Positions 1 to 64,000 of a DNA stretch of 64,000 nucleotides are shown here, in pieces. Position 1 is the first letter of the stretch. Each line of letters begins with the position of its first letter. Below the pieces are notes generated by a model that saw only the letters and a list, made by a program, of their open reading frames with translations, had not been told where the DNA came from and made no database searches. The stretch is from Desulfoprunum benzoelyticum (GTDB lineage Bacteria; Desulfobacterota; Desulfobulbia; Desulfobulbales; Desulfocapsaceae), in NCBI RefSeq assembly GCF_014201505.1, contig NZ_JACHEO010000004.1, positions 1 to 64,000 on the forward strand, given 5' to 3'. A program made the position numbers and the translations under genes.

Positions 1-89
1 ATACAATGGTTGATCGGTTAACCTATATAGCCTTACAAACTCAGCCGGTCCCGCAGCGCCTGCTCAAGCTGGCTGAAGTTCGATGGTAA

Positions 90-242
90 TCAGAATCTGT
101 TATAACTCTGAGCCTTTACTTCGGGGTTGGATTGTATGATTTCGGAGATGGCCTCGGTGAGTGTCTCACCCCGGGCCACACCACCTGACACAAGCAACAA
201 TCCGACCGCAACAACGACTCCGCCACGCTTCAACCACTTCAT
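90..242 (-). pseudogene. N-terminal remnant of a TolC-family outer-membrane channel protein
   Basis: The reading frame encodes a 50-residue product with a good ribosome site (AGGAGG, 5 nt before the ATG at 242). A signal peptide (KR-rich start, then a hydrophobic run) is followed by the characteristic start of the mature TolC/AgpE family, TLTEAISEIIQSNPEVKAQ. The family is normally about 400-500 residues, so nearly all of the beta-barrel and coiled-coil region is missing. After the TGA at 90-92 the same frame stays open for 18 more codons to a TAA at 33-35, which suggests an internal deletion or in-frame nonsense mutation rather than a natural end. No RND or ABC partner lies beside it in the window. 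I infer a dead remnant of an export operon. Confidence 0.6.
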
Positions 243-580
243 ATCCGCCTCCTCTGCTTTCCCCGCTGTGCGGGATGCGATAAAGTCACTCCATCCAGCT
301 ATCTTGCCGCAGCCGATGAAGGAGTTTACAGACAAAAGTACAGGCACGTCGCCATCATCCATCCGATCTCTGATTACAGCCAACTTTTTAATGATCGTGT
401 TTTTTCCATGGAAAGTCAAGGGGGTCTGACAACTATCGATCAACTGGAGGGCCCAGCCGGATCGATCGGGAGGCGGGCGGCACGGCAAAGGTGCCTTTCG
501 ACGCCCCGCTGGCCGCGAATGTCACGGATTCGGCCCGGATCATGAGGAATCCGTTGCTTTCCTGTTATCGAATTGTTACT

Positions 581-599
581 GTTTCAATATAATTGAAAC
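581..599. promoter_or_regulatory. Perfect 8-bp inverted repeat overlapping a TATAAT box
   Basis: GTTTCAAT and ATTGAAAC flank a 3-nt spacer. The centre contains a consensus -10 hexamer TATAAT at 588-593; the matching -35 region (565-570) is weak. The layout suits a repressor operator over the promoter of the small gene starting at 655. The rest of the 243-654 stretch holds no convincing gene on either strand. No regulator gene is visible nearby, and the site may have belonged to the decayed export locus to the left. Confidence 0.4.
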
Positions 600-654
600 G
601 GTTTATGGTCTTTCGAGAGTTGAAAGCCACACCTCACCACGAAAGGAACCGGTC

Positions 655-801
655 ATGACGCCCAGACAGGCAATCCGGATACTGATGCTCAGCCCGATCT
701 ATTTCCGGCTCGAGCCGGCACAACGCAAACAGTTGATCAAGGAATACTGCGATCTGTTCACTCAGGTTATCGCCGAGAGAGAGACGCAATCCGTGAAGTA
801 A
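655..801 (+). CDS. Conserved-looking small hypothetical protein (48 aa)
   Basis: The ATG is preceded by AAGGAA at good spacing and the frame runs to TAA at 799-801. The product is basic and soluble, starting MTPRQAIRILMLSPIYFRL, with an amphipathic C-terminal half and no signal peptide or metal-binding motif. Short proteins with this kind of start are, from memory, found in Geobacter-type genomes, but I know no function. The palindrome with a TATAAT box 55-75 nt upstream may control it. The downstream neighbour plsY is on the opposite strand. Confidence 0.55.
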   Translation: MTPRQAIRILMLSPIYFRLEPAQRKQLIKEYCDLFTQVIAERETQSVK

Positions 802-845
802 ATCCTCCAGCCGCTTTCTGCCGGCTTTGCTGAATTTTCACACAA

Positions 846-1463
846 TCAACCCTTCTTTTTCCCGGTCTTCCAGCTCTTTTCCTGACCCTGCAGCAGGCGG
901 GCGATATTTTCATGATGCTTGACCCAGATCAGGAGCGCCACGACCGTCGCCGTCAGGATCACCGTCGAGGATTGCCCCAGCAGCCAGAGCCAGAGCGGGA
1001 TCAGTCCGGCGGCCAGCAGTGATCCGACCGAAACGAAGCCGGTCAGCCCGACCGCGGCGATAAAGACAGCCAGACTGATGCCGGTCGCCCCCGGCGACAG
1101 GAAGAGAAAGACGCCGAGGCTCGTCGCCACCCCCTTCCCTCCTTTGAAGCCAAGATAGATCGAGAACATGTGGCCGATAACGGCCAGGGCGCCGCAGAGG
1201 CAGACCACGATCTCCTTCTGTTCCGACGCCGGCAGCAGGCGGGCGGCCGCCAGCATCGGCAGGAATCCTTTCAATCCGTCACAGAGAAGGGTCAGGGCCC
1301 CCAGTTTTTTACCGACAACCCGCCCGACATTGGTCGCGCCGATATTGCGGCTTCCCTCCAGGCGGACATCAACGCCTGCCATCCTGCTGATGATCAGCCC
1401 GAACGGCACTGCTCCGAGCAGATAACTGCCACCGAATAAAAGTACACTCTGAAGTTCGATCAT
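846..1463 (-). CDS. plsY: Acyl-phosphate:glycerol-3-phosphate acyltransferase PlsY
   Basis: This 205-residue integral membrane enzyme transfers an acyl group from acyl-phosphate to glycerol-3-phosphate, the first committed step of phospholipid synthesis in the PlsX/PlsY route. Family motifs are clear: the SRNIGATNVGR loop near residue 38 and the GGKGVATSLG loop near residue 105, with multiple hydrophobic helices between. I use the ATG at 1463 (MIELQS), because the frame extends upstream without conserved sequence; no strong Shine-Dalgarno site is visible at either start. The Lys-rich C-terminus (GKKKG) is typical of a cytoplasmic tail. It stands alone, converging with the 48-aa gene. Confidence 0.93.
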   Translation of the reverse strand: MIELQSVLLFGGSYLLGAVPFGLIISRMAGVDVRLEGSRNIGATNVGRVVGKKLGALTLLCDGLKGFLPMLAAARLLPASEQKEIVVCLCGALAVIGHMFSIYLGFKGGKGVATSLGVFLFLSPGATGISLAVFIAAVGLTGFVSVGSLLAAGLIPLWLWLLGQSSTVILTATVVALLIWVKHHENIARLLQGQEKSWKTGKKKG

Positions 1464-1753
1464 ACGGGCACGAAACGAAGATGGTTGTCCACACCGGCCT
1501 TGTCCTCCGGTCAATTGTCCGCCGCAGCCTACCGTACTTTCTCCGGAAAGACAACCTTCGCGCCCTCTCTTCAGCCCGCCGTATGCGGCTCGCCGTCGCT
1601 CCACCGTGCCCGGCAGGAACCGCCCGGATCAGCGCCGGTTATTCCAATGAGAAAGATTCCATTTATCAAATAATCCTTTGACAGAGCATTAAAGCATTAT
1701 ATATTATTCTACAATTAGAGCAGTTACCAACTTTCACCCAAGAGGAGGAGACC

Positions 1754-3106
1754 ATGTACAGACCAGCTTCATTACGAAAACTGGCCTTTGTTCTGTTACT
1801 GCTGTCATTCGTGATGGCAGGTTGCGCCGAACAGAAGCCCACCGGTACGGCGGCATCGCCTGCCGTCTCGGCTGCATCCGTCAAGGAAGCAGCCATTGCC
1901 GCCAAAGAGGTCAAAAATTACAAGGGCATCATCGGTGACGTCTCGAACAAGGCCAAGACCATTTCCATCGCCGTCGGCCCCGAAGGTAAGGCCGAAACGA
2001 TGATGGTCCTGTTCGACGGCAAGACCAAGGGCACCGAATACGCCAAGAAGGGCGACTCGGTCACCATCACCTACGAGATGCGCGACGGTCAGGCGTTCGC
2101 GGTTTCGATCAAGCCCAACCTGGCCAAGCTGCCCGAGGGCGTCACCGAGATCAAGACCGCCGAGCTGCGGGGACTGGTGGAGAAGAATGCCGACATCGCA
2201 TTGTACGACGCCCGCCCGGAAGCCCGCTATGCCCAGTCGCACCTGCCCGGGGCGATCTCGCTCTCCGTCGACAGGATGGCCAAGGACATGGCCGCCGGCC
2301 TGCCCAAGGAGAAGGACAAGCTGCTGGTCTTCTACTGCGGAGGCCCCACGTGAGGCATGTCGACCAAAAACGCCGGTCTGGCGAAAAAACTCGGCTACAC
2401 CAACATCCGTGTCTACCTCGACGGCGAGCCGGCCTGGGCCAAATCGGGCCTGCCGACATTTGCAACCTATGACTTCGTCACCAACGGCAACGTCGTCCTC
2501 ATCGATATCCGCTCCCGGGACAAGGTTGTCGCCGGCCGGATCCCGCGGGCCGTCTCCATCCCTTATTTCAAACTCGAGGACAGGCTTGACGATATCCCCC
2601 GCAACGCCCCGGTCATACTCTACAGCGACGACCTGGAGGAAGTGACGACGGCCATCAACGAAATGCGCGACGACGGCTTCAATTTCGTGGCGGCGGTGAG
2701 AGGCAATTTCCAGGGCTGGGTCGAAAACGGCGGCAAGCTTGTCAAGGGCCCGATCCTCTCCACCGAGATCAACTGGCAGCGCAAACTCGGCAAGGGTGAG
2801 GTATCGGTCGCCGACTTCAAGAAGGCCACCGAAGGCCAGATCCCCAATACCGTCGTCGTCGATGCCCGCACCAAGGAGGAAGTCGCCGAGCTCGGGCTCT
2901 TCAAGAACACCATCAACATCCCGCTCGACGAACTCACCAAACGGATGAACGAACTGCCGAAGGACAAGCAGATCTTCATCCACTGCAGCACCGGCGCCCG
3001 GGCCGACATGGCCTACCAGCAGCTGATCAAGAACGGCTACAACGTCAAGTTCCTGCTGCTCAATATCGAAGACGCCGAGTGCGACTGCGAGATCATCAGG
3101 CCGTAA
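1754..3106 (+). CDS. Selenocysteine-containing triple-rhodanese lipoprotein (UGA at 2351 read as Sec)
   Basis: Read through the in-frame TGA at 2351-2353, the product is 450 residues. A lipoprotein signal peptide ends in FVMAGC (Cys24). Residues ~35-125 form a small non-rhodanese region. Three rhodanese-like domains follow: ~131-235 with active loop YCGGPTU (Cys195 and Sec200), ~245-340 with no active Cys, and ~350-450 with HCSTGARA (Cys411). In related periplasmic rhodaneses the residue after CGGPT is Cys, so UGA sits exactly at a redox residue, and similarity continues unbroken after it (GMSTKNAGLAKKLGY). A GGUCU-loop hairpin lies 3' of the UGA. AGGAGG precedes the ATG, and a strong terminator follows the stop. 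The role is probably envelope sulfur transfer or thiol redox. selA/B/C are not in this window. Confidence 0.88.
2371..2383 (+). promoter_or_regulatory. Bacterial SECIS-like hairpin
   Basis: CGCC (2371-2374) pairs with GGCG (2380-2383) around the 5-nt loop GGUCU, starting 21 nt after the UGA at 2351-2353. The loop matches the GGUCU of the Escherichia coli fdhF SECIS loop that SelB recognises, and the distance falls in the range known for bacterial SECIS elements. The stem is short (4 bp) and flanked by A-runs, so folding should be checked computationally. Confidence 0.7.
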
Positions 3107-3125
3107 CAGGCAGTACTCCTCTCAC

Positions 3126-3164
3126 CACCATACCGGCGAGAACACCCGCCGGTATGGTGTTTTT
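3126..3164 (+). terminator. Rho-independent terminator after the rhodanese selenoprotein
   Basis: A perfect 13-bp stem (CACCATACCGGCG with CGCCGGTATGGTG) closes an 8-nt loop and runs into TTTTT at 3160-3164. It lies 20 nt after the stop of the selenoprotein gene, which argues that 3106, not 2353, is the real gene end. The remaining 284 nt up to the next gene hold no recognisable feature. Confidence 0.9.
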
Positions 3165-3448
3165 CATTCCACTCCCATGGTTCATTGAATCCAGCCCGCA
3201 CCCCTTCTGCCTCGTTCCCCACTTCCTGCCGAGACAGCGTCGGGAAAAGGCAACTGTTCCTCTACCGAAAACAGCCATATCCCGCCGCGATCGCCGCCAC
3301 CCCGACATGCCCCTGGTATCGTGATGTTCCCCTGACATCCGGATGTGACTCGACGCGGTATTCTTCTTCCGGCAGTGGTATCGCCCACACTTTTGCACTA
3401 TATTGAGCCGAGACGGAAACGACCTATCCCACCGACAAGGAAAAAGAC

Positions 3449-4492
3449 ATGCCAAGGCTGCACAGATGTACCCTGGACTGGACCACCCTTCTGCGGCGAA
3501 TTTCACCGAAACCGCCGGCGCTCTCCCTCCTGATACTCTGTGGCCTGATTCCGTTCATTACCGAACCCGCAACGGCCCAGACCACCGACCCGACGGCGGG
3601 ACAGGAACCGACACTGTTCGATAGCGCCCAACAGCGCACCTCGGTGGCGGTCGTTGACGCCGCCCAATGGCTCGACCAGTTTTTTTACGATGAAGCCATC
3701 AGTCAAGAAGAGAACCGGACCCGGATCCGCTTCGAACTGAGCAGCGGCTACACGAGATTCGAGGAGTTCGAAATCAAGCCGAAGATCAGCGGCAGGATCC
3801 ATCTGCCCAATCTCAACAAAAAACTCAATATCCTCATCACCGCCGCCGACGACGAGGAGTTCAGCGCCGACGACAACCCCATCTCGGCCCTTCCCCGTCA
3901 TCAGGGGGCGGAAAATCGTGAGATCAGTGCGGCGCTCCAGTATTTTCTCCGCGAGAGCCCATTGGAAAACATATCGGCAACCCTCGGCGCCTCTTTCGAC
4001 TATCTGTACGCCGGCATCCGCTATCGCCGTTCCCACGACCTCGACTCGTGGCAAGGGCGCCTGGTCAATCGCCTGAATTACTACACCGACGATGAGTGGG
4101 AAGACAAAATCTCCTACGAAATCTGGCGCCCGCTGGGCGAGAAGTGGATCTTCAGGACCAAGGCCACCGTCACCTGGCATGTCGAAGAGGACGGTCTGCC
4201 CCATTCCCTGGTCTTCGCCATGTTCCAGAAAATCAACGATGAAAAGGCCCTGCGCTATGAGATCGGCAACTATTTCGACACCGAAGATTCCTACGAGATG
4301 ACCGACCTGCAGTTCCGGGTGCGCTACCGTCAGCGTTTCCTGCGGGACTGGCTGGTACTGGAAATCGCTCCTCAGGTTGGGTTTCCGGAGGATCATGATC
4401 GCGAGGTCAACCCCGGAATCATCGTCTCCCTCGAGGCCGACACCGGCAACCTGGCGGGAACGAAGGTATTTCCACGGATCTTCAATTTCTGA
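3449..4492 (+). CDS. Putative exported beta-barrel protein of unknown function
   Basis: The product is 347 residues. A basic N-terminus and a hydrophobic segment ending near PATAQT (residues ~25-44) look like a signal peptide. The mature part is rich in alternating polar/hydrophobic stretches with aromatic residues, for example RFELSSGYTRF, YLYAGIRYRR and LQFRVRYRQRF. It ends in IFNF; a terminal Phe is typical of outer-membrane barrels. I do not recognise a named family. An AAGGAA site precedes the ATG. It stands between a terminator and the FKBP/methyltransferase gene 96 nt downstream, which may or may not be co-transcribed. Confidence 0.7.
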   Translation: MPRLHRCTLDWTTLLRRISPKPPALSLLILCGLIPFITEPATAQTTDPTAGQEPTLFDSAQQRTSVAVVDAAQWLDQFFYDEAISQEENRTRIRFELSSGYTRFEEFEIKPKISGRIHLPNLNKKLNILITAADDEEFSADDNPISALPRHQGAENREISAALQYFLRESPLENISATLGASFDYLYAGIRYRRSHDLDSWQGRLVNRLNYYTDDEWEDKISYEIWRPLGEKWIFRTKATVTWHVEEDGLPHSLVFAMFQKINDEKALRYEIGNYFDTEDSYEMTDLQFRVRYRQRFLRDWLVLEIAPQVGFPEDHDREVNPGIIVSLEADTGNLAGTKVFPRIFNF

Positions 4493-4588
4493 CGGGCGAA
4501 GGCGACCGGCGCCGGCACCCGCATCATCCTCCGGCGCCGGAGCACACCAATTCAAATACCTCAACACCCTTTCCCATCGAGGTCAACC

Positions 4589-5797
4589 ATGCAGCGTATC
4601 GACCGGAACAGCAGGGCGGTCATCGAGTTCACCATCACCTGGCACGACCAGGGCATAGATCACCAGGACCGCACCTGGGCCGACCCGGTCAGTTTCTGGC
4701 GGGACGTCATCGACCCGAGGCTGGTCCAGAATCTGTATGGCCAGGGCGTGGGCGGACAGGCCATCGTCGATATTCCCGCCAACCGCTTCTCCCAGCCCTA
4801 TAACCGGAAAAACCTGATCTCCATCCGACCGAAGCAGTTCCGCAGCCACGATCGCTTCGGCAACGACGTCGTTCTCCGCCGGGGCAGGTTTTACCCGCAG
4901 GGCATGCTGGAGGGTGTCGACGGCGTCTTCCGGGTCTCGACCGCCCCCTGCCGTTATCTCGGCACCGAGGGCGACCGCCTGCTGTTCGACCTCAACCATC
5001 CCCTGGCCGGACGTGATCTGCGACTGCAGGCTACCGTCCGGGCCATCCACGCCGTCGGCAAAGAACGGGGCGGCCGCTGTGAGGACTGGCTCGAACGGGC
5101 CAGTGCCGGCGGCCCGGGGATGCAGGCGCCGATCGGTACCGGGGTGGTCGCCGACCTCACCCTCGAAGATCTGCAGCGCATCGATGAACGGCCGGACGAT
5201 ACCTTCTATCGCCAGCCACGGCTGGTGCAGCATCTCGACTCCAGCGCCCGCCGGGAGATCACCGGCAACTACGGCCGGCTGATCCCCGCCGGGGCCAGGG
5301 TACTCGACCTGATGGGCAGTTGGGATTCGCACCTGCCCGACGACCTGGCGCTGGGCGGCCTGACGGTGCTGGGGCTGAATGACGAGGAACTGCGGCGCAA
5401 CCGCCGGGCCGGCGAAACACTGGCCCATGACCTCAACGCCACCCCGCGGCTGCCCTTCGCCGACGCCGCTTTCGACGCGGTGATCTGCACCGCGTCGATC
5501 GAGTACCTGACCGCACCGCACGCCGTCGTGGCCGAGATCCGCCGGGTGCTGCGCCCCGGCGGCCTGGTGGCGATCGCCTTTTCCAACCGCTGGTTCCCGC
5601 CCAAGGCCATCCGGATCTGGACCGAGCTGCACGAATTCGAGCGGCTTGGCCTGGTCACCGACCTGCTGGCGGCGAATGGCGGTTTTTCCGGCCTCTCGAC
5701 CCTGAGCCGCCGAGGACTGCCGCGGCCGGATGACGACCCCCATCAGGAGTTGATGTACAGCGATCCGGTCTTCATGGTCTGGGGCCAGGCCTGCTGA
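4589..5797 (+). CDS. FKBP/SlyD-like domain fused to a SAM-dependent methyltransferase
   Basis: Residues ~10-155 look like a SlyD-type FKBP module: the stretch FDLNHPLAGRDLRLQATV near its end matches the diagnostic SlyD strand, preceded by a flap-like region with a GMLEGVDGVFRV segment. Residues ~225-400 form a class I methyltransferase of the Methyltransf_11 type, with motif I degenerate (VLDLMGSWDSHLP), PRLPFADAAFDAVIC, and LRPGGLVAIAFSNR. I infer a cytoplasmic enzyme in which the FKBP part recognises or folds the protein to be methylated; the substrate is unknown. A SRPBCC protein follows 43 nt downstream and is probably in the same operon. The family-typical GxGxG SAM loop is replaced by MGSW. 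Confidence 0.75.
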   Translation: MQRIDRNSRAVIEFTITWHDQGIDHQDRTWADPVSFWRDVIDPRLVQNLYGQGVGGQAIVDIPANRFSQPYNRKNLISIRPKQFRSHDRFGNDVVLRRGRFYPQGMLEGVDGVFRVSTAPCRYLGTEGDRLLFDLNHPLAGRDLRLQATVRAIHAVGKERGGRCEDWLERASAGGPGMQAPIGTGVVADLTLEDLQRIDERPDDTFYRQPRLVQHLDSSARREITGNYGRLIPAGARVLDLMGSWDSHLPDDLALGGLTVLGLNDEELRRNRRAGETLAHDLNATPRLPFADAAFDAVICTASIEYLTAPHAVVAEIRRVLRPGGLVAIAFSNRWFPPKAIRIWTELHEFERLGLVTDLLAANGGFSGLSTLSRRGLPRPDDDPHQELMYSDPVFMVWGQAC

Positions 5798-5840
5798 GGC
5801 GAAGCCGCAGAATACTGTCCGATACGCAGGAGCACTGATC

Positions 5841-6308
5841 ATGTACACCCTTGTCCGCCGGCAGCGGCTCGCCGCCCCGACCGCAGAGGTCTGGGCCTTT
5901 CTCCAGAACCCGGCCAATCTCGACCGGATCACCCCGCCCGATCTGCGCTTTCGCATCGTCACCGAGGTGCCGGAGATCATGCATGACGGTCTGATCATAG
6001 AGTATCGCATCGCCATCCCGTTCCTCGGCACCCACGCCTGGATCACCGAAATCAAACATGTCCGCCCCGGCCGCTCCTTCGTCGACGAGCAGCGTCTCGG
6101 TCCCTATCGCTTCTGGCACCATTATCACGAGATCGAACCGGCAGACGGCGGCGTCCGGATGCTCGACCGAATCTGTTACCAGCCGCCTTTCGGACCGCTG
6201 GGCCGCCTGCTCCACCCGCTGTACATCCGCCGGACCCTGGATCGCATCTTCGACTATCGTCACGAGCAGTTGGCCGAGCTCCTGAACGGCCGCAGCACCG
6301 CAGGCTGA
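5841..6308 (+). CDS. SRPBCC-family (START/polyketide-cyclase-like) protein
   Basis: This 155-residue protein has the SRPBCC layout: an initial strand (YTLVRRQRLAAPTAEVWAF), the helix FLQNPANLDRITPPDLRF, central strands with GRSFVDEQRLGPYRFWHH, and a long C-terminal helix (RRTLDRIFDYRHEQLAELL). Close relatives are often annotated as cell-division-inhibitor-like or ligand-binding cyclase proteins. They bind hydrophobic ligands in a deep cavity, usually without a conserved catalytic residue. It follows the FKBP/methyltransferase gene by 43 nt, with GCAGGAG before the ATG, so the two probably work together. The ligand is unknown. Confidence 0.85.
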   Translation: MYTLVRRQRLAAPTAEVWAFLQNPANLDRITPPDLRFRIVTEVPEIMHDGLIIEYRIAIPFLGTHAWITEIKHVRPGRSFVDEQRLGPYRFWHHYHEIEPADGGVRMLDRICYQPPFGPLGRLLHPLYIRRTLDRIFDYRHEQLAELLNGRSTAG

Positions 6309-6511
6309 GGAACCTGCACTGCCGCTATCCCAGGAGCTGTACTTTCCCGCCGTTGTGCTTAACGTATAGGCCGTGGCGGAAAACATCCTCCTGTGGTACA
6401 TTAGCGGGGGATTGACCTCACCCCGACCCGACATGCCCGTTAATTTCCCGGCCCGACATTGCCGTCACCGGCCGGGTGAACCAACCCGTTCTATCCGTCA
6501 GGACCCGTACC

Positions 6512-7027
6512 ATGAGTATCCGCAAAATTTTTGAATATCCGGCCCCGGTCCTCCGCCAGGAGACCAGGGCGGTGACGATTTTCGATGACAACCTGCAGCG
6601 ACTGGTCGAAGACATGGCCGAAACGATGTACGATGCGCCGGGCATAGGTCTGGCCGCACCGCAGATCGGCGAGCCGCTGAAGCTGATCGTGGTCGACATG
6701 ACCAAAGAGAAAGGGGGCGTGCGCGACTATATGGCCATGGTCAACCCCGAGATCACCGTCAAGGAAGGCCACCAGCTCGACGAGGAAGGCTGCCTCAGCG
6801 TTCCCGGCCTGACCTCGAAGGTCAAGCGCTCCAGAAAGATCGCCGTCAGCTACCAGGACCTCGCCGGCAACCGCCACGAACTGGAGACCGATAACCGTTT
6901 CGCCGTCGTCCTCCAGCACGAGATCGACCACATCAACGGCATCCTCTTTCTCGATCACCTCAGTCCGCTGAAACGGGCCCTGTACAAGAAGAAGGTAAAA
7001 AAATGGCATGCCGAGGAACAGACCTGA
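6512..7027 (+). CDS. def: Peptide deformylase
   Basis: This 171-residue metalloenzyme removes the formyl group from N-terminal methionine of nascent proteins. All three signature motifs are present: GIGLAAPQIG (~44-53), EGCLSVPG (~91-98, with the metal-binding Cys) and QHEIDHINGILF (~134-145, with two metal His and the catalytic Glu). The start at 6512 (MSIRKIFEYP) is chosen because deformylases begin a few residues before this segment; the frame is open 12 codons further upstream. It is immediately followed by fmt, the enzyme that adds the formyl group to initiator tRNA. Confidence 0.96.
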   Translation: MSIRKIFEYPAPVLRQETRAVTIFDDNLQRLVEDMAETMYDAPGIGLAAPQIGEPLKLIVVDMTKEKGGVRDYMAMVNPEITVKEGHQLDEEGCLSVPGLTSKVKRSRKIAVSYQDLAGNRHELETDNRFAVVLQHEIDHINGILFLDHLSPLKRALYKKKVKKWHAEEQT

Positions 7028-7028
7028 A

Positions 7029-7979
7029 ATGACCACGACGCCGCCGCTCCGGGTGGTCTTCATGGGCACGCCCGATTTCGCCGTCGCCAGCCTGCAGGCG
7101 CTGCTGGACGGCCCCGATGAGGTCGTCGCCGTCATCAGCCAACCGGACCGGCCGAAAGGCCGGGGCAAGAAACTCAGCCCGCCGCCGGTCAAGACCCTCG
7201 CCGCGGCGCACGGCATCCCGGTGCTGCAGCCGTTGAAGATCCGCACCGAGGCCTTCCGCGACGAGCTCCTGGCCTTCAACCCCGATCTGGTCGTCGTCGC
7301 CGCCTACGGCCGCATCCTGCCGCCTTCCCTGCTCCACCTCGCTCCCTTCGGGGCGATCAACGTCCATGGCTCGCTGCTGCCCCGCCACCGGGGCGCCGCG
7401 CCGGTCCAGTGGGCGATCATCAACGGCGACCGGGAGGTCGGGGTGACGATCATCCAGATGGACGAGGGGATGGACACCGGCGACATCCTGCTGGCCGAAG
7501 CCATGACCGCCGATCCGGACGAGACCGCCGGCAGCCTGTTCGTCAAGCTGGCCGAGCTCGGCGGCCGCACCCTGCGACGGGCGATCGACCGGCTCAAGGC
7601 CGGGAACCTGCCGCCGACCCCCCAGGACCACAGCCGCGCCACTGCCGCGCCGATGCTGAAGAAAGAAGACGGCATCATCGACTGGAGCCTGCCCGCCGAG
7701 CGGCTGCACTGCCTGATCCGCGGTCTCGACCCCTGGCCCGCCGCCTCCTGCCGGATCGGCGACCAGCGTTGCAATCTGTTCTCGCCCGAGGTCATCCACA
7801 AGGACAGCGAGGCGGCCCCGGGCACCGTCGTCGCCGCCACCAAAGAGGGGCTGCTGATCGCCACCGGCTACAACCTGCTGCTGATCCGGGAGATCCAGCC
7901 GGAAGGGCGCAAACGGATGGCCGTCTCGGCCTTTCTCTGCGGCCATCCGCTCACCCCCGGCACGCTCCTTGCGCCCTGA
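7029..7979 (+). CDS. fmt: Methionyl-tRNA formyltransferase
   Basis: This 316-residue enzyme transfers a formyl group from 10-formyl-tetrahydrofolate to Met-tRNA(fMet). The N-terminal formyltransferase fold shows VVFMGTPDFAV and the catalytic INVHGSLLPRHRGAAPVQWA region (~Asn106/His108), followed by the linker and the C-terminal OB-fold tRNA-binding domain (WPAASCRIGDQRCNLFSPEV onwards). The ATG at 7029 lies 1 nt after the def stop, so the two are translationally coupled. An in-frame ATG seven codons upstream would overlap def and adds nothing conserved. Normal length. Confidence 0.96.
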   Translation: MTTTPPLRVVFMGTPDFAVASLQALLDGPDEVVAVISQPDRPKGRGKKLSPPPVKTLAAAHGIPVLQPLKIRTEAFRDELLAFNPDLVVVAAYGRILPPSLLHLAPFGAINVHGSLLPRHRGAAPVQWAIINGDREVGVTIIQMDEGMDTGDILLAEAMTADPDETAGSLFVKLAELGGRTLRRAIDRLKAGNLPPTPQDHSRATAAPMLKKEDGIIDWSLPAERLHCLIRGLDPWPAASCRIGDQRCNLFSPEVIHKDSEAAPGTVVAATKEGLLIATGYNLLLIREIQPEGRKRMAVSAFLCGHPLTPGTLLAP

Positions 7980-7992
7980 GCAGCGGTCGACC

Positions 7993-9177
7993 ATGCCCCC
8001 GACCGCCACCATCGCCTACCTCGACTGTTTCGCCGGCATCAGCGGCGACATGGTGCTTGCCGCCCTGATCGACGCCGGCCTGCCGCCCGAAGTCCTGCGC
8101 CGGGGTGTGGACCGGCTGGGCCTCGGCCCCGTCGACCTCGACATCCAGACGACGCGGCAGCAGGGCCTGCGTGCTGTCCGGGTTCAGGTTGGCGGCGGGG
8201 GCGATCAGCCGCTGCGCACCTTGGCCGATCTCCTCGCCATCCTTCACCGCAGCGGCCTGGCCGCGGAAATCACCGCTCCTGCCGGCCGGGTCTTCCACCT
8301 GCTGGCCGAGGCCGAGGCCAAAGTCCACGGGACGTCGATCGACACGGTCCATTTCCACGAGATCGGCGCCGTCGATACGGTCGTCGATGTCGTCGGGGCA
8401 ATGATCGGCCTCCACCATCTCGGGATCGGCGAACTTGTTTCCTCACCCGTCCCCTTAGGTCACGGCTTCATCGACTGCGCCCACGGCCGCCTGCCGCTGC
8501 CGGCCCCGGCAGTCTGCGAACTACTGCGGCAGGTGCCGGTCTACGGCATAGACTGCACCACCGAAACGGTGACCCCGACCGGGGCCGCCCTGCTCAAATC
8601 CCTGGCCACCGGTTTCGGGCCGATGCCGCCAATGACCATCGCCGCCACCGGCTGCGGCGCCGGCAGCCGGCCCCTGGCCGGGAACCGTCCCAACCTGCTG
8701 CGGCTGATCGTCGGCACCCAGCGGCCGGTGGCGGAAGCGCAGCGGGTGGAGATCATCGAAACCAACCTCGACGACTGGAGCCCCGAAGGTTTTCCCTACC
8801 TCAGTGAACTGCTGCTGGCCTCCGGCGCCCTCGATGTCAACATCGCCCCGATCCAGATGAAGAAGGGCCGCCCGGCCTTCCGCCTCCAGGTCATCTGCGA
8901 TCCCGTTCACGGGGACGTGATCAAGGCCGCCATCCTCTCCGAGACCACTGCCATCGGCCTGCGCTTCCGGACGGAGGAGCGGCTGACCCTGGGGCGCGAA
9001 CCGGTGATGGTCGCCACCCGCTGGGGCAGCGTCGCCGCCAAGCGGGTGATGCGTCCCTCCGGGGCGGAGATCTGCCCGGAATACGAGGAATGCCGCCGGA
9101 TCGCCGCCGATCACCAGGTGCCGCTGCCGGAGGTCTACCGCGAAGTTCTGCGGGCGGGGGAGGAAAAGCCGCGATGA
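7993..9177 (+). CDS. larC: Nickel-pincer cofactor biosynthesis protein LarC
   Basis: This 394-residue protein begins with the family hallmark YLDCFAGISGDMVLAALIDAG. It also contains the HFHEIGAVDTVVDVVGA segment, ETVTPTGAALL, and the C-terminal half with ETNLDDWSPE and MKKGRPAFRLQV. LarC inserts nickel into the pyridinium-type pincer cofactor of lactate racemase and related enzymes. In Lactobacillus the two halves are joined by a programmed frameshift; here they form one continuous frame. LarB, LarE and LarA are not in the window. It sits 13 nt after fmt and overlaps pgpA by 4 nt, so it is part of a def-fmt-larC-pgpA operon. Confidence 0.9.
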   Translation: MPPTATIAYLDCFAGISGDMVLAALIDAGLPPEVLRRGVDRLGLGPVDLDIQTTRQQGLRAVRVQVGGGGDQPLRTLADLLAILHRSGLAAEITAPAGRVFHLLAEAEAKVHGTSIDTVHFHEIGAVDTVVDVVGAMIGLHHLGIGELVSSPVPLGHGFIDCAHGRLPLPAPAVCELLRQVPVYGIDCTTETVTPTGAALLKSLATGFGPMPPMTIAATGCGAGSRPLAGNRPNLLRLIVGTQRPVAEAQRVEIIETNLDDWSPEGFPYLSELLLASGALDVNIAPIQMKKGRPAFRLQVICDPVHGDVIKAAILSETTAIGLRFRTEERLTLGREPVMVATRWGSVAAKRVMRPSGAEICPEYEECRRIAADHQVPLPEVYREVLRAGEEKPR

Positions 9178-9638
9178 ACCGGCTGATCATGGCCGTGGCC
9201 ACCGGCGGCTACGTCGGCCTGCTGCCGAAGGCCCCCGGCACCTGGGGGTCGCTTTTCGCCCTGCTCCCCTGGCTGCTGGTGAAAGATCTGGCGCTCGCGC
9301 CGTACCTCGCGGTCCTGGCGGCGCTCTTCGTCGTCGGCTTCTTCGCCGCCGGCTCGGCCGAAAAGATCCTCGACCACCCCGACGCCGGCGCCATCGTCAT
9401 CGACGAGATCCTCGGGATGTTCATCACCCTGACCCTGGCCCCGGATCATCCCGCCGCCTGGCTGCTCGGCTTCATCCTGTTCCGGATCTTCGATATCGCC
9501 AAGCCCTTTCCGGTCTCATGGTTCGACCGGCGGATCCACGGCGGCATCGGCATCATGATGGATGACGTCGTCGCCGGCGGCTATGCCCTGGTAGTGCTGC
9601 AACTGAGCTGGCCACTGATCAGCCGGCTGTTGTCTTGA
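9174..9638 (+). CDS. pgpA: Phosphatidylglycerophosphatase A
   Basis: This 154-residue membrane phosphatase removes phosphate from phosphatidylglycerophosphate to give phosphatidylglycerol. The family features are the N-terminal LLPKAPGTWGSL loop, the acidic motif DAGAIVIDEILGMFIT (~70-85), RIFDIAKPFPVSWFD (~108-122) and GIGIMMDDVVAG near the end, with four hydrophobic segments. The start ATG overlaps the larC stop in an ATGA arrangement. With plsY earlier in the window it covers two steps of phospholipid synthesis, though the two genes are not linked in one transcript. Confidence 0.94.
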   Translation: MNRLIMAVATGGYVGLLPKAPGTWGSLFALLPWLLVKDLALAPYLAVLAALFVVGFFAAGSAEKILDHPDAGAIVIDEILGMFITLTLAPDHPAAWLLGFILFRIFDIAKPFPVSWFDRRIHGGIGIMMDDVVAGGYALVVLQLSWPLISRLLS

Positions 9639-9646
9639 ACCCCGAG

Positions 9647-11497
9647 ATGTCCGCTTACGCCCGAGCCATCGCCCTCATCCTGGCGCTGTCGCTGCTGCTT
9701 GCCGGCTGCAGCACCCCGATCGGGGTCAGGCGGCTCGATCCCCGCGAGGCCTACCGCAGCAGCACCGCCAGTCCGCTCGGCGGCGACGGCGCCAGTGCCG
9801 CGACGGTCGTCATCCTCCATCGCTTCAACCTCACCGCGCACTACCAGACCGATCCGGCAGCGGCCATCCGCATCCTCCACGCCAGGGCCTTGGAGGACAA
9901 ACGGCGGGACATCCTCTTCGCCCTCGCCGAACTGGCCTATATCGAAGCCGAGCGCCTGACGCGCAGTGGCGCTGCCGGAGAGCGGCGCCGGGCGCCGGAC
10001 TGCTTTCTCCTCGCCGCCGTCTATGCCTACCGCGCCATCCTTGATCCCGGCCTGGAACCCGCTCCCAACCTCTTTGACCGCCGCCTCCAGTCCGCCATCG
10101 ACCTCTACAATCTGTCACTGTGGCAGGGACTGAAGACCGGTGAAGCCGGCAGGATCGAACTCAGGAACGAAACCCGACAGTTGCCGGTGGGCAGTATCGC
10201 GATCACGGTCAACCACGACCACCTCCCCTGGGACTTCAGCCAGTTCACCCGCTTTGAGGCCGCCGACGGCTATGCCATCCGCGGTCTGAGCGTCCGCAAC
10301 CGGAGCGACGGCCTCGGCGTGCCGCTGATCGCGGTGCGACGCTCGGCCAGGGAAAACCTCTTCGGCAGCCAGGCGCTCCCGACCACCGCCTTCCTGCGTC
10401 TGGAAGGCGACATCCTCCAGCTCGGCAACGGCACCGTCCAGGCGACGCTGGAACTGCACTCGGCCTACGAGGACAACACGGTCGCCGTCGGCGGTCGCGA
10501 GGTGCCGCTGGAAAAGGACACCAGCATCACCACCGCCTACAAACTGGCCGAGGAGGAGATCTGGTCGTTCGGGATCGATGCCTTTCTCGGCCGCTTGCAC
10601 GACGTTCCGAGTCGGCTGTACCGCTTCCAGCCTTACCAGCCGGACCGTATCCCGGTGATCTTCGTCCACGGCACACTGAGCAGCCCGGTGTGGTGGGCGG
10701 AGATGATCAACACCCTGAGCGGCGATCCGATCCTCGGCCGCCGCTACCAGTTCTGGTACTTCTTTTACAACAGCAGCCGCCTGATCACCGTCTCCGCCCT
10801 CGACCTGCGCCGGGCGATCGCGGAGGAAACTGAGAAGCTCGACCCCGACAGCAACTCAGCGGCGATGCAGCGGATGGTCGTTATCGGCCACAGCCAGGGC
10901 GGCCTGCTCGCCAAGTTGACGGCAATCGACACCGGCGACCGGCTGGTGACGGCGACCATCAAGGGAAAAATCGAGGAGCTGAGAACAAACAGGGAAAACA
11001 AGGAGATGATCAGGGACAATATGGTCATTACACCGCTGCCCTCGGTCAAACGGCTGATCTTCATCTCGACGCCGCACCGGGGCAGCTACCTGAGCCGGAA
11101 CTTCGCCCGCAACCTCGTGCACCGGGTCATCACCCTCCCGGTCGACCTGGTCAAAGGGCTGGGCGGGATCTACAGCTTCCTCTCCGACAACGTCCGCCAT
11201 CACTGGCAGGGCAAGATCCCCACCAGCGTCGACTCGATGTCACCGGACGATCCCCTGCTCCTGGCCATCGCCGAAACACCGCTGGCGGCAGGGGTCAAGG
11301 GCCACTCGATCATCGCCATCGACGATCCCGGGGCCCAGCCGCCCGACGGCGACGACGGGGTGGTGACCTACCGCAGCGCCCATCTCGACGGCATGGAATC
11401 GGAATTCATCGTTCGCTCCGGCCACAGCTGCCAGGAGCGGCCGGAGACCATCGAGGAGGTGCGGCGGATCCTGCTGCATCACCTCGACGACCAATGA
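9647..11497 (+). CDS. Large alpha/beta-hydrolase lipoprotein
   Basis: The product is about 616 residues. A lipoprotein signal peptide ends in LLLAGC. The N-terminal ~300 residues are a helical and beta-rich region that I do not recognise. The C-terminal part is an alpha/beta hydrolase: IPVIFVHGTLSSPVWW supplies the oxyanion-hole strand, VVIGHSQGGLLAKL the nucleophile elbow (GHSQG), and a late His (GHSC near residue 590) is a candidate catalytic base. The fold resembles PGAP1/triacylglycerol-lipase-like esterases. A TTG at 9635 overlapping the pgpA stop is an alternative start; I chose the ATG at 9647 because it gives a compact signal peptide. It is probably membrane-anchored; substrate unknown. 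Confidence 0.8.
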   Translation: MSAYARAIALILALSLLLAGCSTPIGVRRLDPREAYRSSTASPLGGDGASAATVVILHRFNLTAHYQTDPAAAIRILHARALEDKRRDILFALAELAYIEAERLTRSGAAGERRRAPDCFLLAAVYAYRAILDPGLEPAPNLFDRRLQSAIDLYNLSLWQGLKTGEAGRIELRNETRQLPVGSIAITVNHDHLPWDFSQFTRFEAADGYAIRGLSVRNRSDGLGVPLIAVRRSARENLFGSQALPTTAFLRLEGDILQLGNGTVQATLELHSAYEDNTVAVGGREVPLEKDTSITTAYKLAEEEIWSFGIDAFLGRLHDVPSRLYRFQPYQPDRIPVIFVHGTLSSPVWWAEMINTLSGDPILGRRYQFWYFFYNSSRLITVSALDLRRAIAEETEKLDPDSNSAAMQRMVVIGHSQGGLLAKLTAIDTGDRLVTATIKGKIEELRTNRENKEMIRDNMVITPLPSVKRLIFISTPHRGSYLSRNFARNLVHRVITLPVDLVKGLGGIYSFLSDNVRHHWQGKIPTSVDSMSPDDPLLLAIAETPLAAGVKGHSIIAIDDPGAQPPDGDDGVVTYRSAHLDGMESEFIVRSGHSCQERPETIEEVRRILLHHLDDQ

Positions 11498-11524
11498 AGC
11501 GGCAACAAGACGATCACCGCCGTC

Positions 11525-11692
11525 TCACATCCCCAACTCCCGTTCCATGCGGGTGATTTCCTCGGCCAGCTGCCGGCGCTCCTCCTCCGACAGATCGGGG
11601 AGGAGGAGTTTGCGCCGCAGGGCGAGGAGGATCATCTCCTGCCGGTACTCGGTGCAGGTATACACGTAAGAGGGAACGGTGCTGTCGGTCAT
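11525..11692 (-). CDS. Small hypothetical protein (55 aa)
   Basis: The ORF encodes a small acidic/basic helical protein: a short segment VPSYVYTCTEYRQEMILLALRR, then an amphipathic, coiled-coil-like helix (EEERRQLAEEITRMERELGM). A purine-rich stretch (AGGGAGA) lies upstream of the ATG at somewhat long spacing. The heptad-like charge pattern and lack of stops argue for a real gene, and similar short proteins are, as far as I recall, present in related Desulfuromonadales. Function unknown. It is on the same strand as, and downstream of, the cyd operon. Confidence 0.5.
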   Translation of the reverse strand: MTDSTVPSYVYTCTEYRQEMILLALRRKLLLPDLSEEERRQLAEEITRMERELGM

Positions 11693-11818
11693 GTCCGGTC
11701 GGTCTCCCTGGTCGGCCTCATGCCAGCGCTATGCCGCTTCCGGCCGCCGGATCTCTCCTGGTGAAGGGTTTGTGCAGGAAATCGAATTCCTTTTCGAGGA
11801 CTCCGTGACCTGCATTGC

Positions 11819-11911
11819 TCAGAACTTGCCGGCCTTTTTCAGCATCGACACCGACAGTCTATAGGAAACGAAGATCAGGGCGACCCAGCCGCCAAGCAAC
11901 AGTGCTGTCAT
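11819..11911 (-). CDS. cydX: CydX-like small membrane subunit of cytochrome bd
   Basis: This 30-residue peptide (MTALLLGGWVALIFVSYRLS, then SMLKKAGKF) is a single transmembrane helix with a short basic C-terminal tail, lying 42 nt after cydB on the same strand with AAGGAG before its ATG. CydX-type peptides of about this length are encoded directly after cydB in many bacteria and stabilise the oxidase haems. Sequence similarity to the E. coli peptide is not obvious, so the call rests on size, topology and position. Confidence 0.7.
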   Translation of the reverse strand: MTALLLGGWVALIFVSYRLSVSMLKKAGKF

Positions 11912-11953
11912 ATGATTCTCCTTGCTACCGGGGTTTATCGATTCAGGTCCGGA

Positions 11954-13087
11954 TCAGTATGCCTTTCGGCCCTCGATATCCTGCGTCGAGATCCGTTTCG
12001 CGTCCATCAGCCGCCAGACCCAGGCGATATAGAGGAGCACCAGCGGAATGACGAGGGCGACATAGGTCATCGCCGTCAGCGTATAGTGGCTCGACGAGGC
12101 GTTGTAGATCGTCAGGCTTGACTGGAGATCGACCTTCGACGGGTAGAAGGCGGTGTTGTTGTAGCCGGCGGTGAAGAACACCGCCAGACCGACCAGTACC
12201 GTACCGAGTCCGCCGTACCAGATGCCCCGGCGGCCATTGAGGAGGCTGATCGACACCACGCCCCAGATCACCAGGACCAGGCCAAGCAGCAGCAGGCCCA
12301 GCACGACCGGCATTGCCAGCAGGTTCGCCAGGTACTTGCCGGCGACCAGCGATACGACGCCGGCCTGGTCGAAGCCGAAACCATCCATCAGCAGCAGACT
12401 GACCAGGACATAGAGGAGAAACGGCAGGGCGCAGATCAGGTTGACGAGGCAGGCGCGCCGCACCTTGGCCTCAAACCGGGGACGTTCGCTGAAATCGATG
12501 CTGCTGACCAGATACATCGCCCCGAGGACCCGGGCGTTGAAAACAAGAAAGAGGCCAAGCGAGAGATTGAAGAGGGAGAAGGCCGCTTCCAGTCCCCGCA
12601 GCGGGTGGGTCCAGCGCACCTGATTGTATTCGTTGAGGGTGAAGTTCGAGCCGGTGAAAAAGGTGCCGACCGCAGCGCCGATCAGCAGGATGCCGACCGA
12701 GCCGTTGATGAACAGGAACAGTTCATAGACCCTGGAGCCGAGGAGGTTGTCGGGCTTGGTGCGGTACTCGTAGCTGACCGCCTGGACGATGAAGGTGAAC
12801 AGGATCAGGATCCACACCCAGTAGGCCCCGCCGAAACTGGTGGCGTAGAATTTGGGGAAGGCGGCGAACAGGGCCCCGCCGAACAGGACCAGGGTCGTAA
12901 AGGTCAACTCCCATTTGCGGCCGAGCGAATTGATGATCAGCGATTTTTCCTCCTCGTCGGCGCTGACCTGCCACAGCAGGGTCTGTCCGCCCTGGACGAA
13001 CGTCAGAAAGAGAAAGAGCGAGCCGACCACGCTCGCCAGCAGCCACCAGATCTGCTGCAGCGTTATAATATCAAGATTCCCGAACAT
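11954..13087 (-). CDS. cydB: Cytochrome bd ubiquinol oxidase subunit II
   Basis: This 377-residue membrane protein contains the usual CydB start (LQQIWWLLASVVGSLFLFLTFVQGG) and eight to nine hydrophobic helices. CydB pairs with CydA to form the quinol oxidase that reduces O2 to water with high affinity. It begins 1 nt after the cydA stop and is followed by the CydX-like peptide. In an anaerobe the complex usually serves oxygen scavenging and protection. Confidence 0.92.
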   Translation of the reverse strand: MFGNLDIITLQQIWWLLASVVGSLFLFLTFVQGGQTLLWQVSADEEEKSLIINSLGRKWELTFTTLVLFGGALFAAFPKFYATSFGGAYWVWILILFTFIVQAVSYEYRTKPDNLLGSRVYELFLFINGSVGILLIGAAVGTFFTGSNFTLNEYNQVRWTHPLRGLEAAFSLFNLSLGLFLVFNARVLGAMYLVSSIDFSERPRFEAKVRRACLVNLICALPFLLYVLVSLLLMDGFGFDQAGVVSLVAGKYLANLLAMPVVLGLLLLGLVLVIWGVVSISLLNGRRGIWYGGLGTVLVGLAVFFTAGYNNTAFYPSKVDLQSSLTIYNASSSHYTLTAMTYVALVIPLVLLYIAWVWRLMDAKRISTQDIEGRKAY

Positions 13088-13088
13088 A

Positions 13089-14615
13089 TCACAGGCCCTC
13101 CGGTCCGATTTTAATCTGTTTCAGCATGATTTTGATCTCGGCGGCCAGCAGCAGGGTGAAGACCGCCAGGAACATGAAGAAGGTTGCCTGGACGCTGCCG
13201 GTGCCGATATCGGTCGTGGCGACGTTGACCGGCAGCAGGCCCTGGATCGCCCACGGTTGCCGGCCGACCTCGGCGACGACCCAGCCGCTCTGGGAGGCGA
13301 TCATCGCCAGGAAAAAGGAGCCCACCCCGAGCATCAGCAGTCCCCGCTTGCCGGCCAGCGTGTCCTTGACCGAAAAAATCAGGAAGAGGAGGAAGAGGAG
13401 GAGGAAGAATGTCCCGAAAAACACCATGATATGGAAGGCATAGAAGGTGATGGCCACCGACGGCACGGTCTGCTCCGGGCTTTCCAGGTAGCCGTAGCCG
13501 AGAGAATCGCGGTTAGTGTTGAACCGGGCCAGGGAGATCTCGGCGGCCGTGGCGTCACCGGCCCTTTTCGCGGTCTTGTAGGCGGCGAGGTCGCTGATCG
13601 CCTCCCTGCCCTTCTCCATCCTGGCGGCGACGCTGGTGATGCCCTCCTGTTCGTTGCCGTAGACCAGATCGTTGATGCCGGGGACGAAGGACCCGAGTTC
13701 ACGGTTGGCCAGCAGCGACAGGAGACCGGGGATCTTGATCTCAAAAAGAAAGGGTTGCTGCTGATCGCCGGGCTGCTTGGCGGGGTTGACGACCCCGAGG
13801 GCGACGATGCCGGCGTTCTTTTCGCCGTCATAGAGCCCTTCATAGGCGGCAAGTTTCATCGGCTGGGTCGAGGCGTTGCTATAGGCCGACTCGTCACCGG
13901 TCCAGGCGGCATAGGTCGCCGACAGCAGGCCGAAGACCGAGGCGACGATGATCGATTTCTTGGCCATCTCGATATGGCGGCCCTTGAGCAGGTACCAGGA
14001 CGACACGGCGATGACGAAGAAGGAGCCGACAATGAAGCTCGAGCTGGTGGTATGGGTGAACTTGGCCAACGCCACCGGCGAGAACAGGACGGCCCAGAAA
14101 TTCTCCATCTCGAAGCGGACGGTATCGGGGTTGAAGGCCATGCCGATCGGGTACTGCATCCAGCCATTGGCAACCAGGATCCACAAGGCCGAGAGATTGG
14201 AGCCGATTGCCACCATCCAGGTGGAGAAGAGATGGAAGTTTTTCGAGACCCGATCCCAGCCGAAGAACATCACGGCAAAGAAGGTCGCCTCGAGGAAGAA
14301 GGCGACGATGCCCTCGATCGCCAGCGGCGCCCCGAAGATGTCGCCGACCATCCAGGAGTAGTTCGACCAGTTGGTGCCGAACTCGAATTCGAGGATGATG
14401 CCGGTGGCGACACCGATCGCGAAGTTGATGCCGAACAGCGTCATCCAGAATCTGGTGAGGTTTTTCCACTCCTCCCTGCCGGTGCGGACATAGATTGTCT
14501 CGAAGAAGGCACAGAGAAACGACAGGCCGAGCGTCAGCGGCACAAACAACCAGTGATACATGGCCGTCAACGCGAATTGCGCCCTGGCCCAGTCCACCAT
14601 CTGCAGATCAAACAT
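13089..14615 (-). CDS. cydA: Cytochrome bd ubiquinol oxidase subunit I
   Basis: This 508-residue haem-bearing subunit has the expected ligands and motifs: the N-terminal His in MYHWLF (haem b595), EGIVAFFLEATFF with the two conserved Glu, FTHTTSSSF with a haem b558 His, the quinol-loop motif QPMKLAAYEGLY, and GRQPWAIQGLLP in the C-terminal third. The Q-loop region between the quinol motif and helix VII is fairly long. It lies 14 nt downstream of a DUF4492 gene and directly before cydB, giving a four-gene operon. A Fur-box-like site upstream suggests iron or oxygen-linked control. Confidence 0.95.
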   Translation of the reverse strand: MFDLQMVDWARAQFALTAMYHWLFVPLTLGLSFLCAFFETIYVRTGREEWKNLTRFWMTLFGINFAIGVATGIILEFEFGTNWSNYSWMVGDIFGAPLAIEGIVAFFLEATFFAVMFFGWDRVSKNFHLFSTWMVAIGSNLSALWILVANGWMQYPIGMAFNPDTVRFEMENFWAVLFSPVALAKFTHTTSSSFIVGSFFVIAVSSWYLLKGRHIEMAKKSIIVASVFGLLSATYAAWTGDESAYSNASTQPMKLAAYEGLYDGEKNAGIVALGVVNPAKQPGDQQQPFLFEIKIPGLLSLLANRELGSFVPGINDLVYGNEQEGITSVAARMEKGREAISDLAAYKTAKRAGDATAAEISLARFNTNRDSLGYGYLESPEQTVPSVAITFYAFHIMVFFGTFFLLLFLLFLIFSVKDTLAGKRGLLMLGVGSFFLAMIASQSGWVVAEVGRQPWAIQGLLPVNVATTDIGTGSVQATFFMFLAVFTLLLAAEIKIMLKQIKIGPEGL

Positions 14616-14629
14616 ACACCTCCCCTCCT

Positions 14630-14857
14630 CTAGTGATTGTTTTCCGCCGGCCCTGTAATCTGTTGAAGCACATGGTCGGCGCGCTCTTCGTCCGTCGAAA
14701 AATTACTTCCGAGATAATCCTGGAAAAAGAAGAGCTTGAGAATCGCGAACATGACAAAGAGTTTGATCAGGATAATCTTCCACAGGGTCCTGCCGACGGT
14801 CATCGACCGGAACCCGTCACGATAGAAGCGATAAAGGCCTGTGATGGACATATTCAT
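14630..14857 (-). CDS. DUF4492 small membrane protein of the cyd operon
   Basis: This 75-residue protein has the family layout: GLYRFYRDGFRSMTVGRTLW, then the hydrophobic segment IILIKLFVMFAILKLFFF, then a polar tail. DUF4492 proteins are known mainly from genes placed immediately upstream of cydA in Bacteroidetes and Epsilon/Deltaproteobacteria. They are presumed to assist the oxidase, but have no defined role. The two closely spaced start codons (ATG-Asn-ATG) leave the first residue uncertain by two codons. It is the first gene of the cyd operon. Confidence 0.85.
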   Translation of the reverse strand: MNMSITGLYRFYRDGFRSMTVGRTLWKIILIKLFVMFAILKLFFFQDYLGSNFSTDEERADHVLQQITGPAENNH

Positions 14858-14985
14858 GACCGCCCCGTGTTGACCATCCCGTGCCGAAGGGACGAACGAT
14901 CGATCCCGATCGGCAATGATTCACCTGTGTTGATCAGCTCCTGCAAACACACTCTGATATATCGCGTTCGTGGAACGGAATCAAG

Positions 14986-15004
14986 GGTAATGAGAATTAT
15001 TCGC
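14986..15004. promoter_or_regulatory. Fur-box-like site upstream of the cyd operon
   Basis: GGTAATGAGAATTATTCGC matches the 19-bp Fur consensus (GATAATGATAATCATTATC) at 14 of 19 positions. It lies about 130 nt upstream of the DUF4492-cydABX operon, in the gap before the convergently oriented end of the radical SAM gene. This is a pattern match only; binding is unproven. Confidence 0.5.
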
Positions 15005-15035
15005 ATACAATTTCCTGCGTCCCGGGTCCGCTGAC

Positions 15036-16379
15036 TTACAGCCGCTGGATGATATAGAGAAAGGTCGGCAGACGGCTGAGGGTCTTGAGGCGGTAGAAAT
15101 CCATCACCAGCGACCGCGAAGGGCGACCGATCCGCAATGGCGAGAGGTAGATACTGCCCTTGGGGCGGCGCCTTGAAACGCCGTCCCGAAGCAACTGCAG
15201 CATGGCCGGCAGATGGCCGGCGGCCAGATCGTCCATGACGAAATTGGCCGTGATCTCGATCCGCTCGAAATTGCCGTTGATCTCCTGCATCCGGTGAAAG
15301 GCCTCCACCACCCTGGCGGCGGCCAGCGGTTTACCGAGCTTGTCGAGTGTTTCCTGATCGACTGATTCCAGGCCGATATTGATATAGACCGAACAGGGCA
15401 GCCGCTCGAGTTCGGCGAACAGGCGCGACGGGGCGTGCAGCAGCGAATCGACACTGCCGAACAGAAAGACGTTGCCGCCTGTCATCACCGAATCGCCGAG
15501 GCCCAGTTCCTCCCGGGCCCGGACAATGGCGGCGATGATCAGCTCCGGATCTGCCGCCAGGGCATCATGCTCACCGAGAAACAGCGAGTTGCAGTTGACG
15601 GTGTTGCCGCCGAACCAGCGCCGCAGGGCCGCGATCTGGCGCTCGACCTCATCCCACTCCCGGTCCCGGTACGGCCGCTCGGTCTTGACCCGGCAGAACC
15701 GGCATTTGTAGAGGCAGCCCTCGCTGATATGCAGCGGCACCAGATCATAATCGACATGCCGGGCATCCGGCGGCAGCACCGTCACCCGCCCGCCGATGAT
15801 GGCAAACAGCTCCTCGGCCCGCTGCCGCAGGACAGCCGGGTCGCAGCCACCGGCTCGGGCCAGAAAATCCCGGACCGCAGCCGGCGCCTGAGGCAGCAGA
15901 CGGGCCGTCGCCTCGGCCAACAGCGCAGGCCAGGATTCGATCAACCGGGTGACGGCATCCAGCTCGAAGGGATGACCGCCGAGCAGGGAATTGGTGGGGT
16001 AGGGGGTGTTGGGCAGGTAGTATTCACCGATCGCCTCGACCACCCCCGAATACCCGCCGGTCGAGTAATAGATCCAGTCGTCGCCGATGGTCCGCTTGAG
16101 CCACTCCTGGGGATGCGGCCAGTCCCTGCCCTTGCCCCGGAGATAAACGATCTCGCCGCCGGGGTTGAAGCGCATGACGGCAGCGGCGGTCTCAATCTCG
16201 GCATAGATCCCGTACTGCTGGGGATAGCTGACCTTCGCATAGGTGGCCGCGCCCCGGCACAGGCAATCTATCCGGGTATCGCCCTGACAATGGCTCGTCA
16301 CGACCGGCGCCGCCGGCTGAGGGCTGACGGCGGCCGACCGGCACACTCCGCCGCGGCATGAATCCGATCCGTCCAACAT
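15036..16379 (-). CDS. Radical SAM protein of unknown function
   Basis: This 447-residue protein has the radical SAM cluster motif CLYKCRFC near residue 222, followed by a TIM-barrel core with LFLGEHDAL, VMTGGNVFLFGS and NIGLESVDQETLDKLGKP, a sequence typical of Elp3/coproporphyrinogen-type barrels. The N-terminal ~200 residues carry another region that I do not recognise, including an early pair of cysteines (CRGGVC). No B12 domain or extra C-terminal FeS cluster is visible. No obvious partner adjoins it, and the start is uncertain because the first ~40 residues look unconserved. Reaction unknown. Confidence 0.75.
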   Translation of the reverse strand: MLDGSDSCRGGVCRSAAVSPQPAAPVVTSHCQGDTRIDCLCRGAATYAKVSYPQQYGIYAEIETAAAVMRFNPGGEIVYLRGKGRDWPHPQEWLKRTIGDDWIYYSTGGYSGVVEAIGEYYLPNTPYPTNSLLGGHPFELDAVTRLIESWPALLAEATARLLPQAPAAVRDFLARAGGCDPAVLRQRAEELFAIIGGRVTVLPPDARHVDYDLVPLHISEGCLYKCRFCRVKTERPYRDREWDEVERQIAALRRWFGGNTVNCNSLFLGEHDALAADPELIIAAIVRAREELGLGDSVMTGGNVFLFGSVDSLLHAPSRLFAELERLPCSVYINIGLESVDQETLDKLGKPLAAARVVEAFHRMQEINGNFERIEITANFVMDDLAAGHLPAMLQLLRDGVSRRRPKGSIYLSPLRIGRPSRSLVMDFYRLKTLSRLPTFLYIIQRL

Positions 16380-16391
16380 GAGGTGTTCTCG

Positions 16392-16544
16392 ATGTTCACA
16401 CGTCTTGAGGTTTTCCGTCCCGGCAGGGACCCACGGCGCTTCCGGCAGGAGATGGCGGCAAGCGCCGATGCCGCCGGTGGCAGCCGAGCGACAACCGAGG
16501 CCGTCTCCGTCACCCTACCGCTATTTGCAGCGCAATTCAACTGA
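16392..16544 (+). CDS. Possible small protein (50 aa)
   Basis: An ATG preceded by GAGGTG at 7-nt spacing opens a 50-codon frame (MFTRLEVFRPGRDPRRFRQE onwards, ending LPLFAAQFN). The composition is protein-like, with a basic N-terminal half and a short hydrophobic end. It lies in the 230-nt gap between two minus-strand genes and has no recognisable homology, so it may be a chance ORF in GC-rich DNA. Confidence 0.3.
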   Translation: MFTRLEVFRPGRDPRRFRQEMAASADAAGGSRATTEAVSVTLPLFAAQFN

Positions 16545-16611
16545 CCGGGGACTTCGGCCGAGATCTTTCTATTCGATTTACCCCGCCTGAAGTGGCCGGG
16601 CGGCCTGACGC

Positions 16612-17355
16612 TTATTTAAAAAAAGTCAGCAGGGCATGGAGGGTGGTCAGCGGATGAGGCGGGCAGCCGGGGATATAGAGATCGACAGGGAGCAGCTCGT
16701 TGAGATCGCCGACAATCTCATCGCTGCCGTAGAACGGCCCTCCTGAAATCGAGCAGGCGCCGCTGGCAATGACGACCTTCGGCGATGGCACGGCCTCATA
16801 TGTCGTCAGCAGCGCCGCTTTCATGTTGCGGGAAATCGGCCCGGTCACATGGATGCCGTCGGCATGGCGCGGCGAGGCGACGAAGTCGATGCCGAAGCGG
16901 GACAGGTCGAAGAACGGGGTGTTGAGGACGTTGGTGTCGGCCTCACAGGCGTTGCAGCCGGCGGCCGAAACCTGGCGCAGCTGCAGCGACCGGCCGAAGA
17001 GCTTTTTGAAGTGCTGTTTGGCATGACCGGCCAGATCGGCGTAGCTGCCATCGGTGATCAGATCGGCCCTGGTGGCGACGCCCAGCTCGAAGTTCTGGGA
17101 AAATTGAACGAACTTTCCCTGCGACTGCATCTCGCACAGACCGCAGAAGGTGCAGCGGCCCAGGTCGATGGCGCCGCTGGCGGCGTCGATCGCCTCCTGC
17201 GGACAGGCCTCGGCGCACTGGCGGATCAGGGCCGGATCGCACTGCCGGTTGATCTGCGGCCGGCCGCGGAAGCGCTCGTACAGGGCGATCGGCTGCTTCG
17301 GGTAGGACGAGGTTCTATAGCCTTGATCCAGTCTGTTTTTGATGATCTTCAACAT
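16612..17355 (-). CDS. hyfI: Ehr/hydrogenase-4-type small subunit (NuoB/HyfI-like) with ferredoxin domain
   Basis: This 247-residue protein joins a ferredoxin-like N-terminus (CTFCGLC plus an upstream CP pair, enough for one 4Fe-4S cluster; the second cluster motif is degenerate) to a NuoB/HycG-type small subunit. The latter retains the proximal-cluster cysteines in GCNACEAD, SGACSISGG and PGCPPHPL. In the complex it would pass electrons between the large subunit and soluble donors. It is the last gene of a six-gene operon, preceded by the large subunit 59 nt upstream, with AAGGGTATT before its ATG. Fusion of the HyfH-like and HyfI-like parts into one polypeptide is compact compared with E. 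coli Hyf. Confidence 0.85.
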   Translation of the reverse strand: MLKIIKNRLDQGYRTSSYPKQPIALYERFRGRPQINRQCDPALIRQCAEACPQEAIDAASGAIDLGRCTFCGLCEMQSQGKFVQFSQNFELGVATRADLITDGSYADLAGHAKQHFKKLFGRSLQLRQVSAAGCNACEADTNVLNTPFFDLSRFGIDFVASPRHADGIHVTGPISRNMKAALLTTYEAVPSPKVVIASGACSISGGPFYGSDEIVGDLNELLPVDLYIPGCPPHPLTTLHALLTFFK

Positions 17356-17414
17356 GGCAATACCCTTCTATCGCGCCGGAGCGCGGTCATCCTCGAGCGG
17401 CGAACCGTCTGCCA

Positions 17415-18929
17415 TCACAGGTCGAAGCCGCAGTAGGAAAGATTGTAGCTCTTGTTGCACAGCGGAAAGTCGGAGATGCCCTGGTTCCGCAACGACATCG
17501 CCAGACCGGTCCAGTTGTGGAACGACGGGTCCTTGACCTTGTAGCGGACGATGGCGCCGTCGGCCCCGGTCAGGACGCAGTGCGCGATCTCGCCCCGCCA
17601 GCCCTCGTTGATGGTGACGACCAGCGAATCGGCGGCGAGCCGGCGCTCCTCCATCATCATCGCCTTGGCCGTCGTTTCCGGGCGCTGCAGCAGCAGTTCG
17701 ATCAGGGCGAGCGAATGCATTATCTCCTCGCGCCGGACGGTGGCCCGGCTGTAGACGTCGCCGCTCGTCATCTGATTGGTGTTGTGCGGCAGTTCGGCAT
17801 AGCATTCGCTTGGAAAGGCGACCCGCGCGTCATAGGGGAGACCACAGGCCCTGCCGGCATAGCCGACGAGCCCCAGGTCCTCGGCCATCTCCCGGCTGAC
17901 GATCCCGGTATTCTCAAACCGGGCCTGAACGGTATGGGCGGAAAACAGCAGGTCGCAGACATTCTTGACCTGCGGGGTGATCTCTTCAAGCTTGGCGGCG
18001 ATCAGCTTTCTCTGCTCATCCCCCATGACAAAGGCCACCCCGCCCGGCCGGACCAGCCCCTTGCCGAAACGGTTGCCGCACAGGACCTGCAGCAGGTTGA
18101 GGAAATCGCCGCGCATCCGCCCGAAATAGGCGGCCGGCGGATTGAAGGCGACATCGCCGCTCAGGGCCCCGAGGTCGCCGAGATGGTTGGCGATCCGCTC
18201 CAGTTCGAGGGCGATGGTCCGTACAATCCTGGCGCCGACATCGACCGTCAGCCCGGCCAGGGCCTCGAGCGCCTGGCAGCAGCAGAGGTTGTGGCCGATC
18301 GCCGTGTCGCCGGCGATCGCCTCGCAGATGATCGGCAGCCGCCGCTGCGGCACCGTCGGCAGCAGCCTCTCGACCCCGCGATGCTGATAGCCGAGCTGGA
18401 TTTCGAGATGGAGCACCTCCTCGCCGGCGCATTGGAAGCGGAAATGGCCCGGCTCGATGATGCCGGCATGGACCGGCCCGACCGCCACCTCATGAATCGC
18501 CTCGCCTTCGACCGTGAAGCAGCCGTATTTCCCCGGGATCTCCTCTCCGCCGTAATCGTTGCCGAAGACATCGTCGGCGCCGCTGTAGTTGCGGTGATAG
18601 CGCACCATCTTCAGCCACGGGTGGGCGGTCGGACGGATGCCGTACTGCTCGGCGATCTCCCGCTCGAACATGTGAAATTTCTCACTGACCCAGCCGGTCA
18701 GCGACGGAAATTCAGCCCCGACCACACAGCTGGTCACATACAGCCTGTCGTTGCGCACGACGGCCAGCAGTCTGGTGATCCCGTTTTCAGCGAAGGCGAA
18801 GAACTGCACCACGAAACCGCCGTTCCTGACAAATTCGGCGAGGGTCATCCCGAAGGTCTCGACACTGACGTCCGGGATGTCGGCCCGCCTGACGACCTCG
18901 CCGTTGGCTATCTGCAGGAGGTTATCCAT
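17415..18929 (-). CDS. hyfG: Ehr/hydrogenase-4-type large subunit (NuoCD/HyfG-like) lacking NiFe ligands
   Basis: This 504-residue protein is a NuoC-like domain (~1-150, with FHMFEREIAEQYGIRPTAHPWL) fused to a NuoD/hydrogenase large-subunit domain. Where NiFe enzymes have the first CxxC, this protein reads EAIAGDTAIGH, as in Complex I. The C-terminal DPCxxC is replaced by FPLCNKSYNLSYCGFDL. It should therefore not bind a NiFe site, which fits the energy-converting-hydrogenase-related (Ehr) class. I chose the ATG at 18929, which overlaps the previous gene by 8 nt and has GGAGGGAG before it. It probably forms the quinone- or substrate-side chamber with the small subunit; the real substrate is unknown. 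Confidence 0.85.
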   Translation of the reverse strand: MDNLLQIANGEVVRRADIPDVSVETFGMTLAEFVRNGGFVVQFFAFAENGITRLLAVVRNDRLYVTSCVVGAEFPSLTGWVSEKFHMFEREIAEQYGIRPTAHPWLKMVRYHRNYSGADDVFGNDYGGEEIPGKYGCFTVEGEAIHEVAVGPVHAGIIEPGHFRFQCAGEEVLHLEIQLGYQHRGVERLLPTVPQRRLPIICEAIAGDTAIGHNLCCCQALEALAGLTVDVGARIVRTIALELERIANHLGDLGALSGDVAFNPPAAYFGRMRGDFLNLLQVLCGNRFGKGLVRPGGVAFVMGDEQRKLIAAKLEEITPQVKNVCDLLFSAHTVQARFENTGIVSREMAEDLGLVGYAGRACGLPYDARVAFPSECYAELPHNTNQMTSGDVYSRATVRREEIMHSLALIELLLQRPETTAKAMMMEERRLAADSLVVTINEGWRGEIAHCVLTGADGAIVRYKVKDPSFHNWTGLAMSLRNQGISDFPLCNKSYNLSYCGFDL

Positions 18930-20349
18930 TGACGCTCCCTCCGAGTACCTTGATTGTATCGATGATGACCTCAAATATGGTCTCCGGCATCCACAGGAAC
19001 AGCCCGATGGAGGTCAGGAGGAGGACATAGGAAGGAATGATCCGCAACATCCGCTCTTCGACGAGAACGTCCTCACCGGCATTGGCAAACGAGATCCGCA
19101 TGACGATCCGCGCCGCCCCGGCGAACACGAGGGTGAGGCAGAAGATGAAGCCGGCGAGGACGACGAATCGTCCCCTTTGGAAGGCCCCCATGATGATCAA
19201 CAGTTCGCTGATGAAGATACCGAAGGGGGGGAAACCGGACACCCCGGCAAAACCGGCGAAGAAGGCGACAAAGGTTTTGGGGAAGAGCCGGGCGAGATTG
19301 CCGGTCTTCTTGACCAGCCGGGAACCGAAGCCGAGCAGGATATTGCCGGCCGAAAGGAACAGCGACGACTTGATCAGCGAGTGGTGGATCAGGTGGAGGA
19401 TTGCGCCGTACAGGGCGATCCCGCCGATGCCGACGCCGATGGCGATGACCCCCATGTTCTCGACGCTCGAGTAGGCGAGCAGCCGCTTGTAGTCGGGCTG
19501 GTTGAGGATGAAGATCCCGGCGACGAACATCGACACCAGGCCGAAGCCGATCAGGATATTGCTCGAATACGCACCCAGACCGGCGACGTGCATCAGGACA
19601 TGGACCTTGTAGATTCCGAGGAAGGCGCAGTTCAGCAGGGCCCCGGACAGCAGGGCCGAAGCCGGGCTCGGCGCCTGGCTGTGGGCGTCGGGCAGCCAGG
19701 TATGCATCGGCGCCAGACCCATCTTGGTGCCGAAACCGATCATGATGAAGATGAAGCCGGCCTTCAGCCAGATCGGGTCGAGCTGGCCGGCCACCGCATT
19801 GAGCGAGGAGAAGGTCAACGGCGCATCGATCTCCTTGATGTCCATCGCCAGGGTGATGAAAAAACAGCCGAGCAGGGCGAGGGCGATCCCCACCGAACAG
19901 ATCAGGACATATTTCCAGGTGGCCTCGAGGGCCTCCTTCGAGCGGTTGATGAAGATCAGCGGCGCACTGACCAGGGTCGTCGCCTCGATCGCGATCCACA
20001 GGACGATCGGGTGATCGGCCAGGGTCACCATGCTCATCGTCCCGAGAAACAGCAGCATGCAGCTGATAAAGATGTGCTCGCTCTGCATCTCGGTCTCGTT
20101 CATGTAGGAGATGGCGTAGATCGAGATGAACAGGAAGATGAAGGAGGTGACGAGGAGGACCAGCAGCCCCTCCGGCGAGGAGGAGAAATAGTCGGGGAAA
20201 TAGGGGTCGAGTTTGCCCAGCCAGCCCATCACCGTCAGCTGCAGATGGAGCAGGGCGGCGACGATCAGGATGCCCCGGCCGAGAGAGACCGGCAGGAAAA
20301 ACGCCGCCCCCCCCATGACGATCGGCAGCAGAAAGACAAATTCCAGCAT
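18922..20349 (-). CDS. hyfF: Ehr/hydrogenase-4 proton-pumping subunit (HyfF/NuoN-M-like)
   Basis: This 475-residue polytopic protein of the Proton_antipo_M family has about 13 hydrophobic helices. The antiporter-like core shows IEATTLVSAPLI, GFGTKMGLAPMHTWLPDAHSQAPSPASALLSG, and LAYSSVENMGVIAIG, with conserved Lys and His residues expected in the ion path. Together with the HyfB-like subunit it gives the complex two antiporter-type modules, so H+ or Na+ translocation is likely. It starts 4 nt after the HyfE-like gene and overlaps the large-subunit gene. Confidence 0.9.
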   Translation of the reverse strand: MLEFVFLLPIVMGGAAFFLPVSLGRGILIVAALLHLQLTVMGWLGKLDPYFPDYFSSSPEGLLVLLVTSFIFLFISIYAISYMNETEMQSEHIFISCMLLFLGTMSMVTLADHPIVLWIAIEATTLVSAPLIFINRSKEALEATWKYVLICSVGIALALLGCFFITLAMDIKEIDAPLTFSSLNAVAGQLDPIWLKAGFIFIMIGFGTKMGLAPMHTWLPDAHSQAPSPASALLSGALLNCAFLGIYKVHVLMHVAGLGAYSSNILIGFGLVSMFVAGIFILNQPDYKRLLAYSSVENMGVIAIGVGIGGIALYGAILHLIHHSLIKSSLFLSAGNILLGFGSRLVKKTGNLARLFPKTFVAFFAGFAGVSGFPPFGIFISELLIIMGAFQRGRFVVLAGFIFCLTLVFAGAARIVMRISFANAGEDVLVEERMLRIIPSYVLLLTSIGLFLWMPETIFEVIIDTIKVLGGSVNG

Positions 20350-20353
20350 ATTC

Positions 20354-21007
20354 TCAGTCCTTTAAACGCCCAAGAAGGGCAGTGTCGACATCATCGAAGG
20401 CGCGGTTGATATTGTTGAGGATGATGCCCATGATCATCACCCCCACCAGCACATCGAGCAGAACCCCGAACTCGACGACATAGCGGGTATGGCTCTGTTT
20501 GGTCAGGGCGGTGCCGATCAGGTAGATGCCGTTTTCCAGCATCAGATAGCCGATGACCTGGGTGATCGCCTTGGTCCGCGACATCATCAGGAACAGGCCG
20601 GCGCCGAGGGTGGTGATCGCGGTGATCAGCAGCAGCGAATGGCCGCCCGGCAGGGTCAGCTGCAGTTTCTCGGTGATGAAGAGGGAGACCAGGATCATGA
20701 TCAGGCCGAAGAACAGCGAGGCATGATAGCCGATCAGCGGCTCGACCTCGCGCTTGATCGCCACCCGTTGAACGGCGAAATACAGAAGGCCGGGGATCAG
20801 CAGGCCCTTGATCAGGATCATGATCTGGAAGAAGATGATCCCGCCGCTGCCGATGGCCTGGTGCTGTTCGAGAAACAACGGCACCAGCGACACCATGACC
20901 CCCTGTAATCCCATGATCTTCACCAGGGTCATCATGCGGTTGGACTCGAGCGAAATCAGCACGGACAGCAGGATCAGAACCAGAATGGCGTCGGAGAGAT
21001 TGATCAT
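20354..21007 (-). CDS. hyfE: Ehr/hydrogenase-4 membrane subunit (HyfE/NuoK-like)
   Basis: This 217-residue membrane protein has about six hydrophobic helices and the HyfE-type segment TKAITQVIGYLMLENGIYLIGTALT, the NuoK-like part with a buried Glu (LENG). Its start overlaps the preceding HyfC-like gene by 4 nt and a 4-nt gap separates it from HyfF. It is expected to help connect the antiporter modules to the NuoH-like arm. Confidence 0.9.
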   Translation of the reverse strand: MINLSDAILVLILLSVLISLESNRMMTLVKIMGLQGVMVSLVPLFLEQHQAIGSGGIIFFQIMILIKGLLIPGLLYFAVQRVAIKREVEPLIGYHASLFFGLIMILVSLFITEKLQLTLPGGHSLLLITAITTLGAGLFLMMSRTKAITQVIGYLMLENGIYLIGTALTKQSHTRYVVEFGVLLDVLVGVMIMGIILNNINRAFDDVDTALLGRLKD

Positions 21008-21921
21008 TGCATGAAGCCCATCGTCAGAATGGCGGCGAAAAACACCAGGGTGAAGGAGGTCAGGATGTACTTGGGCACCAGGTTCATCTTGAATCGGGCC
21101 ATCGTCGATTCGGTAACGCCGACGGCGACATAGACCAGGGTCAGAATCCCGTAGAACAGCAGACCGTTGACGAGGATGCCGGCCGGAACCGGAGGCTGGA
21201 GCAGATGGGTGATGAACACGGAATAGAACAGCAGCTTGAAGAAGGCCCCCAGCTCGATCAGGGCGAGGTCGGGACCACTGTGGTCAAGGATCATGACCTC
21301 GTGGATCATCGTCAGTTCGAGGTGGGTCTGGGGATCGTCGACCGGCACCCGCGAGTTCTCGGTCAGCAGCACCATGAACATCGCGACGATGACGAACAGC
21401 AGCAGGGCTCCGGTCGGGCCGGCAAGCGAAACCGCGTTTTCGCCATGGAAATAGTCGGCAAGGCTGAGCGAACCGCTGACCCGGTAGAACAGGATCAGCA
21501 CGGCGAAGATCGTGGCCTCGGCCAGGGTCGAGAAGAAGGCCTCGCGGGCCGCTCCCATCCCCTCGAAGGGCGAGGCGGTGTCGAGGGCGGCGGCGATCGT
21601 GAAGAACCGGCCGATCCCCATGATGTAGAACAGGACGATGACATCGCCGTGAAAGGAGAAGAGCGGGGCCGTCCCCGCCAGCGGGATGAAGAGCAGCGGC
21701 ATCAGGGCGGCGGTGAACGATACGGTCGGCCCCATCTTGAAGACAAAGCTCGAACTGGTACTGTAGACCGATCCCTTACGGCACAGCTTGGCCAGGGTGT
21801 AGTACTTCATCAGCAGCGGCGGCCCCTGCTTGCCGGCGACGAAGGCCTTGGTCCTGTTGATGATCCCGGGGAAGAGCGGCGCCAGCAGCAGCGCCAACAT
21901 AAACGAAAGAAGTGATTCCAT
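21004..21921 (-). CDS. hyfC: Ehr/hydrogenase-4 membrane subunit (HyfC/NuoH-like)
   Basis: This 305-residue NuoH-family protein contains the family signature near GRFFTIAAALDTASPFEGMGAAREAFFSTLAEAT and the conserved acidic loop ENSRVPVDDPQTHLELTMIHEVMILDHSGPDLA. NuoH-type subunits form the link between the redox arm and the membrane pump and line the quinone pocket in Complex I. About eight hydrophobic helices are visible. It lies 42 nt downstream of the HyfB-like gene. Confidence 0.92.
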   Translation of the reverse strand: MESLLSFMLALLLAPLFPGIINRTKAFVAGKQGPPLLMKYYTLAKLCRKGSVYSTSSSFVFKMGPTVSFTAALMPLLFIPLAGTAPLFSFHGDVIVLFYIMGIGRFFTIAAALDTASPFEGMGAAREAFFSTLAEATIFAVLILFYRVSGSLSLADYFHGENAVSLAGPTGALLLFVIVAMFMVLLTENSRVPVDDPQTHLELTMIHEVMILDHSGPDLALIELGAFFKLLFYSVFITHLLQPPVPAGILVNGLLFYGILTLVYVAVGVTESTMARFKMNLVPKYILTSFTLVFFAAILTMGFMQ

Positions 21922-21963
21922 TCCTACCTCTGCCTGCGATGGATGGCCAGACCGCTTGTCGCC

Positions 21964-23919
21964 TCAGAAGACAAGCAGCAGCACCACGATGGTCAGGACG
22001 ATATAGCCGATATAGAGCTGGATGTGACCATGCTGGATCCAGCGCAACCTGTCGAGAATCTTGACCAGAGGCTGGAGAAGATACCGGTGCATGCCGATTT
22101 CGGCTATATCATCAACCCTGGTCTCATAGGTCGTCGCTCCGGGGAAGATCCGGCGGATTCCCGAATACACCGTCCGTATACTGACGAAAGGTTGAAAAAA
22201 CTCGACGATGCTCATCGCGTAGGAGGTGCCGGTGTACTGCATCCGGACATTGGGCTGGGTAAAGCCGCAGCCCCAGGTCGGCCCGCTGGCGATCTCCTTT
22301 CCGGCGTACAGCACCCGGCGCAGCAGAGTGACGCCGAGCAGAATGCCGAGGAAGAGCCGGGCGGCAAACGCCAGGTTGCTTATCAGCACCTGCCCGGTTC
22401 CGGGTTCGATCGCCCCGATCATCGCCATATCGCGGAGGCCGAAAAAGGCCAGCTCCACGAAGGGTGCCGGAAAGATGCCGATGACGAGGCAGAGCACGGC
22501 GAGCAGCAGCAGCGGCAAGGTCATCGACGCCTGAACCTCGGAGGCCCGGGCCGCAGCCTCCGATCTCGGTTCGCCGAGGAAGACGATGCCGACGACCTTG
22601 GTGAAGCAGGCGGCCGCCAGACCGCCGATCACCGCCAGGGAGATGATCGCCAGGCTGGCGAAGAGAAAGGAAATGCCGGGCAGCGTCAGCCCCTGGAAGG
22701 CGGCAAAGTAGATCAGGAATTCACTGATGAAGCCGTTGAACGGCGGCAGGCCGGAGATCGAGATGGAACCGACCAGAAAGGTCCGGCCGGTGGTCGGCAT
22801 CCGCTTGATCAGCCCGCCAAGCTCGTCGACGTGTCGGGTCCTGGTCTTCTGGAGGACGGCCCCGGCCCCCATGAAGAGCAGCGATTTGAAGATCGAATGG
22901 TTGAGGACATGGAGCAGGCTGCCGGCAAAGCCGAAGATCGCCATGGTCGCATTGCCGGTCGCCACCCCGATCATTCCCAGACCGGCGCCGATCAGGATGA
23001 TGCCGATGTTCTCGACACTGTGATAGGCCAGCAGGCGTTTGATGTCATGTTTGCCGAGGGCATAGACGACCCCCAGGACCCCTGACGCCATACCGACGGC
23101 AAGGATGATCTGGCCAGGCAGCATTGAGGTGTCGCCCAGAAGCGTGTAGAACCGGAAGATGCCGTAGATCCCCATCTTGATCATCACCCCCGACATGACC
23201 GCCGAGATATGGCTGGGGGCGGCCGGGTGGGCGTGCGGCAGCCAGATATGGAGGGGAAATATCCCCGCCTTTGAACCAAAGCCGAGAAGGGTCAGGATAA
23301 AGACCGCCAGCTTGAGCGGGGAGGACAGCTGGTCGAGACCGTCGAAGGAAAAACTGCCGGTGACGCTGTAGATCAGACCGAAGGCGGCAAAGATACACAT
23401 GGCGCCGGCCTGGGCGAAGACGAAATAAAGATAGCCGGCGGCCCTCGTCTCTTTTTTGTGAAATTCATGAACGACGAGGAAATACGAGGTCAGCGACATC
23501 ACCTCCCAGGCCAGGGCGAAGGTGATCAGCGAATCGGCGCAGACCACCAGCACCATCGACACGATCAGCAGCGACAGACAGCAGTAATTGACGGCGATCC
23601 GCCACGCCTCCTCGGATTTGTCCATATAATGGAACCCATAGAGCGCGGCCAGCGGACAGATGAGAAAGATGGGAACGAGAAAGAATACGGAAAGGGAGTC
23701 GATCGAAAACGTCAGGGTGAGAAATTGCTGCCAGGCCCAGGTCGTCGTTGGCGGGCCGGTGTCCTGCAGTGCCGGCGTGAGCGCCATCAACCCGAGCATG
23801 GAACCGACGACGGTGGCGATGACGGCTGCCGCCTTCATGACCTTGAATTGCCGATACAGCAGCAGCGGCAGGATGCCTCCCGCCAGAATTACCGCCAGTG
23901 CATAAAAAAGAGTATCCAT
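21964..23919 (-). CDS. hyfB: Ehr/hydrogenase-4 antiporter-like subunit (HyfB/NuoL-like)
   Basis: I start this at the ATG at 23919 (MDTLFYALAV), which has AAGGGGAT in front; an in-frame upstream start adds 14 unlikely residues. The 651-residue protein is a NuoL/HyfB-type Proton_antipo_M protein, with LAWEVMSLTSYFLVVHE, GFGSKAGIFPLHIWLPHAHPAAPSHISAVMSG and LLAYHSVENIGIILIGAG. It opens the operon hyfB-C-E-F-G-I; no HyfA, D or H homologues are present. A promoter-like sequence lies ~220 nt upstream, and the next genes upstream on this strand encode carbonic-anhydrase-like proteins. Confidence 0.92.
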   Translation of the reverse strand: MDTLFYALAVILAGGILPLLLYRQFKVMKAAAVIATVVGSMLGLMALTPALQDTGPPTTTWAWQQFLTLTFSIDSLSVFFLVPIFLICPLAALYGFHYMDKSEEAWRIAVNYCCLSLLIVSMVLVVCADSLITFALAWEVMSLTSYFLVVHEFHKKETRAAGYLYFVFAQAGAMCIFAAFGLIYSVTGSFSFDGLDQLSSPLKLAVFILTLLGFGSKAGIFPLHIWLPHAHPAAPSHISAVMSGVMIKMGIYGIFRFYTLLGDTSMLPGQIILAVGMASGVLGVVYALGKHDIKRLLAYHSVENIGIILIGAGLGMIGVATGNATMAIFGFAGSLLHVLNHSIFKSLLFMGAGAVLQKTRTRHVDELGGLIKRMPTTGRTFLVGSISISGLPPFNGFISEFLIYFAAFQGLTLPGISFLFASLAIISLAVIGGLAAACFTKVVGIVFLGEPRSEAAARASEVQASMTLPLLLLAVLCLVIGIFPAPFVELAFFGLRDMAMIGAIEPGTGQVLISNLAFAARLFLGILLGVTLLRRVLYAGKEIASGPTWGCGFTQPNVRMQYTGTSYAMSIVEFFQPFVSIRTVYSGIRRIFPGATTYETRVDDIAEIGMHRYLLQPLVKILDRLRWIQHGHIQLYIGYIVLTIVVLLLVF

Positions 23920-24306
23920 CGATCCCCTTGGAAATAAGAGTATCTCGAGACATCCCTTCACTGCATGACTGGAGCCAGGACTGCAAAAGCGGTGTAATCC
24001 AGGTCAACTCACTGTATTCGACTTTTGAGTCGTTCTGTTGTGGCGCAAGAGAGGCAACCCTCTTCGTCATCGTCAGCTATGGGGGAGAAAACACTCAAGA
24101 TCGGATTCCGGCCCATGGTTGGCGCTGCAAAATCATGACTGTATACTTATCCAACCATCACCGCGTCAAGCAAAAAGCTCCGGCTTTTCGAAAAAAGGCC
24201 GACCTGCAACTATACAGTAAATCGATAAATTTGCATGAATATATGCCGTCGGTGACGACCGGCGACGACCGGCCATTGAGGTCCCGGCCGTCGCAGGTTG
24301 AAGAGG
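23920..24306. other. 387-nt gap upstream of the Ehr operon
   Basis: No credible gene lies here. It holds a promoter-like sequence on the minus strand (24140-24169), an AT-rich 6-bp hairpin at 24173-24188 (AAAAGC/GCTTTT followed by T5 on the minus strand) that could end transcription from the carbonic anhydrase gene, and a small inverted repeat CGACT/AGTCG at 24019-24032. The last lies between promoter and operon and could be an operator. Confidence 0.5.
24140..24169 (-). promoter_or_regulatory. Sigma-70-like promoter for the Ehr operon
   Basis: On the minus strand TTGACG (24164-24169) and TATACA (24140-24145) are separated by 18 nt, each matching the consensus hexamers at 5 of 6 positions. 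It lies about 220 nt upstream of the hyfB-like start, leaving a long 5' leader. If active, it uncouples the operon from the carbonic anhydrase gene upstream. Confidence 0.5.
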
Positions 24307-25491
24307 CTAGCGAGGAGTGCGGATATCGAAGCGGGGTGAAAAGATCATGCGGATGATCTGTTCCTTGAGATCGGTCTGATCCGGGTTGGTCATTTCCTGT
24401 TCCATCAGTTTGGCGAACAGTTCGTCCTGCTCCAGAGGATGCATCCCGCCGGAGATCGGGCAGGCGTCCTTCAGCTGGATATGGGCCGCCCAGGGAACGA
24501 AATAGGTCGTCGACGGGAAGGTTTCGTACGTCGAGATATCGACATTCAGCCCGGCAATGTAAAGCAGGTTCTTGCCGTTGTATTCGGTGCCGCGGCGGAT
24601 CGACTCGACCGTGCGGGCGAACTCCATCTGGATATTGATCTTGGCCGCCTTCATCGCCGGGCTCTTATGGGTGACGATGATCGGCATGAACTCGATCAGG
24701 TTGCGCTCGAGCAGGATCGATTCGTCCGTTTCATGGAGATCTTCGCGGAAGTAGAAGAGATCGGAAGTCAGCAGTTCCCCCATCGTCTCTCCGGTCCCGC
24801 CTTTCCAGACGTAGCCTTCTTTGTCGAGACGCTCCCGGAAACTGTCGGAGACCTCGTAGGAATGGGAGGTGCTGTGGGTGGCGACCGGGACGATCCGGCC
24901 GTCGTCACTGATTTTGGCAACATCCCGGAGCCGTAGCACCAGCCCGTCGGTCACCGGTTTGGTGGCGAAGTCGATGAATGAATCCTTGGCGGTGATCAGG
25001 CACCGGCCACTTGCGTCTCTGCTGAGAAAGATCCGTTTCTGGGCGAACTGGTACTGCTCGAGATAGGGGGCGATGGCGTGGGTGATCTTGCCGCACGACG
25101 GGGTGAGGCAGTTGCCTTCCGTCTTCGGCCGCTCGCAGGTGCCGTAGATCCCGGTTTTCGGGTCGTAGCCGACATGACTGGCCTGGACGATGACCGAATC
25201 CTCGCCGTGGTGGGCATGCGGACCATGGCGATCGGTGGCGATGATCCCGCCGACCCGCCCGTGGTTGAAGGGAAAGGTGCCGAAGTGTTTGGTCAGCAGG
25301 ATGATGGGGAAGCCCTGGTTTTCGTCGGAGCAGAAGGCCCGGGAGGGCATGATATAGCCTCTCCTGAACCCGAGTGACAGACAGAGATTATATAATCTGG
25401 GAACGAACTCGGGGTACGGGATAGCCAGCCCCTGGATTTTGAACTCTCCGATATCACGGACAATTTCCGGCTCTCTCGATGTAGTATTCAT
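24307..25491 (-). CDS. LCIB-type beta carbonic anhydrase-like protein
   Basis: This 394-residue protein resembles the limiting-CO2-inducible LCIB/C family of carbonic anhydrases, zinc enzymes that interconvert CO2 and bicarbonate. Residues ~45-150 carry the expected pattern: FCSDENQGFP (candidate first Zn Cys plus the catalytic Asp), GTFPFNHGRVGG (candidate Arg of the Asp-Arg dyad), HHGEDSVIVQASHVGYDP (candidate Zn His) and CLTPSCGK (candidate second Zn Cys). The C-terminal ~240 residues are an additional region that I do not recognise. No signal peptide is seen, so it is probably cytoplasmic. It lies between a beta-helix protein and the Ehr operon on the same strand. Activity is not proven by sequence. 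Confidence 0.7.
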   Translation of the reverse strand: MNTTSREPEIVRDIGEFKIQGLAIPYPEFVPRLYNLCLSLGFRRGYIMPSRAFCSDENQGFPIILLTKHFGTFPFNHGRVGGIIATDRHGPHAHHGEDSVIVQASHVGYDPKTGIYGTCERPKTEGNCLTPSCGKITHAIAPYLEQYQFAQKRIFLSRDASGRCLITAKDSFIDFATKPVTDGLVLRLRDVAKISDDGRIVPVATHSTSHSYEVSDSFRERLDKEGYVWKGGTGETMGELLTSDLFYFREDLHETDESILLERNLIEFMPIIVTHKSPAMKAAKINIQMEFARTVESIRRGTEYNGKNLLYIAGLNVDISTYETFPSTTYFVPWAAHIQLKDACPISGGMHPLEQDELFAKLMEQEMTNPDQTDLKEQIIRMIFSPRFDIRTPR

Positions 25492-25808
25492 TGCACACTC
25501 TCATTCGTGGTTGGTCATTGCACAATCGTCGTTGTCATCCATTAAACGGCCGCTCCGAACTTCTCCTGAAACCAGGCCGGAACCGGCGATGGCCAATCAT
25601 TGGAAACTCCATCAAGGAGCGATTTGCTGTATCCCTGGGGACCTCTCTCGTATTCTTGTCGGTTGCGCAGGCAGGTCCTGCACCATCATGCCTATCAAAC
25701 AATGCGGCAGGCAGCATACCATCTTCATATCGTCCGGCGCAATGACCTGCCGCCGGGCGGTTGCCGATTCTTCCACCTGCAGCGCCGGGCTGGACCCGCG
25801 GCGCTGCC
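25492..25808. other. 317-nt gap between the beta-helix and carbonic anhydrase genes
   Basis: No gene is supported. A 10-nt direct repeat TCATTGCACA occurs at 25488-25497 (overlapping the start codon of the carbonic anhydrase gene) and at 25515-25524, a possible binding site for a regulator or for a translational repressor. A GC hairpin follows the beta-helix gene (separate entry). Confidence 0.4.
25779..25807 (-). terminator. GC-rich hairpin after the beta-helix gene
   Basis: A perfect 9-bp stem (GCAGCGCCG with CGGCGCTGC) encloses an 11-nt loop, beginning 1 nt after the beta-helix stop codon. There is no T-run on the minus-strand side, so it may act as a 3'-end stabiliser or a Rho-assisted stop rather than a classical terminator. 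Confidence 0.4.
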
Positions 25809-27221
25809 TCATGGTTCAATGGTGATCGTCGGATAGATCCCCCGGTTGGGGCCGGTACGGTACGGCTGGATCATATTGAAGGACGCACTCTGGTCGCTCT
25901 GGGCATGGCCCCGGTTGCGGCCCTTGGCGTAATAAGCGCCGTTCAGTTCGAGAATATGCTCGAACCGCTTGCGGAAGGCCTCGACAAAGGCATGGCCGTC
26001 GCCATGGAACGTCATGTTGCCGAGGGCCACCTCGGTCTGTTTGGCGAGATCGTCAAGGGCGATCGAATTCGTCTGCAGGTCCTGCTGCGACCCGATGAAC
26101 CCCCAGACCAGGCGGTTGGCCGGTATGGTGATCGGCTCGACCGCATCGATGATGGTGTGCGGCATGATGATGCAGCCCGCGCCGATCTCGATCCGGGCCT
26201 CCGTCTTGCCGTTGAGAAAGCAGTTGAAGGCAACGAAGATCTTCTCGCCTAAGGTGGAGTGGATGATCTTCGCCCCATGGGCGGTGACGTTGTACCCGGA
26301 GAGGGTCGAGTCGATGATGTAGGTATTCTCCTGGGCGTTGGAACCGACGCCCATCTCGGCATTCTCGAGATAGGCCCTCTGGCAGATCAGGACGTTTTTG
26401 CCGATCCGGGTCTTGCCCTTGATCAGGGCGAAGCGGTTGACGGTCGAACTCTGCGGGGTGTCGAGGGCATCCATGTTGACCTGCTCGAACAGGCGCTCGA
26501 AATCGGTCTTGCGGCTTTCGACGAAATCGATCAGCAGCCCCACCGGTTTCCACGCTTCATCCATCGCCACGTAGCGCTTCAGCACCTCCTCGGGATAGGT
26601 GTACTGGAAGGAAAAGGCATCGTTGGCGATCCACACCGTGCCCGGCTTGATCGCCCGGTGGAACAACTCCTCCGCCTGGACGTAGGAAAACTCGCCGATA
26701 ATGCAGGAATGCAGCGACATGTGATCGACCGTGGCGAATACCCCGATGTAGCACCCCTCCATGGTCGCGCCATGAATATTGGAAAAATGGCCGGCGACCG
26801 TGTTGCGGATGAAAAACTCCTCCGGGGTCTCGAGGTTGTGGGACTTGCTGTGGATCAGGGTGCGGAACAGGAAACTGTCCCTGATGATGATGACCTCGTC
26901 CTCCACCAGCGGCAGTTCCTTCGAGCCGAAGACGATCGCCTCGCCTTTTCTTTTCAGTTCGTCGCCCCGGACATCGCTCTTGTAGACGACGGAGCGGTTG
27001 ACGATACACTTGCCGAGGAAATAGCTGGCGGCAATGTTGGAATTGCTGAACTGAAGCCGCAGCGGATGTTGCGACGTCACCGCGTAGGAGGCATAGTAGT
27101 CCAGCATATTCGCCAGATTGGCGGAGGCATTGATGAACGGCCCGACATCAAAGCCGAACTCCTCCAGATTGACGTTGACCCGGGTAGCGATTCTCTCGAT
27201 CAGCGATAACAGTTGTTTCAT
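25809..27221 (-). CDS. Left-handed beta-helix (hexapeptide-repeat) protein, function unknown
   Basis: This 470-residue protein has two blocks of hexapeptide-type turns: ~145-195 (GHFSNIHGATMEGCYIGVF, then DHMSLHSCIIGEFSYV) and ~270-380 (IGKNVLICQRAYLENAEMGV, then IHSTLGEKIFVAFNCFLNGK, then IEIGAGCIIMPHTIIDAV). Such folds occur in acyl/nucleotidyl transferases and in gamma carbonic anhydrases. Several His residues in the first block could bind metal at a trimer interface, but the exact gamma-CA ligand spacing is not evident. No nucleotidyltransferase motif is seen at the N-terminus. Its neighbour on the same strand is an LCIB-type carbonic anhydrase. Confidence 0.7.
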   Translation of the reverse strand: MKQLLSLIERIATRVNVNLEEFGFDVGPFINASANLANMLDYYASYAVTSQHPLRLQFSNSNIAASYFLGKCIVNRSVVYKSDVRGDELKRKGEAIVFGSKELPLVEDEVIIIRDSFLFRTLIHSKSHNLETPEEFFIRNTVAGHFSNIHGATMEGCYIGVFATVDHMSLHSCIIGEFSYVQAEELFHRAIKPGTVWIANDAFSFQYTYPEEVLKRYVAMDEAWKPVGLLIDFVESRKTDFERLFEQVNMDALDTPQSSTVNRFALIKGKTRIGKNVLICQRAYLENAEMGVGSNAQENTYIIDSTLSGYNVTAHGAKIIHSTLGEKIFVAFNCFLNGKTEARIEIGAGCIIMPHTIIDAVEPITIPANRLVWGFIGSQQDLQTNSIALDDLAKQTEVALGNMTFHGDGHAFVEAFRKRFEHILELNGAYYAKGRNRGHAQSDQSASFNMIQPYRTGPNRGIYPTITIEP

Positions 27222-27459
27222 CTATCCTCACGCCCTTCGTTGTATTCTCTGCCTTGAGGACCGGAAAATCCGGCCCCCTCCCCGCACATCCGTGCTCGCC
27301 TGGATCTCTTCCCGACCGATCCGTCGAAAAAAATACCATATTCCGCCTGAAATTCACCGTTTCGATTTTCTTTTCGATCGAAATTCCATACTCTGCACCT
27401 CTTGAGATGGCGACCGGAAGACAAAAGCCGGAACAAGAAAGTACCGATCTTCCTTTTTA

Positions 27460-27488
27460 TTGACAGGCCGCATTTTGCCTCTTATGAC
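27460..27488 (+). promoter_or_regulatory. Strong sigma-70-like promoter for the cytidylate-kinase-like gene
   Basis: A perfect TTGACA (27460-27465) is followed after 17 nt by TATGAC (27483-27488). It drives rightward, with the ATG about 110 nt downstream. The 375-nt gap 27222-27597 between the divergent beta-helix and kinase-like genes otherwise holds no supported gene. Confidence 0.6.
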
Positions 27489-27597
27489 TATGGCCGATAT
27501 TTGTCACCGCGTTCGAGCCTCATCGTTGTCAGGACCGTTCCCCGCATGACGACAACCGGGCGGCTCAATCTTCGCCATTCGACCCAAGGAGAAATAC

Positions 27598-28257
27598 ATG
27601 TCGATCGTCACCATCACCAGGGGATCATATAGCAGGGGCAAGGAGGTGGCCGAGAGGCTGGCCGCCAAGATGGGTTACCAGTGCATCTCGCGCGATGTCC
27701 TGCTCGAGGCCTCGGAAGAATTCAACATCCCGGAAATCAAACTGGTTCGCGCCCTCAATGACTGCCCGAAGGTGCTGGAGAGGTTCTGGGGCGGTTCCGA
27801 GCGGTATGTAAAATACTACCGCTCCGCCCTCCTCGACCATGCCCGCAAGGACAATCTGGTCTATCACGGCCTGGCCGGCCATTTCTTTCTCCGCGACATC
27901 CCGCACGTCCTGAAGATCAGGATCAACGCCGACATCAAGACCCGCGTCAAGGAAGAGATGTCGAGGGAAAATATCTCCGCCGAAGAGGCCCTCTACGTCC
28001 TCAAAAAAGACGACGAGGAACGCCGTAAATGGGGAATTCAGGTCTACGGCATGGACCCGTGGGACAGCCGCCTGTATGACATGGTCATCAATATCAGCAT
28101 GATGACCGTCGATGACGCCGTCGACATCATTTACGCCCTGCTGCAGAAACCGACCTTCAAGACCAGTCCGCAATCGCAGCATCAGGTCGATGACCTGGCC
28201 AGGACCGCGAAGGAACAGATCGAAAAGCTGCGCTCCCTGGGCTCGACGCTGTTTTAG
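27598..28257 (+). CDS. Cytidylate-kinase-like family protein
   Basis: This 219-residue protein has the AAA_26/cytidylate-kinase-like fold: SIVTITRGSYSRGKEVAERLA supplies a degenerate P-loop, ISRDVLLEAS follows, then FHGL-type YHGLAGHFFL and VLKIRINADIKTRVKEEM with the arginines of a lid region, and KDDEERRKWGIQVYG. Members are widespread in anaerobes and usually lack the strict GxxGxGKG P-loop; their substrate is not established. AAGGAGA precedes the ATG and a near-consensus promoter lies upstream. The membrane acyltransferase gene follows by 43 nt. Confidence 0.8.
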   Translation: MSIVTITRGSYSRGKEVAERLAAKMGYQCISRDVLLEASEEFNIPEIKLVRALNDCPKVLERFWGGSERYVKYYRSALLDHARKDNLVYHGLAGHFFLRDIPHVLKIRINADIKTRVKEEMSRENISAEEALYVLKKDDEERRKWGIQVYGMDPWDSRLYDMVINISMMTVDDAVDIIYALLQKPTFKTSPQSQHQVDDLARTAKEQIEKLRSLGSTLF

Positions 28258-28300
28258 CCGGTTTCCCGTTCATGGCCCTCCATCCCCGGGTCCGGAGGCC

Positions 28301-29995
28301 ATGAATGTACGTGGATCAGCCACCCATTCCGACACTATGCAGATCAACCGGTCCCACCCTCTGTGGAAGATCGCCGCGGCGCTGCTCTTCTTCCTGCTGA
28401 TCAGGCAGATCCTCTCCTATATCGCCCTTTCCAGTTATTTTTCGGCGACCGTCGACGCCGATTTCGACCATCCCGACGTCATCGACATCTACTACGCCAG
28501 CAGCGCCGCAACCTTCAGGGAGGAGCACCGCCAGAGCTCCGAGGCCTTCACCCCCGGCCTCAGGGAGAAAAAACAGATCGACCTGACCGATGGGGTGGCG
28601 AGAAAGATCCGCATCGATCTCGGAGGACAGGGAGGGCAGGTCAAACTGTACAGCCTGAGATTGAAAAGTCATTTCGGCGGCGCCAGGACCTTCGATGCCC
28701 GGCAGATCTTCGACGGCTTCACCCCGGCCAACGGTATAGAGTCCTACACTCTCGAAGGCGATCATGTGCTGGTTCACACGACAGGAGTCGACCCGCACAT
28801 TGTCCTCAAGGGGAAACTGCGGGAAGAGAATGCGATGGTCGGCACCTTCCTGCCGGCAGTCTATGCCCTGGCCTTTCTCCTCCTCCTCTCCCACGCCAAC
28901 CTTGCAGCATTCCCGGCCATCGCCGACCTGCAGGGCAAATCATCTTCGATCGGCCTGCATCTCGGGTCTCTCGACGGCGTCCGGGGAGTCGCGGCGCTGA
29001 TGGTACTGGCGGAGCACACCGGCTTACTGCGGGGGATCGGCTCCCTCGGCGTCTGGCTCTTCTTCTGCCTGAGCGGTTTTCTCCTGGCGGCGCCGTTCAT
29101 CACAGAACCGTCCCGGGCCGTGTCGCCCCGTTTCATGGCCACCTATCTTGTCCGCCGGATGAAACGGATTCTGCCGATGTACTATGCGGTTCTCGCGGCC
29201 TCCCTGATGTTCAGCGGCAAGACCGACCAGTTCATCCGCCACATTCTCTTCCTGCAGGGTGATGGGCATCTCTGGACCCTGCCGCAGGAGATGTTTTTCT
29301 ACCTCGTCCTGCCGCTGGTCGTCGCCGCCATCTATCTGCTGTGCCGCGGCAACCGGCTGCTGGCCGTGTTCTTCCTCCTGCTGCTGCTGGTCGTGGCGAA
29401 CAGGTACATGTCCACCCGCTTCATCTCGCTCTATGGCTACGGCAAGAAACTGGAACCGATGATCGGCATCTTCCTCTCCGGCATGATGTTCGCCTACCTG
29501 TATCACTGGCTGGGGAGCAACCGCCTGTTTCTGAAACTGGACCGGACCCATGTCCGGCGGTTCTGTTCGCTGGCGGGGTTGATCCTGCTGGCCCTGCTGC
29601 TGGTCCTGTCGGCACGGCTGGTCCCGGCGTGGGCCCACGTCAATGCCCTGAAGAATCCCGGCACTTTCGGCTTCGCCGCCGGGCTGTTCATCCTGCTGCT
29701 GGTCCTGGCCAACAACACCCTGTTGAGCCGGATCATGAGCTTTCTTCCACTGCGCGCCGTCGGCCTCGTCGGCTTCAGCTACTACCTGTTGCATCCGACC
29801 CTGCTGAACTTCATCAGGACCGAGTTCCAGGACTATTTCGGGGTCCGCCTGAGCGGCCTGCCGATGTTCGTCCTCGCCGGCCTCGCCACCTATGGCCTCG
29901 CCGCCTTCACCTATACCTACATCGAACGGCCCTTTCTGCGATCGACGGCCGCGACGCCACCGCAGCAGCAGCAGGCATCTTCAGGCTCGGCCTGA
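28301..29995 (+). CDS. OafA/YrhL-type membrane acyltransferase (acyltransferase 3 family)
   Basis: This 564-residue protein begins with one transmembrane segment and a ~180-residue exported domain (residues ~40-185), followed by the acyltransferase 3 core of about ten helices. The core opens with SLDGVRGVAALMVLAEHTG, containing the family's conserved His, then LFFCLSGFLLAAPF and YLVRRMKRILPMYYA with the conserved Arg. Such enzymes O-acylate cell-surface sugars, or transfer groups across the membrane. The extracytoplasmic N-terminal domain before the core is less usual. Start at ATG 28301; GGAGG sits close to it (2-nt spacing), so ATG 28337 is an alternative. Confidence 0.85.
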   Translation: MNVRGSATHSDTMQINRSHPLWKIAAALLFFLLIRQILSYIALSSYFSATVDADFDHPDVIDIYYASSAATFREEHRQSSEAFTPGLREKKQIDLTDGVARKIRIDLGGQGGQVKLYSLRLKSHFGGARTFDARQIFDGFTPANGIESYTLEGDHVLVHTTGVDPHIVLKGKLREENAMVGTFLPAVYALAFLLLLSHANLAAFPAIADLQGKSSSIGLHLGSLDGVRGVAALMVLAEHTGLLRGIGSLGVWLFFCLSGFLLAAPFITEPSRAVSPRFMATYLVRRMKRILPMYYAVLAASLMFSGKTDQFIRHILFLQGDGHLWTLPQEMFFYLVLPLVVAAIYLLCRGNRLLAVFFLLLLLVVANRYMSTRFISLYGYGKKLEPMIGIFLSGMMFAYLYHWLGSNRLFLKLDRTHVRRFCSLAGLILLALLLVLSARLVPAWAHVNALKNPGTFGFAAGLFILLLVLANNTLLSRIMSFLPLRAVGLVGFSYYLLHPTLLNFIRTEFQDYFGVRLSGLPMFVLAGLATYGLAAFTYTYIERPFLRSTAATPPQQQQASSGSA

Positions 29996-30004
29996 AGGCC
30001 CCCT

Positions 30005-30289
30005 TCAGATTCCATCCAGCCCGATTGTGAACATGGTCTCGAGGTCATGGCGGGAGAAGGCCTTGAAGGCAAGCATGGTCTCGGTCTTGAGGATGGCGTC
30101 GATCGTCAGCAGCCCTCTGGTGACGAGCTCGGAAAGGTCGTCGTTGGTGGGAACACGGCAGATGGCGACCAGGTCGTAGGTGCCACTCACCGAAAAGACC
30201 TCGGAGACGCCTTCCGTATCGGCCAGCTGCTGTGCCACTTCATTGATCTTCGACCGCTCGACATTCATCAGGATGATAGATGTAACCAT
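30005..30289 (-). CDS. Stand-alone AsnC/Lrp ligand-binding (RAM) domain protein
   Basis: This 94-residue protein has the complete Lrp/AsnC effector-binding domain (VTSIILMNVERSKINEVAQQ; VSEVFSVSGTYDLVAICRV; ending KTETMLAFKAFSRHDLE) with no helix-turn-helix part. Such small stand-alone domains bind amino acids as oligomers and may modulate full-length Lrp-type regulators. I chose ATG 30289, which has GGAG at 8-9 nt; a TTG five codons earlier would bury that site. It lies tail-to-tail with the acyltransferase, 9 nt apart. Confidence 0.85.
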   Translation of the reverse strand: MVTSIILMNVERSKINEVAQQLADTEGVSEVFSVSGTYDLVAICRVPTNDDLSELVTRGLLTIDAILKTETMLAFKAFSRHDLETMFTIGLDGI

Positions 30290-30407
30290 AAAATTTTTCT
30301 CCAATAAATATTATACAATTACCCATTCGCGACAATCGATTGACAGCATCGGCACATGCCGGCACTCCGCCGGAGACAGTGCTGATCCCGTCCCGATCCG
30401 CATCAGG

Positions 30408-30707
30408 TCAGGTCATCTGCCGGAGCCGGCTGCGCAGTTCTTCCAGCTCATCGAGCAGATCGAGGGCCAGGGCGGCCCCCGGCAGGTTGACGCCGAGATC
30501 GTGCTGCAGCCGGCAGGTCACCTGGATCCGTTTGATCGCCATGGCATCGAAGCGCCACGTTTCAGGCGACGGGCCTTCCGGGGTCAGGACGCCCTCGTTG
30601 ACCATCTCGAAGACCAGTTCATGATCGACCCGGCAAATGGTGCAGATTTCGCTGAAACCCCAGGTCATGTCTTCGTCCAGAACTGTGATACAGTATTTTT
30701 CCATCAT
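30408..30707 (-). CDS. cbpM: Chaperone modulator CbpM
   Basis: This 99-residue MerR-like helix-turn-helix protein begins with YCITVLDEDMTWGFSEICTIC, followed by LVFEMVNEGVLTPEG and the characteristic WRFDAMAIKRIQVTCRLQHDLGVNLPGAALALDLLDELEELR segment. CbpM binds the J domain of CbpA and inhibits it. The gene begins 3 nt after the cbpA stop, with GGGAGG spanning that junction, so the two are co-translated. Two adjacent ATG codons leave the start uncertain by one residue. Confidence 0.88.
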   Translation of the reverse strand: MMEKYCITVLDEDMTWGFSEICTICRVDHELVFEMVNEGVLTPEGPSPETWRFDAMAIKRIQVTCRLQHDLGVNLPGAALALDLLDELEELRSRLRQMT

Positions 30708-30710
30708 GGC

Positions 30711-31676
30711 TTATCCTCCCAGTCCGGACCGGGGATTGAAGGGCATCAGTTGCGCCATCCGCCTGTACAGTTCCTTCTGTTCGGCCGTCCGGGCCTCAGG
30801 GACATGAACGGCCAGGGTCACATACTGGTTGCCGATCTGGTATTTCGAGCACAGCCCTCGACCCTTGAGGCGTAATTTCTGACCGTTCTGGGAGTTGGCG
30901 GGCAGTTTCAGATCGACCTTGCCGCCCAGCGTCGGCACGGCAATGGTCGCACCCAGCGCCGCCTCCCACGGGGTAACCGGCAGGGTGAGATAGATATCCC
31001 GCTTGACGACCGTGAAAACCGGGTGCGGCAGGAAGACGATCTCAAGGAAGAGATTGCCATGCGCCATCCCCCTCGCCGCTCCCGCCTCGCCCTGGCCTTC
31101 GAGGCGGATCTGCTGTCCTTCGATGACTCCCTTCGGAATCGTGACCTGCAGCGATTGGGGCTGGACACTGATGCGGCCGCCCCCCTCATCGACCGTCCGG
31201 TTCAGGGTGATCGTCTTTTTTGCCCCGAAATAACTGTCTTCAAGCGAGATCGATATCTGCGCGTGGAGGTCGCGGCCGATATCCTGGAATCCCTGGTCGA
31301 AAAACGAGAAGCCCTCCGGGGCCTGCCTGCCCCGGCCGCCCCCGAACAAGGACTCGAAAAAGTCGCTGAACTGGTGTGTTGAGGCCCCGCCGGTACTGAA
31401 GCCGCCGCTCCGGAACCGCTCCTCCCAATCGGGGGGCGGGCGAAAATCCTGGCCGGCCTTCCAGTTGGCGCCGAAACTGTCGTAGGCCTTGCGCTTCTCC
31501 TCGTCCTTCAGGACTTCATAGGCCTCGTTGATCTCCTTGAAGCGGGCTTCGGCATCCTTGTCCTTGCTGACATCGGGATGGTACTTGCGGGCCAGCCGAC
31601 GATAGGCCCGCTTGATCTCCTCCGCCGAAGCATCCTTGGCAACATTGAGGGTCTTGTAATAATCCTTGTATTCCAT
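30711..31676 (-). CDS. cbpA: DnaJ-family co-chaperone CbpA
   Basis: This 321-residue co-chaperone has a J domain (residues 1-70, HPD in KYHPDVSK), a Gly/Phe-rich linker (FSDFFESLFGGGRGRQ), and two DnaJ C-terminal beta domains (LHAQISISLEDSYFGAKKTI and ITLNRT, then VPTLGGKVDLKLPANSQNGQKLRLKGRG). There is no zinc-finger region, which distinguishes CbpA from DnaJ. It stimulates DnaK and binds unfolded clients. I chose ATG 31676; the upstream extension lacks homology. cbpM follows directly. Confidence 0.92.
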   Translation of the reverse strand: MEYKDYYKTLNVAKDASAEEIKRAYRRLARKYHPDVSKDKDAEARFKEINEAYEVLKDEEKRKAYDSFGANWKAGQDFRPPPDWEERFRSGGFSTGGASTHQFSDFFESLFGGGRGRQAPEGFSFFDQGFQDIGRDLHAQISISLEDSYFGAKKTITLNRTVDEGGGRISVQPQSLQVTIPKGVIEGQQIRLEGQGEAGAARGMAHGNLFLEIVFLPHPVFTVVKRDIYLTLPVTPWEAALGATIAVPTLGGKVDLKLPANSQNGQKLRLKGRGLCSKYQIGNQYVTLAVHVPEARTAEQKELYRRMAQLMPFNPRSGLGG

Positions 31677-31954
31677 AGCACATCCTCGGGCTGTCCGCAG
31701 CCCCGCTGTATTGACCGCAACATGTGTTGATCTTACAACGATAATCAAGAACAGACATCACGCAACCGGGAACAGGGATGGGATGAGGGCACGAGGCGTC
31801 ATCCCCTGCCCGGCAGGGGATATTGCACTCTCCCCCGGCCCTCCCGTCAGCGGCGGACGGCGCTGACGGCCAGTGAGCCGATCGCCGCAACAGGTCATCG
31901 ACATCCAGCTTCAGTACAGCATACCCCGGCCGGAAGATCAATGCCTTCCCCGCC

Positions 31955-33817
31955 TCACGGGGAGGCTTTTTTCGACTGCAGCACCAGCATTTCGCAACGG
32001 CCGCAGTCGAACCGCAACTCATAACAGCCGGTATTGTCGCAAAGGGTCAGCGGTTCAGGGATCTCCGCATTGTCCTTGTTGTCCTTCGGGCAGATGCCGA
32101 GCTGCCGCTTGAGGCAGTAGCGGCAGGTCATCAGGGGAGCATCGTCCGCCATTTCCAGAGCGGCGGCGGACGGGGGAAAGGTGGTGACGCCATGGCGGCG
32201 ATAGAAACACCGCGCCCGCTCGTTGGTGATATTGGCCAGAGAAGCCGTTTCTGCAGCCGGCCAGACCGCCGTGCCGACCTCCTTCTTCCTGGTCGGCCGC
32301 TGGTGGCGGGCCAGACGGGTCTCGACATGGGAAGCCAGGGCCGTGCGCCGCAGGTCGTTGAGGGCCGCCGCCGGGACATGAATCGATGAATCGACGGCGA
32401 CAGCGACGTGCCGGACGGAAAAGACCGTGCCGCCGCTTTTCCCCATCTGCCGCCTGACAACCTCGTCGATCCGGCCGGGGGCTATTGCTGCAATCTTCTC
32501 CAGAGGCATCGCAACGGTCGTGGTGCAGCCATCCTCATCGAAGACAACGCAGCGGAGCCCGGTTGCCGTCTCCTCGACCCGGAGATCGATCCCGATCTTC
32601 CGGCAGTCTCTGCTGGCCGCCAGCCGGCGGGTGAAGGCACTGTCAAAGTTGCGATAGATCCTGGTCCCCGGTTCGATCGCCGCCATCTCCTGCGGATAAA
32701 TCCTGGACCCCTCGACGCGGTTGGCCTTCATGCCGACCAATGTCCCCTGCCGGTCGAAAAAGCAGAGACCGTCACCATTGTTGATCTCCATCTCCGTGTC
32801 GATGGTGAAATACTGGCGCTCGACCTTGTCGACGGTGCCGACCGGCTGCCCGGTGGCTTTCGGGCTATCGATCGATCCCGGACGATTGCGGCGATCGACC
32901 AGAAAATAATCGGTCCCGCTGCGGCTGAAGGTCCTGATCGGATCGGGAACGAAATCGAAGCGGCAGCGGCCGGAGGAGGAGCGGCGCCGGTCGCCGTCGG
33001 CTTCGAGCAGCCGGTCGAGGATCAGCCGGTAGGCGGCGGTGACGTTTTTGACATAGCGTTCATCCTTGAGTCGCCCCTCGATCTTGAACGAACTGACCCC
33101 GGCCGCCAGCAGCTCGCGAAGGTGCTGCGACAGGTCGAGATCCTTGAGGGAGAGGAAATAGCGATCCCGGCCCAGCTTTTTCCCGCTGCCGTCCCGAAGA
33201 CTGTAGCGATGACGGCAGAACTGGGCGCACTCGCCGCGGTTGGCGCTGCGGCCGAGAACCTTGTCGCTGATGTAGCATCTGCCGCTGTAGCAGACACAGA
33301 GGGCGCCATGGACGAAACATTCGAGGGGGATCGTGGTGGCGGCCCGGATCGCGCCGATTTCGGCGAGGCTGAGTTCCCGGGCCAGGACGACCTGGGAAAA
33401 ACCGACCTGTTGCAGGAACCGCACCTTGTCGACCGTCCGGTTGTCGGTCTGGGTCGAAGCGTGGAGCGCGATCGGCGGCAGGTCGCACTCCAGCAGACCC
33501 ATATCCTGAATGATCAGGGCATCGGCGCCGGCATTCCACACGTCATGGGCAAGGGCGGCAGCCTCCTGAAGTTCGGCATCGGTGAGGAGGGTGTTGAGGG
33601 CGACATATACCCGGGCGAAATAGCGGTGGGCGTAACGCGCCAGCCGCTCGATGACGGCGAGGTCATTGCCGGCGGCGGCCCGGGCGCTGTATCGCGGCGC
33701 CCCGATATAGACGGCGTCGGCCCCATGATCGATGGCGGCGATGCCGCAGTCGAGGTCCCGGGCCGGGGCGAGCAGTTCCACCGGGTGGGAGGGGAAGGGC
33801 GATTTTTCAGGGTCCAT
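31955..33817 (-). CDS. U32 peptidase-family protein (RlhA/YhbU-like, with DUF3656-like region)
   Basis: This 620-residue protein starts with VELLAPARDLDCGIAAIDHGADAVYIGAP, the U32 opening. The core carries the signature ECFVHGALCVCYSGRCYISD and CAQFCRH, with the four cysteines now associated with an iron-sulfur cluster in RlhA-type proteins. The long C-terminal half (~300-600) is a DUF3656-like region ending in a Cys-rich tail (CRYCLKRQLGICPKD, CGRC). E. coli relatives hydroxylate 23S rRNA or tRNA precursors rather than degrade protein. The same role is plausible here but not certain. No obvious operon partner; the LUD gene is 40 nt upstream. Confidence 0.82.
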   Translation of the reverse strand: MDPEKSPFPSHPVELLAPARDLDCGIAAIDHGADAVYIGAPRYSARAAAGNDLAVIERLARYAHRYFARVYVALNTLLTDAELQEAAALAHDVWNAGADALIIQDMGLLECDLPPIALHASTQTDNRTVDKVRFLQQVGFSQVVLARELSLAEIGAIRAATTIPLECFVHGALCVCYSGRCYISDKVLGRSANRGECAQFCRHRYSLRDGSGKKLGRDRYFLSLKDLDLSQHLRELLAAGVSSFKIEGRLKDERYVKNVTAAYRLILDRLLEADGDRRRSSSGRCRFDFVPDPIRTFSRSGTDYFLVDRRNRPGSIDSPKATGQPVGTVDKVERQYFTIDTEMEINNGDGLCFFDRQGTLVGMKANRVEGSRIYPQEMAAIEPGTRIYRNFDSAFTRRLAASRDCRKIGIDLRVEETATGLRCVVFDEDGCTTTVAMPLEKIAAIAPGRIDEVVRRQMGKSGGTVFSVRHVAVAVDSSIHVPAAALNDLRRTALASHVETRLARHQRPTRKKEVGTAVWPAAETASLANITNERARCFYRRHGVTTFPPSAAALEMADDAPLMTCRYCLKRQLGICPKDNKDNAEIPEPLTLCDNTGCYELRFDCGRCEMLVLQSKKASP

Positions 33818-33857
33818 GCCCGGATGCCTGGCTGTCGGCAACGAGATCTCCCGGCCG

Positions 33858-34514
33858 TTACAGGCCGAGGTCGGCGTTGATCAGCACGACCGTGATCCGT
33901 CCCTTGGGATAGGATCTTTCGGTGATGATCCAGCTGTTGCAGATCCGCCCCGGGCTCCGGCAGTCGGCGCACCGGGCGGTTTCGACACAGGGAGTCCTGC
34001 AGTCGAGCCGCATCGCGTTGACCGGTGCGGCATAGTTCTTGATGCGCCGCATCGCAGCCTCGAGATCGGGGACGATCTTGTTGCGGCCGACGAGGACGAC
34101 GACCTCCTTCGGTCCAAAGGTGATCGCCGCGACCCGGTTGCCGATCATATCGAGATTGACCAGATGCCCGGCCTCGGTGACCGCGTTGACGCCGCTGCAA
34201 TAGAGGTCGGCGAGCAGGGCCCGGCGGCGGCGCTCGAATTTTTCGGCCGCCGGTATCTCCGGCTCATCCGGACGGATGACCTCGTAACCGCAATCGCCAC
34301 GGTTCAGGAAATCATGGAGACCGGCGGCCTTCAGGGTCATCGAGCCGCCATAGGAGACGACCCGGGCCGCGCTCGCCGGGAGGATATCATCGCGGACCAC
34401 TCTCCCGGCAGCGGCGGCCGTATCGACGACGACGGCCGCAAAGTTGTTGGCAATCAACCGCTCTTTGACTTCCTGCAGGCGCAACTGCCAGTAGTGCTGC
34501 AGCGGATCCTTCAT
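33858..34514 (-). CDS. LUD-domain (lactate utilization-type) protein
   Basis: This 218-residue protein is a stand-alone LUD domain: the N-terminal helix RLQEVKERLIANNFAAVVVD, VSYGGSMTLKAAGL, LYCSGVNAVTEAGHLVNLD and VVVLVGRNKIVPDLEAAMRRIKN. LUD proteins were defined by LutC/LutB of lactate oxidation, but isolated copies like this are common in anaerobes with unknown role. An added Cys cluster near the end (CRTPCVETARCADCRSPGRIC) could bind FeS or metal. GGAGGGG lies before ATG 34514. It is part of a short minus-strand run with the U32 gene. Confidence 0.82.
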   Translation of the reverse strand: MKDPLQHYWQLRLQEVKERLIANNFAAVVVDTAAAAGRVVRDDILPASAARVVSYGGSMTLKAAGLHDFLNRGDCGYEVIRPDEPEIPAAEKFERRRRALLADLYCSGVNAVTEAGHLVNLDMIGNRVAAITFGPKEVVVLVGRNKIVPDLEAAMRRIKNYAAPVNAMRLDCRTPCVETARCADCRSPGRICNSWIITERSYPKGRITVVLINADLGL

Positions 34515-34547
34515 TTCCCCTCCTTCCATCGCCACTCGCGATTAATG

Positions 34548-34895
34548 TCAGAATGTAATGATTTCATACCCATCGCTGACAAAACGCTCCAGTGACGGAT
34601 GCCCTTTCATCTCACCGTCGATGGGGAGACCCTGCTCCTGGGCACTATTGAAGGCACCCATCTTCACCGAACAGGACTCACAGACGCAGGCCAGCAGACG
34701 CTTGTCGATCATCTCCTTGTAGAGACTGGCGAAAGGCGTCCCGGGACGGGCCAGTTCGGGAATGAGCCTGGTCGCCGCCCCTTCGATGACGACCTTGACA
34801 TCATACCCCTTGCCGTGAAAATCGAGGGCATACAGCATGACATGGGCGAAGCAGGTAAGTTCGCCATCATAGGCGATAAGGGTGATCTTTTTCAT
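34548..34895 (-). CDS. DsrE-like small protein
   Basis: This 115-residue protein has a DsrE/YchN-like Rossmann pattern (KKITLIAYDGELTCFAHVML, then GYDVKVVIEGAATRLIPEL). It has a Cys-rich turn, ACVCESCSVKMG, near residue 70, where sulfur-relay proteins of this fold often carry their active Cys. It may handle sulfane sulfur or bind metal, but nothing in the context proves it. It lies 33 nt upstream of the LUD gene on the same strand. Confidence 0.7.
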   Translation of the reverse strand: MKKITLIAYDGELTCFAHVMLYALDFHGKGYDVKVVIEGAATRLIPELARPGTPFASLYKEMIDKRLLACVCESCSVKMGAFNSAQEQGLPIDGEMKGHPSLERFVSDGYEIITF

Positions 34896-34926
34896 TTTTC
34901 CTCCATGTGATCAATATCTTTACTCA

Positions 34927-35466
34927 TCATAGGGCCAACCCGAAACCGGCACGGTGGTGAAAATCGGCCTTTGTGCCCCGGTGCCGAAGGGCCCAGTACG
35001 ACAACGCACCGTGACGGTGTTCAAGAACAGCAGTGATTCCAACCTCAAGGGCGACTTCCTCCCGGATGATCGGGGAGAGATCGATGGTCATCCCGACCCG
35101 GATCCCGTCGCCATCGGTATCGATCATCGAGGGCAGGCGGCTGATGGCCGTGACCTCGGCCATGCCGGTGCGGTACCGGTCGAAATGGTAGACATTCCAG
35201 TCGCCATTCGGGGCGAGGTTGACCTCCCAGTACTCCTCCGCCTCCTGTATCGCGATGAAGCACTCGAAACAGGTGTGCCGCCACAATTCGTGCCGACGGC
35301 GACAAGGTCCCCTCGCTTCGGGCACCGCAAGCCCGCCGAATCCCCCAGTGACCAGATAATCCAGGGAGAGGATGTTGTCCCGGCGCCGGGCCGTCCCCGT
35401 GATCGCCACACGGAGGCTGGCGGTGTCCGGGACTGGATCGAAGCGTTGCAGGGAAAAGATTTGCAT
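34927..35466 (-). CDS. DOMON-like domain protein
   Basis: This 179-residue protein matches the DOMON-like family of bacteria: RHELWRHTCFECFIA near residue 60, YWEVNLAPNGDWNVYHFDRYR near 85, and a C-terminal RHRGTKADFHHRAGF. The DOMON fold is a beta-sandwich often binding haem or sugar; this soluble variant has no identified ligand. There is no signal peptide. It is 31 nt upstream of the DsrE-like gene. Confidence 0.8.
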   Translation of the reverse strand: MQIFSLQRFDPVPDTASLRVAITGTARRRDNILSLDYLVTGGFGGLAVPEARGPCRRRHELWRHTCFECFIAIQEAEEYWEVNLAPNGDWNVYHFDRYRTGMAEVTAISRLPSMIDTDGDGIRVGMTIDLSPIIREEVALEVGITAVLEHRHGALSYWALRHRGTKADFHHRAGFGLAL

Positions 35467-35950
35467 CCTCAGGCCTCGCGCCCGGAATCCGCCTCAGCGA
35501 CCGGTCCGGACCACAGCGGCATCAAGCCGGTCACCACAATTGGATTGAAAGAAGGTCGAGCGGATCAGGGGATAGTTCTTCTGCGAATATTCGGCCATGG
35601 AATCTCCGGCGGCGGAGCGGTTCGGGGAGATAAACGCACAGGCGATCAATGGTCGGCCGACGCCCTCCTCCCTGGTATTTACCCAAAGAACGATCGTCTG
35701 ACAAGATCCCAACCAACCCTTGCGCTTCAAGGCAACGGCCTGATGCCGGGTTGGCGCCTTTGCACCGGCCACTCCTCATTGCTCCGGGGGAATGGCAGTC
35801 CGGCCGCACCCAGGTTCTTTCGCCTTGTCAACCAATACCGCTGTCACTATAATCATCCCCTGACAACACCTACAATTCCAACAGGCAGATTCGCCGGGCC
35901 AATCGGAGACGGTTCCAATACCATCAGGCGACAACAGCGACTGGAGGGGC
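35467..35950. other. 484-nt intergenic gap
   Basis: The region contains only weak short frames. One on the minus strand (35494-35598, 34 codons) has GGAG before an ATG, but lacks recognisable sequence and may be a chance ORF or a fragment. No promoter, RNA or repeat stands out to me. Confidence 0.4.
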
Positions 35951-36880
35951 ATGGGCACAGGCAACCGACAGCAGCAGGGGATGTTCGCCGTCCACCTCGG
36001 CCTGGCGACCAACGCCGTCCTGGCCGTGCTGAAGACCGGCATCGGCATCGTCGGCCACAGCCCGGCCCTGCTCGCCGACGGCATCAATTCGACCTCCGAT
36101 GTCGCCTACGGGGTGGTCGTCAGCATCTTCATGCGCCTCTCCGGCAAACCGGCCGACCGTGAACATCCCTATGGCCACGACCGGCTCGAATCGATCGCCG
36201 CGGTCGTGATCGGCGCCTTTGTCATCACCACCGCCATCTCGATCTTCTGGTCGGCAATCGACAACATCTACGAACTCCACCGCGGTCAGAGCGATTTCCT
36301 CGGCGCCTCCCGCCTGGCCCTGTGGATCGCCGGGGCGACCGTCATCGTCAAGATCGCCCTGGCCCTGTGGACCAAAAGGGTCGGCGACCAGACCCGGAAC
36401 ACCGCGGTCATCGCCCTCGCCGCCGACCACCGCAACGACATCTTTTCCGCCCTCGCCGCCACGATCGGCATCGTCTTCGGCCGGATGGGCTTTCTCTGGA
36501 TCGATCCCCTCGCCGGCGGCCTGGTCGCGCTGATCATTCTGAAAACCGGAATAGAGATCATCCGCCAGGCCAGCGCCGACCTGATGGACACCCTCCCCGG
36601 CAAGGACCTGAGCCGGCAGATCGCAGACCTTCTCCAGGATGTCCCGGGCATTGAATATATCGAGGACATCCATGGCCACCGCTTCGGCCCCTACCTGGTG
36701 ATCAACATCACCGTCGGCGTCGCCCCCGATATCACAGTGGCCGAGGGCGACCGGATCGCCTGCCGGATCGAAATGATCCTTCTCCACCAGATCGACTTCA
36801 TGCGCCGGGTCTTCGTTCACTATCACCCGGCGGCACCGCGACCGCCTCTGGGAACCACGGCGATCGGAACCGCACCTTGA
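35951..36880 (+). CDS. Cation diffusion facilitator family transporter
   Basis: This 309-residue CDF protein has six expected transmembrane helices and then a cytoplasmic domain. Metal-site residues are seen in helix 2 (LLADGINSTSDVAYG) and helix 5 (AADHRNDIFSALAA), giving the D/HxxxD pair, with DREHPYGHDRLESIA in the first loop. It would export Zn2+, Fe2+ or Mn2+ in exchange for protons; the metal cannot be told from sequence. It stands alone, ending ahead of a tRNA gene on the other strand. Confidence 0.9.
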   Translation: MGTGNRQQQGMFAVHLGLATNAVLAVLKTGIGIVGHSPALLADGINSTSDVAYGVVVSIFMRLSGKPADREHPYGHDRLESIAAVVIGAFVITTAISIFWSAIDNIYELHRGQSDFLGASRLALWIAGATVIVKIALALWTKRVGDQTRNTAVIALAADHRNDIFSALAATIGIVFGRMGFLWIDPLAGGLVALIILKTGIEIIRQASADLMDTLPGKDLSRQIADLLQDVPGIEYIEDIHGHRFGPYLVINITVGVAPDITVAEGDRIACRIEMILLHQIDFMRRVFVHYHPAAPRPPLGTTAIGTAP

Positions 36881-36989
36881 AGCCATGCCGCCTCATATTC
36901 CGTTCGGTCATTGGCAGGCAACGGCCGGGAACTGCTGAAAGAGGACCGGCCTGCGGCATCCTGACCGTTGCTCCAAGGACACCTCATAC

Positions 36990-37030
36990 AAAAAAAGCCC
37001 TGGTACATATGATTCAATATGTACCAGGGC
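36990..37030 (-). terminator. Strong Rho-independent terminator of tRNA-Pro
   Basis: A perfect 14-bp stem (36997-37010 with 37017-37030) and 6-nt loop is followed on the minus strand by seven T residues (36990-36996). It starts 14 nt after the tRNA 3' end. On the plus strand it may also serve to end the CDF transcript. Confidence 0.92.
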
Positions 37031-37043
37031 TTGCATATCTGAC

Positions 37044-37120
37044 TGGTCGGGATGAGAGGATTTGAACCTCCGACTCCAGCGTCCCGAACGCTGTGCTCTA
37101 CCAGACTGAGCCACATCCCG
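37044..37120 (-). tRNA. tRNA-Pro(CGG), CCA encoded
   Basis: A 77-nt cloverleaf is present: acceptor stem CGGGATG/CATCCCG, D-arm with GGTAGAGC, anticodon stem CAGCG/CGCTG with loop TTCGGGA giving anticodon CGG, and T-loop GGTTCAAATCC. The discriminator A and the CCA end are encoded (37047-37044). It reads CCG codons for proline. Confidence 0.96.
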
Positions 37121-37356
37121 ACCCTTGCCGTTTTCCCGTGCGCACATCCCCGGGACAACGGATGAGCCATTAATATATGCTCAGACCGGCAAAGTCAAGA
37201 GCAAAAGCCCGTCTGTCAAAACTCCTCCCCCGCCACCCCGCAACCCGCTCCCCGACCTCCATCATGCCGGCAAACCCGGTCAGGTCACCAGCCTGCGCAG
37301 TGCCAGAAACCGGCTCACGGTCTGCACGGACCCTCTTTCATCCGGTTTTCTACCGA

Positions 37357-38937
37357 TCAGTTGATGCTGATGCTCTGACCATGACAGGGAACGGTAACGT
37401 CGAACCCCTGTTCACGGAGATAGGTGGCGAAGGCCAGCGACTGCTCCTCCTCGCCGTGGACCAGGGCGATCTTCTTGATGCGCAGATTCGAATCTCTGAC
37501 CAGCCGGGTCATTTCATCGCGGTCGCCATGGGCACTGAAGCCGCCGACGGTCTGGACTCTGGCCCGCAGCGGGTACTCCTTGTTGTAAAAGGTGAGGATC
37601 GGCGCCGGCCCCTTGCGGCCTCCCTGCTCATAGGCCTGCCCCAGTTCCTGGATCCGCCGCCCCAGGGTGTTCTGCCCCATGTAGCCGACAATCAGCACCG
37701 TATTGCGTTCATCGTGGATCTTGTGCCGCAGGTGATGGAGGATGCGCCCACCCTCGCACATTCCCGAACCGGAGAGGACGATATGCGGCCGCTCATCGCG
37801 GTTGAGCGCCATCGAATCCTCCACCGTATGGATGAATTTGAGATCCTCGAAACTGAAGGGGTTGCGGCCGTTCTGCAGGAAGGTCCGGTGGGTGTCGCTA
37901 TCGTAGGTCTCCGGGTGTTCGCCGAAGACGTGGGTGATGTCGGTGGCCAGCGGACTGTCGATATAGACCGGGATCTTGGGCAGTTGCCCTTCCATGTAGA
38001 GCTCATGGAGAAAATAGATCAGTTCCTGGGTCCGGCCGAAGGCAAAGGCCGGTACCAGGACCGAACCGCCCCGCGCATACGTCTCCTGAACGATGCGACG
38101 GAGCGCTGGCTTCATATCGACAACCGGATCGTGGAGGCGATCGCCGTAGGTGCTCTCCATGATCAGCAGATCGATATCGCGGTGCTCCTCGGCAAACTGC
38201 AGCGTCGGGTCCTCGATGATCGGTTTGCCGAATCGGCCGAGATCGCCGGAGAACATGAGGGTGCGCCGCTGGGCGCCGGTCCCGCGCTGGAGGACGACGA
38301 TGGCCGAACCGAGGATGTGCCCGGCATCATAGAGCGTGCAGGTCAGGTCCCGGCCGACGACGACAGGATGACGATACGGCACACCCTCGAAATACTCCAG
38401 GACCTCCTCGGCGGCCTGAATCGAGTAGAGCGGTTCGATGATCTCGAGATGGTTGGTGCGCAGGATTTTTTCGATCAGCGGGACGTTGAGGTACTGGTTC
38501 TCCGTCTTCAGGGTCAGGCCGATCTCATGCATCTCGGCCTTTGACAGCCTGGCCTCGACATTGCCCGCCCTGACTTTGGCGAGGAAGTTGCGGGCGGTCT
38601 TGTAGTTGAGGTAGGCGGCATCGCCTTCCTGTATCTTGGCCGAATCCCGCAACAGGTAGGCGCAGGCATCGGCCGTGGCCCTGGTGCAGAAGACCCGGCC
38701 CTTGAACCCCCTGCCGGTCAGCATCGGCAGGCGTCCCGAGTGATCGATATGGGCGTGGGACAGCACGACATTGGTGATCGCCTGGGGATCGACCTCGAGA
38801 ACCCGGTTTTTTTCATCGCTTTCTTTCCTTCTGCCCTGGAACATACCGCAGTCGAGCAGAATCTTGTCATTGTCGGTGGTCAGGGTATGAAAAGAACCGG
38901 TAACCTCCCGTGTCGCTCCATGAAATGTGACGTGCAT
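37357..38937 (-). CDS. Beta-CASP metallo-beta-lactamase-fold RNA nuclease-like protein
   Basis: This 526-residue protein has the MBL motif HAHIDHSG near residue 60, then SGDLGRFGKPI and the beta-CASP/RMMBL features (ESTYGDR, VLVPAFAFGRTQEL, SGSGMCEGGRILHH, GGFSAHGDRDEM). It belongs to the CPSF73/Ysh1-like group found in bacteria and archaea, expected to bind two Zn2+ and cut RNA as endo- or exonuclease. AGAGGAG precedes the ATG. It is transcribed alone. Confidence 0.9.
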   Translation of the reverse strand: MHVTFHGATREVTGSFHTLTTDNDKILLDCGMFQGRRKESDEKNRVLEVDPQAITNVVLSHAHIDHSGRLPMLTGRGFKGRVFCTRATADACAYLLRDSAKIQEGDAAYLNYKTARNFLAKVRAGNVEARLSKAEMHEIGLTLKTENQYLNVPLIEKILRTNHLEIIEPLYSIQAAEEVLEYFEGVPYRHPVVVGRDLTCTLYDAGHILGSAIVVLQRGTGAQRRTLMFSGDLGRFGKPIIEDPTLQFAEEHRDIDLLIMESTYGDRLHDPVVDMKPALRRIVQETYARGGSVLVPAFAFGRTQELIYFLHELYMEGQLPKIPVYIDSPLATDITHVFGEHPETYDSDTHRTFLQNGRNPFSFEDLKFIHTVEDSMALNRDERPHIVLSGSGMCEGGRILHHLRHKIHDERNTVLIVGYMGQNTLGRRIQELGQAYEQGGRKGPAPILTFYNKEYPLRARVQTVGGFSAHGDRDEMTRLVRDSNLRIKKIALVHGEEEQSLAFATYLREQGFDVTVPCHGQSISIN

Positions 38938-39361
38938 GTTGCTCCTCTTCGTTCAGTCTTCGTTTTTTGGTGGGGATGCAGGGCCATTGGTCTTCTTCCC
39001 TGCATGGTATCAATCCGCAGCCAGCCTCGGTTGGTTGATTTAGACCGAAACCGGCAGTCCCCGGTGGGAAGGAACGCAACTGCCGCAGCGATTCCGGTTC
39101 ATCGAACAGCATCAACGACATATGAAAAGCCCACCTGCATGCGGGCCGGCGGCAGTTACATCGGTATAGCGACAGCCCTTCCGATCGGATATCGCCGCCT
39201 CATTCTTCGACAACTATACCATAACCCATTCGATCTACAATACAATTCATCATAACGGCGGAGTCCGCGACCAGTGGGAAGGTGCCACTTCGTCAGACCT
39301 GTGACATAATAGTCCAATTGCAAATCACTTGCTCCCAACACCAGCAGCGGAGGCTCAGGAC
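38938..39361. other. 424-nt gap before the decayed RMD1 gene
   Basis: I find no supported gene, RNA or repeat here. The short frames on both strands lack ribosome sites and recognisable sequence. Confidence 0.4.
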
Positions 39362-39803
39362 ATGGCGGACTTTCCCTTGCATGGGCGCAACCAGTTCACC
39401 GGCAGGGCGCTGTATCTCGGCAATCGCCTTGATCTCCAGTCGTTCCGCGCCCCCGTCGTCTCACCACTTCGCCGCTCGCCATCAGAGCCGCAGCCTGCTC
39501 AGTCATATCGGCGATGTCCTGATGATTCAGGTACGAATGGTCGAAAGGGTCGAAATCAGCGAAAAGCCGGATCTCCTCTGGGGCCTGCCCCAGTAGGAGC
39601 GGCTGTATGCCGACCTTGAGGACAACTACGAACTGCGGGAAAGATAACGGGCGATCGAACGCAAGCTTGAACTGGTGTCGCGCACCGCCGAAACCCTCTT
39701 CGGCCTCCTGCAGAACAAGCGCTCGCTGCGGGTCGAGTGGTATATCTTGCTCCTGATCGTCATCGAGATCCTGCTCACGCTGTATGAGATGTGGCTGGCC
39801 TGA
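39362..39803 (+). pseudogene. Decayed RMD1/YagE-family (DUF155) gene
   Basis: The N-terminus (FTGRALYLGNRLDLQSF) and, in another frame, the C-terminal half (LLSHIGDVLMIQVRMVERVEI, EKPDLLWGLPQ, then LEDNYELRER, RAIERKLELVSRTAETLFGLLQ and a final membrane segment ending LLTLYEMWL) clearly match the RMD1/DUF155 family, normally 260-300 residues. The gene is broken: the middle ~100 residues are deleted with a frame change near 39470. A TAG stands at 39594-39596 and a TAA at 39645-39647, each inside otherwise conserved sequence. It is a recent-looking pseudogene because the remaining codons are well preserved. Confidence 0.85.
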
Positions 39804-39806
39804 GGT

Positions 39807-40637
39807 TCAGTCGATCACGGCGTCGACGCAGATCCGGTACAGCCGCGGGGTGCAGTGGCCGCAGACAGTCACTGTTGCCGACACCAGGGACCTGCCCCGT
39901 TGCCGGCAGATTTCCTCGACCTTTTCGATCGATGCGGCGAAACCGCCCTTCTCCTGCATATCGTAGAAGTGCAGCCGTCCCTGGCACTGCAGGGAGTCAA
40001 GAGCGGAATGAAGAAAGGCCTCGGCCGATTTCGGCAGGGGCATGACGACCCGGTCGAAGGTCATGTTCAATTGCGGCGCGACCGCCCTGACATCGCCCTC
40101 GTACAACCGGACATTGGTGATCTTCCGGTTGTACAGAAGATTCTTCACGGCGTAGGCATGGGCGATCGGGCTTTTCTCTATACCAATAACCCGGCACTGC
40201 GGCTGGATTCGGCCGATGACCAGCGGGTACGGGCCTATTCCGGAAAAAAACACCAGGACTCGCTCACCCGGTTGTACCAGCGCGGCGATGCGCTGGCGCT
40301 CATTGCCGCTGCGGACGGAATAATAGACGGCCTCCGGATTGACCAGCAGACGCACCCCGTTTTCCCGGTGAAGCGTTTCCTTGCGATCTTCTCCGCCGAT
40401 GATCTCCAACGGCAGGGTTCGAAATTCACCGTCATAGACCCCAGCCCGCCGGGCGACGACCTTGATGTGGCGATGCAGATTGAGGATGGCCCCGGCAATG
40501 AGTCCCTTTTTGCCAAGCAACCCATCCGGGATGACGATGATGGCGATATCGCCGACAACATCATACGACTGAACGAGTATCGCCAACTCCTCCGGCGCCA
40601 GATGGCCCCTGAGAATTTTTTTCAGTTCCCCGCCCAT
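39807..40637 (-). CDS. Trm5/TYW2-like SAM-dependent methyltransferase
   Basis: This 276-residue protein has the Trm5/TYW2 Met-10 layout: an N-terminal region (DVVGDIAIIVIPDGL; VVARRAGVYDGEFRTLPLEII), then the methyltransferase core with RLLVNPEAVYYSVRSGNERQRIA, VLVFFSGIGPYPLVIG (motif I), GIEKSPIAHAYAVKNL and DRVVMPLPKSAEAFL (the NPPY-like motif in Trm5). Archaeal and eukaryotic relatives methylate G37 of tRNA. Bacteria usually use TrmD, so an additional or altered target is likely. I chose ATG 40637. Confidence 0.8.
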   Translation of the reverse strand: MGGELKKILRGHLAPEELAILVQSYDVVGDIAIIVIPDGLLGKKGLIAGAILNLHRHIKVVARRAGVYDGEFRTLPLEIIGGEDRKETLHRENGVRLLVNPEAVYYSVRSGNERQRIAALVQPGERVLVFFSGIGPYPLVIGRIQPQCRVIGIEKSPIAHAYAVKNLLYNRKITNVRLYEGDVRAVAPQLNMTFDRVVMPLPKSAEAFLHSALDSLQCQGRLHFYDMQEKGGFAASIEKVEEICRQRGRSLVSATVTVCGHCTPRLYRICVDAVID

Positions 40638-40704
40638 ATTGAAAGCATTTCCGCAAAACCCGGAAGTGCGGCACCCTCTCCTGCGAACGCGGAGAATCGC
40701 CGAC

Positions 40705-40752
40705 AAAAAAAAGGCGTCATGGAAGGAGACCGATCGCCAATTCCATGACGCC
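40705..40752 (-). terminator. Rho-independent terminator of the cold-shock gene
   Basis: A perfect 12-bp stem (40713-40724 with 40741-40752), 16-nt loop and eight T residues on the minus strand (40705-40712) lie 54 nt after the csp stop codon. Confidence 0.92.
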
Positions 40753-40805
40753 TGATCGGAGATGAATTCCGCTCCAGCTCCGGCAGCAGAGAAGCCTGGA
40801 GAAGA

Positions 40806-41015
40806 CTATTTCCCTTTGATCTTTACGACATTGTCAGCGGCAGGGCCCTTTGGTCCCTGGACGATATCGAAACTGACACGAGCGCCTTCCTCGAGCGATT
40901 TGAACCCTTCAGATTTGATCGCAGAGTAATGAACGAAGATATCCTTTCCCCCATCTTGCTCGATAAAACCAAACCCCTTCGCATCATTAAACCACTTCAC
41001 TGTACCTTCAGCCAT
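40806..41015 (-). CDS. CspA-family cold-shock protein
   Basis: This 69-residue OB-fold single-strand nucleic-acid-binding protein has RNP1 (KGFGFIE) and RNP2 (IFVHYS) and the usual end, [15 protein letters not shown]. It acts as an RNA chaperone or translation enhancer. AAGGAG lies before the ATG, and a strong terminator follows, giving a monocistronic unit. Confidence 0.96.
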
Positions 41016-41345
41016 CTTCTAACTCCTTTGTGCATTGTTCTATAAACGGTTTTTGAGATACCATCCCGGTTATCCCAGCACAATTTTACCTATCCGTAAA
41101 AAATTTTCAAAGAAAAAGAAAAGATACATGAATATTTCCCTCCTCCCATCCACCCATGACACAATCGCACAACTCGCCTTGCCTCTCCATCCATACACAA
41201 CCGCTAACTGTCCATTTTAATGACTTTTGATCGGACGAAGCTGTCGGCCACAGGGCGATGCGGCATCGCTCTGCCCCGCCTTGACATTCCCTCCTTTCAA
41301 TAGTAGCGTAAACACTATACGCAGCCCCCTTTTCCCTGGATCTTG
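41016..41345. other. 330-nt gap between csp and the PAP2 gene
   Basis: It holds the leader of the cold-shock gene on the minus strand and, rightward, a perfect TTGACA (41281-41286) with a weak -10 (TAGCGT, 41304-41309) 17 nt on, about 40 nt before the PAP2 start. A small inverted repeat GCGTA/TACGC (41306-41322) overlaps that -10. No gene is supported. Confidence 0.45.
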
Positions 41346-41852
41346 ATGGACTCCTTCTTCACCGCCGTAACCTGGCTCGGCTCACTGTACGTCCTCCTGC
41401 CGTCAACGGCCCTGCTCACGCTGCTACTGCTTATGGCGGGAAGGTCAAGCGATGCTGCGCTGCTCGGTATCAGCCTGCCGGTCACTACCATTGCCGTCCA
41501 TCTCATCAAACTCGCCGTCCGCCGCCCTCGCCCGGAGGCCCCGGGTCTGCCGATATCGATGCCTCCCGACTGGTCGTTCCCAAGCGCTCACACGGCCCAG
41601 GCGACGGCGTTCTTTATGGTCCTCGCCTTGATCGCGATCCGCCGACTGCCGCCGCGCCTGTCCCTGCCGACGGCTCTGTGCGGCATGCTGATCGTGGCCG
41701 GGGTCGGCTATTCGCGCATCTACCTCCAGGTCCACTACCCCACGGATGTCATCGGCGGATTGGTCGTGGCGATCATCATCGTCATGCTGGTGCAGAAATC
41801 TCTCCTGCATCTCCCATTGCACACACGGAACAAGGACCCAAGACAGGGCTAA
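41346..41852 (+). CDS. PAP2-family membrane phosphatase
   Basis: This 168-residue phosphatase has the three PAP2 motifs: KLAVRRPRP (~57-65), the PSAH core in SFPSAHT (~78-84, catalytic His) and SRIYLQVHYPTDVIGG (~121-136), with about five membrane helices. It would dephosphorylate lipid phosphates such as phosphatidic acid, phosphatidylglycerophosphate or undecaprenyl diphosphate. It is followed 29 nt later by diacylglycerol kinase, the opposite activity on diacylglycerol. Start ATG 41346; a TTG one codon earlier is possible. Confidence 0.9.
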   Translation: MDSFFTAVTWLGSLYVLLPSTALLTLLLLMAGRSSDAALLGISLPVTTIAVHLIKLAVRRPRPEAPGLPISMPPDWSFPSAHTAQATAFFMVLALIAIRRLPPRLSLPTALCGMLIVAGVGYSRIYLQVHYPTDVIGGLVVAIIIVMLVQKSLLHLPLHTRNKDPRQG

Positions 41853-41881
41853 CCGACAAACCTCCTCCTCGACCTGCAACC

Positions 41882-42271
41882 ATGCGCAACAAGTTCCTCG
41901 GCACCGGCGAAAAAGGGTATCACCCGATACGCAAGATCATGGTCTGCATCTCCGGCCTGCGATATGCCATCCGCTATGATTTCAGTGTTTCTTATAAGGT
42001 ATTGCTATCGATCAGCACCCTCGTTGCCTGCTTCCTGCTCCGGCAATGGATCGATTTCCTGCTGATCATGGCAGCAACCGCACTGATGCTGATCGCCGAG
42101 ATGTTCAACAGCGCCATCGAGGCCCTGTGCGACTTCATCGAAACCCACGAGAACCACAAAATCAAGGTTATCAAGGATATATCGGCTGCCGCGGCCGGCA
42201 TCAGCATCCTCCTCTGGGGAACTATTCTCATCGTCGAACTGTCGCGGCTCTGGGCGGTTCTCTGCGCATAA
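41882..42271 (+). CDS. dgkA: Diacylglycerol kinase
   Basis: This 129-residue, three-helix membrane kinase contains the conserved AEMFNSAIEALCDF segment with the catalytic Glu and the E/N metal-ligand residues, preceded by LLIMAATALMLI. DgkA phosphorylates diacylglycerol to phosphatidic acid, or undecaprenol in Gram-positive relatives. The N-terminal ~25 residues include a cytoplasmic amphipathic helix. It is co-transcribed with the PAP2 gene. Confidence 0.92.
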   Translation: MRNKFLGTGEKGYHPIRKIMVCISGLRYAIRYDFSVSYKVLLSISTLVACFLLRQWIDFLLIMAATALMLIAEMFNSAIEALCDFIETHENHKIKVIKDISAAAAGISILLWGTILIVELSRLWAVLCA

Positions 42272-42482
42272 AATGCACAAGGCGCACAACGATTGCTTAT
42301 CCGGCAACATATCGTATTTCATCAGAATATATGACCGTCAAAGATTCCGCCTGGTCTTTCCTCCGCGCCATAATCTGTAGTTGATTTAAATTCGAACATA
42401 TGCTTACCTGCGGAATTGAAAACTGGATTCGAAGCAGTCGATACACGCGACACATACCATGTACTCTTTCACGGAGGAAAAA

Positions 42483-43319
42483 ATGTTCAAAATCGTGAGA
42501 CGCCAGGAGATGACCGGTGGAACAGTAATACTCAACGAAATTGAGGCCCCGCTTATCGCCAAAAAAGCTCGTCCGGGACAGTTCGTCATCCTGAAGGCCA
42601 ACGAGAACGGGGAACGGATTCCCCTGACGATGGCCGACTCCGATCCGGAGAAGGGTACGATCACCATCATTTACATGGTGGTCGGCAAATCGACCGCCCT
42701 CTTCCGCGATCTGCAGGTCGGCGACAGCTACCAGGACGTCATCGGCCCCCTGGGCAAGGCGACCCATCTGGAAAAGGTCGGCAAGGTCATCTGCGTCGGC
42801 GGCGGTACCGGCGTCGCCGTGCTCCATCCGATCACCCGCGGACTCAAGGAGATCGGCAACGATGTCACCTGCATCATCGGGGCCCGAACCAAGGACCTGC
42901 TGATCCTCGAGGATGAAATGAAGAAGGCGTCCCACGACCTGCGGGTCTGCACCGATGACGGCACCTACGGCCATCACGGCTTCGTCACCCAGGTCATGCA
43001 GGAAGTGCTCGACGCCGGCGACGTCAAACTGGTGGTGGCGATCGGCCCGGTGCCGATGATGAAGGCGGTGAGCAAGATCACGAAGGACTACAACGTCCCG
43101 ACGATGGTCAGCCTCAACCCGATCATGGTCGACGGCACCGGAATGTGCGGCGGCTGCCGGGTGACCATTGGCGGCGAGACCAAATTCGCCTGCGTCGATG
43201 GCCCGGAATTCGACGGACACCAGGTCGATTTCGACGAGCTGATGATGCGCCTTCAGGCCTATCAGGAAGATGAGCGGGATAGCCACCAGCATTATTGCAC
43301 GATTCGCGACGCCAAATAG
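42483..43319 (+). CDS. nfnA: NfnA-type NAD/FAD subunit of the ferredoxin:NADP transhydrogenase
   Basis: This 278-residue ferredoxin-NADP reductase-like protein has an N-terminal FAD barrel (RPGQFVILKANENGERIPLT), an NAD-binding domain (VICVGGGTGVAVLHPI) and a C-terminal 2Fe-2S cluster motif, GTGMCGGCRVTIGGETKFACVDGP. With NfnB it forms the electron-bifurcating NADH/ferredoxin-dependent NADP+ reductase, also annotated as sulfide dehydrogenase/GltB-like. GGAGGA precedes ATG 42483. After the TAG at 43317-43319 the same frame stays open for 15 more codons to TAG 43365-43367. Confidence 0.92.
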   Translation: MFKIVRRQEMTGGTVILNEIEAPLIAKKARPGQFVILKANENGERIPLTMADSDPEKGTITIIYMVVGKSTALFRDLQVGDSYQDVIGPLGKATHLEKVGKVICVGGGTGVAVLHPITRGLKEIGNDVTCIIGARTKDLLILEDEMKKASHDLRVCTDDGTYGHHGFVTQVMQEVLDAGDVKLVVAIGPVPMMKAVSKITKDYNVPTMVSLNPIMVDGTGMCGGCRVTIGGETKFACVDGPEFDGHQVDFDELMMRLQAYQEDERDSHQHYCTIRDAK

Positions 43320-43404
43320 GACCTGTTTGCCCGCAAGGTCATGATCAACAACGCATACCACGACTAGAATTCTCGCCGAGGCGAGTCTATCCATGGAGGA
43401 TAAA

Positions 43405-44817
43405 ATGGCGGATATTGCAGGAAAAACCCAGAAAAACCCCCGGGTACCGATGCCCGAACAGGAACCGAAGGTCAGAGCCCGTAATTTTCTCGAGGTTCCG
43501 ACCGGCTATACCATGAAGATGGCCCAGGAAGAGGCGGCCAGGTGCCTGCAGTGCAAAAAACCGGGCTGCGTCACCGGCTGTCCGGTCGGAGTCGACATCC
43601 CCGGCTTTATCGATCTCATCGTCCAGGGCGATATGAGCGGCGCTATCCGCCATCTCTGGAAGATGAACGCCCTGCCCGCCGTCTGCGGCCGGGTCTGCCC
43701 GCAGGAAATCCAGTGCGAAGGGCAGTGTATCGTCGGCAAGAAGGGGCAGCCCGTCGCCATCGGCAACCTCGAACGCTTCTGCGCCGATTATGAGCGCGAG
43801 CACGGCACCGGCGAACTGCCGCCCAAACAGCCTTCCACCGGCAAAAAAGTGGCGGTGGTCGGATCCGGCCCCTCGGGTCTGACCGTGGCCGGCGACCTGA
43901 TCGTCAAAGGCCATGACGTCACGATCTACGAAGCCTTCCACAAACCCGGCGGCGTCCTGGTCTACGGCATCCCTGAATTCCGCCTGCCCAAGGCGATCGT
44001 GGCCCAGGAGGTCAACTTCCTGGAGCGGCTGGGAGTCAAGGTCGAGTGCAATGCCGTCGTCGGTCGGACCGTATCCCTCGACGAGCTGTTCGCCGAAGGC
44101 TATGAGGCGATCTACGTCGGCGTCGGCGCCGGTCTGCCGAAATTCATGAACCTGCCCGGCGAGAACCTCGTCGGCATCCTCTCGGCCAACGAGTACCTGA
44201 CCCGCGCCAACCTGATGAAGGCCTACCAGTTCCCCGATGTCGACACCCCGATCCCGCACGGCAAAAACGTCGTGGTCCTCGGGGCCGGCAACGTGGCCAT
44301 GGATTCGGCGCGAACGGCGATGCGGCTCGGGGCTGAGACGGTGAAGATCGTCTATCGCCGCTCCCGCGATGAGATGCCGGCCAGAAAGGCTGAAATCCAC
44401 CATGCCGAAGAGGAAGGGATCGAGATGTGCCTGCTCACCAACCCCACGCGCTACCTCGGCAATGAAAAGGGCAGACTCACCGGGATGGAGTGCCTGCGCA
44501 TGGAACTGGGTGAACCGGATGCCTCCGGCCGGCGGCGACCGGTGCCGATCAAGGGTTCGGAGTTCCAGGTCGACTGCGACCTCTGCATCGTCGCCGTCGG
44601 TTCCGGGGCCAATCCGCTCCTGACCAGCGAGACATCGGACATGCAACTGAACAAATGGGGCTATGTCGTCACCGATCCCGCCACCGGCAAAACAACGAAG
44701 AAGGGTGTCTGGGCCGGCGGCGACATCGTCACCGGCGCCGCCACGGTCATCCTGGCGATGGGAGCCGGACGCCAGGCCGCCGACTCGATCCACAACTACC
44801 TGACACTCGGCTGGTAA
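43405..44817 (+). CDS. nfnB: NfnB-type glutamate-synthase-like subunit of the transhydrogenase
   Basis: This 470-residue protein has two 4Fe-4S cluster motifs at the N-terminus (CLQCKKPGC, TGCPVGVDIPGF; then CGRVCPQEIQCEGQC), an FAD-binding Rossmann domain (VAVVGSGPSGLTVAGDL) and an NADPH domain (VVVLGAGNVAMDSARTAMRLGAE). The start ATG 43405 has GGAGG 7 nt before it; the ATG at 43393 would place that site inside the gene. It acts with the nfnA product 85 nt upstream. Short hairpins follow the stop. Confidence 0.93.
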   Translation: MADIAGKTQKNPRVPMPEQEPKVRARNFLEVPTGYTMKMAQEEAARCLQCKKPGCVTGCPVGVDIPGFIDLIVQGDMSGAIRHLWKMNALPAVCGRVCPQEIQCEGQCIVGKKGQPVAIGNLERFCADYEREHGTGELPPKQPSTGKKVAVVGSGPSGLTVAGDLIVKGHDVTIYEAFHKPGGVLVYGIPEFRLPKAIVAQEVNFLERLGVKVECNAVVGRTVSLDELFAEGYEAIYVGVGAGLPKFMNLPGENLVGILSANEYLTRANLMKAYQFPDVDTPIPHGKNVVVLGAGNVAMDSARTAMRLGAETVKIVYRRSRDEMPARKAEIHHAEEEGIEMCLLTNPTRYLGNEKGRLTGMECLRMELGEPDASGRRRPVPIKGSEFQVDCDLCIVAVGSGANPLLTSETSDMQLNKWGYVVTDPATGKTTKKGVWAGGDIVTGAATVILAMGAGRQAADSIHNYLTLGW

Positions 44818-44843
44818 TCGCCACGCCGGCAGTGGCATGACGT

Positions 44844-44883
44844 CCCGGAATACCGGCCGCGAAATCGGCACCGGTGTTCCGGG
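44844..44883 (+). terminator. Hairpin after the nfn operon
   Basis: A 13-bp stem (CCCGGAATACCGG with CCGGTGTTCCGGG, one G-U pair) encloses a 14-nt loop, 26 nt after nfnB and before the convergent reductase gene. There is no clear T-run on either side, so it may serve both transcripts as an imperfect terminator. Confidence 0.55.
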
Positions 44884-44997
44884 AACCTAGACGCCGGATA
44901 TCTTCCCTTCCTTCCCCATCATCTCCACATCTGCTTGAAGATCGCATTGAAATCGGCCAGGCGGTCGGCGTCGGGGACGTTCAGACTGCCGCCTCGA

Positions 44998-45573
44998 TCA
45001 ATGTGCGCCGATGGCGATGTCCCGGCCGAAGGCCTCGGCTCTGACCAGTTCCTCCGGGAAATTACGGACCGCGCCGCGCTGATCGACCCCCTTGAGCAGA
45101 AAGGAATCGGCAAAGGCCATATCCATGGCCTCATAGAAATATCGCATGGTCAGCAGGCTGCAGTCGAAGACCTTCGCCCCCTTGGTGGCGGCGACCGACA
45201 ACAGGTAACCCTTACGCCCCTCCTCCATCCGGAACCTGTTGTCGAGCAGGTAGCGCCTCGACCAGCGGGCCTGGAACCGGTCGATGAACGCCTTGGTCTG
45301 GGCGGTCAGGGCATAGAAATAGACCGGACTGGCAACGAGGATCCGATCGGCGGCATCAGCCCGTTCATAGATCGCCCCCATGTCGTCCTTGATGACGCAC
45401 TCGCCGGTCTTCTCGCAGCCGCCGCAGCCCTGGCAGGGGGAGATCGTGAGACCGCCGAGGCGGATATATTCAACCGTGCCGCCGCCGTCCTCCATCCCCT
45501 TGGCCACGTGTTGGGCGAGGATCTCGCTGTTGCCGTTTTTGCGCGGACTTCCCAGAACGATGAGCAGGTGCAT
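44998..45573 (-). CDS. Flavodoxin-fold NAD(P)H-dependent FMN reductase
   Basis: This 191-residue protein begins MHLLIVLGSPRKNGNSEILA, the FMN-phosphate loop, and has an added cysteine cluster PCQGCGGCEKTGECVIKDDM near residue 45, then LVASPVYFYALTAQTKAFIDR. This layout is typical of iron-sulfur flavoproteins (ISF) of anaerobes. It would carry electrons or reduce oxygen species or quinones. AGGAG precedes the ATG. It converges with nfnB, and a 244-nt divergent gap follows to the glycyl-radical genes. Confidence 0.9.
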   Translation of the reverse strand: MHLLIVLGSPRKNGNSEILAQHVAKGMEDGGGTVEYIRLGGLTISPCQGCGGCEKTGECVIKDDMGAIYERADAADRILVASPVYFYALTAQTKAFIDRFQARWSRRYLLDNRFRMEEGRKGYLLSVAATKGAKVFDCSLLTMRYFYEAMDMAFADSFLLKGVDQRGAVRNFPEELVRAEAFGRDIAIGAH

Positions 45574-45764
45574 GTCATTTCTCCTTACTGAAGGCGATTG
45601 AGTCGTATCGAAAACTGTGGAATTGCAATTCAGAGATGCAGTTGTTCAGGTTATACTGGATACGGATTGCGGGAGGAAGGACGTTCGTCGGTCACGATCG
45701 AGCGAAATGGCGTTTTCCACTGCGTTCCTCTCAGCACCAATGCCCACCCCCTCCAAATTCAACG

Positions 45765-45812
45765 TTGACTGTCGATAAACAATTGTTCAGCAATAAGAAT
45801 TGTTGTTACAAT
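45765..45812 (+). promoter_or_regulatory. Promoter and operator-like repeats upstream of the glycyl-radical genes
   Basis: A palindrome AACAATTGTT (45778-45787) is followed by ATTGT/ACAAT (45799-45812, 4-nt spacer). TTGTTC (45783-45788) and TACAAT (45807-45812) form an 18-nt-spaced promoter. The -10 ends 5 nt before the ATG at 45818, so the transcript may have almost no leader. A weaker TTGACT lies at 45765. Confidence 0.4.
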
Positions 45813-45817
45813 AGCCG

Positions 45818-46732
45818 ATGCACCACAATATTCCCACCATTTTTGCCGTCAAGAGGTACGCCCTCCATGACGGGCCACAGATTCGGACGACGGTCTTTCT
45901 CAAGGGCTGCCCGCTCTCCTGCCTCTGGTGCCACAACCCGGAAGGTGTATCACCGGGGATCGAAATCGTTGCCTTAAAAGAACGGTGCATTGCCTGCGGC
46001 GAGTGCGTCATCGCCTGCCCGCAGCAGGCCCTGGCAATCGGCCCTGCCGGCAGTATCGACCGCGATCCGGCCCGCTGCACCGCCTGCGGCCGCTGCGTCG
46101 AGATCTGCCCGGCCTTGGCCCACGAGGCCACCGGCCGGCGGACCTCGGTAGCGGCGGTGATGATGGAGATCGAGAAGGACCGTCCTTTCCATGACACCTC
46201 CGGCGGCGGGGTAACGTTTTCCGGCGGTGAACCGCTGCTGCAGCCCGACTTCCTCCTGGAACTGCTGCAGGAGTGCGGCCGCCGGCAGATCCACCGGACG
46301 GTCGACACCACCGGTTTCGCCCCCACCGCCACCGTGCTCGAGATCGCCGCCGCAACCGACCTCTTCCTCTACGATCTCAAAATGATGGACAGCGCCAGGC
46401 ACCGGCGCTACACCGGCGTCGACAACGCCCTGATCCTCGCCAACCTCGCCGCCCTTTGCCGCGCCGATCACCGGGTGCGGGTCCGCATCCCGCTGATCGC
46501 CGGGATCAACGACGGCGAGGATGATATCCGGGCGATCCTCGCCTTTCTTCACGATCTGCCCGGCATCACCGGCATCGACCTGCTGCCCTACCACGACAGC
46601 GGTCGGGCCAAATACCGCAAACTGGGCATGAATTATCCCGGCGCGGCGCTGACGGCGCCGGACCGCAACCACACAACCACACTTCTCGGCATCATCAGGG
46701 ATGCCGGATTTCAGGCCAGTATCGGAGGTTGA
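45818..46732 (+). CDS. hypE: Glycyl-radical enzyme activase (radical SAM)
   Basis: This 304-residue activase has the radical SAM motif in CPLSCLWCHNP (~31-40), two extra 4Fe-4S clusters (CIACGECVIACP and CTACGRCVEICP, ~57-105), and the glycyl-activase GGVTFSGGEPLLQ motif near 131. It generates the glycyl radical on the partner enzyme by 5'-deoxyadenosyl radical chemistry. The partner dehydratase gene starts 1 nt after its stop. No ribosome site is visible before its ATG, consistent with a very short leader. Confidence 0.92.
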   Translation: MHHNIPTIFAVKRYALHDGPQIRTTVFLKGCPLSCLWCHNPEGVSPGIEIVALKERCIACGECVIACPQQALAIGPAGSIDRDPARCTACGRCVEICPALAHEATGRRTSVAAVMMEIEKDRPFHDTSGGGVTFSGGEPLLQPDFLLELLQECGRRQIHRTVDTTGFAPTATVLEIAAATDLFLYDLKMMDSARHRRYTGVDNALILANLAALCRADHRVRVRIPLIAGINDGEDDIRAILAFLHDLPGITGIDLLPYHDSGRAKYRKLGMNYPGAALTAPDRNHTTTLLGIIRDAGFQASIGG

Positions 46733-46733
46733 C

Positions 46734-49097
46734 ATGAACAGCAGGATCGAACGGCTGCGCCGCCGCAGTTTCGAGGCCAGACCATCCATCTCCATCGAGC
46801 GGGCGGTGCTGGAGACCCGCTTCTACCAGGAACACAGCGGCAAACACCCGCTGCCGGTGCTGCGGGCCCTGTGCTTCAAGTACCTGTGCGAACACAAGAC
46901 CATCTTTATCGGCGACGACGAGCTGATCGTCGGCGAACGCGGGCCGGCCCCCAAGGCGGTACCGACCTTCCCCGAGCTGACCTGTCACTCGACCGAGGAC
47001 CTGCACATCTTGAACGACCGGGAGATGACCAGCTACCGGGTGGCGGAGGAGGACATCCGCACGTACGAGGAGATCGTCATCCCCTACTGGCAGGGACGGT
47101 CGATGCGCGACCGGATCTTCCGCCAGGTGCCGGCACAGTGGCGGGCGGCTTACGAGGCCGGGCTGTTTACCGAGTTCATGGAGCAGCGGGCCCCCGGCCA
47201 TACCGCCCTCGACGGCACCATCTACCGCACCGGCCTGCGCGATTGCCGGGAGCGGATCGCCCGGCGGCTGGAAACTCTCGACTATCTCGCCGACCCGACC
47301 GCCGCCGACCAGGCCGAACAACTGCAGGCGATGGACATCGCCTGCGAGGCGGCGATGATCTTCGCCCGTCGCCATGCCGACCTGGCCGAAAAGGTGGCCG
47401 CCGACGAGACCGACCGGCAGCGCCGCGACGAGCTCATGGCGATCGCCGCGGTCTGCCGCCGGGTCCCGGCGGAAAGGCCGCAGACCTTTCACGAGGCGTT
47501 GCAGATGTACTGGTTCGTCCACCTCGGCATCATCACCGAGCTCAACGGCTGGGATGCGATGACCCCCGGCCACCTCGACCAGCATCTCCAGCCCTTCTAC
47601 GACCAAGGCCTGGCCGACGGCAGCCTCGACCGCGACAAGGCCAAGGAGCTGCTCTCCTGCCTGTGGATCAAGGTCAACAACCACACCGCCCCGCCCAAGG
47701 TCGGGGTCACCGCCAGGGAGAGCGGGACCTACAACGACTTCACCCAGATCAACCTCGGCGGCCTGAAGACCGACGGCAGCGACGGCGTCGGCGAGGTCTC
47801 CTATATCGCCCTCGAGGTCGCCGACGAGTTGCACCTGCTCCAGCCCCAGCCGAGCGTCCACATCAGCGGCAGGACCCCGGAGCGCTTTCTCAAGGCCGCC
47901 GCCCGGGTCATCCGCCGGGGCTACGGCTATCCCTCGGTATTCAACACCGACGCCGTGATCATGGAGCAGATCCGGGTCGGCAAGACGGTCGAAGACGCCC
48001 GCGAGGGCGGCACCAGCGGCTGCATCGAGACCGGCGCCTTCGGCAAGGAGGCCTACATCCTCACCGGCTACCTCAACGTGCCGAAGATCCTCGAGCTGAC
48101 CCTGAACGACGGCGTCGACCCGCTCTCCGGCGCCAGGGTCGGCATCGCCACCGGCGATCCGCGCGCCTTCGCCGACTTCGACGCGCTCTACGCCGCCTTC
48201 GTCCGCCAGCTCGATCACATCGTCGATCTCAAGATCAGGGTCAACAACTACATCGAACGGATGTACGCCAAGTACTCGCCGGCCCCCTTCCTGTCGACCG
48301 TCATCCATGACTGCATCGCCAAGGGCCGCGACTACTACGACGGCGGGCCGCGCTACAACACCACCTACATCCAGTGCTGCGGCATCGGCACGGTGACCGA
48401 CTCGCTGTCGGCGCTCAAGACCCATGTCTACGACAGCGGGACGGTGGCGATGGACCAGCTCCTCGCCGCCCTGGCCGCCAATTTCCGGGACCACGAGGCC
48501 CTGCGCCTGCGGCTGTGGAACCGCACCCCCTTCTTCGGCAACGACGACGACCGCGCCGACGACCTGATGCGGCGGGTCTACGCCAGCCTCTTCACCGCCA
48601 TCGACGGCCGCCCCAACACCAAGGGCGGTGTATATCACCTCAACATGCTGTCGACGACCTGCCACGTCTACTTCGGGCGGATGCTCGGGGCCACTCCCAA
48701 CGGCCGCCTCGCCAACCTGCCGGAATCGGACGGGACCTCACCGTCGCAGGGCGCCGATCGCCACGGCCCGACCGCAGTCATAAAGTCGCTCTCGAAGATG
48801 GACCAGATCCGCTCCGGCGGCACCCTGCTCAACCAGCGCTTCCTCCCGAGCGTGCTGGCATCGGAGAAGGATCTCGACAACCTCGGGGCCCTGATCCGCA
48901 CCTATTTCCGGCTCGGCGGCCACCACATCCAGTTCAACGTCGTCGACAGCGCCACCCTGCGCCAGGCGCAGCAGCACCCCGACGACTACCGCAACCTGCT
49001 GGTGCGGGTGGCCGGCTACAGCGACTACTTCGTCGACCTCGACCGCCACCACCAGGAGGAGATCATCAGCCGTACCGAGCAGGAGCTCTGCGGATAG
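46734..49097 (+). CDS. hypD: Glycyl-radical dehydratase, probable trans-4-hydroxy-L-proline dehydratase
   Basis: This 787-residue enzyme has the catalytic Cys430 in TSGCIETGAFGKEAY, the glycyl radical site RVAGYSDYF (Gly761) and the HypD-like segment EQRAPGHTALDGTIYRTGLRD near residue 150. Length and motifs fit the HypD group (789 residues in Clostridioides difficile), which dehydrates trans-4-hydroxyproline to pyrroline-5-carboxylate. Diol dehydratases of the same superfamily differ in the GHT-type segment. Its activase lies directly upstream with a TTGACATG junction (GGAGG before). No proC or hydroxyproline uptake gene adjoins, so the substrate is an inference. Confidence 0.78.
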   Translation: MNSRIERLRRRSFEARPSISIERAVLETRFYQEHSGKHPLPVLRALCFKYLCEHKTIFIGDDELIVGERGPAPKAVPTFPELTCHSTEDLHILNDREMTSYRVAEEDIRTYEEIVIPYWQGRSMRDRIFRQVPAQWRAAYEAGLFTEFMEQRAPGHTALDGTIYRTGLRDCRERIARRLETLDYLADPTAADQAEQLQAMDIACEAAMIFARRHADLAEKVAADETDRQRRDELMAIAAVCRRVPAERPQTFHEALQMYWFVHLGIITELNGWDAMTPGHLDQHLQPFYDQGLADGSLDRDKAKELLSCLWIKVNNHTAPPKVGVTARESGTYNDFTQINLGGLKTDGSDGVGEVSYIALEVADELHLLQPQPSVHISGRTPERFLKAAARVIRRGYGYPSVFNTDAVIMEQIRVGKTVEDAREGGTSGCIETGAFGKEAYILTGYLNVPKILELTLNDGVDPLSGARVGIATGDPRAFADFDALYAAFVRQLDHIVDLKIRVNNYIERMYAKYSPAPFLSTVIHDCIAKGRDYYDGGPRYNTTYIQCCGIGTVTDSLSALKTHVYDSGTVAMDQLLAALAANFRDHEALRLRLWNRTPFFGNDDDRADDLMRRVYASLFTAIDGRPNTKGGVYHLNMLSTTCHVYFGRMLGATPNGRLANLPESDGTSPSQGADRHGPTAVIKSLSKMDQIRSGGTLLNQRFLPSVLASEKDLDNLGALIRTYFRLGGHHIQFNVVDSATLRQAQQHPDDYRNLLVRVAGYSDYFVDLDRHHQEEIISRTEQELCG

Positions 49098-49148
49098 GAT
49101 AGATCTACCTCTCCTACCGATACGCTTCCGATTGCGGGACGACTGGCT

Positions 49149-51224
49149 TCAACGTTCCGGCACGAACTGCGGCCAGCGGTTGGTGAAGCCGTCGCGAGTC
49201 AGGCGGGCGGTCCAGCCCTCCTTGAGGTCGTGGACATAGAGCTGGTAGTTGGCCGAGTCGTGGTCGTGCTCGCCGGGGCGGCTGGCACCGTAGAAGATGT
49301 AGCGCCCGCCCGCGATCGCCGGGAAGTACTCGTGGCCGCGAGGGGCATCGCGGTCGAGTACCGTTTTCGCCCGTCCCGACGGCAGCGTCGTCCGAACAAT
49401 GCCGGTCCGTTCCTGCATCCCCGCGGTGGCGACGTGGTACACCACATCGGGATCGGTCGACCATGCCGGTTGGCAGCCCTCGCCCAGTTCCACCGCCCGA
49501 CCATCCTGCAGCCGCACCGCCCAGGCGGTCCAGCGCCGCGGCCGGTCGCTGGTGAAGGCCACCCACTGGCCGTCCGGGGAGATCCGGGGTTTGGCAATCT
49601 GGGCCCGGGCAAACGGACCCTGGCCGCGGGGGAAGATCTCCTCCTCCTTGCCGCCGGCGATATCGACCCGGATGATTTGGCGCCGCTCCCGTTCGGCGAT
49701 CACCGCCCGGCCGTCGGCGGTGAAGGAGGGGAAGGTGGCGTTGGCAAGCAGCAGCCGGTCGTCCGAGCCGTCGAGACGGCAGATCCGGATCTCGGCCGGG
49801 GCCCTGAGGTTGGTGCTGCGGGCCCGGGCATAAACCACCCAGCGGCCGGTCGGATCGATGTCCGGGTACATCTCCTCGGCGGGAGTATCGACCACCTTGT
49901 TGACCCTGCGGCCATCGAGATCCTGGGTATAAATGCCGAAACTGCCGGAGCGGTTGGAGTCGAAGAGCAGGCGACCGGGCGGCAGACTCGGCAGGTGCCG
50001 TCGCCCCTCGGTCTCTTCCGCGGTAAAGGCCAGGTCTCCCTTCTGCGCCGCGTTGCCGTTGGCCACCAGGACATCACCTACCAGCACCACCGCCGTCGAA
50101 ATCCCCAGCCACACCGCCACCGCTGCCGCCAGCTGCAGCCAGCGCCGGGTGGTGGAGACCGCCGTCGCCGGCCGCGGCTCCTCTGCCCGGAAAAAGGGGA
50201 GAAAGAGCACCAGCAGCGCCGTCAGACCGATCCCGGCGCCGTAGGCCTGGGTGAAGAGGTGGTGGGCGACGCCGGTCAGCTTGGCCATCGCCTCCGGCAG
50301 GCCGAGGAAGTGGAAGGCGACCGCCCAGGTCCCCTCGTAGGCGCCGAACCCGCCGATGCCGCTGATCGGCAGCGACGCGGCGATTTCCGGGGCGATCAGG
50401 CCCACCAGCCCCTTGTGCGGCGGCAGCTCGGCCAGGCCGAAGCCCATCGGCATGACAATTCCCAGCAGCAGAAAGTACATGGCGGTGTATTTGGCGAGGC
50501 GGACGAGAACCGACAGAACCACCACCGGCAGCAGGATCCCGGCCCGCCGGGTGACCCGGACATCCTCGGCAACCGAGGCGGCAAAGGCGGCCAGGCCGCT
50601 CTTGGCCCGCTCGGGCAGCAGCGGCAGCCGCGGGATCAGGCGGGCGGCGTAATCCGCCAATGGGGCGAGGAGGAGCAGGGCGACCAGCGCCCCGCCGGCA
50701 ATGGTCAGGCCGAAGGCCCAGATCAGGATCCCGGCGATGCCGAGTTCACCGGCGATCACCAGACCAACAACGATCAACAGCGGCGCCACCGCGATCATGT
50801 CGAAGACGAAGGCGATGGCCATGCTCGACGATGCAGCGTCCAGACTCACCCCCAACCGGGTCCGGCACAGCCAGAGGTAGATCAGGCCGCCAAGCCGGGC
50901 CGGCAGCAGATCGGCGAAGAGATTGCGGACCAGGACCGTCAGCAGCATCGCCAGCCGGCCCGGGCGGTAGCCGACCGGTTCGAGCAGCAGCAGCAGGCGC
51001 CAGGACCGGCAGATGCTCATGAACAGGGAACTGACGAAGAACAGCAGGATCTCCGGCGGGGCGATGGCGGTGATCGCATCGACGACATCGATCGCCTCGA
51101 TATCCCGGCCGATCCACAGAAAGACCAGGATCGTGACCGCCAGGCTGCCGCCAAAGGACAGCCAGCGGGTGCCGTTGCCGGTGGCTGGGGGCGCCGGCCG
51201 TTCAGGGGGGGTGGTGGGGTGCAT
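49149..51224 (-). CDS. UPF0104 (flippase-like) membrane protein fused to a TolB-type beta-propeller
   Basis: This 691-residue protein has an N-terminal LPG-synthase-transmembrane (UPF0104/aglD-like) domain of about eight helices, residues ~20-330, including ADLLPARLGGLIYLWLCRTRLG and LPISGIGGFGAYEG. A final transmembrane segment at ~360-385 is followed by an external region of PD40/WD-like repeats (~400-690: GIYTQDLDGRRVNKV, EEMYPDIDPTGRWVVYARA, KPRISPDGQWVAFTSDR, SANYQLYVHD). Related membrane domains flip or modify lipid carriers; the propeller would sit on the outer face. The combination is unusual. It converges with hypD. Confidence 0.8.
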   Translation of the reverse strand: MHPTTPPERPAPPATGNGTRWLSFGGSLAVTILVFLWIGRDIEAIDVVDAITAIAPPEILLFFVSSLFMSICRSWRLLLLLEPVGYRPGRLAMLLTVLVRNLFADLLPARLGGLIYLWLCRTRLGVSLDAASSSMAIAFVFDMIAVAPLLIVVGLVIAGELGIAGILIWAFGLTIAGGALVALLLLAPLADYAARLIPRLPLLPERAKSGLAAFAASVAEDVRVTRRAGILLPVVVLSVLVRLAKYTAMYFLLLGIVMPMGFGLAELPPHKGLVGLIAPEIAASLPISGIGGFGAYEGTWAVAFHFLGLPEAMAKLTGVAHHLFTQAYGAGIGLTALLVLFLPFFRAEEPRPATAVSTTRRWLQLAAAVAVWLGISTAVVLVGDVLVANGNAAQKGDLAFTAEETEGRRHLPSLPPGRLLFDSNRSGSFGIYTQDLDGRRVNKVVDTPAEEMYPDIDPTGRWVVYARARSTNLRAPAEIRICRLDGSDDRLLLANATFPSFTADGRAVIAERERRQIIRVDIAGGKEEEIFPRGQGPFARAQIAKPRISPDGQWVAFTSDRPRRWTAWAVRLQDGRAVELGEGCQPAWSTDPDVVYHVATAGMQERTGIVRTTLPSGRAKTVLDRDAPRGHEYFPAIAGGRYIFYGASRPGEHDHDSANYQLYVHDLKEGWTARLTRDGFTNRWPQFVPER

Positions 51225-51351
51225 CGGGGAAGGTCCTCCTCAGTCGTCGGAAACCCGGCAGGGAACGACAGCGCCTGCCGATCGAGAGGAGGCGGAGACG
51301 GCGACAGCCGACTCCGCTGGCAATGATGTCCCGGCTCGCGCCGGTACACAC

Positions 51352-52548
51352 TCAGGACCGCAGCGCCTCGGCGATCGCGTCGCAGACGTAATCGATATTT
51401 TTCGAGGTCAGGCCGGCCAGGTTGATGCGGCCGCCGCCGACCACGTAGATGTTCCTGTGCTGGCGCAGCCAGGCCACCGTTGCGTCGGACAGGCCGCTGA
51501 ACGAGAACATCCCCCGCTGCCGCTTGATATAGGAGAAATCGCCGGCGACGCCGCGGGCATTGAGGCCGTCGACGAGGGCGGAGCGCATCGCCACGATCCG
51601 CTCCCGCATCGCCGCCAGTTCGCCGAGCCATTGCCGGTGCAGGTCCGGATCGCTGAGGATGGTGGCGGTGACCAGGCCGCCGTGGGCCGGCGGATTGGAG
51701 TAGATCACCCGCACCACCGTCTTCAGGTGGCTCATGGCCACCGTCGATTCCGCGGCGGTGGGGCTGACAACGGTCAGGGCCCCAGTCCGCTCGTTGTAGA
51801 GGCCGAAGTTCTTGGAAAACGAGCTGGCGACCAGGAAATCGAGGCCGCTGGCGGCAAACTGCTCGACAGCGTAACGGTCCTCTTCCACCCCGATGCCGAA
51901 GCCCTGATAGGCAAAATCAAGAAACGGGAGCCAGCCTCGCTCCCGGGCGATCTCGACGATCTCCCGCCACTGGCCCTGGTCGAGATCGACCCCGCTCGGG
52001 TTGTGGCAGCAGGTGTGGAACAGGACGATGTCACCGGCCGGGATCGCCTGCAGATCCCTGGTCAGACCGGCGAAGTCGACATCTTTGGTGGCCGGATCGT
52101 AGTAGGCATACTCACTTAACGGGAAGCCGGCGGTGGCGAAGACCCCCTTGTGGTTGGCCCAGGTCGGGCTGCTGAGCCAGACCGTGGCCTTCGGCATGAA
52201 CTTCTTCAGCAGATCGGCGCCGACCCGCAAGGCTCCAGTACCGCCCGGGGCATGGACGGTGGCCGCCCGTCTGTTCGCCACGACCTCGCCGTCCTCGCCG
52301 AACAGCAGTTTCTGAACGCAGGCGGCATAGACCGGGTCGCCGGATATCGGCAGATACGACTTGGTAGTCTCCCGCTCCAGCAGGAGCTTCTCAGCCGCCT
52401 TGACACAGGCGAGAATCGGGGTCTTGCCCGCATCGTCCTTGTAGACTCCGACGCCGAGATTGACCTTCTGCGGGTTCGGATCGTTGCGGAAGGCCTCGGT
52501 CAGACCGAGAATCGAATCAGCGGGAGCGGCGACAATATTTTTCCACAT
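51352..52548 (-). CDS. tyrB: Aromatic-amino-acid/aspartate aminotransferase
   Basis: This 398-residue type I PLP aminotransferase has VYKDDAGKTPIL, TWANHKGVF, HTCCHNPSGVDL and the PLP lysine in SSFSKNFGLYNERTG, all as in the AspC/TyrB subgroup. It interconverts aspartate or aromatic amino acids and their keto acids with 2-oxoglutarate. Start ATG 52548 has GGAGAAAAA in front; the in-frame extension upstream is not conserved. The 233 nt up to the copper genes hold no supported gene. Confidence 0.93.
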   Translation of the reverse strand: MWKNIVAAPADSILGLTEAFRNDPNPQKVNLGVGVYKDDAGKTPILACVKAAEKLLLERETTKSYLPISGDPVYAACVQKLLFGEDGEVVANRRAATVHAPGGTGALRVGADLLKKFMPKATVWLSSPTWANHKGVFATAGFPLSEYAYYDPATKDVDFAGLTRDLQAIPAGDIVLFHTCCHNPSGVDLDQGQWREIVEIARERGWLPFLDFAYQGFGIGVEEDRYAVEQFAASGLDFLVASSFSKNFGLYNERTGALTVVSPTAAESTVAMSHLKTVVRVIYSNPPAHGGLVTATILSDPDLHRQWLGELAAMRERIVAMRSALVDGLNARGVAGDFSYIKRQRGMFSFSGLSDATVAWLRQHRNIYVVGGGRINLAGLTSKNIDYVCDAIAEALRS

Positions 52549-52781
52549 ATATTTTTCTCCGGATGCGTGGTTGATGGGTGGTGCACGAGGTGCGAAAAAT
52601 ACCCATTTCTCCACACCTGTGTCAACAGGAATGCGTGGTGGACCTGCTGTTGATAACCGGCCGATTTCTCCGGAGGGCTGGTGATCGCTGAGTGATCGGC
52701 GCCACGACCGAACGCCGGGCGACGACTGCCGTCACCGGTCCTCGACGACCGCAGCGGTTACGCCCTTTTTCCGGCTGCGAT

Positions 52782-53285
52782 CTACTGCACCGTATACTGA
52801 AACTGGAACTGGCGGGTCTTGCCGTCGGCCAGTCTGGTGCCGACGACAAACCGGTATCCCCCCTTTTCGGTGAGGGCGAGGTCGACCCCGAACTGGCCCG
52901 CCATCGCCATCATCTCCATCGGCCCGGTCTCCCGGCCGGCCGGATCGGTGACCTTCAGCGCCGCCGTCCCTTCGGCGATGGCGGCACCGGTGGCGCCGTC
53001 GCTGAACATGACCATCAGATGGTAGTTTTCCTGCATCCCCATCCTGGCCATCGCCGCCCCGACATCGTTGAGATGGGCCATGGCCTTGACCCCGTCGACG
53101 GTCGTCTCCCCCAGCATGGTCATCTCGCCGCCCATGTTCATGCCGTCCATCTTCATGTCGCCCGGCGGGGTGGCCGGCTTCGCTTTCATCGTCCCGTGAC
53201 CGCCGTGCTCTTGGGAGGCGGCAAGCGCCCCAAGAGGCAGGGCCAGCAGCAGGGTTGCAAGGATTGCAGCAATCTTCGTTTTCAT
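52782..53285 (-). CDS. Met/His-rich periplasmic protein of the Cus operon
   Basis: This 167-residue exported protein has a signal peptide (AILATLLLALPLGALA), then a His/Met-rich segment (SQEHGGHGTMKAKP, DMKMDGMNMGGEMTM), then a domain with more Met (MARMGMQENYHLMVMF, MEMMAMAGQFG). Such clusters bind Cu(I) or Ag(I). It follows cusA by 27 nt and probably hands metal to the CusCBA pump, like CusF, though the fold is not that of CusF. A conserved domain name is not evident to me. Confidence 0.75.
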   Translation of the reverse strand: MKTKIAAILATLLLALPLGALAASQEHGGHGTMKAKPATPPGDMKMDGMNMGGEMTMLGETTVDGVKAMAHLNDVGAAMARMGMQENYHLMVMFSDGATGAAIAEGTAALKVTDPAGRETGPMEMMAMAGQFGVDLALTEKGGYRFVVGTRLADGKTRQFQFQYTVQ

Positions 53286-53312
53286 TGTCGTCTCCTTATC
53301 GTTCGTTGGTGT

Positions 53313-56300
53313 TCATTGTTCCTCGATCTCTCCGGAACTGGTCGGGGCCGAATCCTTCTGCAACTGCCGGCTGCGCCAGATAAAGAAGATCACCGGATAG
53401 ACCAGCAGCTCCATGATGCCCGAGGTAACGACTCCGCCGACCATCGGCGCGGCGATCCGTTTCATGACATCGGCGCCGGTGCCGTGGCTCCACATGATCG
53501 GCAGCAGACCGGCGATGATGACGGCGATCGTCATGATCTTGGGGCGGATGCGCTTGACCGCTCCGTGGTGGATCGCCTGCGCCAGGTCGCCGTGAGTCAG
53601 CATCCTCCCCTTCTCCCGCCACTGCTTATGGGCCAGATCGAGGTAGAGCAGCATCACCACGCCGGTCTCGGCGTCGAGGCCGGCCAGGGCGATGATCCCG
53701 ACCCAGACGGCGATCGAGGTGTTGTAGTCGAGCAGGTAGAGAAGCCAGAAGGCCCCGACCAGCGAGAACGGCACGGCGAGAAAGACGATCGCCGTCTTGA
53801 CCAGGCTCTTGGTGCTGGTGAAGATGATGACGAAGATGATCAGCACCGTCAGCGGGATGATGACCAGCAGCCGGGCCCGGGCCTGCTCCATGTACTCGTA
53901 CTGGCCGCTCCAGACGATGTTGTAGCCCTGGGGCAGTTTGACCTGCTGCGCCACTGCCTGACGGGCGTTTTTGACGTAGGTGCCGACATCGATGTCGACG
54001 ATGTCGACGTAGACCCAGGCGGTCCGCCGCGAGTTCTCGGTCTTGATGCTGTCCGGATCGTTGCTGACCGATACCGTCGCCAGCTGCCCCAGGGGAATAT
54101 GACGCCCGCCCCCTCCGGGCACCAGCACCCGTTGCAACGAGTCGATATCGCTGCGAAAATCGCGGTCATAGCGGAGATTGACGGTATAGCGCTCGAGACC
54201 CTCGACGGTCTCGGTGATCGCCATCCCGCCGACCGCGGTCTGAATGATCTCCTGGATGTCGCCGATGTTGATGCCGTAGCGGGCCGCCTGCAGCCGGTCG
54301 ATGTCGATATCGAGATAGCGGCCGCCGACCACCCGCTCGGCGATGGCGGAGAGGGTCCCCGGCACCGTCCGCACCACCGCCTCGACCTCCTCGCCGAGCC
54401 GGCTCAGGGTCGCCAGATCGTCGCCCATGACCTTGATCCCGACCGGGGTCTTGATCCCGGTCGACAGCATGTCGATCCGGGTCTTGATCGGCATGGTCCA
54501 GGCGTTGGTCAGCCCCGGGAACTGGATGGCGCGGTTGAGCTCGTCGGTGAGCTGCTCGACCGTGATCGGCCGCTGTTCCGGCCACAACCGGCGCAGCGGT
54601 TTCTTGACAACCTCGAGACCGTCCGGCCAGTTTGAATAAAAGCGCATCGCCGCCACCGTCCGCCACTCGCTCTCGGGCCTCAACGTGATGGTCGTCTCGA
54701 TCATCATCATCGGCGCCGGATCGGTGGCGGTCTCGGCCCGGCCGATCTTGCCGAAGACATGCTCCACCTCCGGGAACGAGCGGATGATCCGGTCGGTCTG
54801 CTGCAGGATTTCCTTGGCCTTCGTCACCGACAGCCCCGGCAGAGTCGTCGGCATGTAGAGGAGGTCACCCTCGTAGAGCGCCGGCATGAATTCCGAGCCC
54901 ATCTGCGACAGCGGCCAGGCCATCGACAGCATCGCCGCCACGGCCGCCGCCAGGGTCAGCTTGCGCCAGCGCAGGACCAGATCGACCAGTGGATGGTAGA
55001 TCCTGATCAGCAGGCGGTTGAGGGGGTTGGCGTGTTCCGGCCGGATCCGGCCGCGGATGAACCAGCCCATCAGCACCGGCACCAGGGTGATCGAGAGAAA
55101 GGCGGCGGCGCCCATCGCATAGGTTTTGGTGAAGGCCAGCGGCTTGAACAGCCGCCCCGCCTGTTCGGTCAAGGTGAAGACCGGCACGAACGAGACGGTG
55201 ATCACCAAGAGGGAGTAGAACAGGGTCGGCCCGACCTCGACGGCGGCATCACGGATGATCTGCCAGTGCGGTTTTCTGCCGCGATCGCGCTCCAGGTGCT
55301 TGTGGGCGTTCTCGATCATGATGATGGCGGCGTCGATCATCGCCCCGATGGCGATGGCGATGCCGCCGAGGCTCATGATGTTGGCGTTGATCCCCTGGGC
55401 GTACATGACCATGAAGGCCATCAGGATGGCCACCGGCAGGGTGATGATCGCCACCAGGGCGCTCGGCAGGTGGAAGAGAAACAGCATGGTGACGAGGGCG
55501 ACGACGATGCTCTCCTCGAGCAGTTTCTCCTTCAGGGTGGCGATGGCCCGCTGTATCAGGCCGGAACGGTCATAGGCGGTCCTGATCGTCACCCCTGGCG
55601 GCAGGCCGGCCTTCAGGCTTTCCAGCTTGTCCTTGACCCGCGCGATGGTGGCGAGGGCGTTTTCGCCGAAGCGCATGACGACGATGCCGCCGACCGCCTC
55701 GCCCTCGCCGTTCCACTCGGCCACCCCCCGCCGCATCTCCGGCCCGAGCCGGACCTCGGCCAGGTGTTTGACCAGCACCGGCGTCCCCTCCGTGGTGCTG
55801 GTCACCACGATGTTCCCCAGGTCTTGAAGGGAACGGATATAGCCGTGGCTGCGGACCACGAACTCGGTCTCGCCCATTTCGATGGCGCCGCCGCCGACGT
55901 CGAGGTTGGCCTTTTTGATCGCCGTCATCAGTTCGGTGAGCGGGATGTCGTAGGCCACCAGCTTGTTGGGATCGACCGCCACCTGGTACTGCTTGACGAA
56001 GCCGCCGAGGCTGGCGACCTCACTGACCCCCTCCACCGAGGTCAGTTCGTAGCGCAGGTACCAGTCCTGGATCGAGCGCAGCTCCTGGAGGTTGTGGCGA
56101 TCGCTCTCGATGATGTATTCATAGATCCAGCCGACCCCGGTGGCATCGGGGCCGAGGACCGGCGTCACCCCCTGCGGCAGACGGCCCGAGACGTAGTTGA
56201 GGTACTCGAGGACCCGGGACCGGGCCCAGTACATGTCGGTGCCGTCCTCGAAGATGATATAGACGAAGCTGCTGCCGAAAAAGGAGTAGCCGCGCACGAC

Positions 56301-56540
56301 CTTGGCCCCCGGCACCGCCAACATCTGGGTGGTCAGCGGGTAGGTGACCTGGTCCTCGACGACCTGCGGGGCCTGGCCCGGGTATTCGGTGAAGACGATC
56401 ACCTGGACGTCGGAGAGGTCGGGGACCGCATCGACCGGGGTGTTCCTCAGCGCATAGATCCCGCCGATGACCAGGAACAGGGTCAGCAGGATGACCATGA
56501 AGGTGTTGCGCAGCGACCAGTCGATGATCTTTTCCAGCAT
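53313..56540 (-). CDS. cusA: CusA-type heavy-metal efflux RND pump
   Basis: This 1075-residue inner-membrane transporter belongs to the HME-RND family (Cu/Ag, Zn/Co/Cd). Markers are RNTPVDAVPDLSDVQVIV at the start, the porter loop with YSFFGSSFVYIIFEDGTD, and GAMIDAAIIMIENAHKHLE in transmembrane helix 4 with the proton-relay Asp. A Met-rich cleft segment follows near residue 620 (APMMMIETTI). Twelve helices are expected. It uses the proton gradient to export metal through CusB and CusC. I chose ATG 56540; the stop of cusB lies 31 nt upstream. Cu/Ag specificity is inferred from the operon. Confidence 0.93.
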   Translation of the reverse strand: MLEKIIDWSLRNTFMVILLTLFLVIGGIYALRNTPVDAVPDLSDVQVIVFTEYPGQAPQVVEDQVTYPLTTQMLAVPGAKVVRGYSFFGSSFVYIIFEDGTDMYWARSRVLEYLNYVSGRLPQGVTPVLGPDATGVGWIYEYIIESDRHNLQELRSIQDWYLRYELTSVEGVSEVASLGGFVKQYQVAVDPNKLVAYDIPLTELMTAIKKANLDVGGGAIEMGETEFVVRSHGYIRSLQDLGNIVVTSTTEGTPVLVKHLAEVRLGPEMRRGVAEWNGEGEAVGGIVVMRFGENALATIARVKDKLESLKAGLPPGVTIRTAYDRSGLIQRAIATLKEKLLEESIVVALVTMLFLFHLPSALVAIITLPVAILMAFMVMYAQGINANIMSLGGIAIAIGAMIDAAIIMIENAHKHLERDRGRKPHWQIIRDAAVEVGPTLFYSLLVITVSFVPVFTLTEQAGRLFKPLAFTKTYAMGAAAFLSITLVPVLMGWFIRGRIRPEHANPLNRLLIRIYHPLVDLVLRWRKLTLAAAVAAMLSMAWPLSQMGSEFMPALYEGDLLYMPTTLPGLSVTKAKEILQQTDRIIRSFPEVEHVFGKIGRAETATDPAPMMMIETTITLRPESEWRTVAAMRFYSNWPDGLEVVKKPLRRLWPEQRPITVEQLTDELNRAIQFPGLTNAWTMPIKTRIDMLSTGIKTPVGIKVMGDDLATLSRLGEEVEAVVRTVPGTLSAIAERVVGGRYLDIDIDRLQAARYGINIGDIQEIIQTAVGGMAITETVEGLERYTVNLRYDRDFRSDIDSLQRVLVPGGGGRHIPLGQLATVSVSNDPDSIKTENSRRTAWVYVDIVDIDVGTYVKNARQAVAQQVKLPQGYNIVWSGQYEYMEQARARLLVIIPLTVLIIFVIIFTSTKSLVKTAIVFLAVPFSLVGAFWLLYLLDYNTSIAVWVGIIALAGLDAETGVVMLLYLDLAHKQWREKGRMLTHGDLAQAIHHGAVKRIRPKIMTIAVIIAGLLPIMWSHGTGADVMKRIAAPMVGGVVTSGIMELLVYPVIFFIWRSRQLQKDSAPTSSGEIEEQ

Positions 56541-56571
56541 GGCGGTCTCCGGGCCAGGGGTTGACAGCGGA

Positions 56572-57948
56572 TTACTTGAACAGGTCGTCGAGGGATTGCG
56601 TCCCCTTGCCATCGGCCGGGGCGCCGGACGCCTTGCCGGTCTCGGCCGGCCGGCCCTCCACCCCTGGCGGCGCCGTCATCTTCTGCAGGGCCTCGCGCAG
56701 GGTGCTCTCGGAATCGAGCATGAACTGGGCCGAGACCACCACCGCCTCGCCCTCCTCGAGACCGGACAGGATCTGGATATAGCCATTGTCGTCGCTCAGC
56801 CCGCTGGTCACCGGCCGCGGCTCGAACCGGCCGTCGCCGCGAGCGACGAACACCGTCCGGCCCTTGCCGGAGCTGAGGACGGCGTTGACCGGGACGGCCA
56901 GGGCCCCGTCGACCGCCGCCGTATCGATGCTGACATTGGCATACATGTCGGGTTTGAGCTCCAGCCCGGGATTGGCCAGCTCGATCCGGGCCCGGGCGGT
57001 CCGGGTGTCGTTGTTGAGGTAGGGATAGATGTAGGCGATCTTCGCTTCGTAGGTCCGGCCGGCGGCAAAGGGCAGTTCGACCCTGACTCTCTGTCCGACC
57101 CTGACCCACGGCAGTTCGTGTTCGTAGATCTCGGCGTTGATCCAGACCGTGGAGATATCGGCGATCTGCAGCAGCTCTTCGCCGGCCATGACCCGCATCC
57201 CCTGAAGGGCCTTCTTCCCCGTCACGATCCCGCTGTGGGGGCTGAACAGGGTCAGGGTCTTGGTGATCCGGCCAGCCTGCTCGATCGCCTTGATCTGGCC
57301 GGGGCTGATATCCCAGTACTGCAGGCGGGTGCGGGCGGCCGCCAGGAGCCGCTCGGCACTCGCGGCGATGCCGGGGACGGGACTGCCGGCCAGCCTGCGG
57401 CGGTGGTCCAGGGCCAGCAGGTATTCCTGCTGCGCCGCCACCAGCTCGGGGCTGTAGATCGCCAGCAGCGGCTGGCCCTTTTTGACGGTCTGCCCTTCCT
57501 GGTTGACATAGAGCTTTTCGATCCAGCCCTCGATCTTGCTGTTGACCGAAAACTGCCGCCCCTCCGCATAGGTCAGCAGCCCGACGGTGCGGACCGTTTT
57601 GACCAGCTTGCGGCGGCTGACGGCCTCGGTTCGCACCCCCATGTTCTGGGCGGTCGTCGGGTCGATGCTGATGATGCCGGCGCCGCTTTCATCTTCAGTG
57701 ACCGCGGCCCCGCCGGCGCCGGGTTTCAGCGGCACGAGGGCCATGCCGCAGATCGGGCAGTTGCCCGGCGCATCGCGGATGATGAACGGGTGCATGCTGC
57801 AGGTATACTGCTGCTTCTGCTCCACCGTTGCACCCTGGCCCGGCCCCGGTTGCTCATGGTCGTGCTGCCGCTGGACTCCGAGCTGATAGCCGCCGGTGGC
57901 GGCGACGATCACGACGACGATCAGTACTAAGATTTTCAGTATCTTCAA
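56572..57948 (-). CDS. cusB: CusB-type periplasmic adaptor with heavy-metal-binding domain
   Basis: This 458-residue membrane-fusion protein starts with a signal/anchor segment, a His-rich stretch (QRQHDHEQPG) and an HMBD motif, YTCSMHPFIIRDAPGNCPICGM, that binds metal. The adaptor barrels follow (IEGWIEKLYVNQEGQTVKKGQPLL). It links CusA to the outer-membrane channel. The start is a TTG with GGGGGAT in front, 10 nt after cusC. HMBD-CusB fusions are common in bacteria. Confidence 0.93.
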   Translation of the reverse strand: MKILKILVLIVVVIVAATGGYQLGVQRQHDHEQPGPGQGATVEQKQQYTCSMHPFIIRDAPGNCPICGMALVPLKPGAGGAAVTEDESGAGIISIDPTTAQNMGVRTEAVSRRKLVKTVRTVGLLTYAEGRQFSVNSKIEGWIEKLYVNQEGQTVKKGQPLLAIYSPELVAAQQEYLLALDHRRRLAGSPVPGIAASAERLLAAARTRLQYWDISPGQIKAIEQAGRITKTLTLFSPHSGIVTGKKALQGMRVMAGEELLQIADISTVWINAEIYEHELPWVRVGQRVRVELPFAAGRTYEAKIAYIYPYLNNDTRTARARIELANPGLELKPDMYANVSIDTAAVDGALAVPVNAVLSSGKGRTVFVARGDGRFEPRPVTSGLSDDNGYIQILSGLEEGEAVVVSAQFMLDSESTLREALQKMTAPPGVEGRPAETGKASGAPADGKGTQSLDDLFK

Positions 57949-57958
57949 TCGATCCCCC

Positions 57959-59263
57959 TCATTGTCCGTCTCGAGGCAGTGGCGTGCCGACCAGACCTTC
58001 GAGCACCGCCAGCTGCGTCCGGTGTTCCGCCACCGCGTCGTGGTATTCCCGTTCCAGGTTGAACAGGGCCATCCGGCTGTCGAGCACCGTCATGAAATCG
58101 GTTCTGCCGACCCGATAGGCGGCGAGGCTCACCTCGAGGGCGGCGGTCGCCTGGGGAATGAGCCCCTGGTCGTAGAGTTCGGCCAGGCGGCGATTGCGGT
58201 CGAGGGCGGCCAGACCATCGGCCACCCCCTGGCGGATCCGGTTGCGCAGGACCTCGCGCTCGGCCAGCACCATCCGGCCCTCGGCCCCGGCCTCGGCGAC
58301 CATGGCACGCCGGCGGGCCCGCTGCACCGGCAGGTTGAAGGAGACCGACGCGGTGTACATGTCGTCGCCCTCGCTCCCCATTGCCTCTTCGAGCAGCATG
58401 TATTCCAGGGACAGGGTGAAATCGGGCAGAAACTCCTTGTCGGCCAGGGCCCGGCTGATATCGGCCTTGTCGACCTGGGCGGTCAGGGCCTTGAGGGCCG
58501 GCCGATGGGCGTCGGCCAGTTGCTCGAGTTCGGCCTGGGTCACCGCCACCGCCTTTATCGCCAGGAGCGGCGGCGCCGGCAGACTCGCTTCGACCGGGCG
58601 GTAGAGCAGACTGTTGAGGGCGGCGGCCAGCGAACGGCGCCTCTGCTGGAGATCGATACGCATCTCCTCCATCTTCGAGCGTTGCAGCTGGGCCTTGAGG
58701 ACATCCTGCTGCAGTCCCTGGCCCACCCCGTACATCGTCTCGGAAAAACGCACCAGGTCGTCGAGGGCGGCAATGTTCTTCACCACCACGTCGAGCCCCC
58801 GATCGACCGCGTAGATGCGGTACCAGGTCTCCTTGACCATCCGCCGCAGCGCGATCCGCCGTTCCTCGACCTGCCAGCGTTCGACCTCGGCCGCACGCTC
58901 GGCCCCCTGCCGCTGCAGGCCGCGCTTGCCGAAGAAGGGCACGGTCTGGCTGAGGCCGATGACCGTGGCAGTGCCGGGATCGCGGTTCAGGTCGAGGGGA
59001 TCGCGGACCAGGCCGTTCTGGAGCTGCAGCATCAGCATCGGATCGGGGAGGACTCCGGCCTGGGCGACCCGGTGAACGGCCATCCGCCACCGCTCTTCCG
59101 AGGCGTCGATCGCGGGATTGTTCGCCAGGGCTAACACAACCAGGCGCTCAAGATCGTCTTCATCCCCTGCCGTTGACGATTCAGCGGCAGCAGCAGGGAA
59201 GAAAAGCAGGCAAAGCAGCAGCGCGGAAAGAGAAAGGACAATGTCATATCTGGTCCGAGTCAT
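57959..59263 (-). CDS. cusC: TolC-family outer-membrane channel of the Cus operon
   Basis: This 434-residue TolC-family protein has a signal peptide (LSLSALLLCLLFFPAAAA), the start LERLVVLALANNPAIDASEERW, and long coiled-coil helices with repeats such as LVKETWYRIYAVDRGLD and AEREVLRNRIRQGVADGLAALDRNRRLAELYDQG. It is the first gene of the cusC-B-A-Met-rich operon. The ATG at 59263 is preferred over a start nine codons upstream, whose purine-rich site abuts it directly. Confidence 0.88.
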   Translation of the reverse strand: MTRTRYDIVLSLSALLLCLLFFPAAAAESSTAGDEDDLERLVVLALANNPAIDASEERWRMAVHRVAQAGVLPDPMLMLQLQNGLVRDPLDLNRDPGTATVIGLSQTVPFFGKRGLQRQGAERAAEVERWQVEERRIALRRMVKETWYRIYAVDRGLDVVVKNIAALDDLVRFSETMYGVGQGLQQDVLKAQLQRSKMEEMRIDLQQRRRSLAAALNSLLYRPVEASLPAPPLLAIKAVAVTQAELEQLADAHRPALKALTAQVDKADISRALADKEFLPDFTLSLEYMLLEEAMGSEGDDMYTASVSFNLPVQRARRRAMVAEAGAEGRMVLAEREVLRNRIRQGVADGLAALDRNRRLAELYDQGLIPQATAALEVSLAAYRVGRTDFMTVLDSRMALFNLEREYHDAVAEHRTQLAVLEGLVGTPLPRDGQ

Positions 59264-59481
59264 GGCAGCCTCACGGTTTCTCGGGGTCATCCTCCCCTAC
59301 GGGATATACCACATTGTAATACATGACTGACTGTTCCGCCGCTATTATTGCGAAGGACGAATGGAACCGGCAACCCCTGCCGAAACCGACGGCATCGGCA
59401 GGACAGGTCGACTGCCGTTATTTGATCAGAATGGAGAGGAAAAAAGGGATCTTCACAAGCGGGACGGAGTGGTGAAAAATC

Positions 59482-59907
59482 TCATTCGCCGTCTTCTCCG
59501 AACGTTCCGGAACGGCGCCTGATGAGATAATAGCCTCCTGCCAGGGCAATGATCACGGCGGCGATGCCCAGGAGGATGTCTCCGGTGAACTCCTGCTTGC
59601 CGAGGACGATGACTTTCCGGGAGATGGCAATCAGGGCGACGGCGATAACGATCGTCACGTGTTCGGTGCTCCTGTCGAGATATGTCCTGATGATGGTCTC
59701 GAGCAGTTCGATGCCGATCAGCACCAGCATGAACAGGCCGAAGATCTCGATCAGCTCGTCGATCTCGAGCAGAAACACCGGCGGCGTGACGATGTCCTTG
59801 ACGATGATCCAGCCGAGTTCGATCGTCGCCAGCAACAGGACGATCGCCATCATCACCACCAGCGAGAAAATAAGGGCCTTCTCGAATTTTTTGATCAACT
59901 CTATCAT
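59482..59907 (-). CDS. PsiE-family membrane protein
   Basis: This 141-residue protein has four hydrophobic helices and the PsiE family pattern (TPPVFLLEIDELIEIFGLFMLVLIGIELLETI, then YLDRSTEHVTIVIAVALIAISRKVIV). PsiE was named for phosphate-starvation induction in E. coli; its role is unknown. GGGAGGGGAG precedes ATG 59907. It lies 47 nt after the DUF502 gene, and a Na/Pi cotransporter lies further upstream on the strand. Confidence 0.85.
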   Translation of the reverse strand: MIELIKKFEKALIFSLVVMMAIVLLLATIELGWIIVKDIVTPPVFLLEIDELIEIFGLFMLVLIGIELLETIIRTYLDRSTEHVTIVIAVALIAISRKVIVLGKQEFTGDILLGIAAVIIALAGGYYLIRRRSGTFGEDGE

Positions 59908-59954
59908 CTCCCCTCCCTTCAGCGCACTCTCCGGCAAACAGCCGGGGCCGTCGG

Positions 59955-60674
59955 TCATCCCGGAATATCGGTCTTGCCGTCTTTTCCCCCTGCATCCTTG
60001 GAGGTGAAACGGATGCTGTCCGGGGCGTTGGTGCCGCCGGTCATGACAAAGTTCATCGCCTCCTCTATGCTCCAGTCGGTCTGGACGACTTCGCTCATCG
60101 GCACGATCTCGATATAGCCGGAGGTCGGGTTGGGCGAGGTCGGCACGTAGACCGCAGCCAGTTCACAGCCGCTGGCTTCGTCGCGGATGATCCTGGTGAC
60201 GAAGCCGACGGCCTTCATTTCCGGAGTCGGGAAACTGATCAGGACGACGCGCTGACCGCTTACCGGCGGCTGGCGCAGGGTCTGGAGGAAGCGTTTGGTG
60301 GCGCCGTAGATCGTCTGCACCAGCGGCAGGCGGGCGAGGATGGCCTCGAACAGCTCGATCAGGCGGCGGCCGACGACAAAGGAGGCAAACAGGCCGATGC
60401 CATAAAACAGGGCCAGGGTCATGATGACCGCAACCAGTCGCTGGAAGGAGGTGTCGCGCAACCAGTCGGCCAGGGTCGCCGAGAAAGGCCCGACGATGCG
60501 GGCAGACCCCAGTAGCAGCGGCGTGCCGGCACCGGCCAGGATACCGAGCAGAAAATCGAAGACCAGCCAGGTCACCCACAGCGGGGCGACAGTGAAAAAG
60601 CCGATCAGGGTGTAGCGGGCGAAATGGGCGCCGTCGCGCCGATCATGGCCGGATCGTGTCATCGTTTTTGCCAT
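59955..60674 (-). CDS. DUF502-family membrane protein
   Basis: This 239-residue protein has two main hydrophobic regions (YTLIGFFTVAPLWVTWLVFDFL and VAVIMTLALFYGIGLFASFVVG), then a soluble C-terminal part (QTIYGATKRFLQTL; PVSGQRVVLISFPTPEMKAVGFVT; YVPTSPNPTSGYIEIVP). This is the DUF502 layout; no function is known. It is probably co-transcribed with the PsiE-family gene downstream. Confidence 0.88.
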   Translation of the reverse strand: MAKTMTRSGHDRRDGAHFARYTLIGFFTVAPLWVTWLVFDFLLGILAGAGTPLLLGSARIVGPFSATLADWLRDTSFQRLVAVIMTLALFYGIGLFASFVVGRRLIELFEAILARLPLVQTIYGATKRFLQTLRQPPVSGQRVVLISFPTPEMKAVGFVTRIIRDEASGCELAAVYVPTSPNPTSGYIEIVPMSEVVQTDWSIEEAMNFVMTGGTNAPDSIRFTSKDAGGKDGKTDIPG

Positions 60675-60782
60675 CGTCTTGGATCCCTCAGGAATCTGCC
60701 GTGCCTGCCCGATTCCTTCCTCTATAGTGCCACACCCATTGACCGGAACAGTGGTACTTGTACCTGCATCGGCCGGGGCCGC

Positions 60783-62441
60783 TCATTCGGCCTTGACTTG
60801 GGCGGCAATCTGTTCCTGCCGCTCGCCTTTTTCCGCGCCTATCTCCGTTTTTTGCCAGCCCCGAGCCAGAAGTCTTCCCTTGATCAGCTGCTCGAGGGCG
60901 CGTCTGGTCGAGTAGAGGGCCTCCAGGACAATATCGAGGCCATCGACACTCAACTGCCGGTGGAGCGCCGTATCCAAAAGTCCTTTCCGAGCCTGTCGAC
61001 TGATCCAGCGCAACTCGTCCAGACGTGTATCCGACGAAGTCGTCTGTTCGGCGGCAGGAGCCTCGCTGATACAGTCCCCGGCCAGCGCCAGGACCTGCTG
61101 CAGCGGTTGACCTGCCGCGGAATCTTCCAGCCTGCCCGCCTGTTTGACCAGGAGGCGCATGCTCGGTGCCAGCCGGGCGGCCTCCCGGAAGTGACGGGCG
61201 GCATACAGGGCATCGGCCATTTCACCGGCTGCCTGCTGGGTCATGGCATCGGCCCGCAGGCTGGCAACAAAACCGGCAATGGCCTCGGTAAGGGTATGTA
61301 CGGCATCAGCCTGCTTCTCCAGATCCGGGGTCCTGGCAGCCCCGGAAAGGGCCGAGTGCAGAATGCCGGTGACGATGCCCAGCAGACGCTGCAGTTCCTC
61401 GTGCAGCGCCGCGACGGCCAGGGCCGGCGTCGCCGCCAGGGTCGAATCGAGATGACGCGGTCGACCGATATCCTCCTCCACGCTCTGGAACAATCGCTCC
61501 AGCAGTTTCGCCAGCAAACCGGTCAGCGGCAGCATCAGAAAGACCCCGAGAACGTTGAAAACGGTATGGAACAGGGCCAGTTTCGTCGCAGCGCCATTGT
61601 GCATACCGAGCATTTCGGCCAGTTCACCGATCAGCCACAGAAAAGCGGGGAGCAGCAACAGGGCGACAACGCCTGTAACCGCATTGAAGAAGATATGGCC
61701 AAGGGCCAGTCGCTTCGCGGCGGGAGTCGCCTTGAAGACGGCCACCGCTGCGGTGGAGGTCGTCCCCAGATTGGCGCCGATGACGGCTGCGCCCGCCATG
61801 TCGAGACCAATCACACCGCCGGCCGCGGCAGTGAGGATGATGGCGATGGCGGCGCTCGACGACTGGGTCAGCACAGTGGCGACGAAACCGACAAGCAGGA
61901 GGGCGAGCGGGCCACCGGCGATCGTCCCGCCGGCCACCTCGGCACTGTAGGTATGGGCCAGCTCGGCAAACGCCTCCTTGAGAATTGCCAGCCCGAGAAA
62001 AAACAGGCCGAAGCCGGCCAGGGCCTTGCCGAGACCCTTCCACCGACGGCGCGGAGCGATCAACCGGAGGATCACTCCCAGGGTGAGGATAGGCAGGGCA
62101 AACGATTCGATCTTGAAGCCGAATCCCAGAAGGCTGACCATCCAGGCGGTCATCGTCGTGCCGACGTTGGTGCCGAAGATCACCCCCAGCGCCTGGCGCA
62201 GGGTCAGCACCCCGGCGTTGACGAAGCCGAGGGTGGCCACCGTCACCGCGCTGGACGACTGTACCAGTCCGGTCACCAGGATGCCGGCGGCGACACCGCG
62301 CAGCGGCGTCGAGGTCCAGCGGCCCAGCAGCTGTTTGAGGCCGCTTCCGGCGAAGATTGTCAGGCCTTCGGTCATCATCAGCATCGCCAGCAGGAAAATG
62401 GCTAGACCGCCGAAGGCGTTGATAACGATCCCGCCGCTCAT
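60783..62441 (-). CDS. Na/Pi cotransporter family protein (NptA-like with PhoU-like tail)
   Basis: This 552-residue protein has two inverted Na_Pi_cotrans repeats: GLVQSSSAVTVATLGFVNAG and TLTQSSSAAIAIILTAAAGGV, each with the conserved QSSS Na+/phosphate site. A soluble C-terminal region (~330-545) of helical PhoU-like repeats follows. It imports phosphate with Na+. It overlaps the mrpG stop by 4 nt, so it ends an operon that starts with an Mrp Na+/H+ antiporter, which would supply or use the same Na+ gradient. Confidence 0.9.
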   Translation of the reverse strand: MSGGIVINAFGGLAIFLLAMLMMTEGLTIFAGSGLKQLLGRWTSTPLRGVAAGILVTGLVQSSSAVTVATLGFVNAGVLTLRQALGVIFGTNVGTTMTAWMVSLLGFGFKIESFALPILTLGVILRLIAPRRRWKGLGKALAGFGLFFLGLAILKEAFAELAHTYSAEVAGGTIAGGPLALLLVGFVATVLTQSSSAAIAIILTAAAGGVIGLDMAGAAVIGANLGTTSTAAVAVFKATPAAKRLALGHIFFNAVTGVVALLLLPAFLWLIGELAEMLGMHNGAATKLALFHTVFNVLGVFLMLPLTGLLAKLLERLFQSVEEDIGRPRHLDSTLAATPALAVAALHEELQRLLGIVTGILHSALSGAARTPDLEKQADAVHTLTEAIAGFVASLRADAMTQQAAGEMADALYAARHFREAARLAPSMRLLVKQAGRLEDSAAGQPLQQVLALAGDCISEAPAAEQTTSSDTRLDELRWISRQARKGLLDTALHRQLSVDGLDIVLEALYSTRRALEQLIKGRLLARGWQKTEIGAEKGERQEQIAAQVKAE

Positions 62442-62785
62442 CGCTGATCCGTGCCGCCTTGCTGCGGTCCTGCTTCCCTCTCATCGACGACGGTCCCGGT
62501 GCCGCCGCGCAGATGGATCATGGTGCGGGCAATGAGGTGGGCGCTGACCGGCGCGGTGATCAGCAGGAAGAGGGCGACCAACAGCTCGTGGAGACTGAGG
62601 CCGCTGTCGAGGCTGCTGAAGTGGAGCATCGAGGCGATGAGGATGCCGCCGACCCCGAGAGTCGTGGCCTTGGTGGGACCGTGCAGGCGCATGAACAGAT
62701 CGGGGAGCCGGGCCAGGCCGATGGAGCCGATCAGGGCGAAAAGGCCGCCGACGACCAGGAAAAAGGAGGTGAGCAGATCGAGCAT
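62438..62785 (-). CDS. mrpG: Mrp antiporter subunit G
   Basis: This 115-residue membrane protein has three helices and the MnhG/MrpG motifs (IGLARLPDLFMRLHGPTKATTLGVGGIL and LLITAPVSAHLIARTMIH). It is one of seven subunits of the Mrp Na+/H+ antiporter. It lies 12 nt after mrpF and overlaps the start of the phosphate cotransporter. Confidence 0.93.
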   Translation of the reverse strand: MLDLLTSFFLVVGGLFALIGSIGLARLPDLFMRLHGPTKATTLGVGGILIASMLHFSSLDSGLSLHELLVALFLLITAPVSAHLIARTMIHLRGGTGTVVDEREAGPQQGGTDQR

Positions 62786-62797
62786 GGCGGGTTCTCC

Positions 62798-63067
62798 CTA
62801 TTCGATGATGTCGCCGCGCAGCAGGTACTTGCACAGGGCGACGGTGCTGACGAAACCCATCAGGGCGATGATCAGGGCCGCCTCGAAAAAGACGGTAAGG
62901 CCCTGGTAAATGCCGAAGAGGACGAGCAGGGCGACCGTGTTGATATACATGGTATCGAGCGCCAGGATGCGGTCCGGCAGGCTGGGACCACGGATCAGAC
63001 GCCAGAAATTGAGGAGAAGGGCGACGGCGATGCAGACAAAGGCGATGATCACGGCAAGGTTCAGCAT
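62798..63067 (-). CDS. mrpF: Mrp antiporter subunit F
   Basis: This 89-residue protein has three helices and the MrpF signature (RLIRGPSLPDRILALDTMYINTVALLVLFG). It overlaps the mrpE gene by 7 nt. Confidence 0.93.
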   Translation of the reverse strand: MLNLAVIIAFVCIAVALLLNFWRLIRGPSLPDRILALDTMYINTVALLVLFGIYQGLTVFFEAALIIALMGFVSTVALCKYLLRGDIIE

Positions 63068-63549
63068 GCGAAGATCTCCTGCAGGGGCCGCTCGTAGCGG
63101 TGTTTTATCCGGGCGATGGTCTGCTCGACATCGTCGACGTCGAGGGCGTGGATCAACAGCGAGCGCCGGTCGAGACTGAGATCGGCCGAGACCGTGCCCG
63201 GCGTCAGGGATATGGTATTGGTCAGGACGACGATGGCGAAATCGTTGCCCAGATCAAGCGGCAGACGGATAAAGGCCGGCCGCAGCTTCCGGGTCGGATG
63301 AAGGATCAGGCGGGCCACAGTCAGGTTGGCGACGGTGATATCCCAGAGCAGCATCAGGATATAGGTCAGGATCCGCAGCGGCCGGCGCAGACGTGGCCGG
63401 TCGGGCCAGAAGCGCACCGTGAAGAGCGGCAGCGCCAGGGCGAGCAGGCCGCCGAGCAGGATCTGTCCCGGCGCCAGGGTGTTGCCGAGGAGCAGCCAGA
63501 CCCCCCAGAGGCTCAGGCTGAACAGCGGTTGGGGCAGCCAGCGTTTCAT
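63061..63549 (-). CDS. mrpE: Mrp antiporter subunit E
   Basis: This 162-residue protein has the MrpE/MnhE layout: N-terminal helices, then RPLRILTYILMLLWDITVANLTVARLIL and NDFAIVVLTNTISLTPGTVSADLSLD, ending with a conserved soluble tail (LLIHALDVDD). It overlaps mrpD by 4 nt. Confidence 0.93.
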   Translation of the reverse strand: MKRWLPQPLFSLSLWGVWLLLGNTLAPGQILLGGLLALALPLFTVRFWPDRPRLRRPLRILTYILMLLWDITVANLTVARLILHPTRKLRPAFIRLPLDLGNDFAIVVLTNTISLTPGTVSADLSLDRRSLLIHALDVDDVEQTIARIKHRYERPLQEIFAC

Positions 63550-64000
63550 CGGCCTGCCTCCCGGCCGAGCACGGCCTCAACGGTTTCCTGCGGTCGCAGC
63601 AGCTGGGTGGCGGTGGCCTCGGCATAACGGGTGAGCGGCGCGGCCCAGACCGTCAGCGCCACGGTCAGCGCCAGCAACAGCACGGTCGAGGTCAGAAGAG
63701 GCAAGGGAAGACCGGTCCCGGCGACTCCTTCGCCCTCCGTCCGCCAGAACAGGGAGCTGCCGGCCCGGCTCAGGGCCACGATGGCGGCGAGGCCGCCGAC
63801 CAGCACCACGGTCCACAGCCAGGGAGCCTGCGGCGGCGGCACGGCCTGCAGCAGCAGCAGCTTGCCGAGAAACCCGCCCAGGGGCGGCATGCCGGCGACG
63901 GCAATGGCAGCGAGAAAGAAGAGGCCGCCGAGCAGGTTGCCGGGATTGACCGCCACCGCTTGCAGCTGATCGCCCACCGCCCCGCGCCGACCGGCAATCA
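63546..64000 (-). CDS. mrpD: Mrp antiporter subunit D, C-terminal part (cut by window end)
   Basis: The frame is open to the right edge, so only the last ~150 residues are visible. They match the end of NuoL/N-type antiporter subunit MrpD: AVNPGNLLGGLFFLAAIAVAGMPPLGGFLGKLLLLQA, then AALSRAGSSLFW-type helices. Gene order D-E-F-G is that of standard Mrp operons; A, B and C presumably lie beyond the edge. A GTG at 63977 is in frame but is not the true start. Confidence 0.85.
   Translation of the reverse strand, partial: IAGRRGAVGDQLQAVAVNPGNLLGGLFFLAAIAVAGMPPLGGFLGKLLLLQAVPPPQAPWLWTVVLVGGLAAIVALSRAGSSLFWRTEGEGVAGTGLPLPLLTSTVLLLALTVALTVWAAPLTRYAEATATQLLRPQETVEAVLGREAGR

Follow-up and report, generated by a model that had tools for sequence, protein, structure and literature searches.

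Does the TGA at 2351-2353 end a gene in this stretch of Desulfoprunum benzoelyticum DNA, or is it read as selenocysteine (Sec)? Throughout, coordinates are positions in the window, that is, the whole stretch of 64,000 nt that was analysed, and all features of the gene lie on its forward (+) strand. Translation confirmed what a first-pass annotation had read from the letters, namely that the frame 1754-3106 is broken only once, by this TGA after CGGPT. The interrupting codon is residue 200 and stands directly 3′ of YCGGPT; the frame then runs on as GMSTKNAGLAKKLGY... and ends with a TAA at 3104-3106. Ordinary ORF calling gave exactly the two pieces that had been expected of automatic callers, 1754-2353 (199 aa) and 2357-3106 (249 aa). 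Read through, with UGA200 as Sec, translation and homologue alignment give a complete gene of 450 codons plus TAA (1754-3106). A strong sigma-70-like promoter match (TTGACA-16-TATATT, 1678-1705), which agrees with the consensus at 11 of 12 positions in a scan and is a match rather than proof, and a strong terminator-like hairpin of 13 pairs plus a T run (3126-3159), likewise a consensus-type match only, bracket the frame, so that the whole of it looks like one transcript. Judged from sequence, the gene almost certainly encodes one selenoprotein, with Sec placed at residue 200 by UGA recoding.

Architecture of the read-through protein

Pfam places three rhodanese domains (PF00581) in the read-through protein (E 8.9e-37; 126.1 bits versus a gathering score of 22.2). 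The N-terminus, LLLLSFVMAGC24, fits a signal peptide with a lipobox, VMAGC, and a lipid-anchor Cys24 (1754-1825); this assignment is a match to the lipobox pattern and not the output of a dedicated predictor. The MAGC at Cys24 supports the earlier description of the protein as a lipoprotein, and the product is probably exported and lipid-anchored. In the structure model, the first ~47 residues are of low confidence or form a linker. They are followed by a small five-stranded beta domain (residues 54-121; 1913-2116), modelled with pLDDT mostly of 75-95 and marked in the alignment by the conserved motif KAKTISI.VG, for which no Pfam family scored above its cut-off.

Rhodanese domain 1 (2159-2443) carries the Sec. 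Its active loop is C195-GGPT-U200, in which the UGA codon (2351-2353) specifies the final residue of a C-x4-U motif, five residues past the active-site Cys195 (codon 2336-2338). In the model, residues 195-201 form the loop that joins strand 190-194 to helix 202-212. Domain 2 (2480-2725) has an active loop, LYSDDLEE, without Cys and is probably structural, and domain 3 (2843-3055) has a CSTGAR loop with Cys411 (codon 2984-2986). In an alignment of 70 sequences, Cys195 is nearly invariant and Cys411 is invariant. The best fold matches of the model are rhodaneses, multi-domain ones foremost. The multi-domain rhodaneses 1yt8, YnjE and EanB share the rhodanese fold with the window protein but lack Sec and differ in domain arrangement, with whole-chain TM-scores of only ~0.2. 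The solved rhodanese fold of BH2092 (PDB 3nhv, 3o3w) has a Cys-x4-Cys loop, CWGPAC, that aligns to C195-x4-U200, again without Sec.

Conservation and decoding of the UGA

Among 58 related genomes, most encode a full-length protein that is interrupted by a single TGA. Across the family, order and phylum (the phylum being sampled at one genome per species), the column of the UGA holds TGA at 61 sites and Cys at 19, in more than 20 genera, which bears out the expectation that Cys aligns with the UGA in related rhodaneses. Both halves align as one protein with tens of homologues, and the TGA falls mostly in the same column; the arrangement is therefore not a matter of chance. Homologues with Cys at the site are single continuous proteins. 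Measured against the closest relative, which is 78% identical, dN/dS is 0.21 upstream of the TGA and 0.20 downstream. At least 7-9 changes between Sec and Cys are needed on a tree of 76 rows (60 UGA and 16 Cys, after removal of near-copies and remote rows), a quick tree built without the site columns and with support from SH-aLRT only. As a separate observation, the copy in Desulfobulbus sp. Tol-SR is split upstream of the UGA into residues 1-132 and 188-450, by a frameshift or an assembly error.

The first-pass annotation had proposed searching the genome for selA, selB, selC and selD as a check, and all four are present: selA (632.4 bits), selB (341.7 bits, over the cut-off), two selD genes (372.8 and 371.1 bits) and a tRNA-Sec, selC (69 bits; anticodon tca by ARAGORN). 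Both selD genes (L038, G000:C13:58565-59512; L039, C2:284195-285121) themselves contain an in-frame TGA and are probably selenoprotein SelDs. One relative has a second, shorter selB match, over the cut-off, adjoining a second tRNA-Sec (G044:C104:7084-8328), and additional tRNA-Sec genes occur in other relatives, G007 and G023 among them. Across the phylum, selB is found in all 32 genomes that have the family, and in 270 of 296 genomes overall; as nearly all genomes have selB, comparing its presence with the Sec or Cys state across genomes has no power. TGA is the usual stop, ending 15 of the 21 nominal window ORFs checked, and a general change of the code is thereby excluded.

The strongest evidence for recoding is a bacterial SECIS (bSECIS) hairpin at 2371-2383, CGCC-GGUCU-GGCG, whose apical loop (2375-2379) lies 21 nt after the UGA. 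The first-pass annotation was silent on it, though the interval it had marked ends there. The bSECIS model describes a loop of 3-9 nt, a stem of 4-16 bp, a G in the first two loop positions, a spacing of 16-37 nt and an MFE of <= -7.5 kcal/mol (PMC13188914). The loop of 5 nt, stem of 4 bp, GG and spacing of 21 nt seen here are all within these limits, and, against the model limit of -7.5 kcal/mol, the MFE is -11.3 kcal/mol for the 50-nt element and -6.0 kcal/mol for the bare hairpin. The 50-nt element is no more stable than its shuffles (z -0.79), a synonymous-codon energy test gave p 0.39, and a search of Rfam returned no SECIS match. Since the folding energy of the whole element is uninformative, conservation in register was used as the test for a SECIS, and it is in this conservation, not in energy, that the signal of the hairpin lies.

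In the first set of genes, the complete four-pair stem is present in 41 of 41 UGA genes and in 1 of 11 Cys genes. Redrawing synonymous codons left the hairpin in a mean of 5.2 of the 41 (maximum 12 in 1000 draws), and sliding the register left it in 0-3 of 41. The wider set gave the same four pairs at 61/61 UGA sites versus 1/19 Cys sites. The covariation score is 0.279 versus 0.137 when shuffled, and both sides change in 6 of 7 pairs. Such raw site counts overstate independence because the sequences are related, which a paired test does not: of 7 independent Sec/Cys pairs on supported branches, on average 6.8 show the hairpin tracking the codon, and none shows the opposite (sign test p ~0.016). 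Given the Sec genes and a conserved, covarying hairpin 3′ of the UGA, residue 200 is where SelB is expected to place Sec. The insertion of Sec proposed in the first-pass annotation is thus supported by the machinery, by the shared Cys/UGA column and by the conserved hairpin.

Two other readings of the UGA have to be weighed against recoding. If it were a true stop, the locus would be a disrupted pseudogene, or else two separate genes of 199 aa and 249 aa, the second translated by re-initiation at ATG 2357. Standard callers do report two ORFs, TGA is the customary stop in this genome, and the ATG stands only two codons on. However, dozens of genomes share the TGA at this residue, and the sequence on either side of it is under purifying selection; the recurrence in dozens of other genomes also excludes the sequencing error that had been named as a possible refutation. 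The downstream ATG is not conserved, being present at 39 of the 61 UGA sites. The Cys homologues are continuous, and a split would halve one rhodanese domain. We regard a true stop as very improbable. More improbable still is the decoding of the UGA as some other residue, either Trp through a change of code or whatever non-specific read-through would supply. An open frame does not by itself identify the amino acid, but with TGA as the usual stop, Cys and not Trp in the non-UGA forms, and a hairpin and Sec machinery both present, the residue is far better explained as Sec. Pseudogene, frameshift, Trp recoding and re-initiation were accordingly considered and rejected.

Recoding at residue 200 has a practical side, as the gene is a clean case of a selenoprotein that is open to testing but would be cut short by gene callers. 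The comparative set is large and includes several joint switches of the codon and the SECIS hairpin, which makes it useful for studies of Sec gain and loss.

Known relatives and possible function

Selenocysteine rhodaneses were already known, as the first-pass annotation had stated (PMC13188914, PMC9312934, PMC2398784), and the gain here is a well-documented further member with a conserved recoding signal. Rhodanese selenoproteins have been on record since 2005, as form 1 (UxxS), form 2 (UxxG), form 3 (CxU), form 4 (UxxG) and form 5, TsoB (UxxxxU) (PMC13188914). The UGMS of the window protein fits the UxxS of form 1 (PF00581; WP_010941598.1; PMC13188914, PMC9312934) at the level of the motif, and UxxS occurs at 53 of the 61 UGA sites of the family. 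The rhodanese-related (seleno)protein rhodanese_LYCAU (NF041203) differs in having CxU in place of Cx4U, and the window protein scores 66.8 bits against that NCBIfam model, below the cut-off of 115.

TsoB (NF045694, a rhodanese/DsbD fusion-like protein) shares with the window protein a Sec where the latter has residue 200. It differs in having a second Sec at the position of Cys195, where the window protein has CxxxxU, and in possessing a DsbD-like membrane part that the window protein lacks; the score of the latter against NF045694, 52.7 bits, is far below the cut-off of 805. The same genome also encodes a TsoB of its own (G000:C13:13773-14084; L126, 214-1965, minus strand), which scores 1014 bits against that cut-off. 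In this TsoB a single rhodanese loop, VFYUAGLTU, contains two in-frame TGA codons, and the second UGA is followed at 21 nt, the same spacing as in the window gene, by a hairpin, GGCC-CGGGU-GGCC.

Rhodaneses carry their persulfide on the first Cys of the active loop. The most likely function of the window protein would be transfer or reduction of sulfane sulfur at the envelope by the Cys195/Sec200 pair, and we give the particular sulfur mechanism that follows about an even chance of being right. With SelA, SelD and tRNA-Sec encoded in the genome, SelB would insert Sec at residue 200 by way of the hairpin at 2371-2383, and the product would then be exported and anchored by lipid at the envelope. 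Sulfane sulfur of thiosulfate or polysulfide would pass to a cysteine, giving a persulfide on Cys411 of domain 3, on Cys195 of domain 1, or on both. Sec200 may then attack the Cys195 persulfide, so that sulfide is released or the sulfur is passed on and a Cys195-Sec200 selenenyl-sulfide is left. An envelope reductant would finally reduce the Cys195-Sec200 bond, the candidates being the TsoB-type DsbD fusion of the same genome and, in a sister clade, a c-type haem. Coupling to electrons is proposed because TsoB occurs in the same genome and because half of the family bears a haem motif, with polysulfide-reductase-type neighbours next to some of the Cys forms. If the sulfur role is true, the protein becomes a new candidate among the enzymes of sulfur reduction and disproportionation in Desulfobulbales, pathways in which the initial steps are still to be settled (PMC3739170, PMC8780430).

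The Sec might instead serve in the reduction of peroxide or of selenite and tellurite, or in handling metals at the envelope, as the extHIJKL cluster of Geobacter sulfurreducens would suggest. ExtH is also an envelope rhodanese-type lipoprotein of similar size (49 kDa), and it is encoded in a cluster where the reduction of selenite and tellurite suffers when extI is lost (PMC6148476, PMC5877670). ExtH differs in sitting in an electron-conduit cluster and is not described as a selenoprotein (PMC6148476, PMC5877670). The window gene is not flanked by ext-like genes: such a conduit would have genes for a porin, a small periplasmic protein and a multihaem cytochrome next to it, and no multihaem cytochrome occurs among the ORFs around the gene. 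The Cys411 in a classical CxxGxR loop and the three rhodanese folds favour sulfane-sulfur chemistry, and those family neighbours that are informative are of polysulfide-reductase type. We consider such a peroxide, selenite/tellurite or metal role rather unlikely, and prefer sulfane-sulfur transfer or reduction.

The wider family and its gene neighbourhoods

Taken together, these proteins can be tentatively grouped as a phylum-wide family, without a name so far, of exported triple-rhodaneses with a C-x4-Sec loop. They may carry out electron-coupled sulfane-sulfur chemistry, as polysulfide or thiosulfate reduction or as the reverse in sulfur disproportionation. One clade would be lipid-anchored or secreted, and the other would bear a covalent c-type haem on its own chain and, in some Cys forms, have a PsrA/NrfD-type molybdoenzyme partner.

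The window gene is a solitary gene, and comparison with its relatives shows no functional neighbour that is conserved. Conservation beside it is limited to a divergent PlsY-like gene, shared with a few relatives, and to a downstream ORF, shared within the genus only. This downstream ORF (3449-4492) encodes 347 aa with a signal-like N-terminus and has no Pfam match.

In about half of the family, the rhodanese chain itself bears a c-type haem motif at the N-terminus, a feature that requires one change on the tree. In three genomes, Cys forms with the haem motif (L113, L114 and L115) lie between a DUF3373 gene and genes for a PsrA-type molybdopterin oxidoreductase together with NrfD and/or FeS proteins. 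A degenerate relative without the domain 1 cysteine (L112 in genome G306, 49-7996) lies 3′ of two large multihaem cytochrome genes, with 16 and 13 CxxCH motifs, a setting reminiscent of electron conduits.
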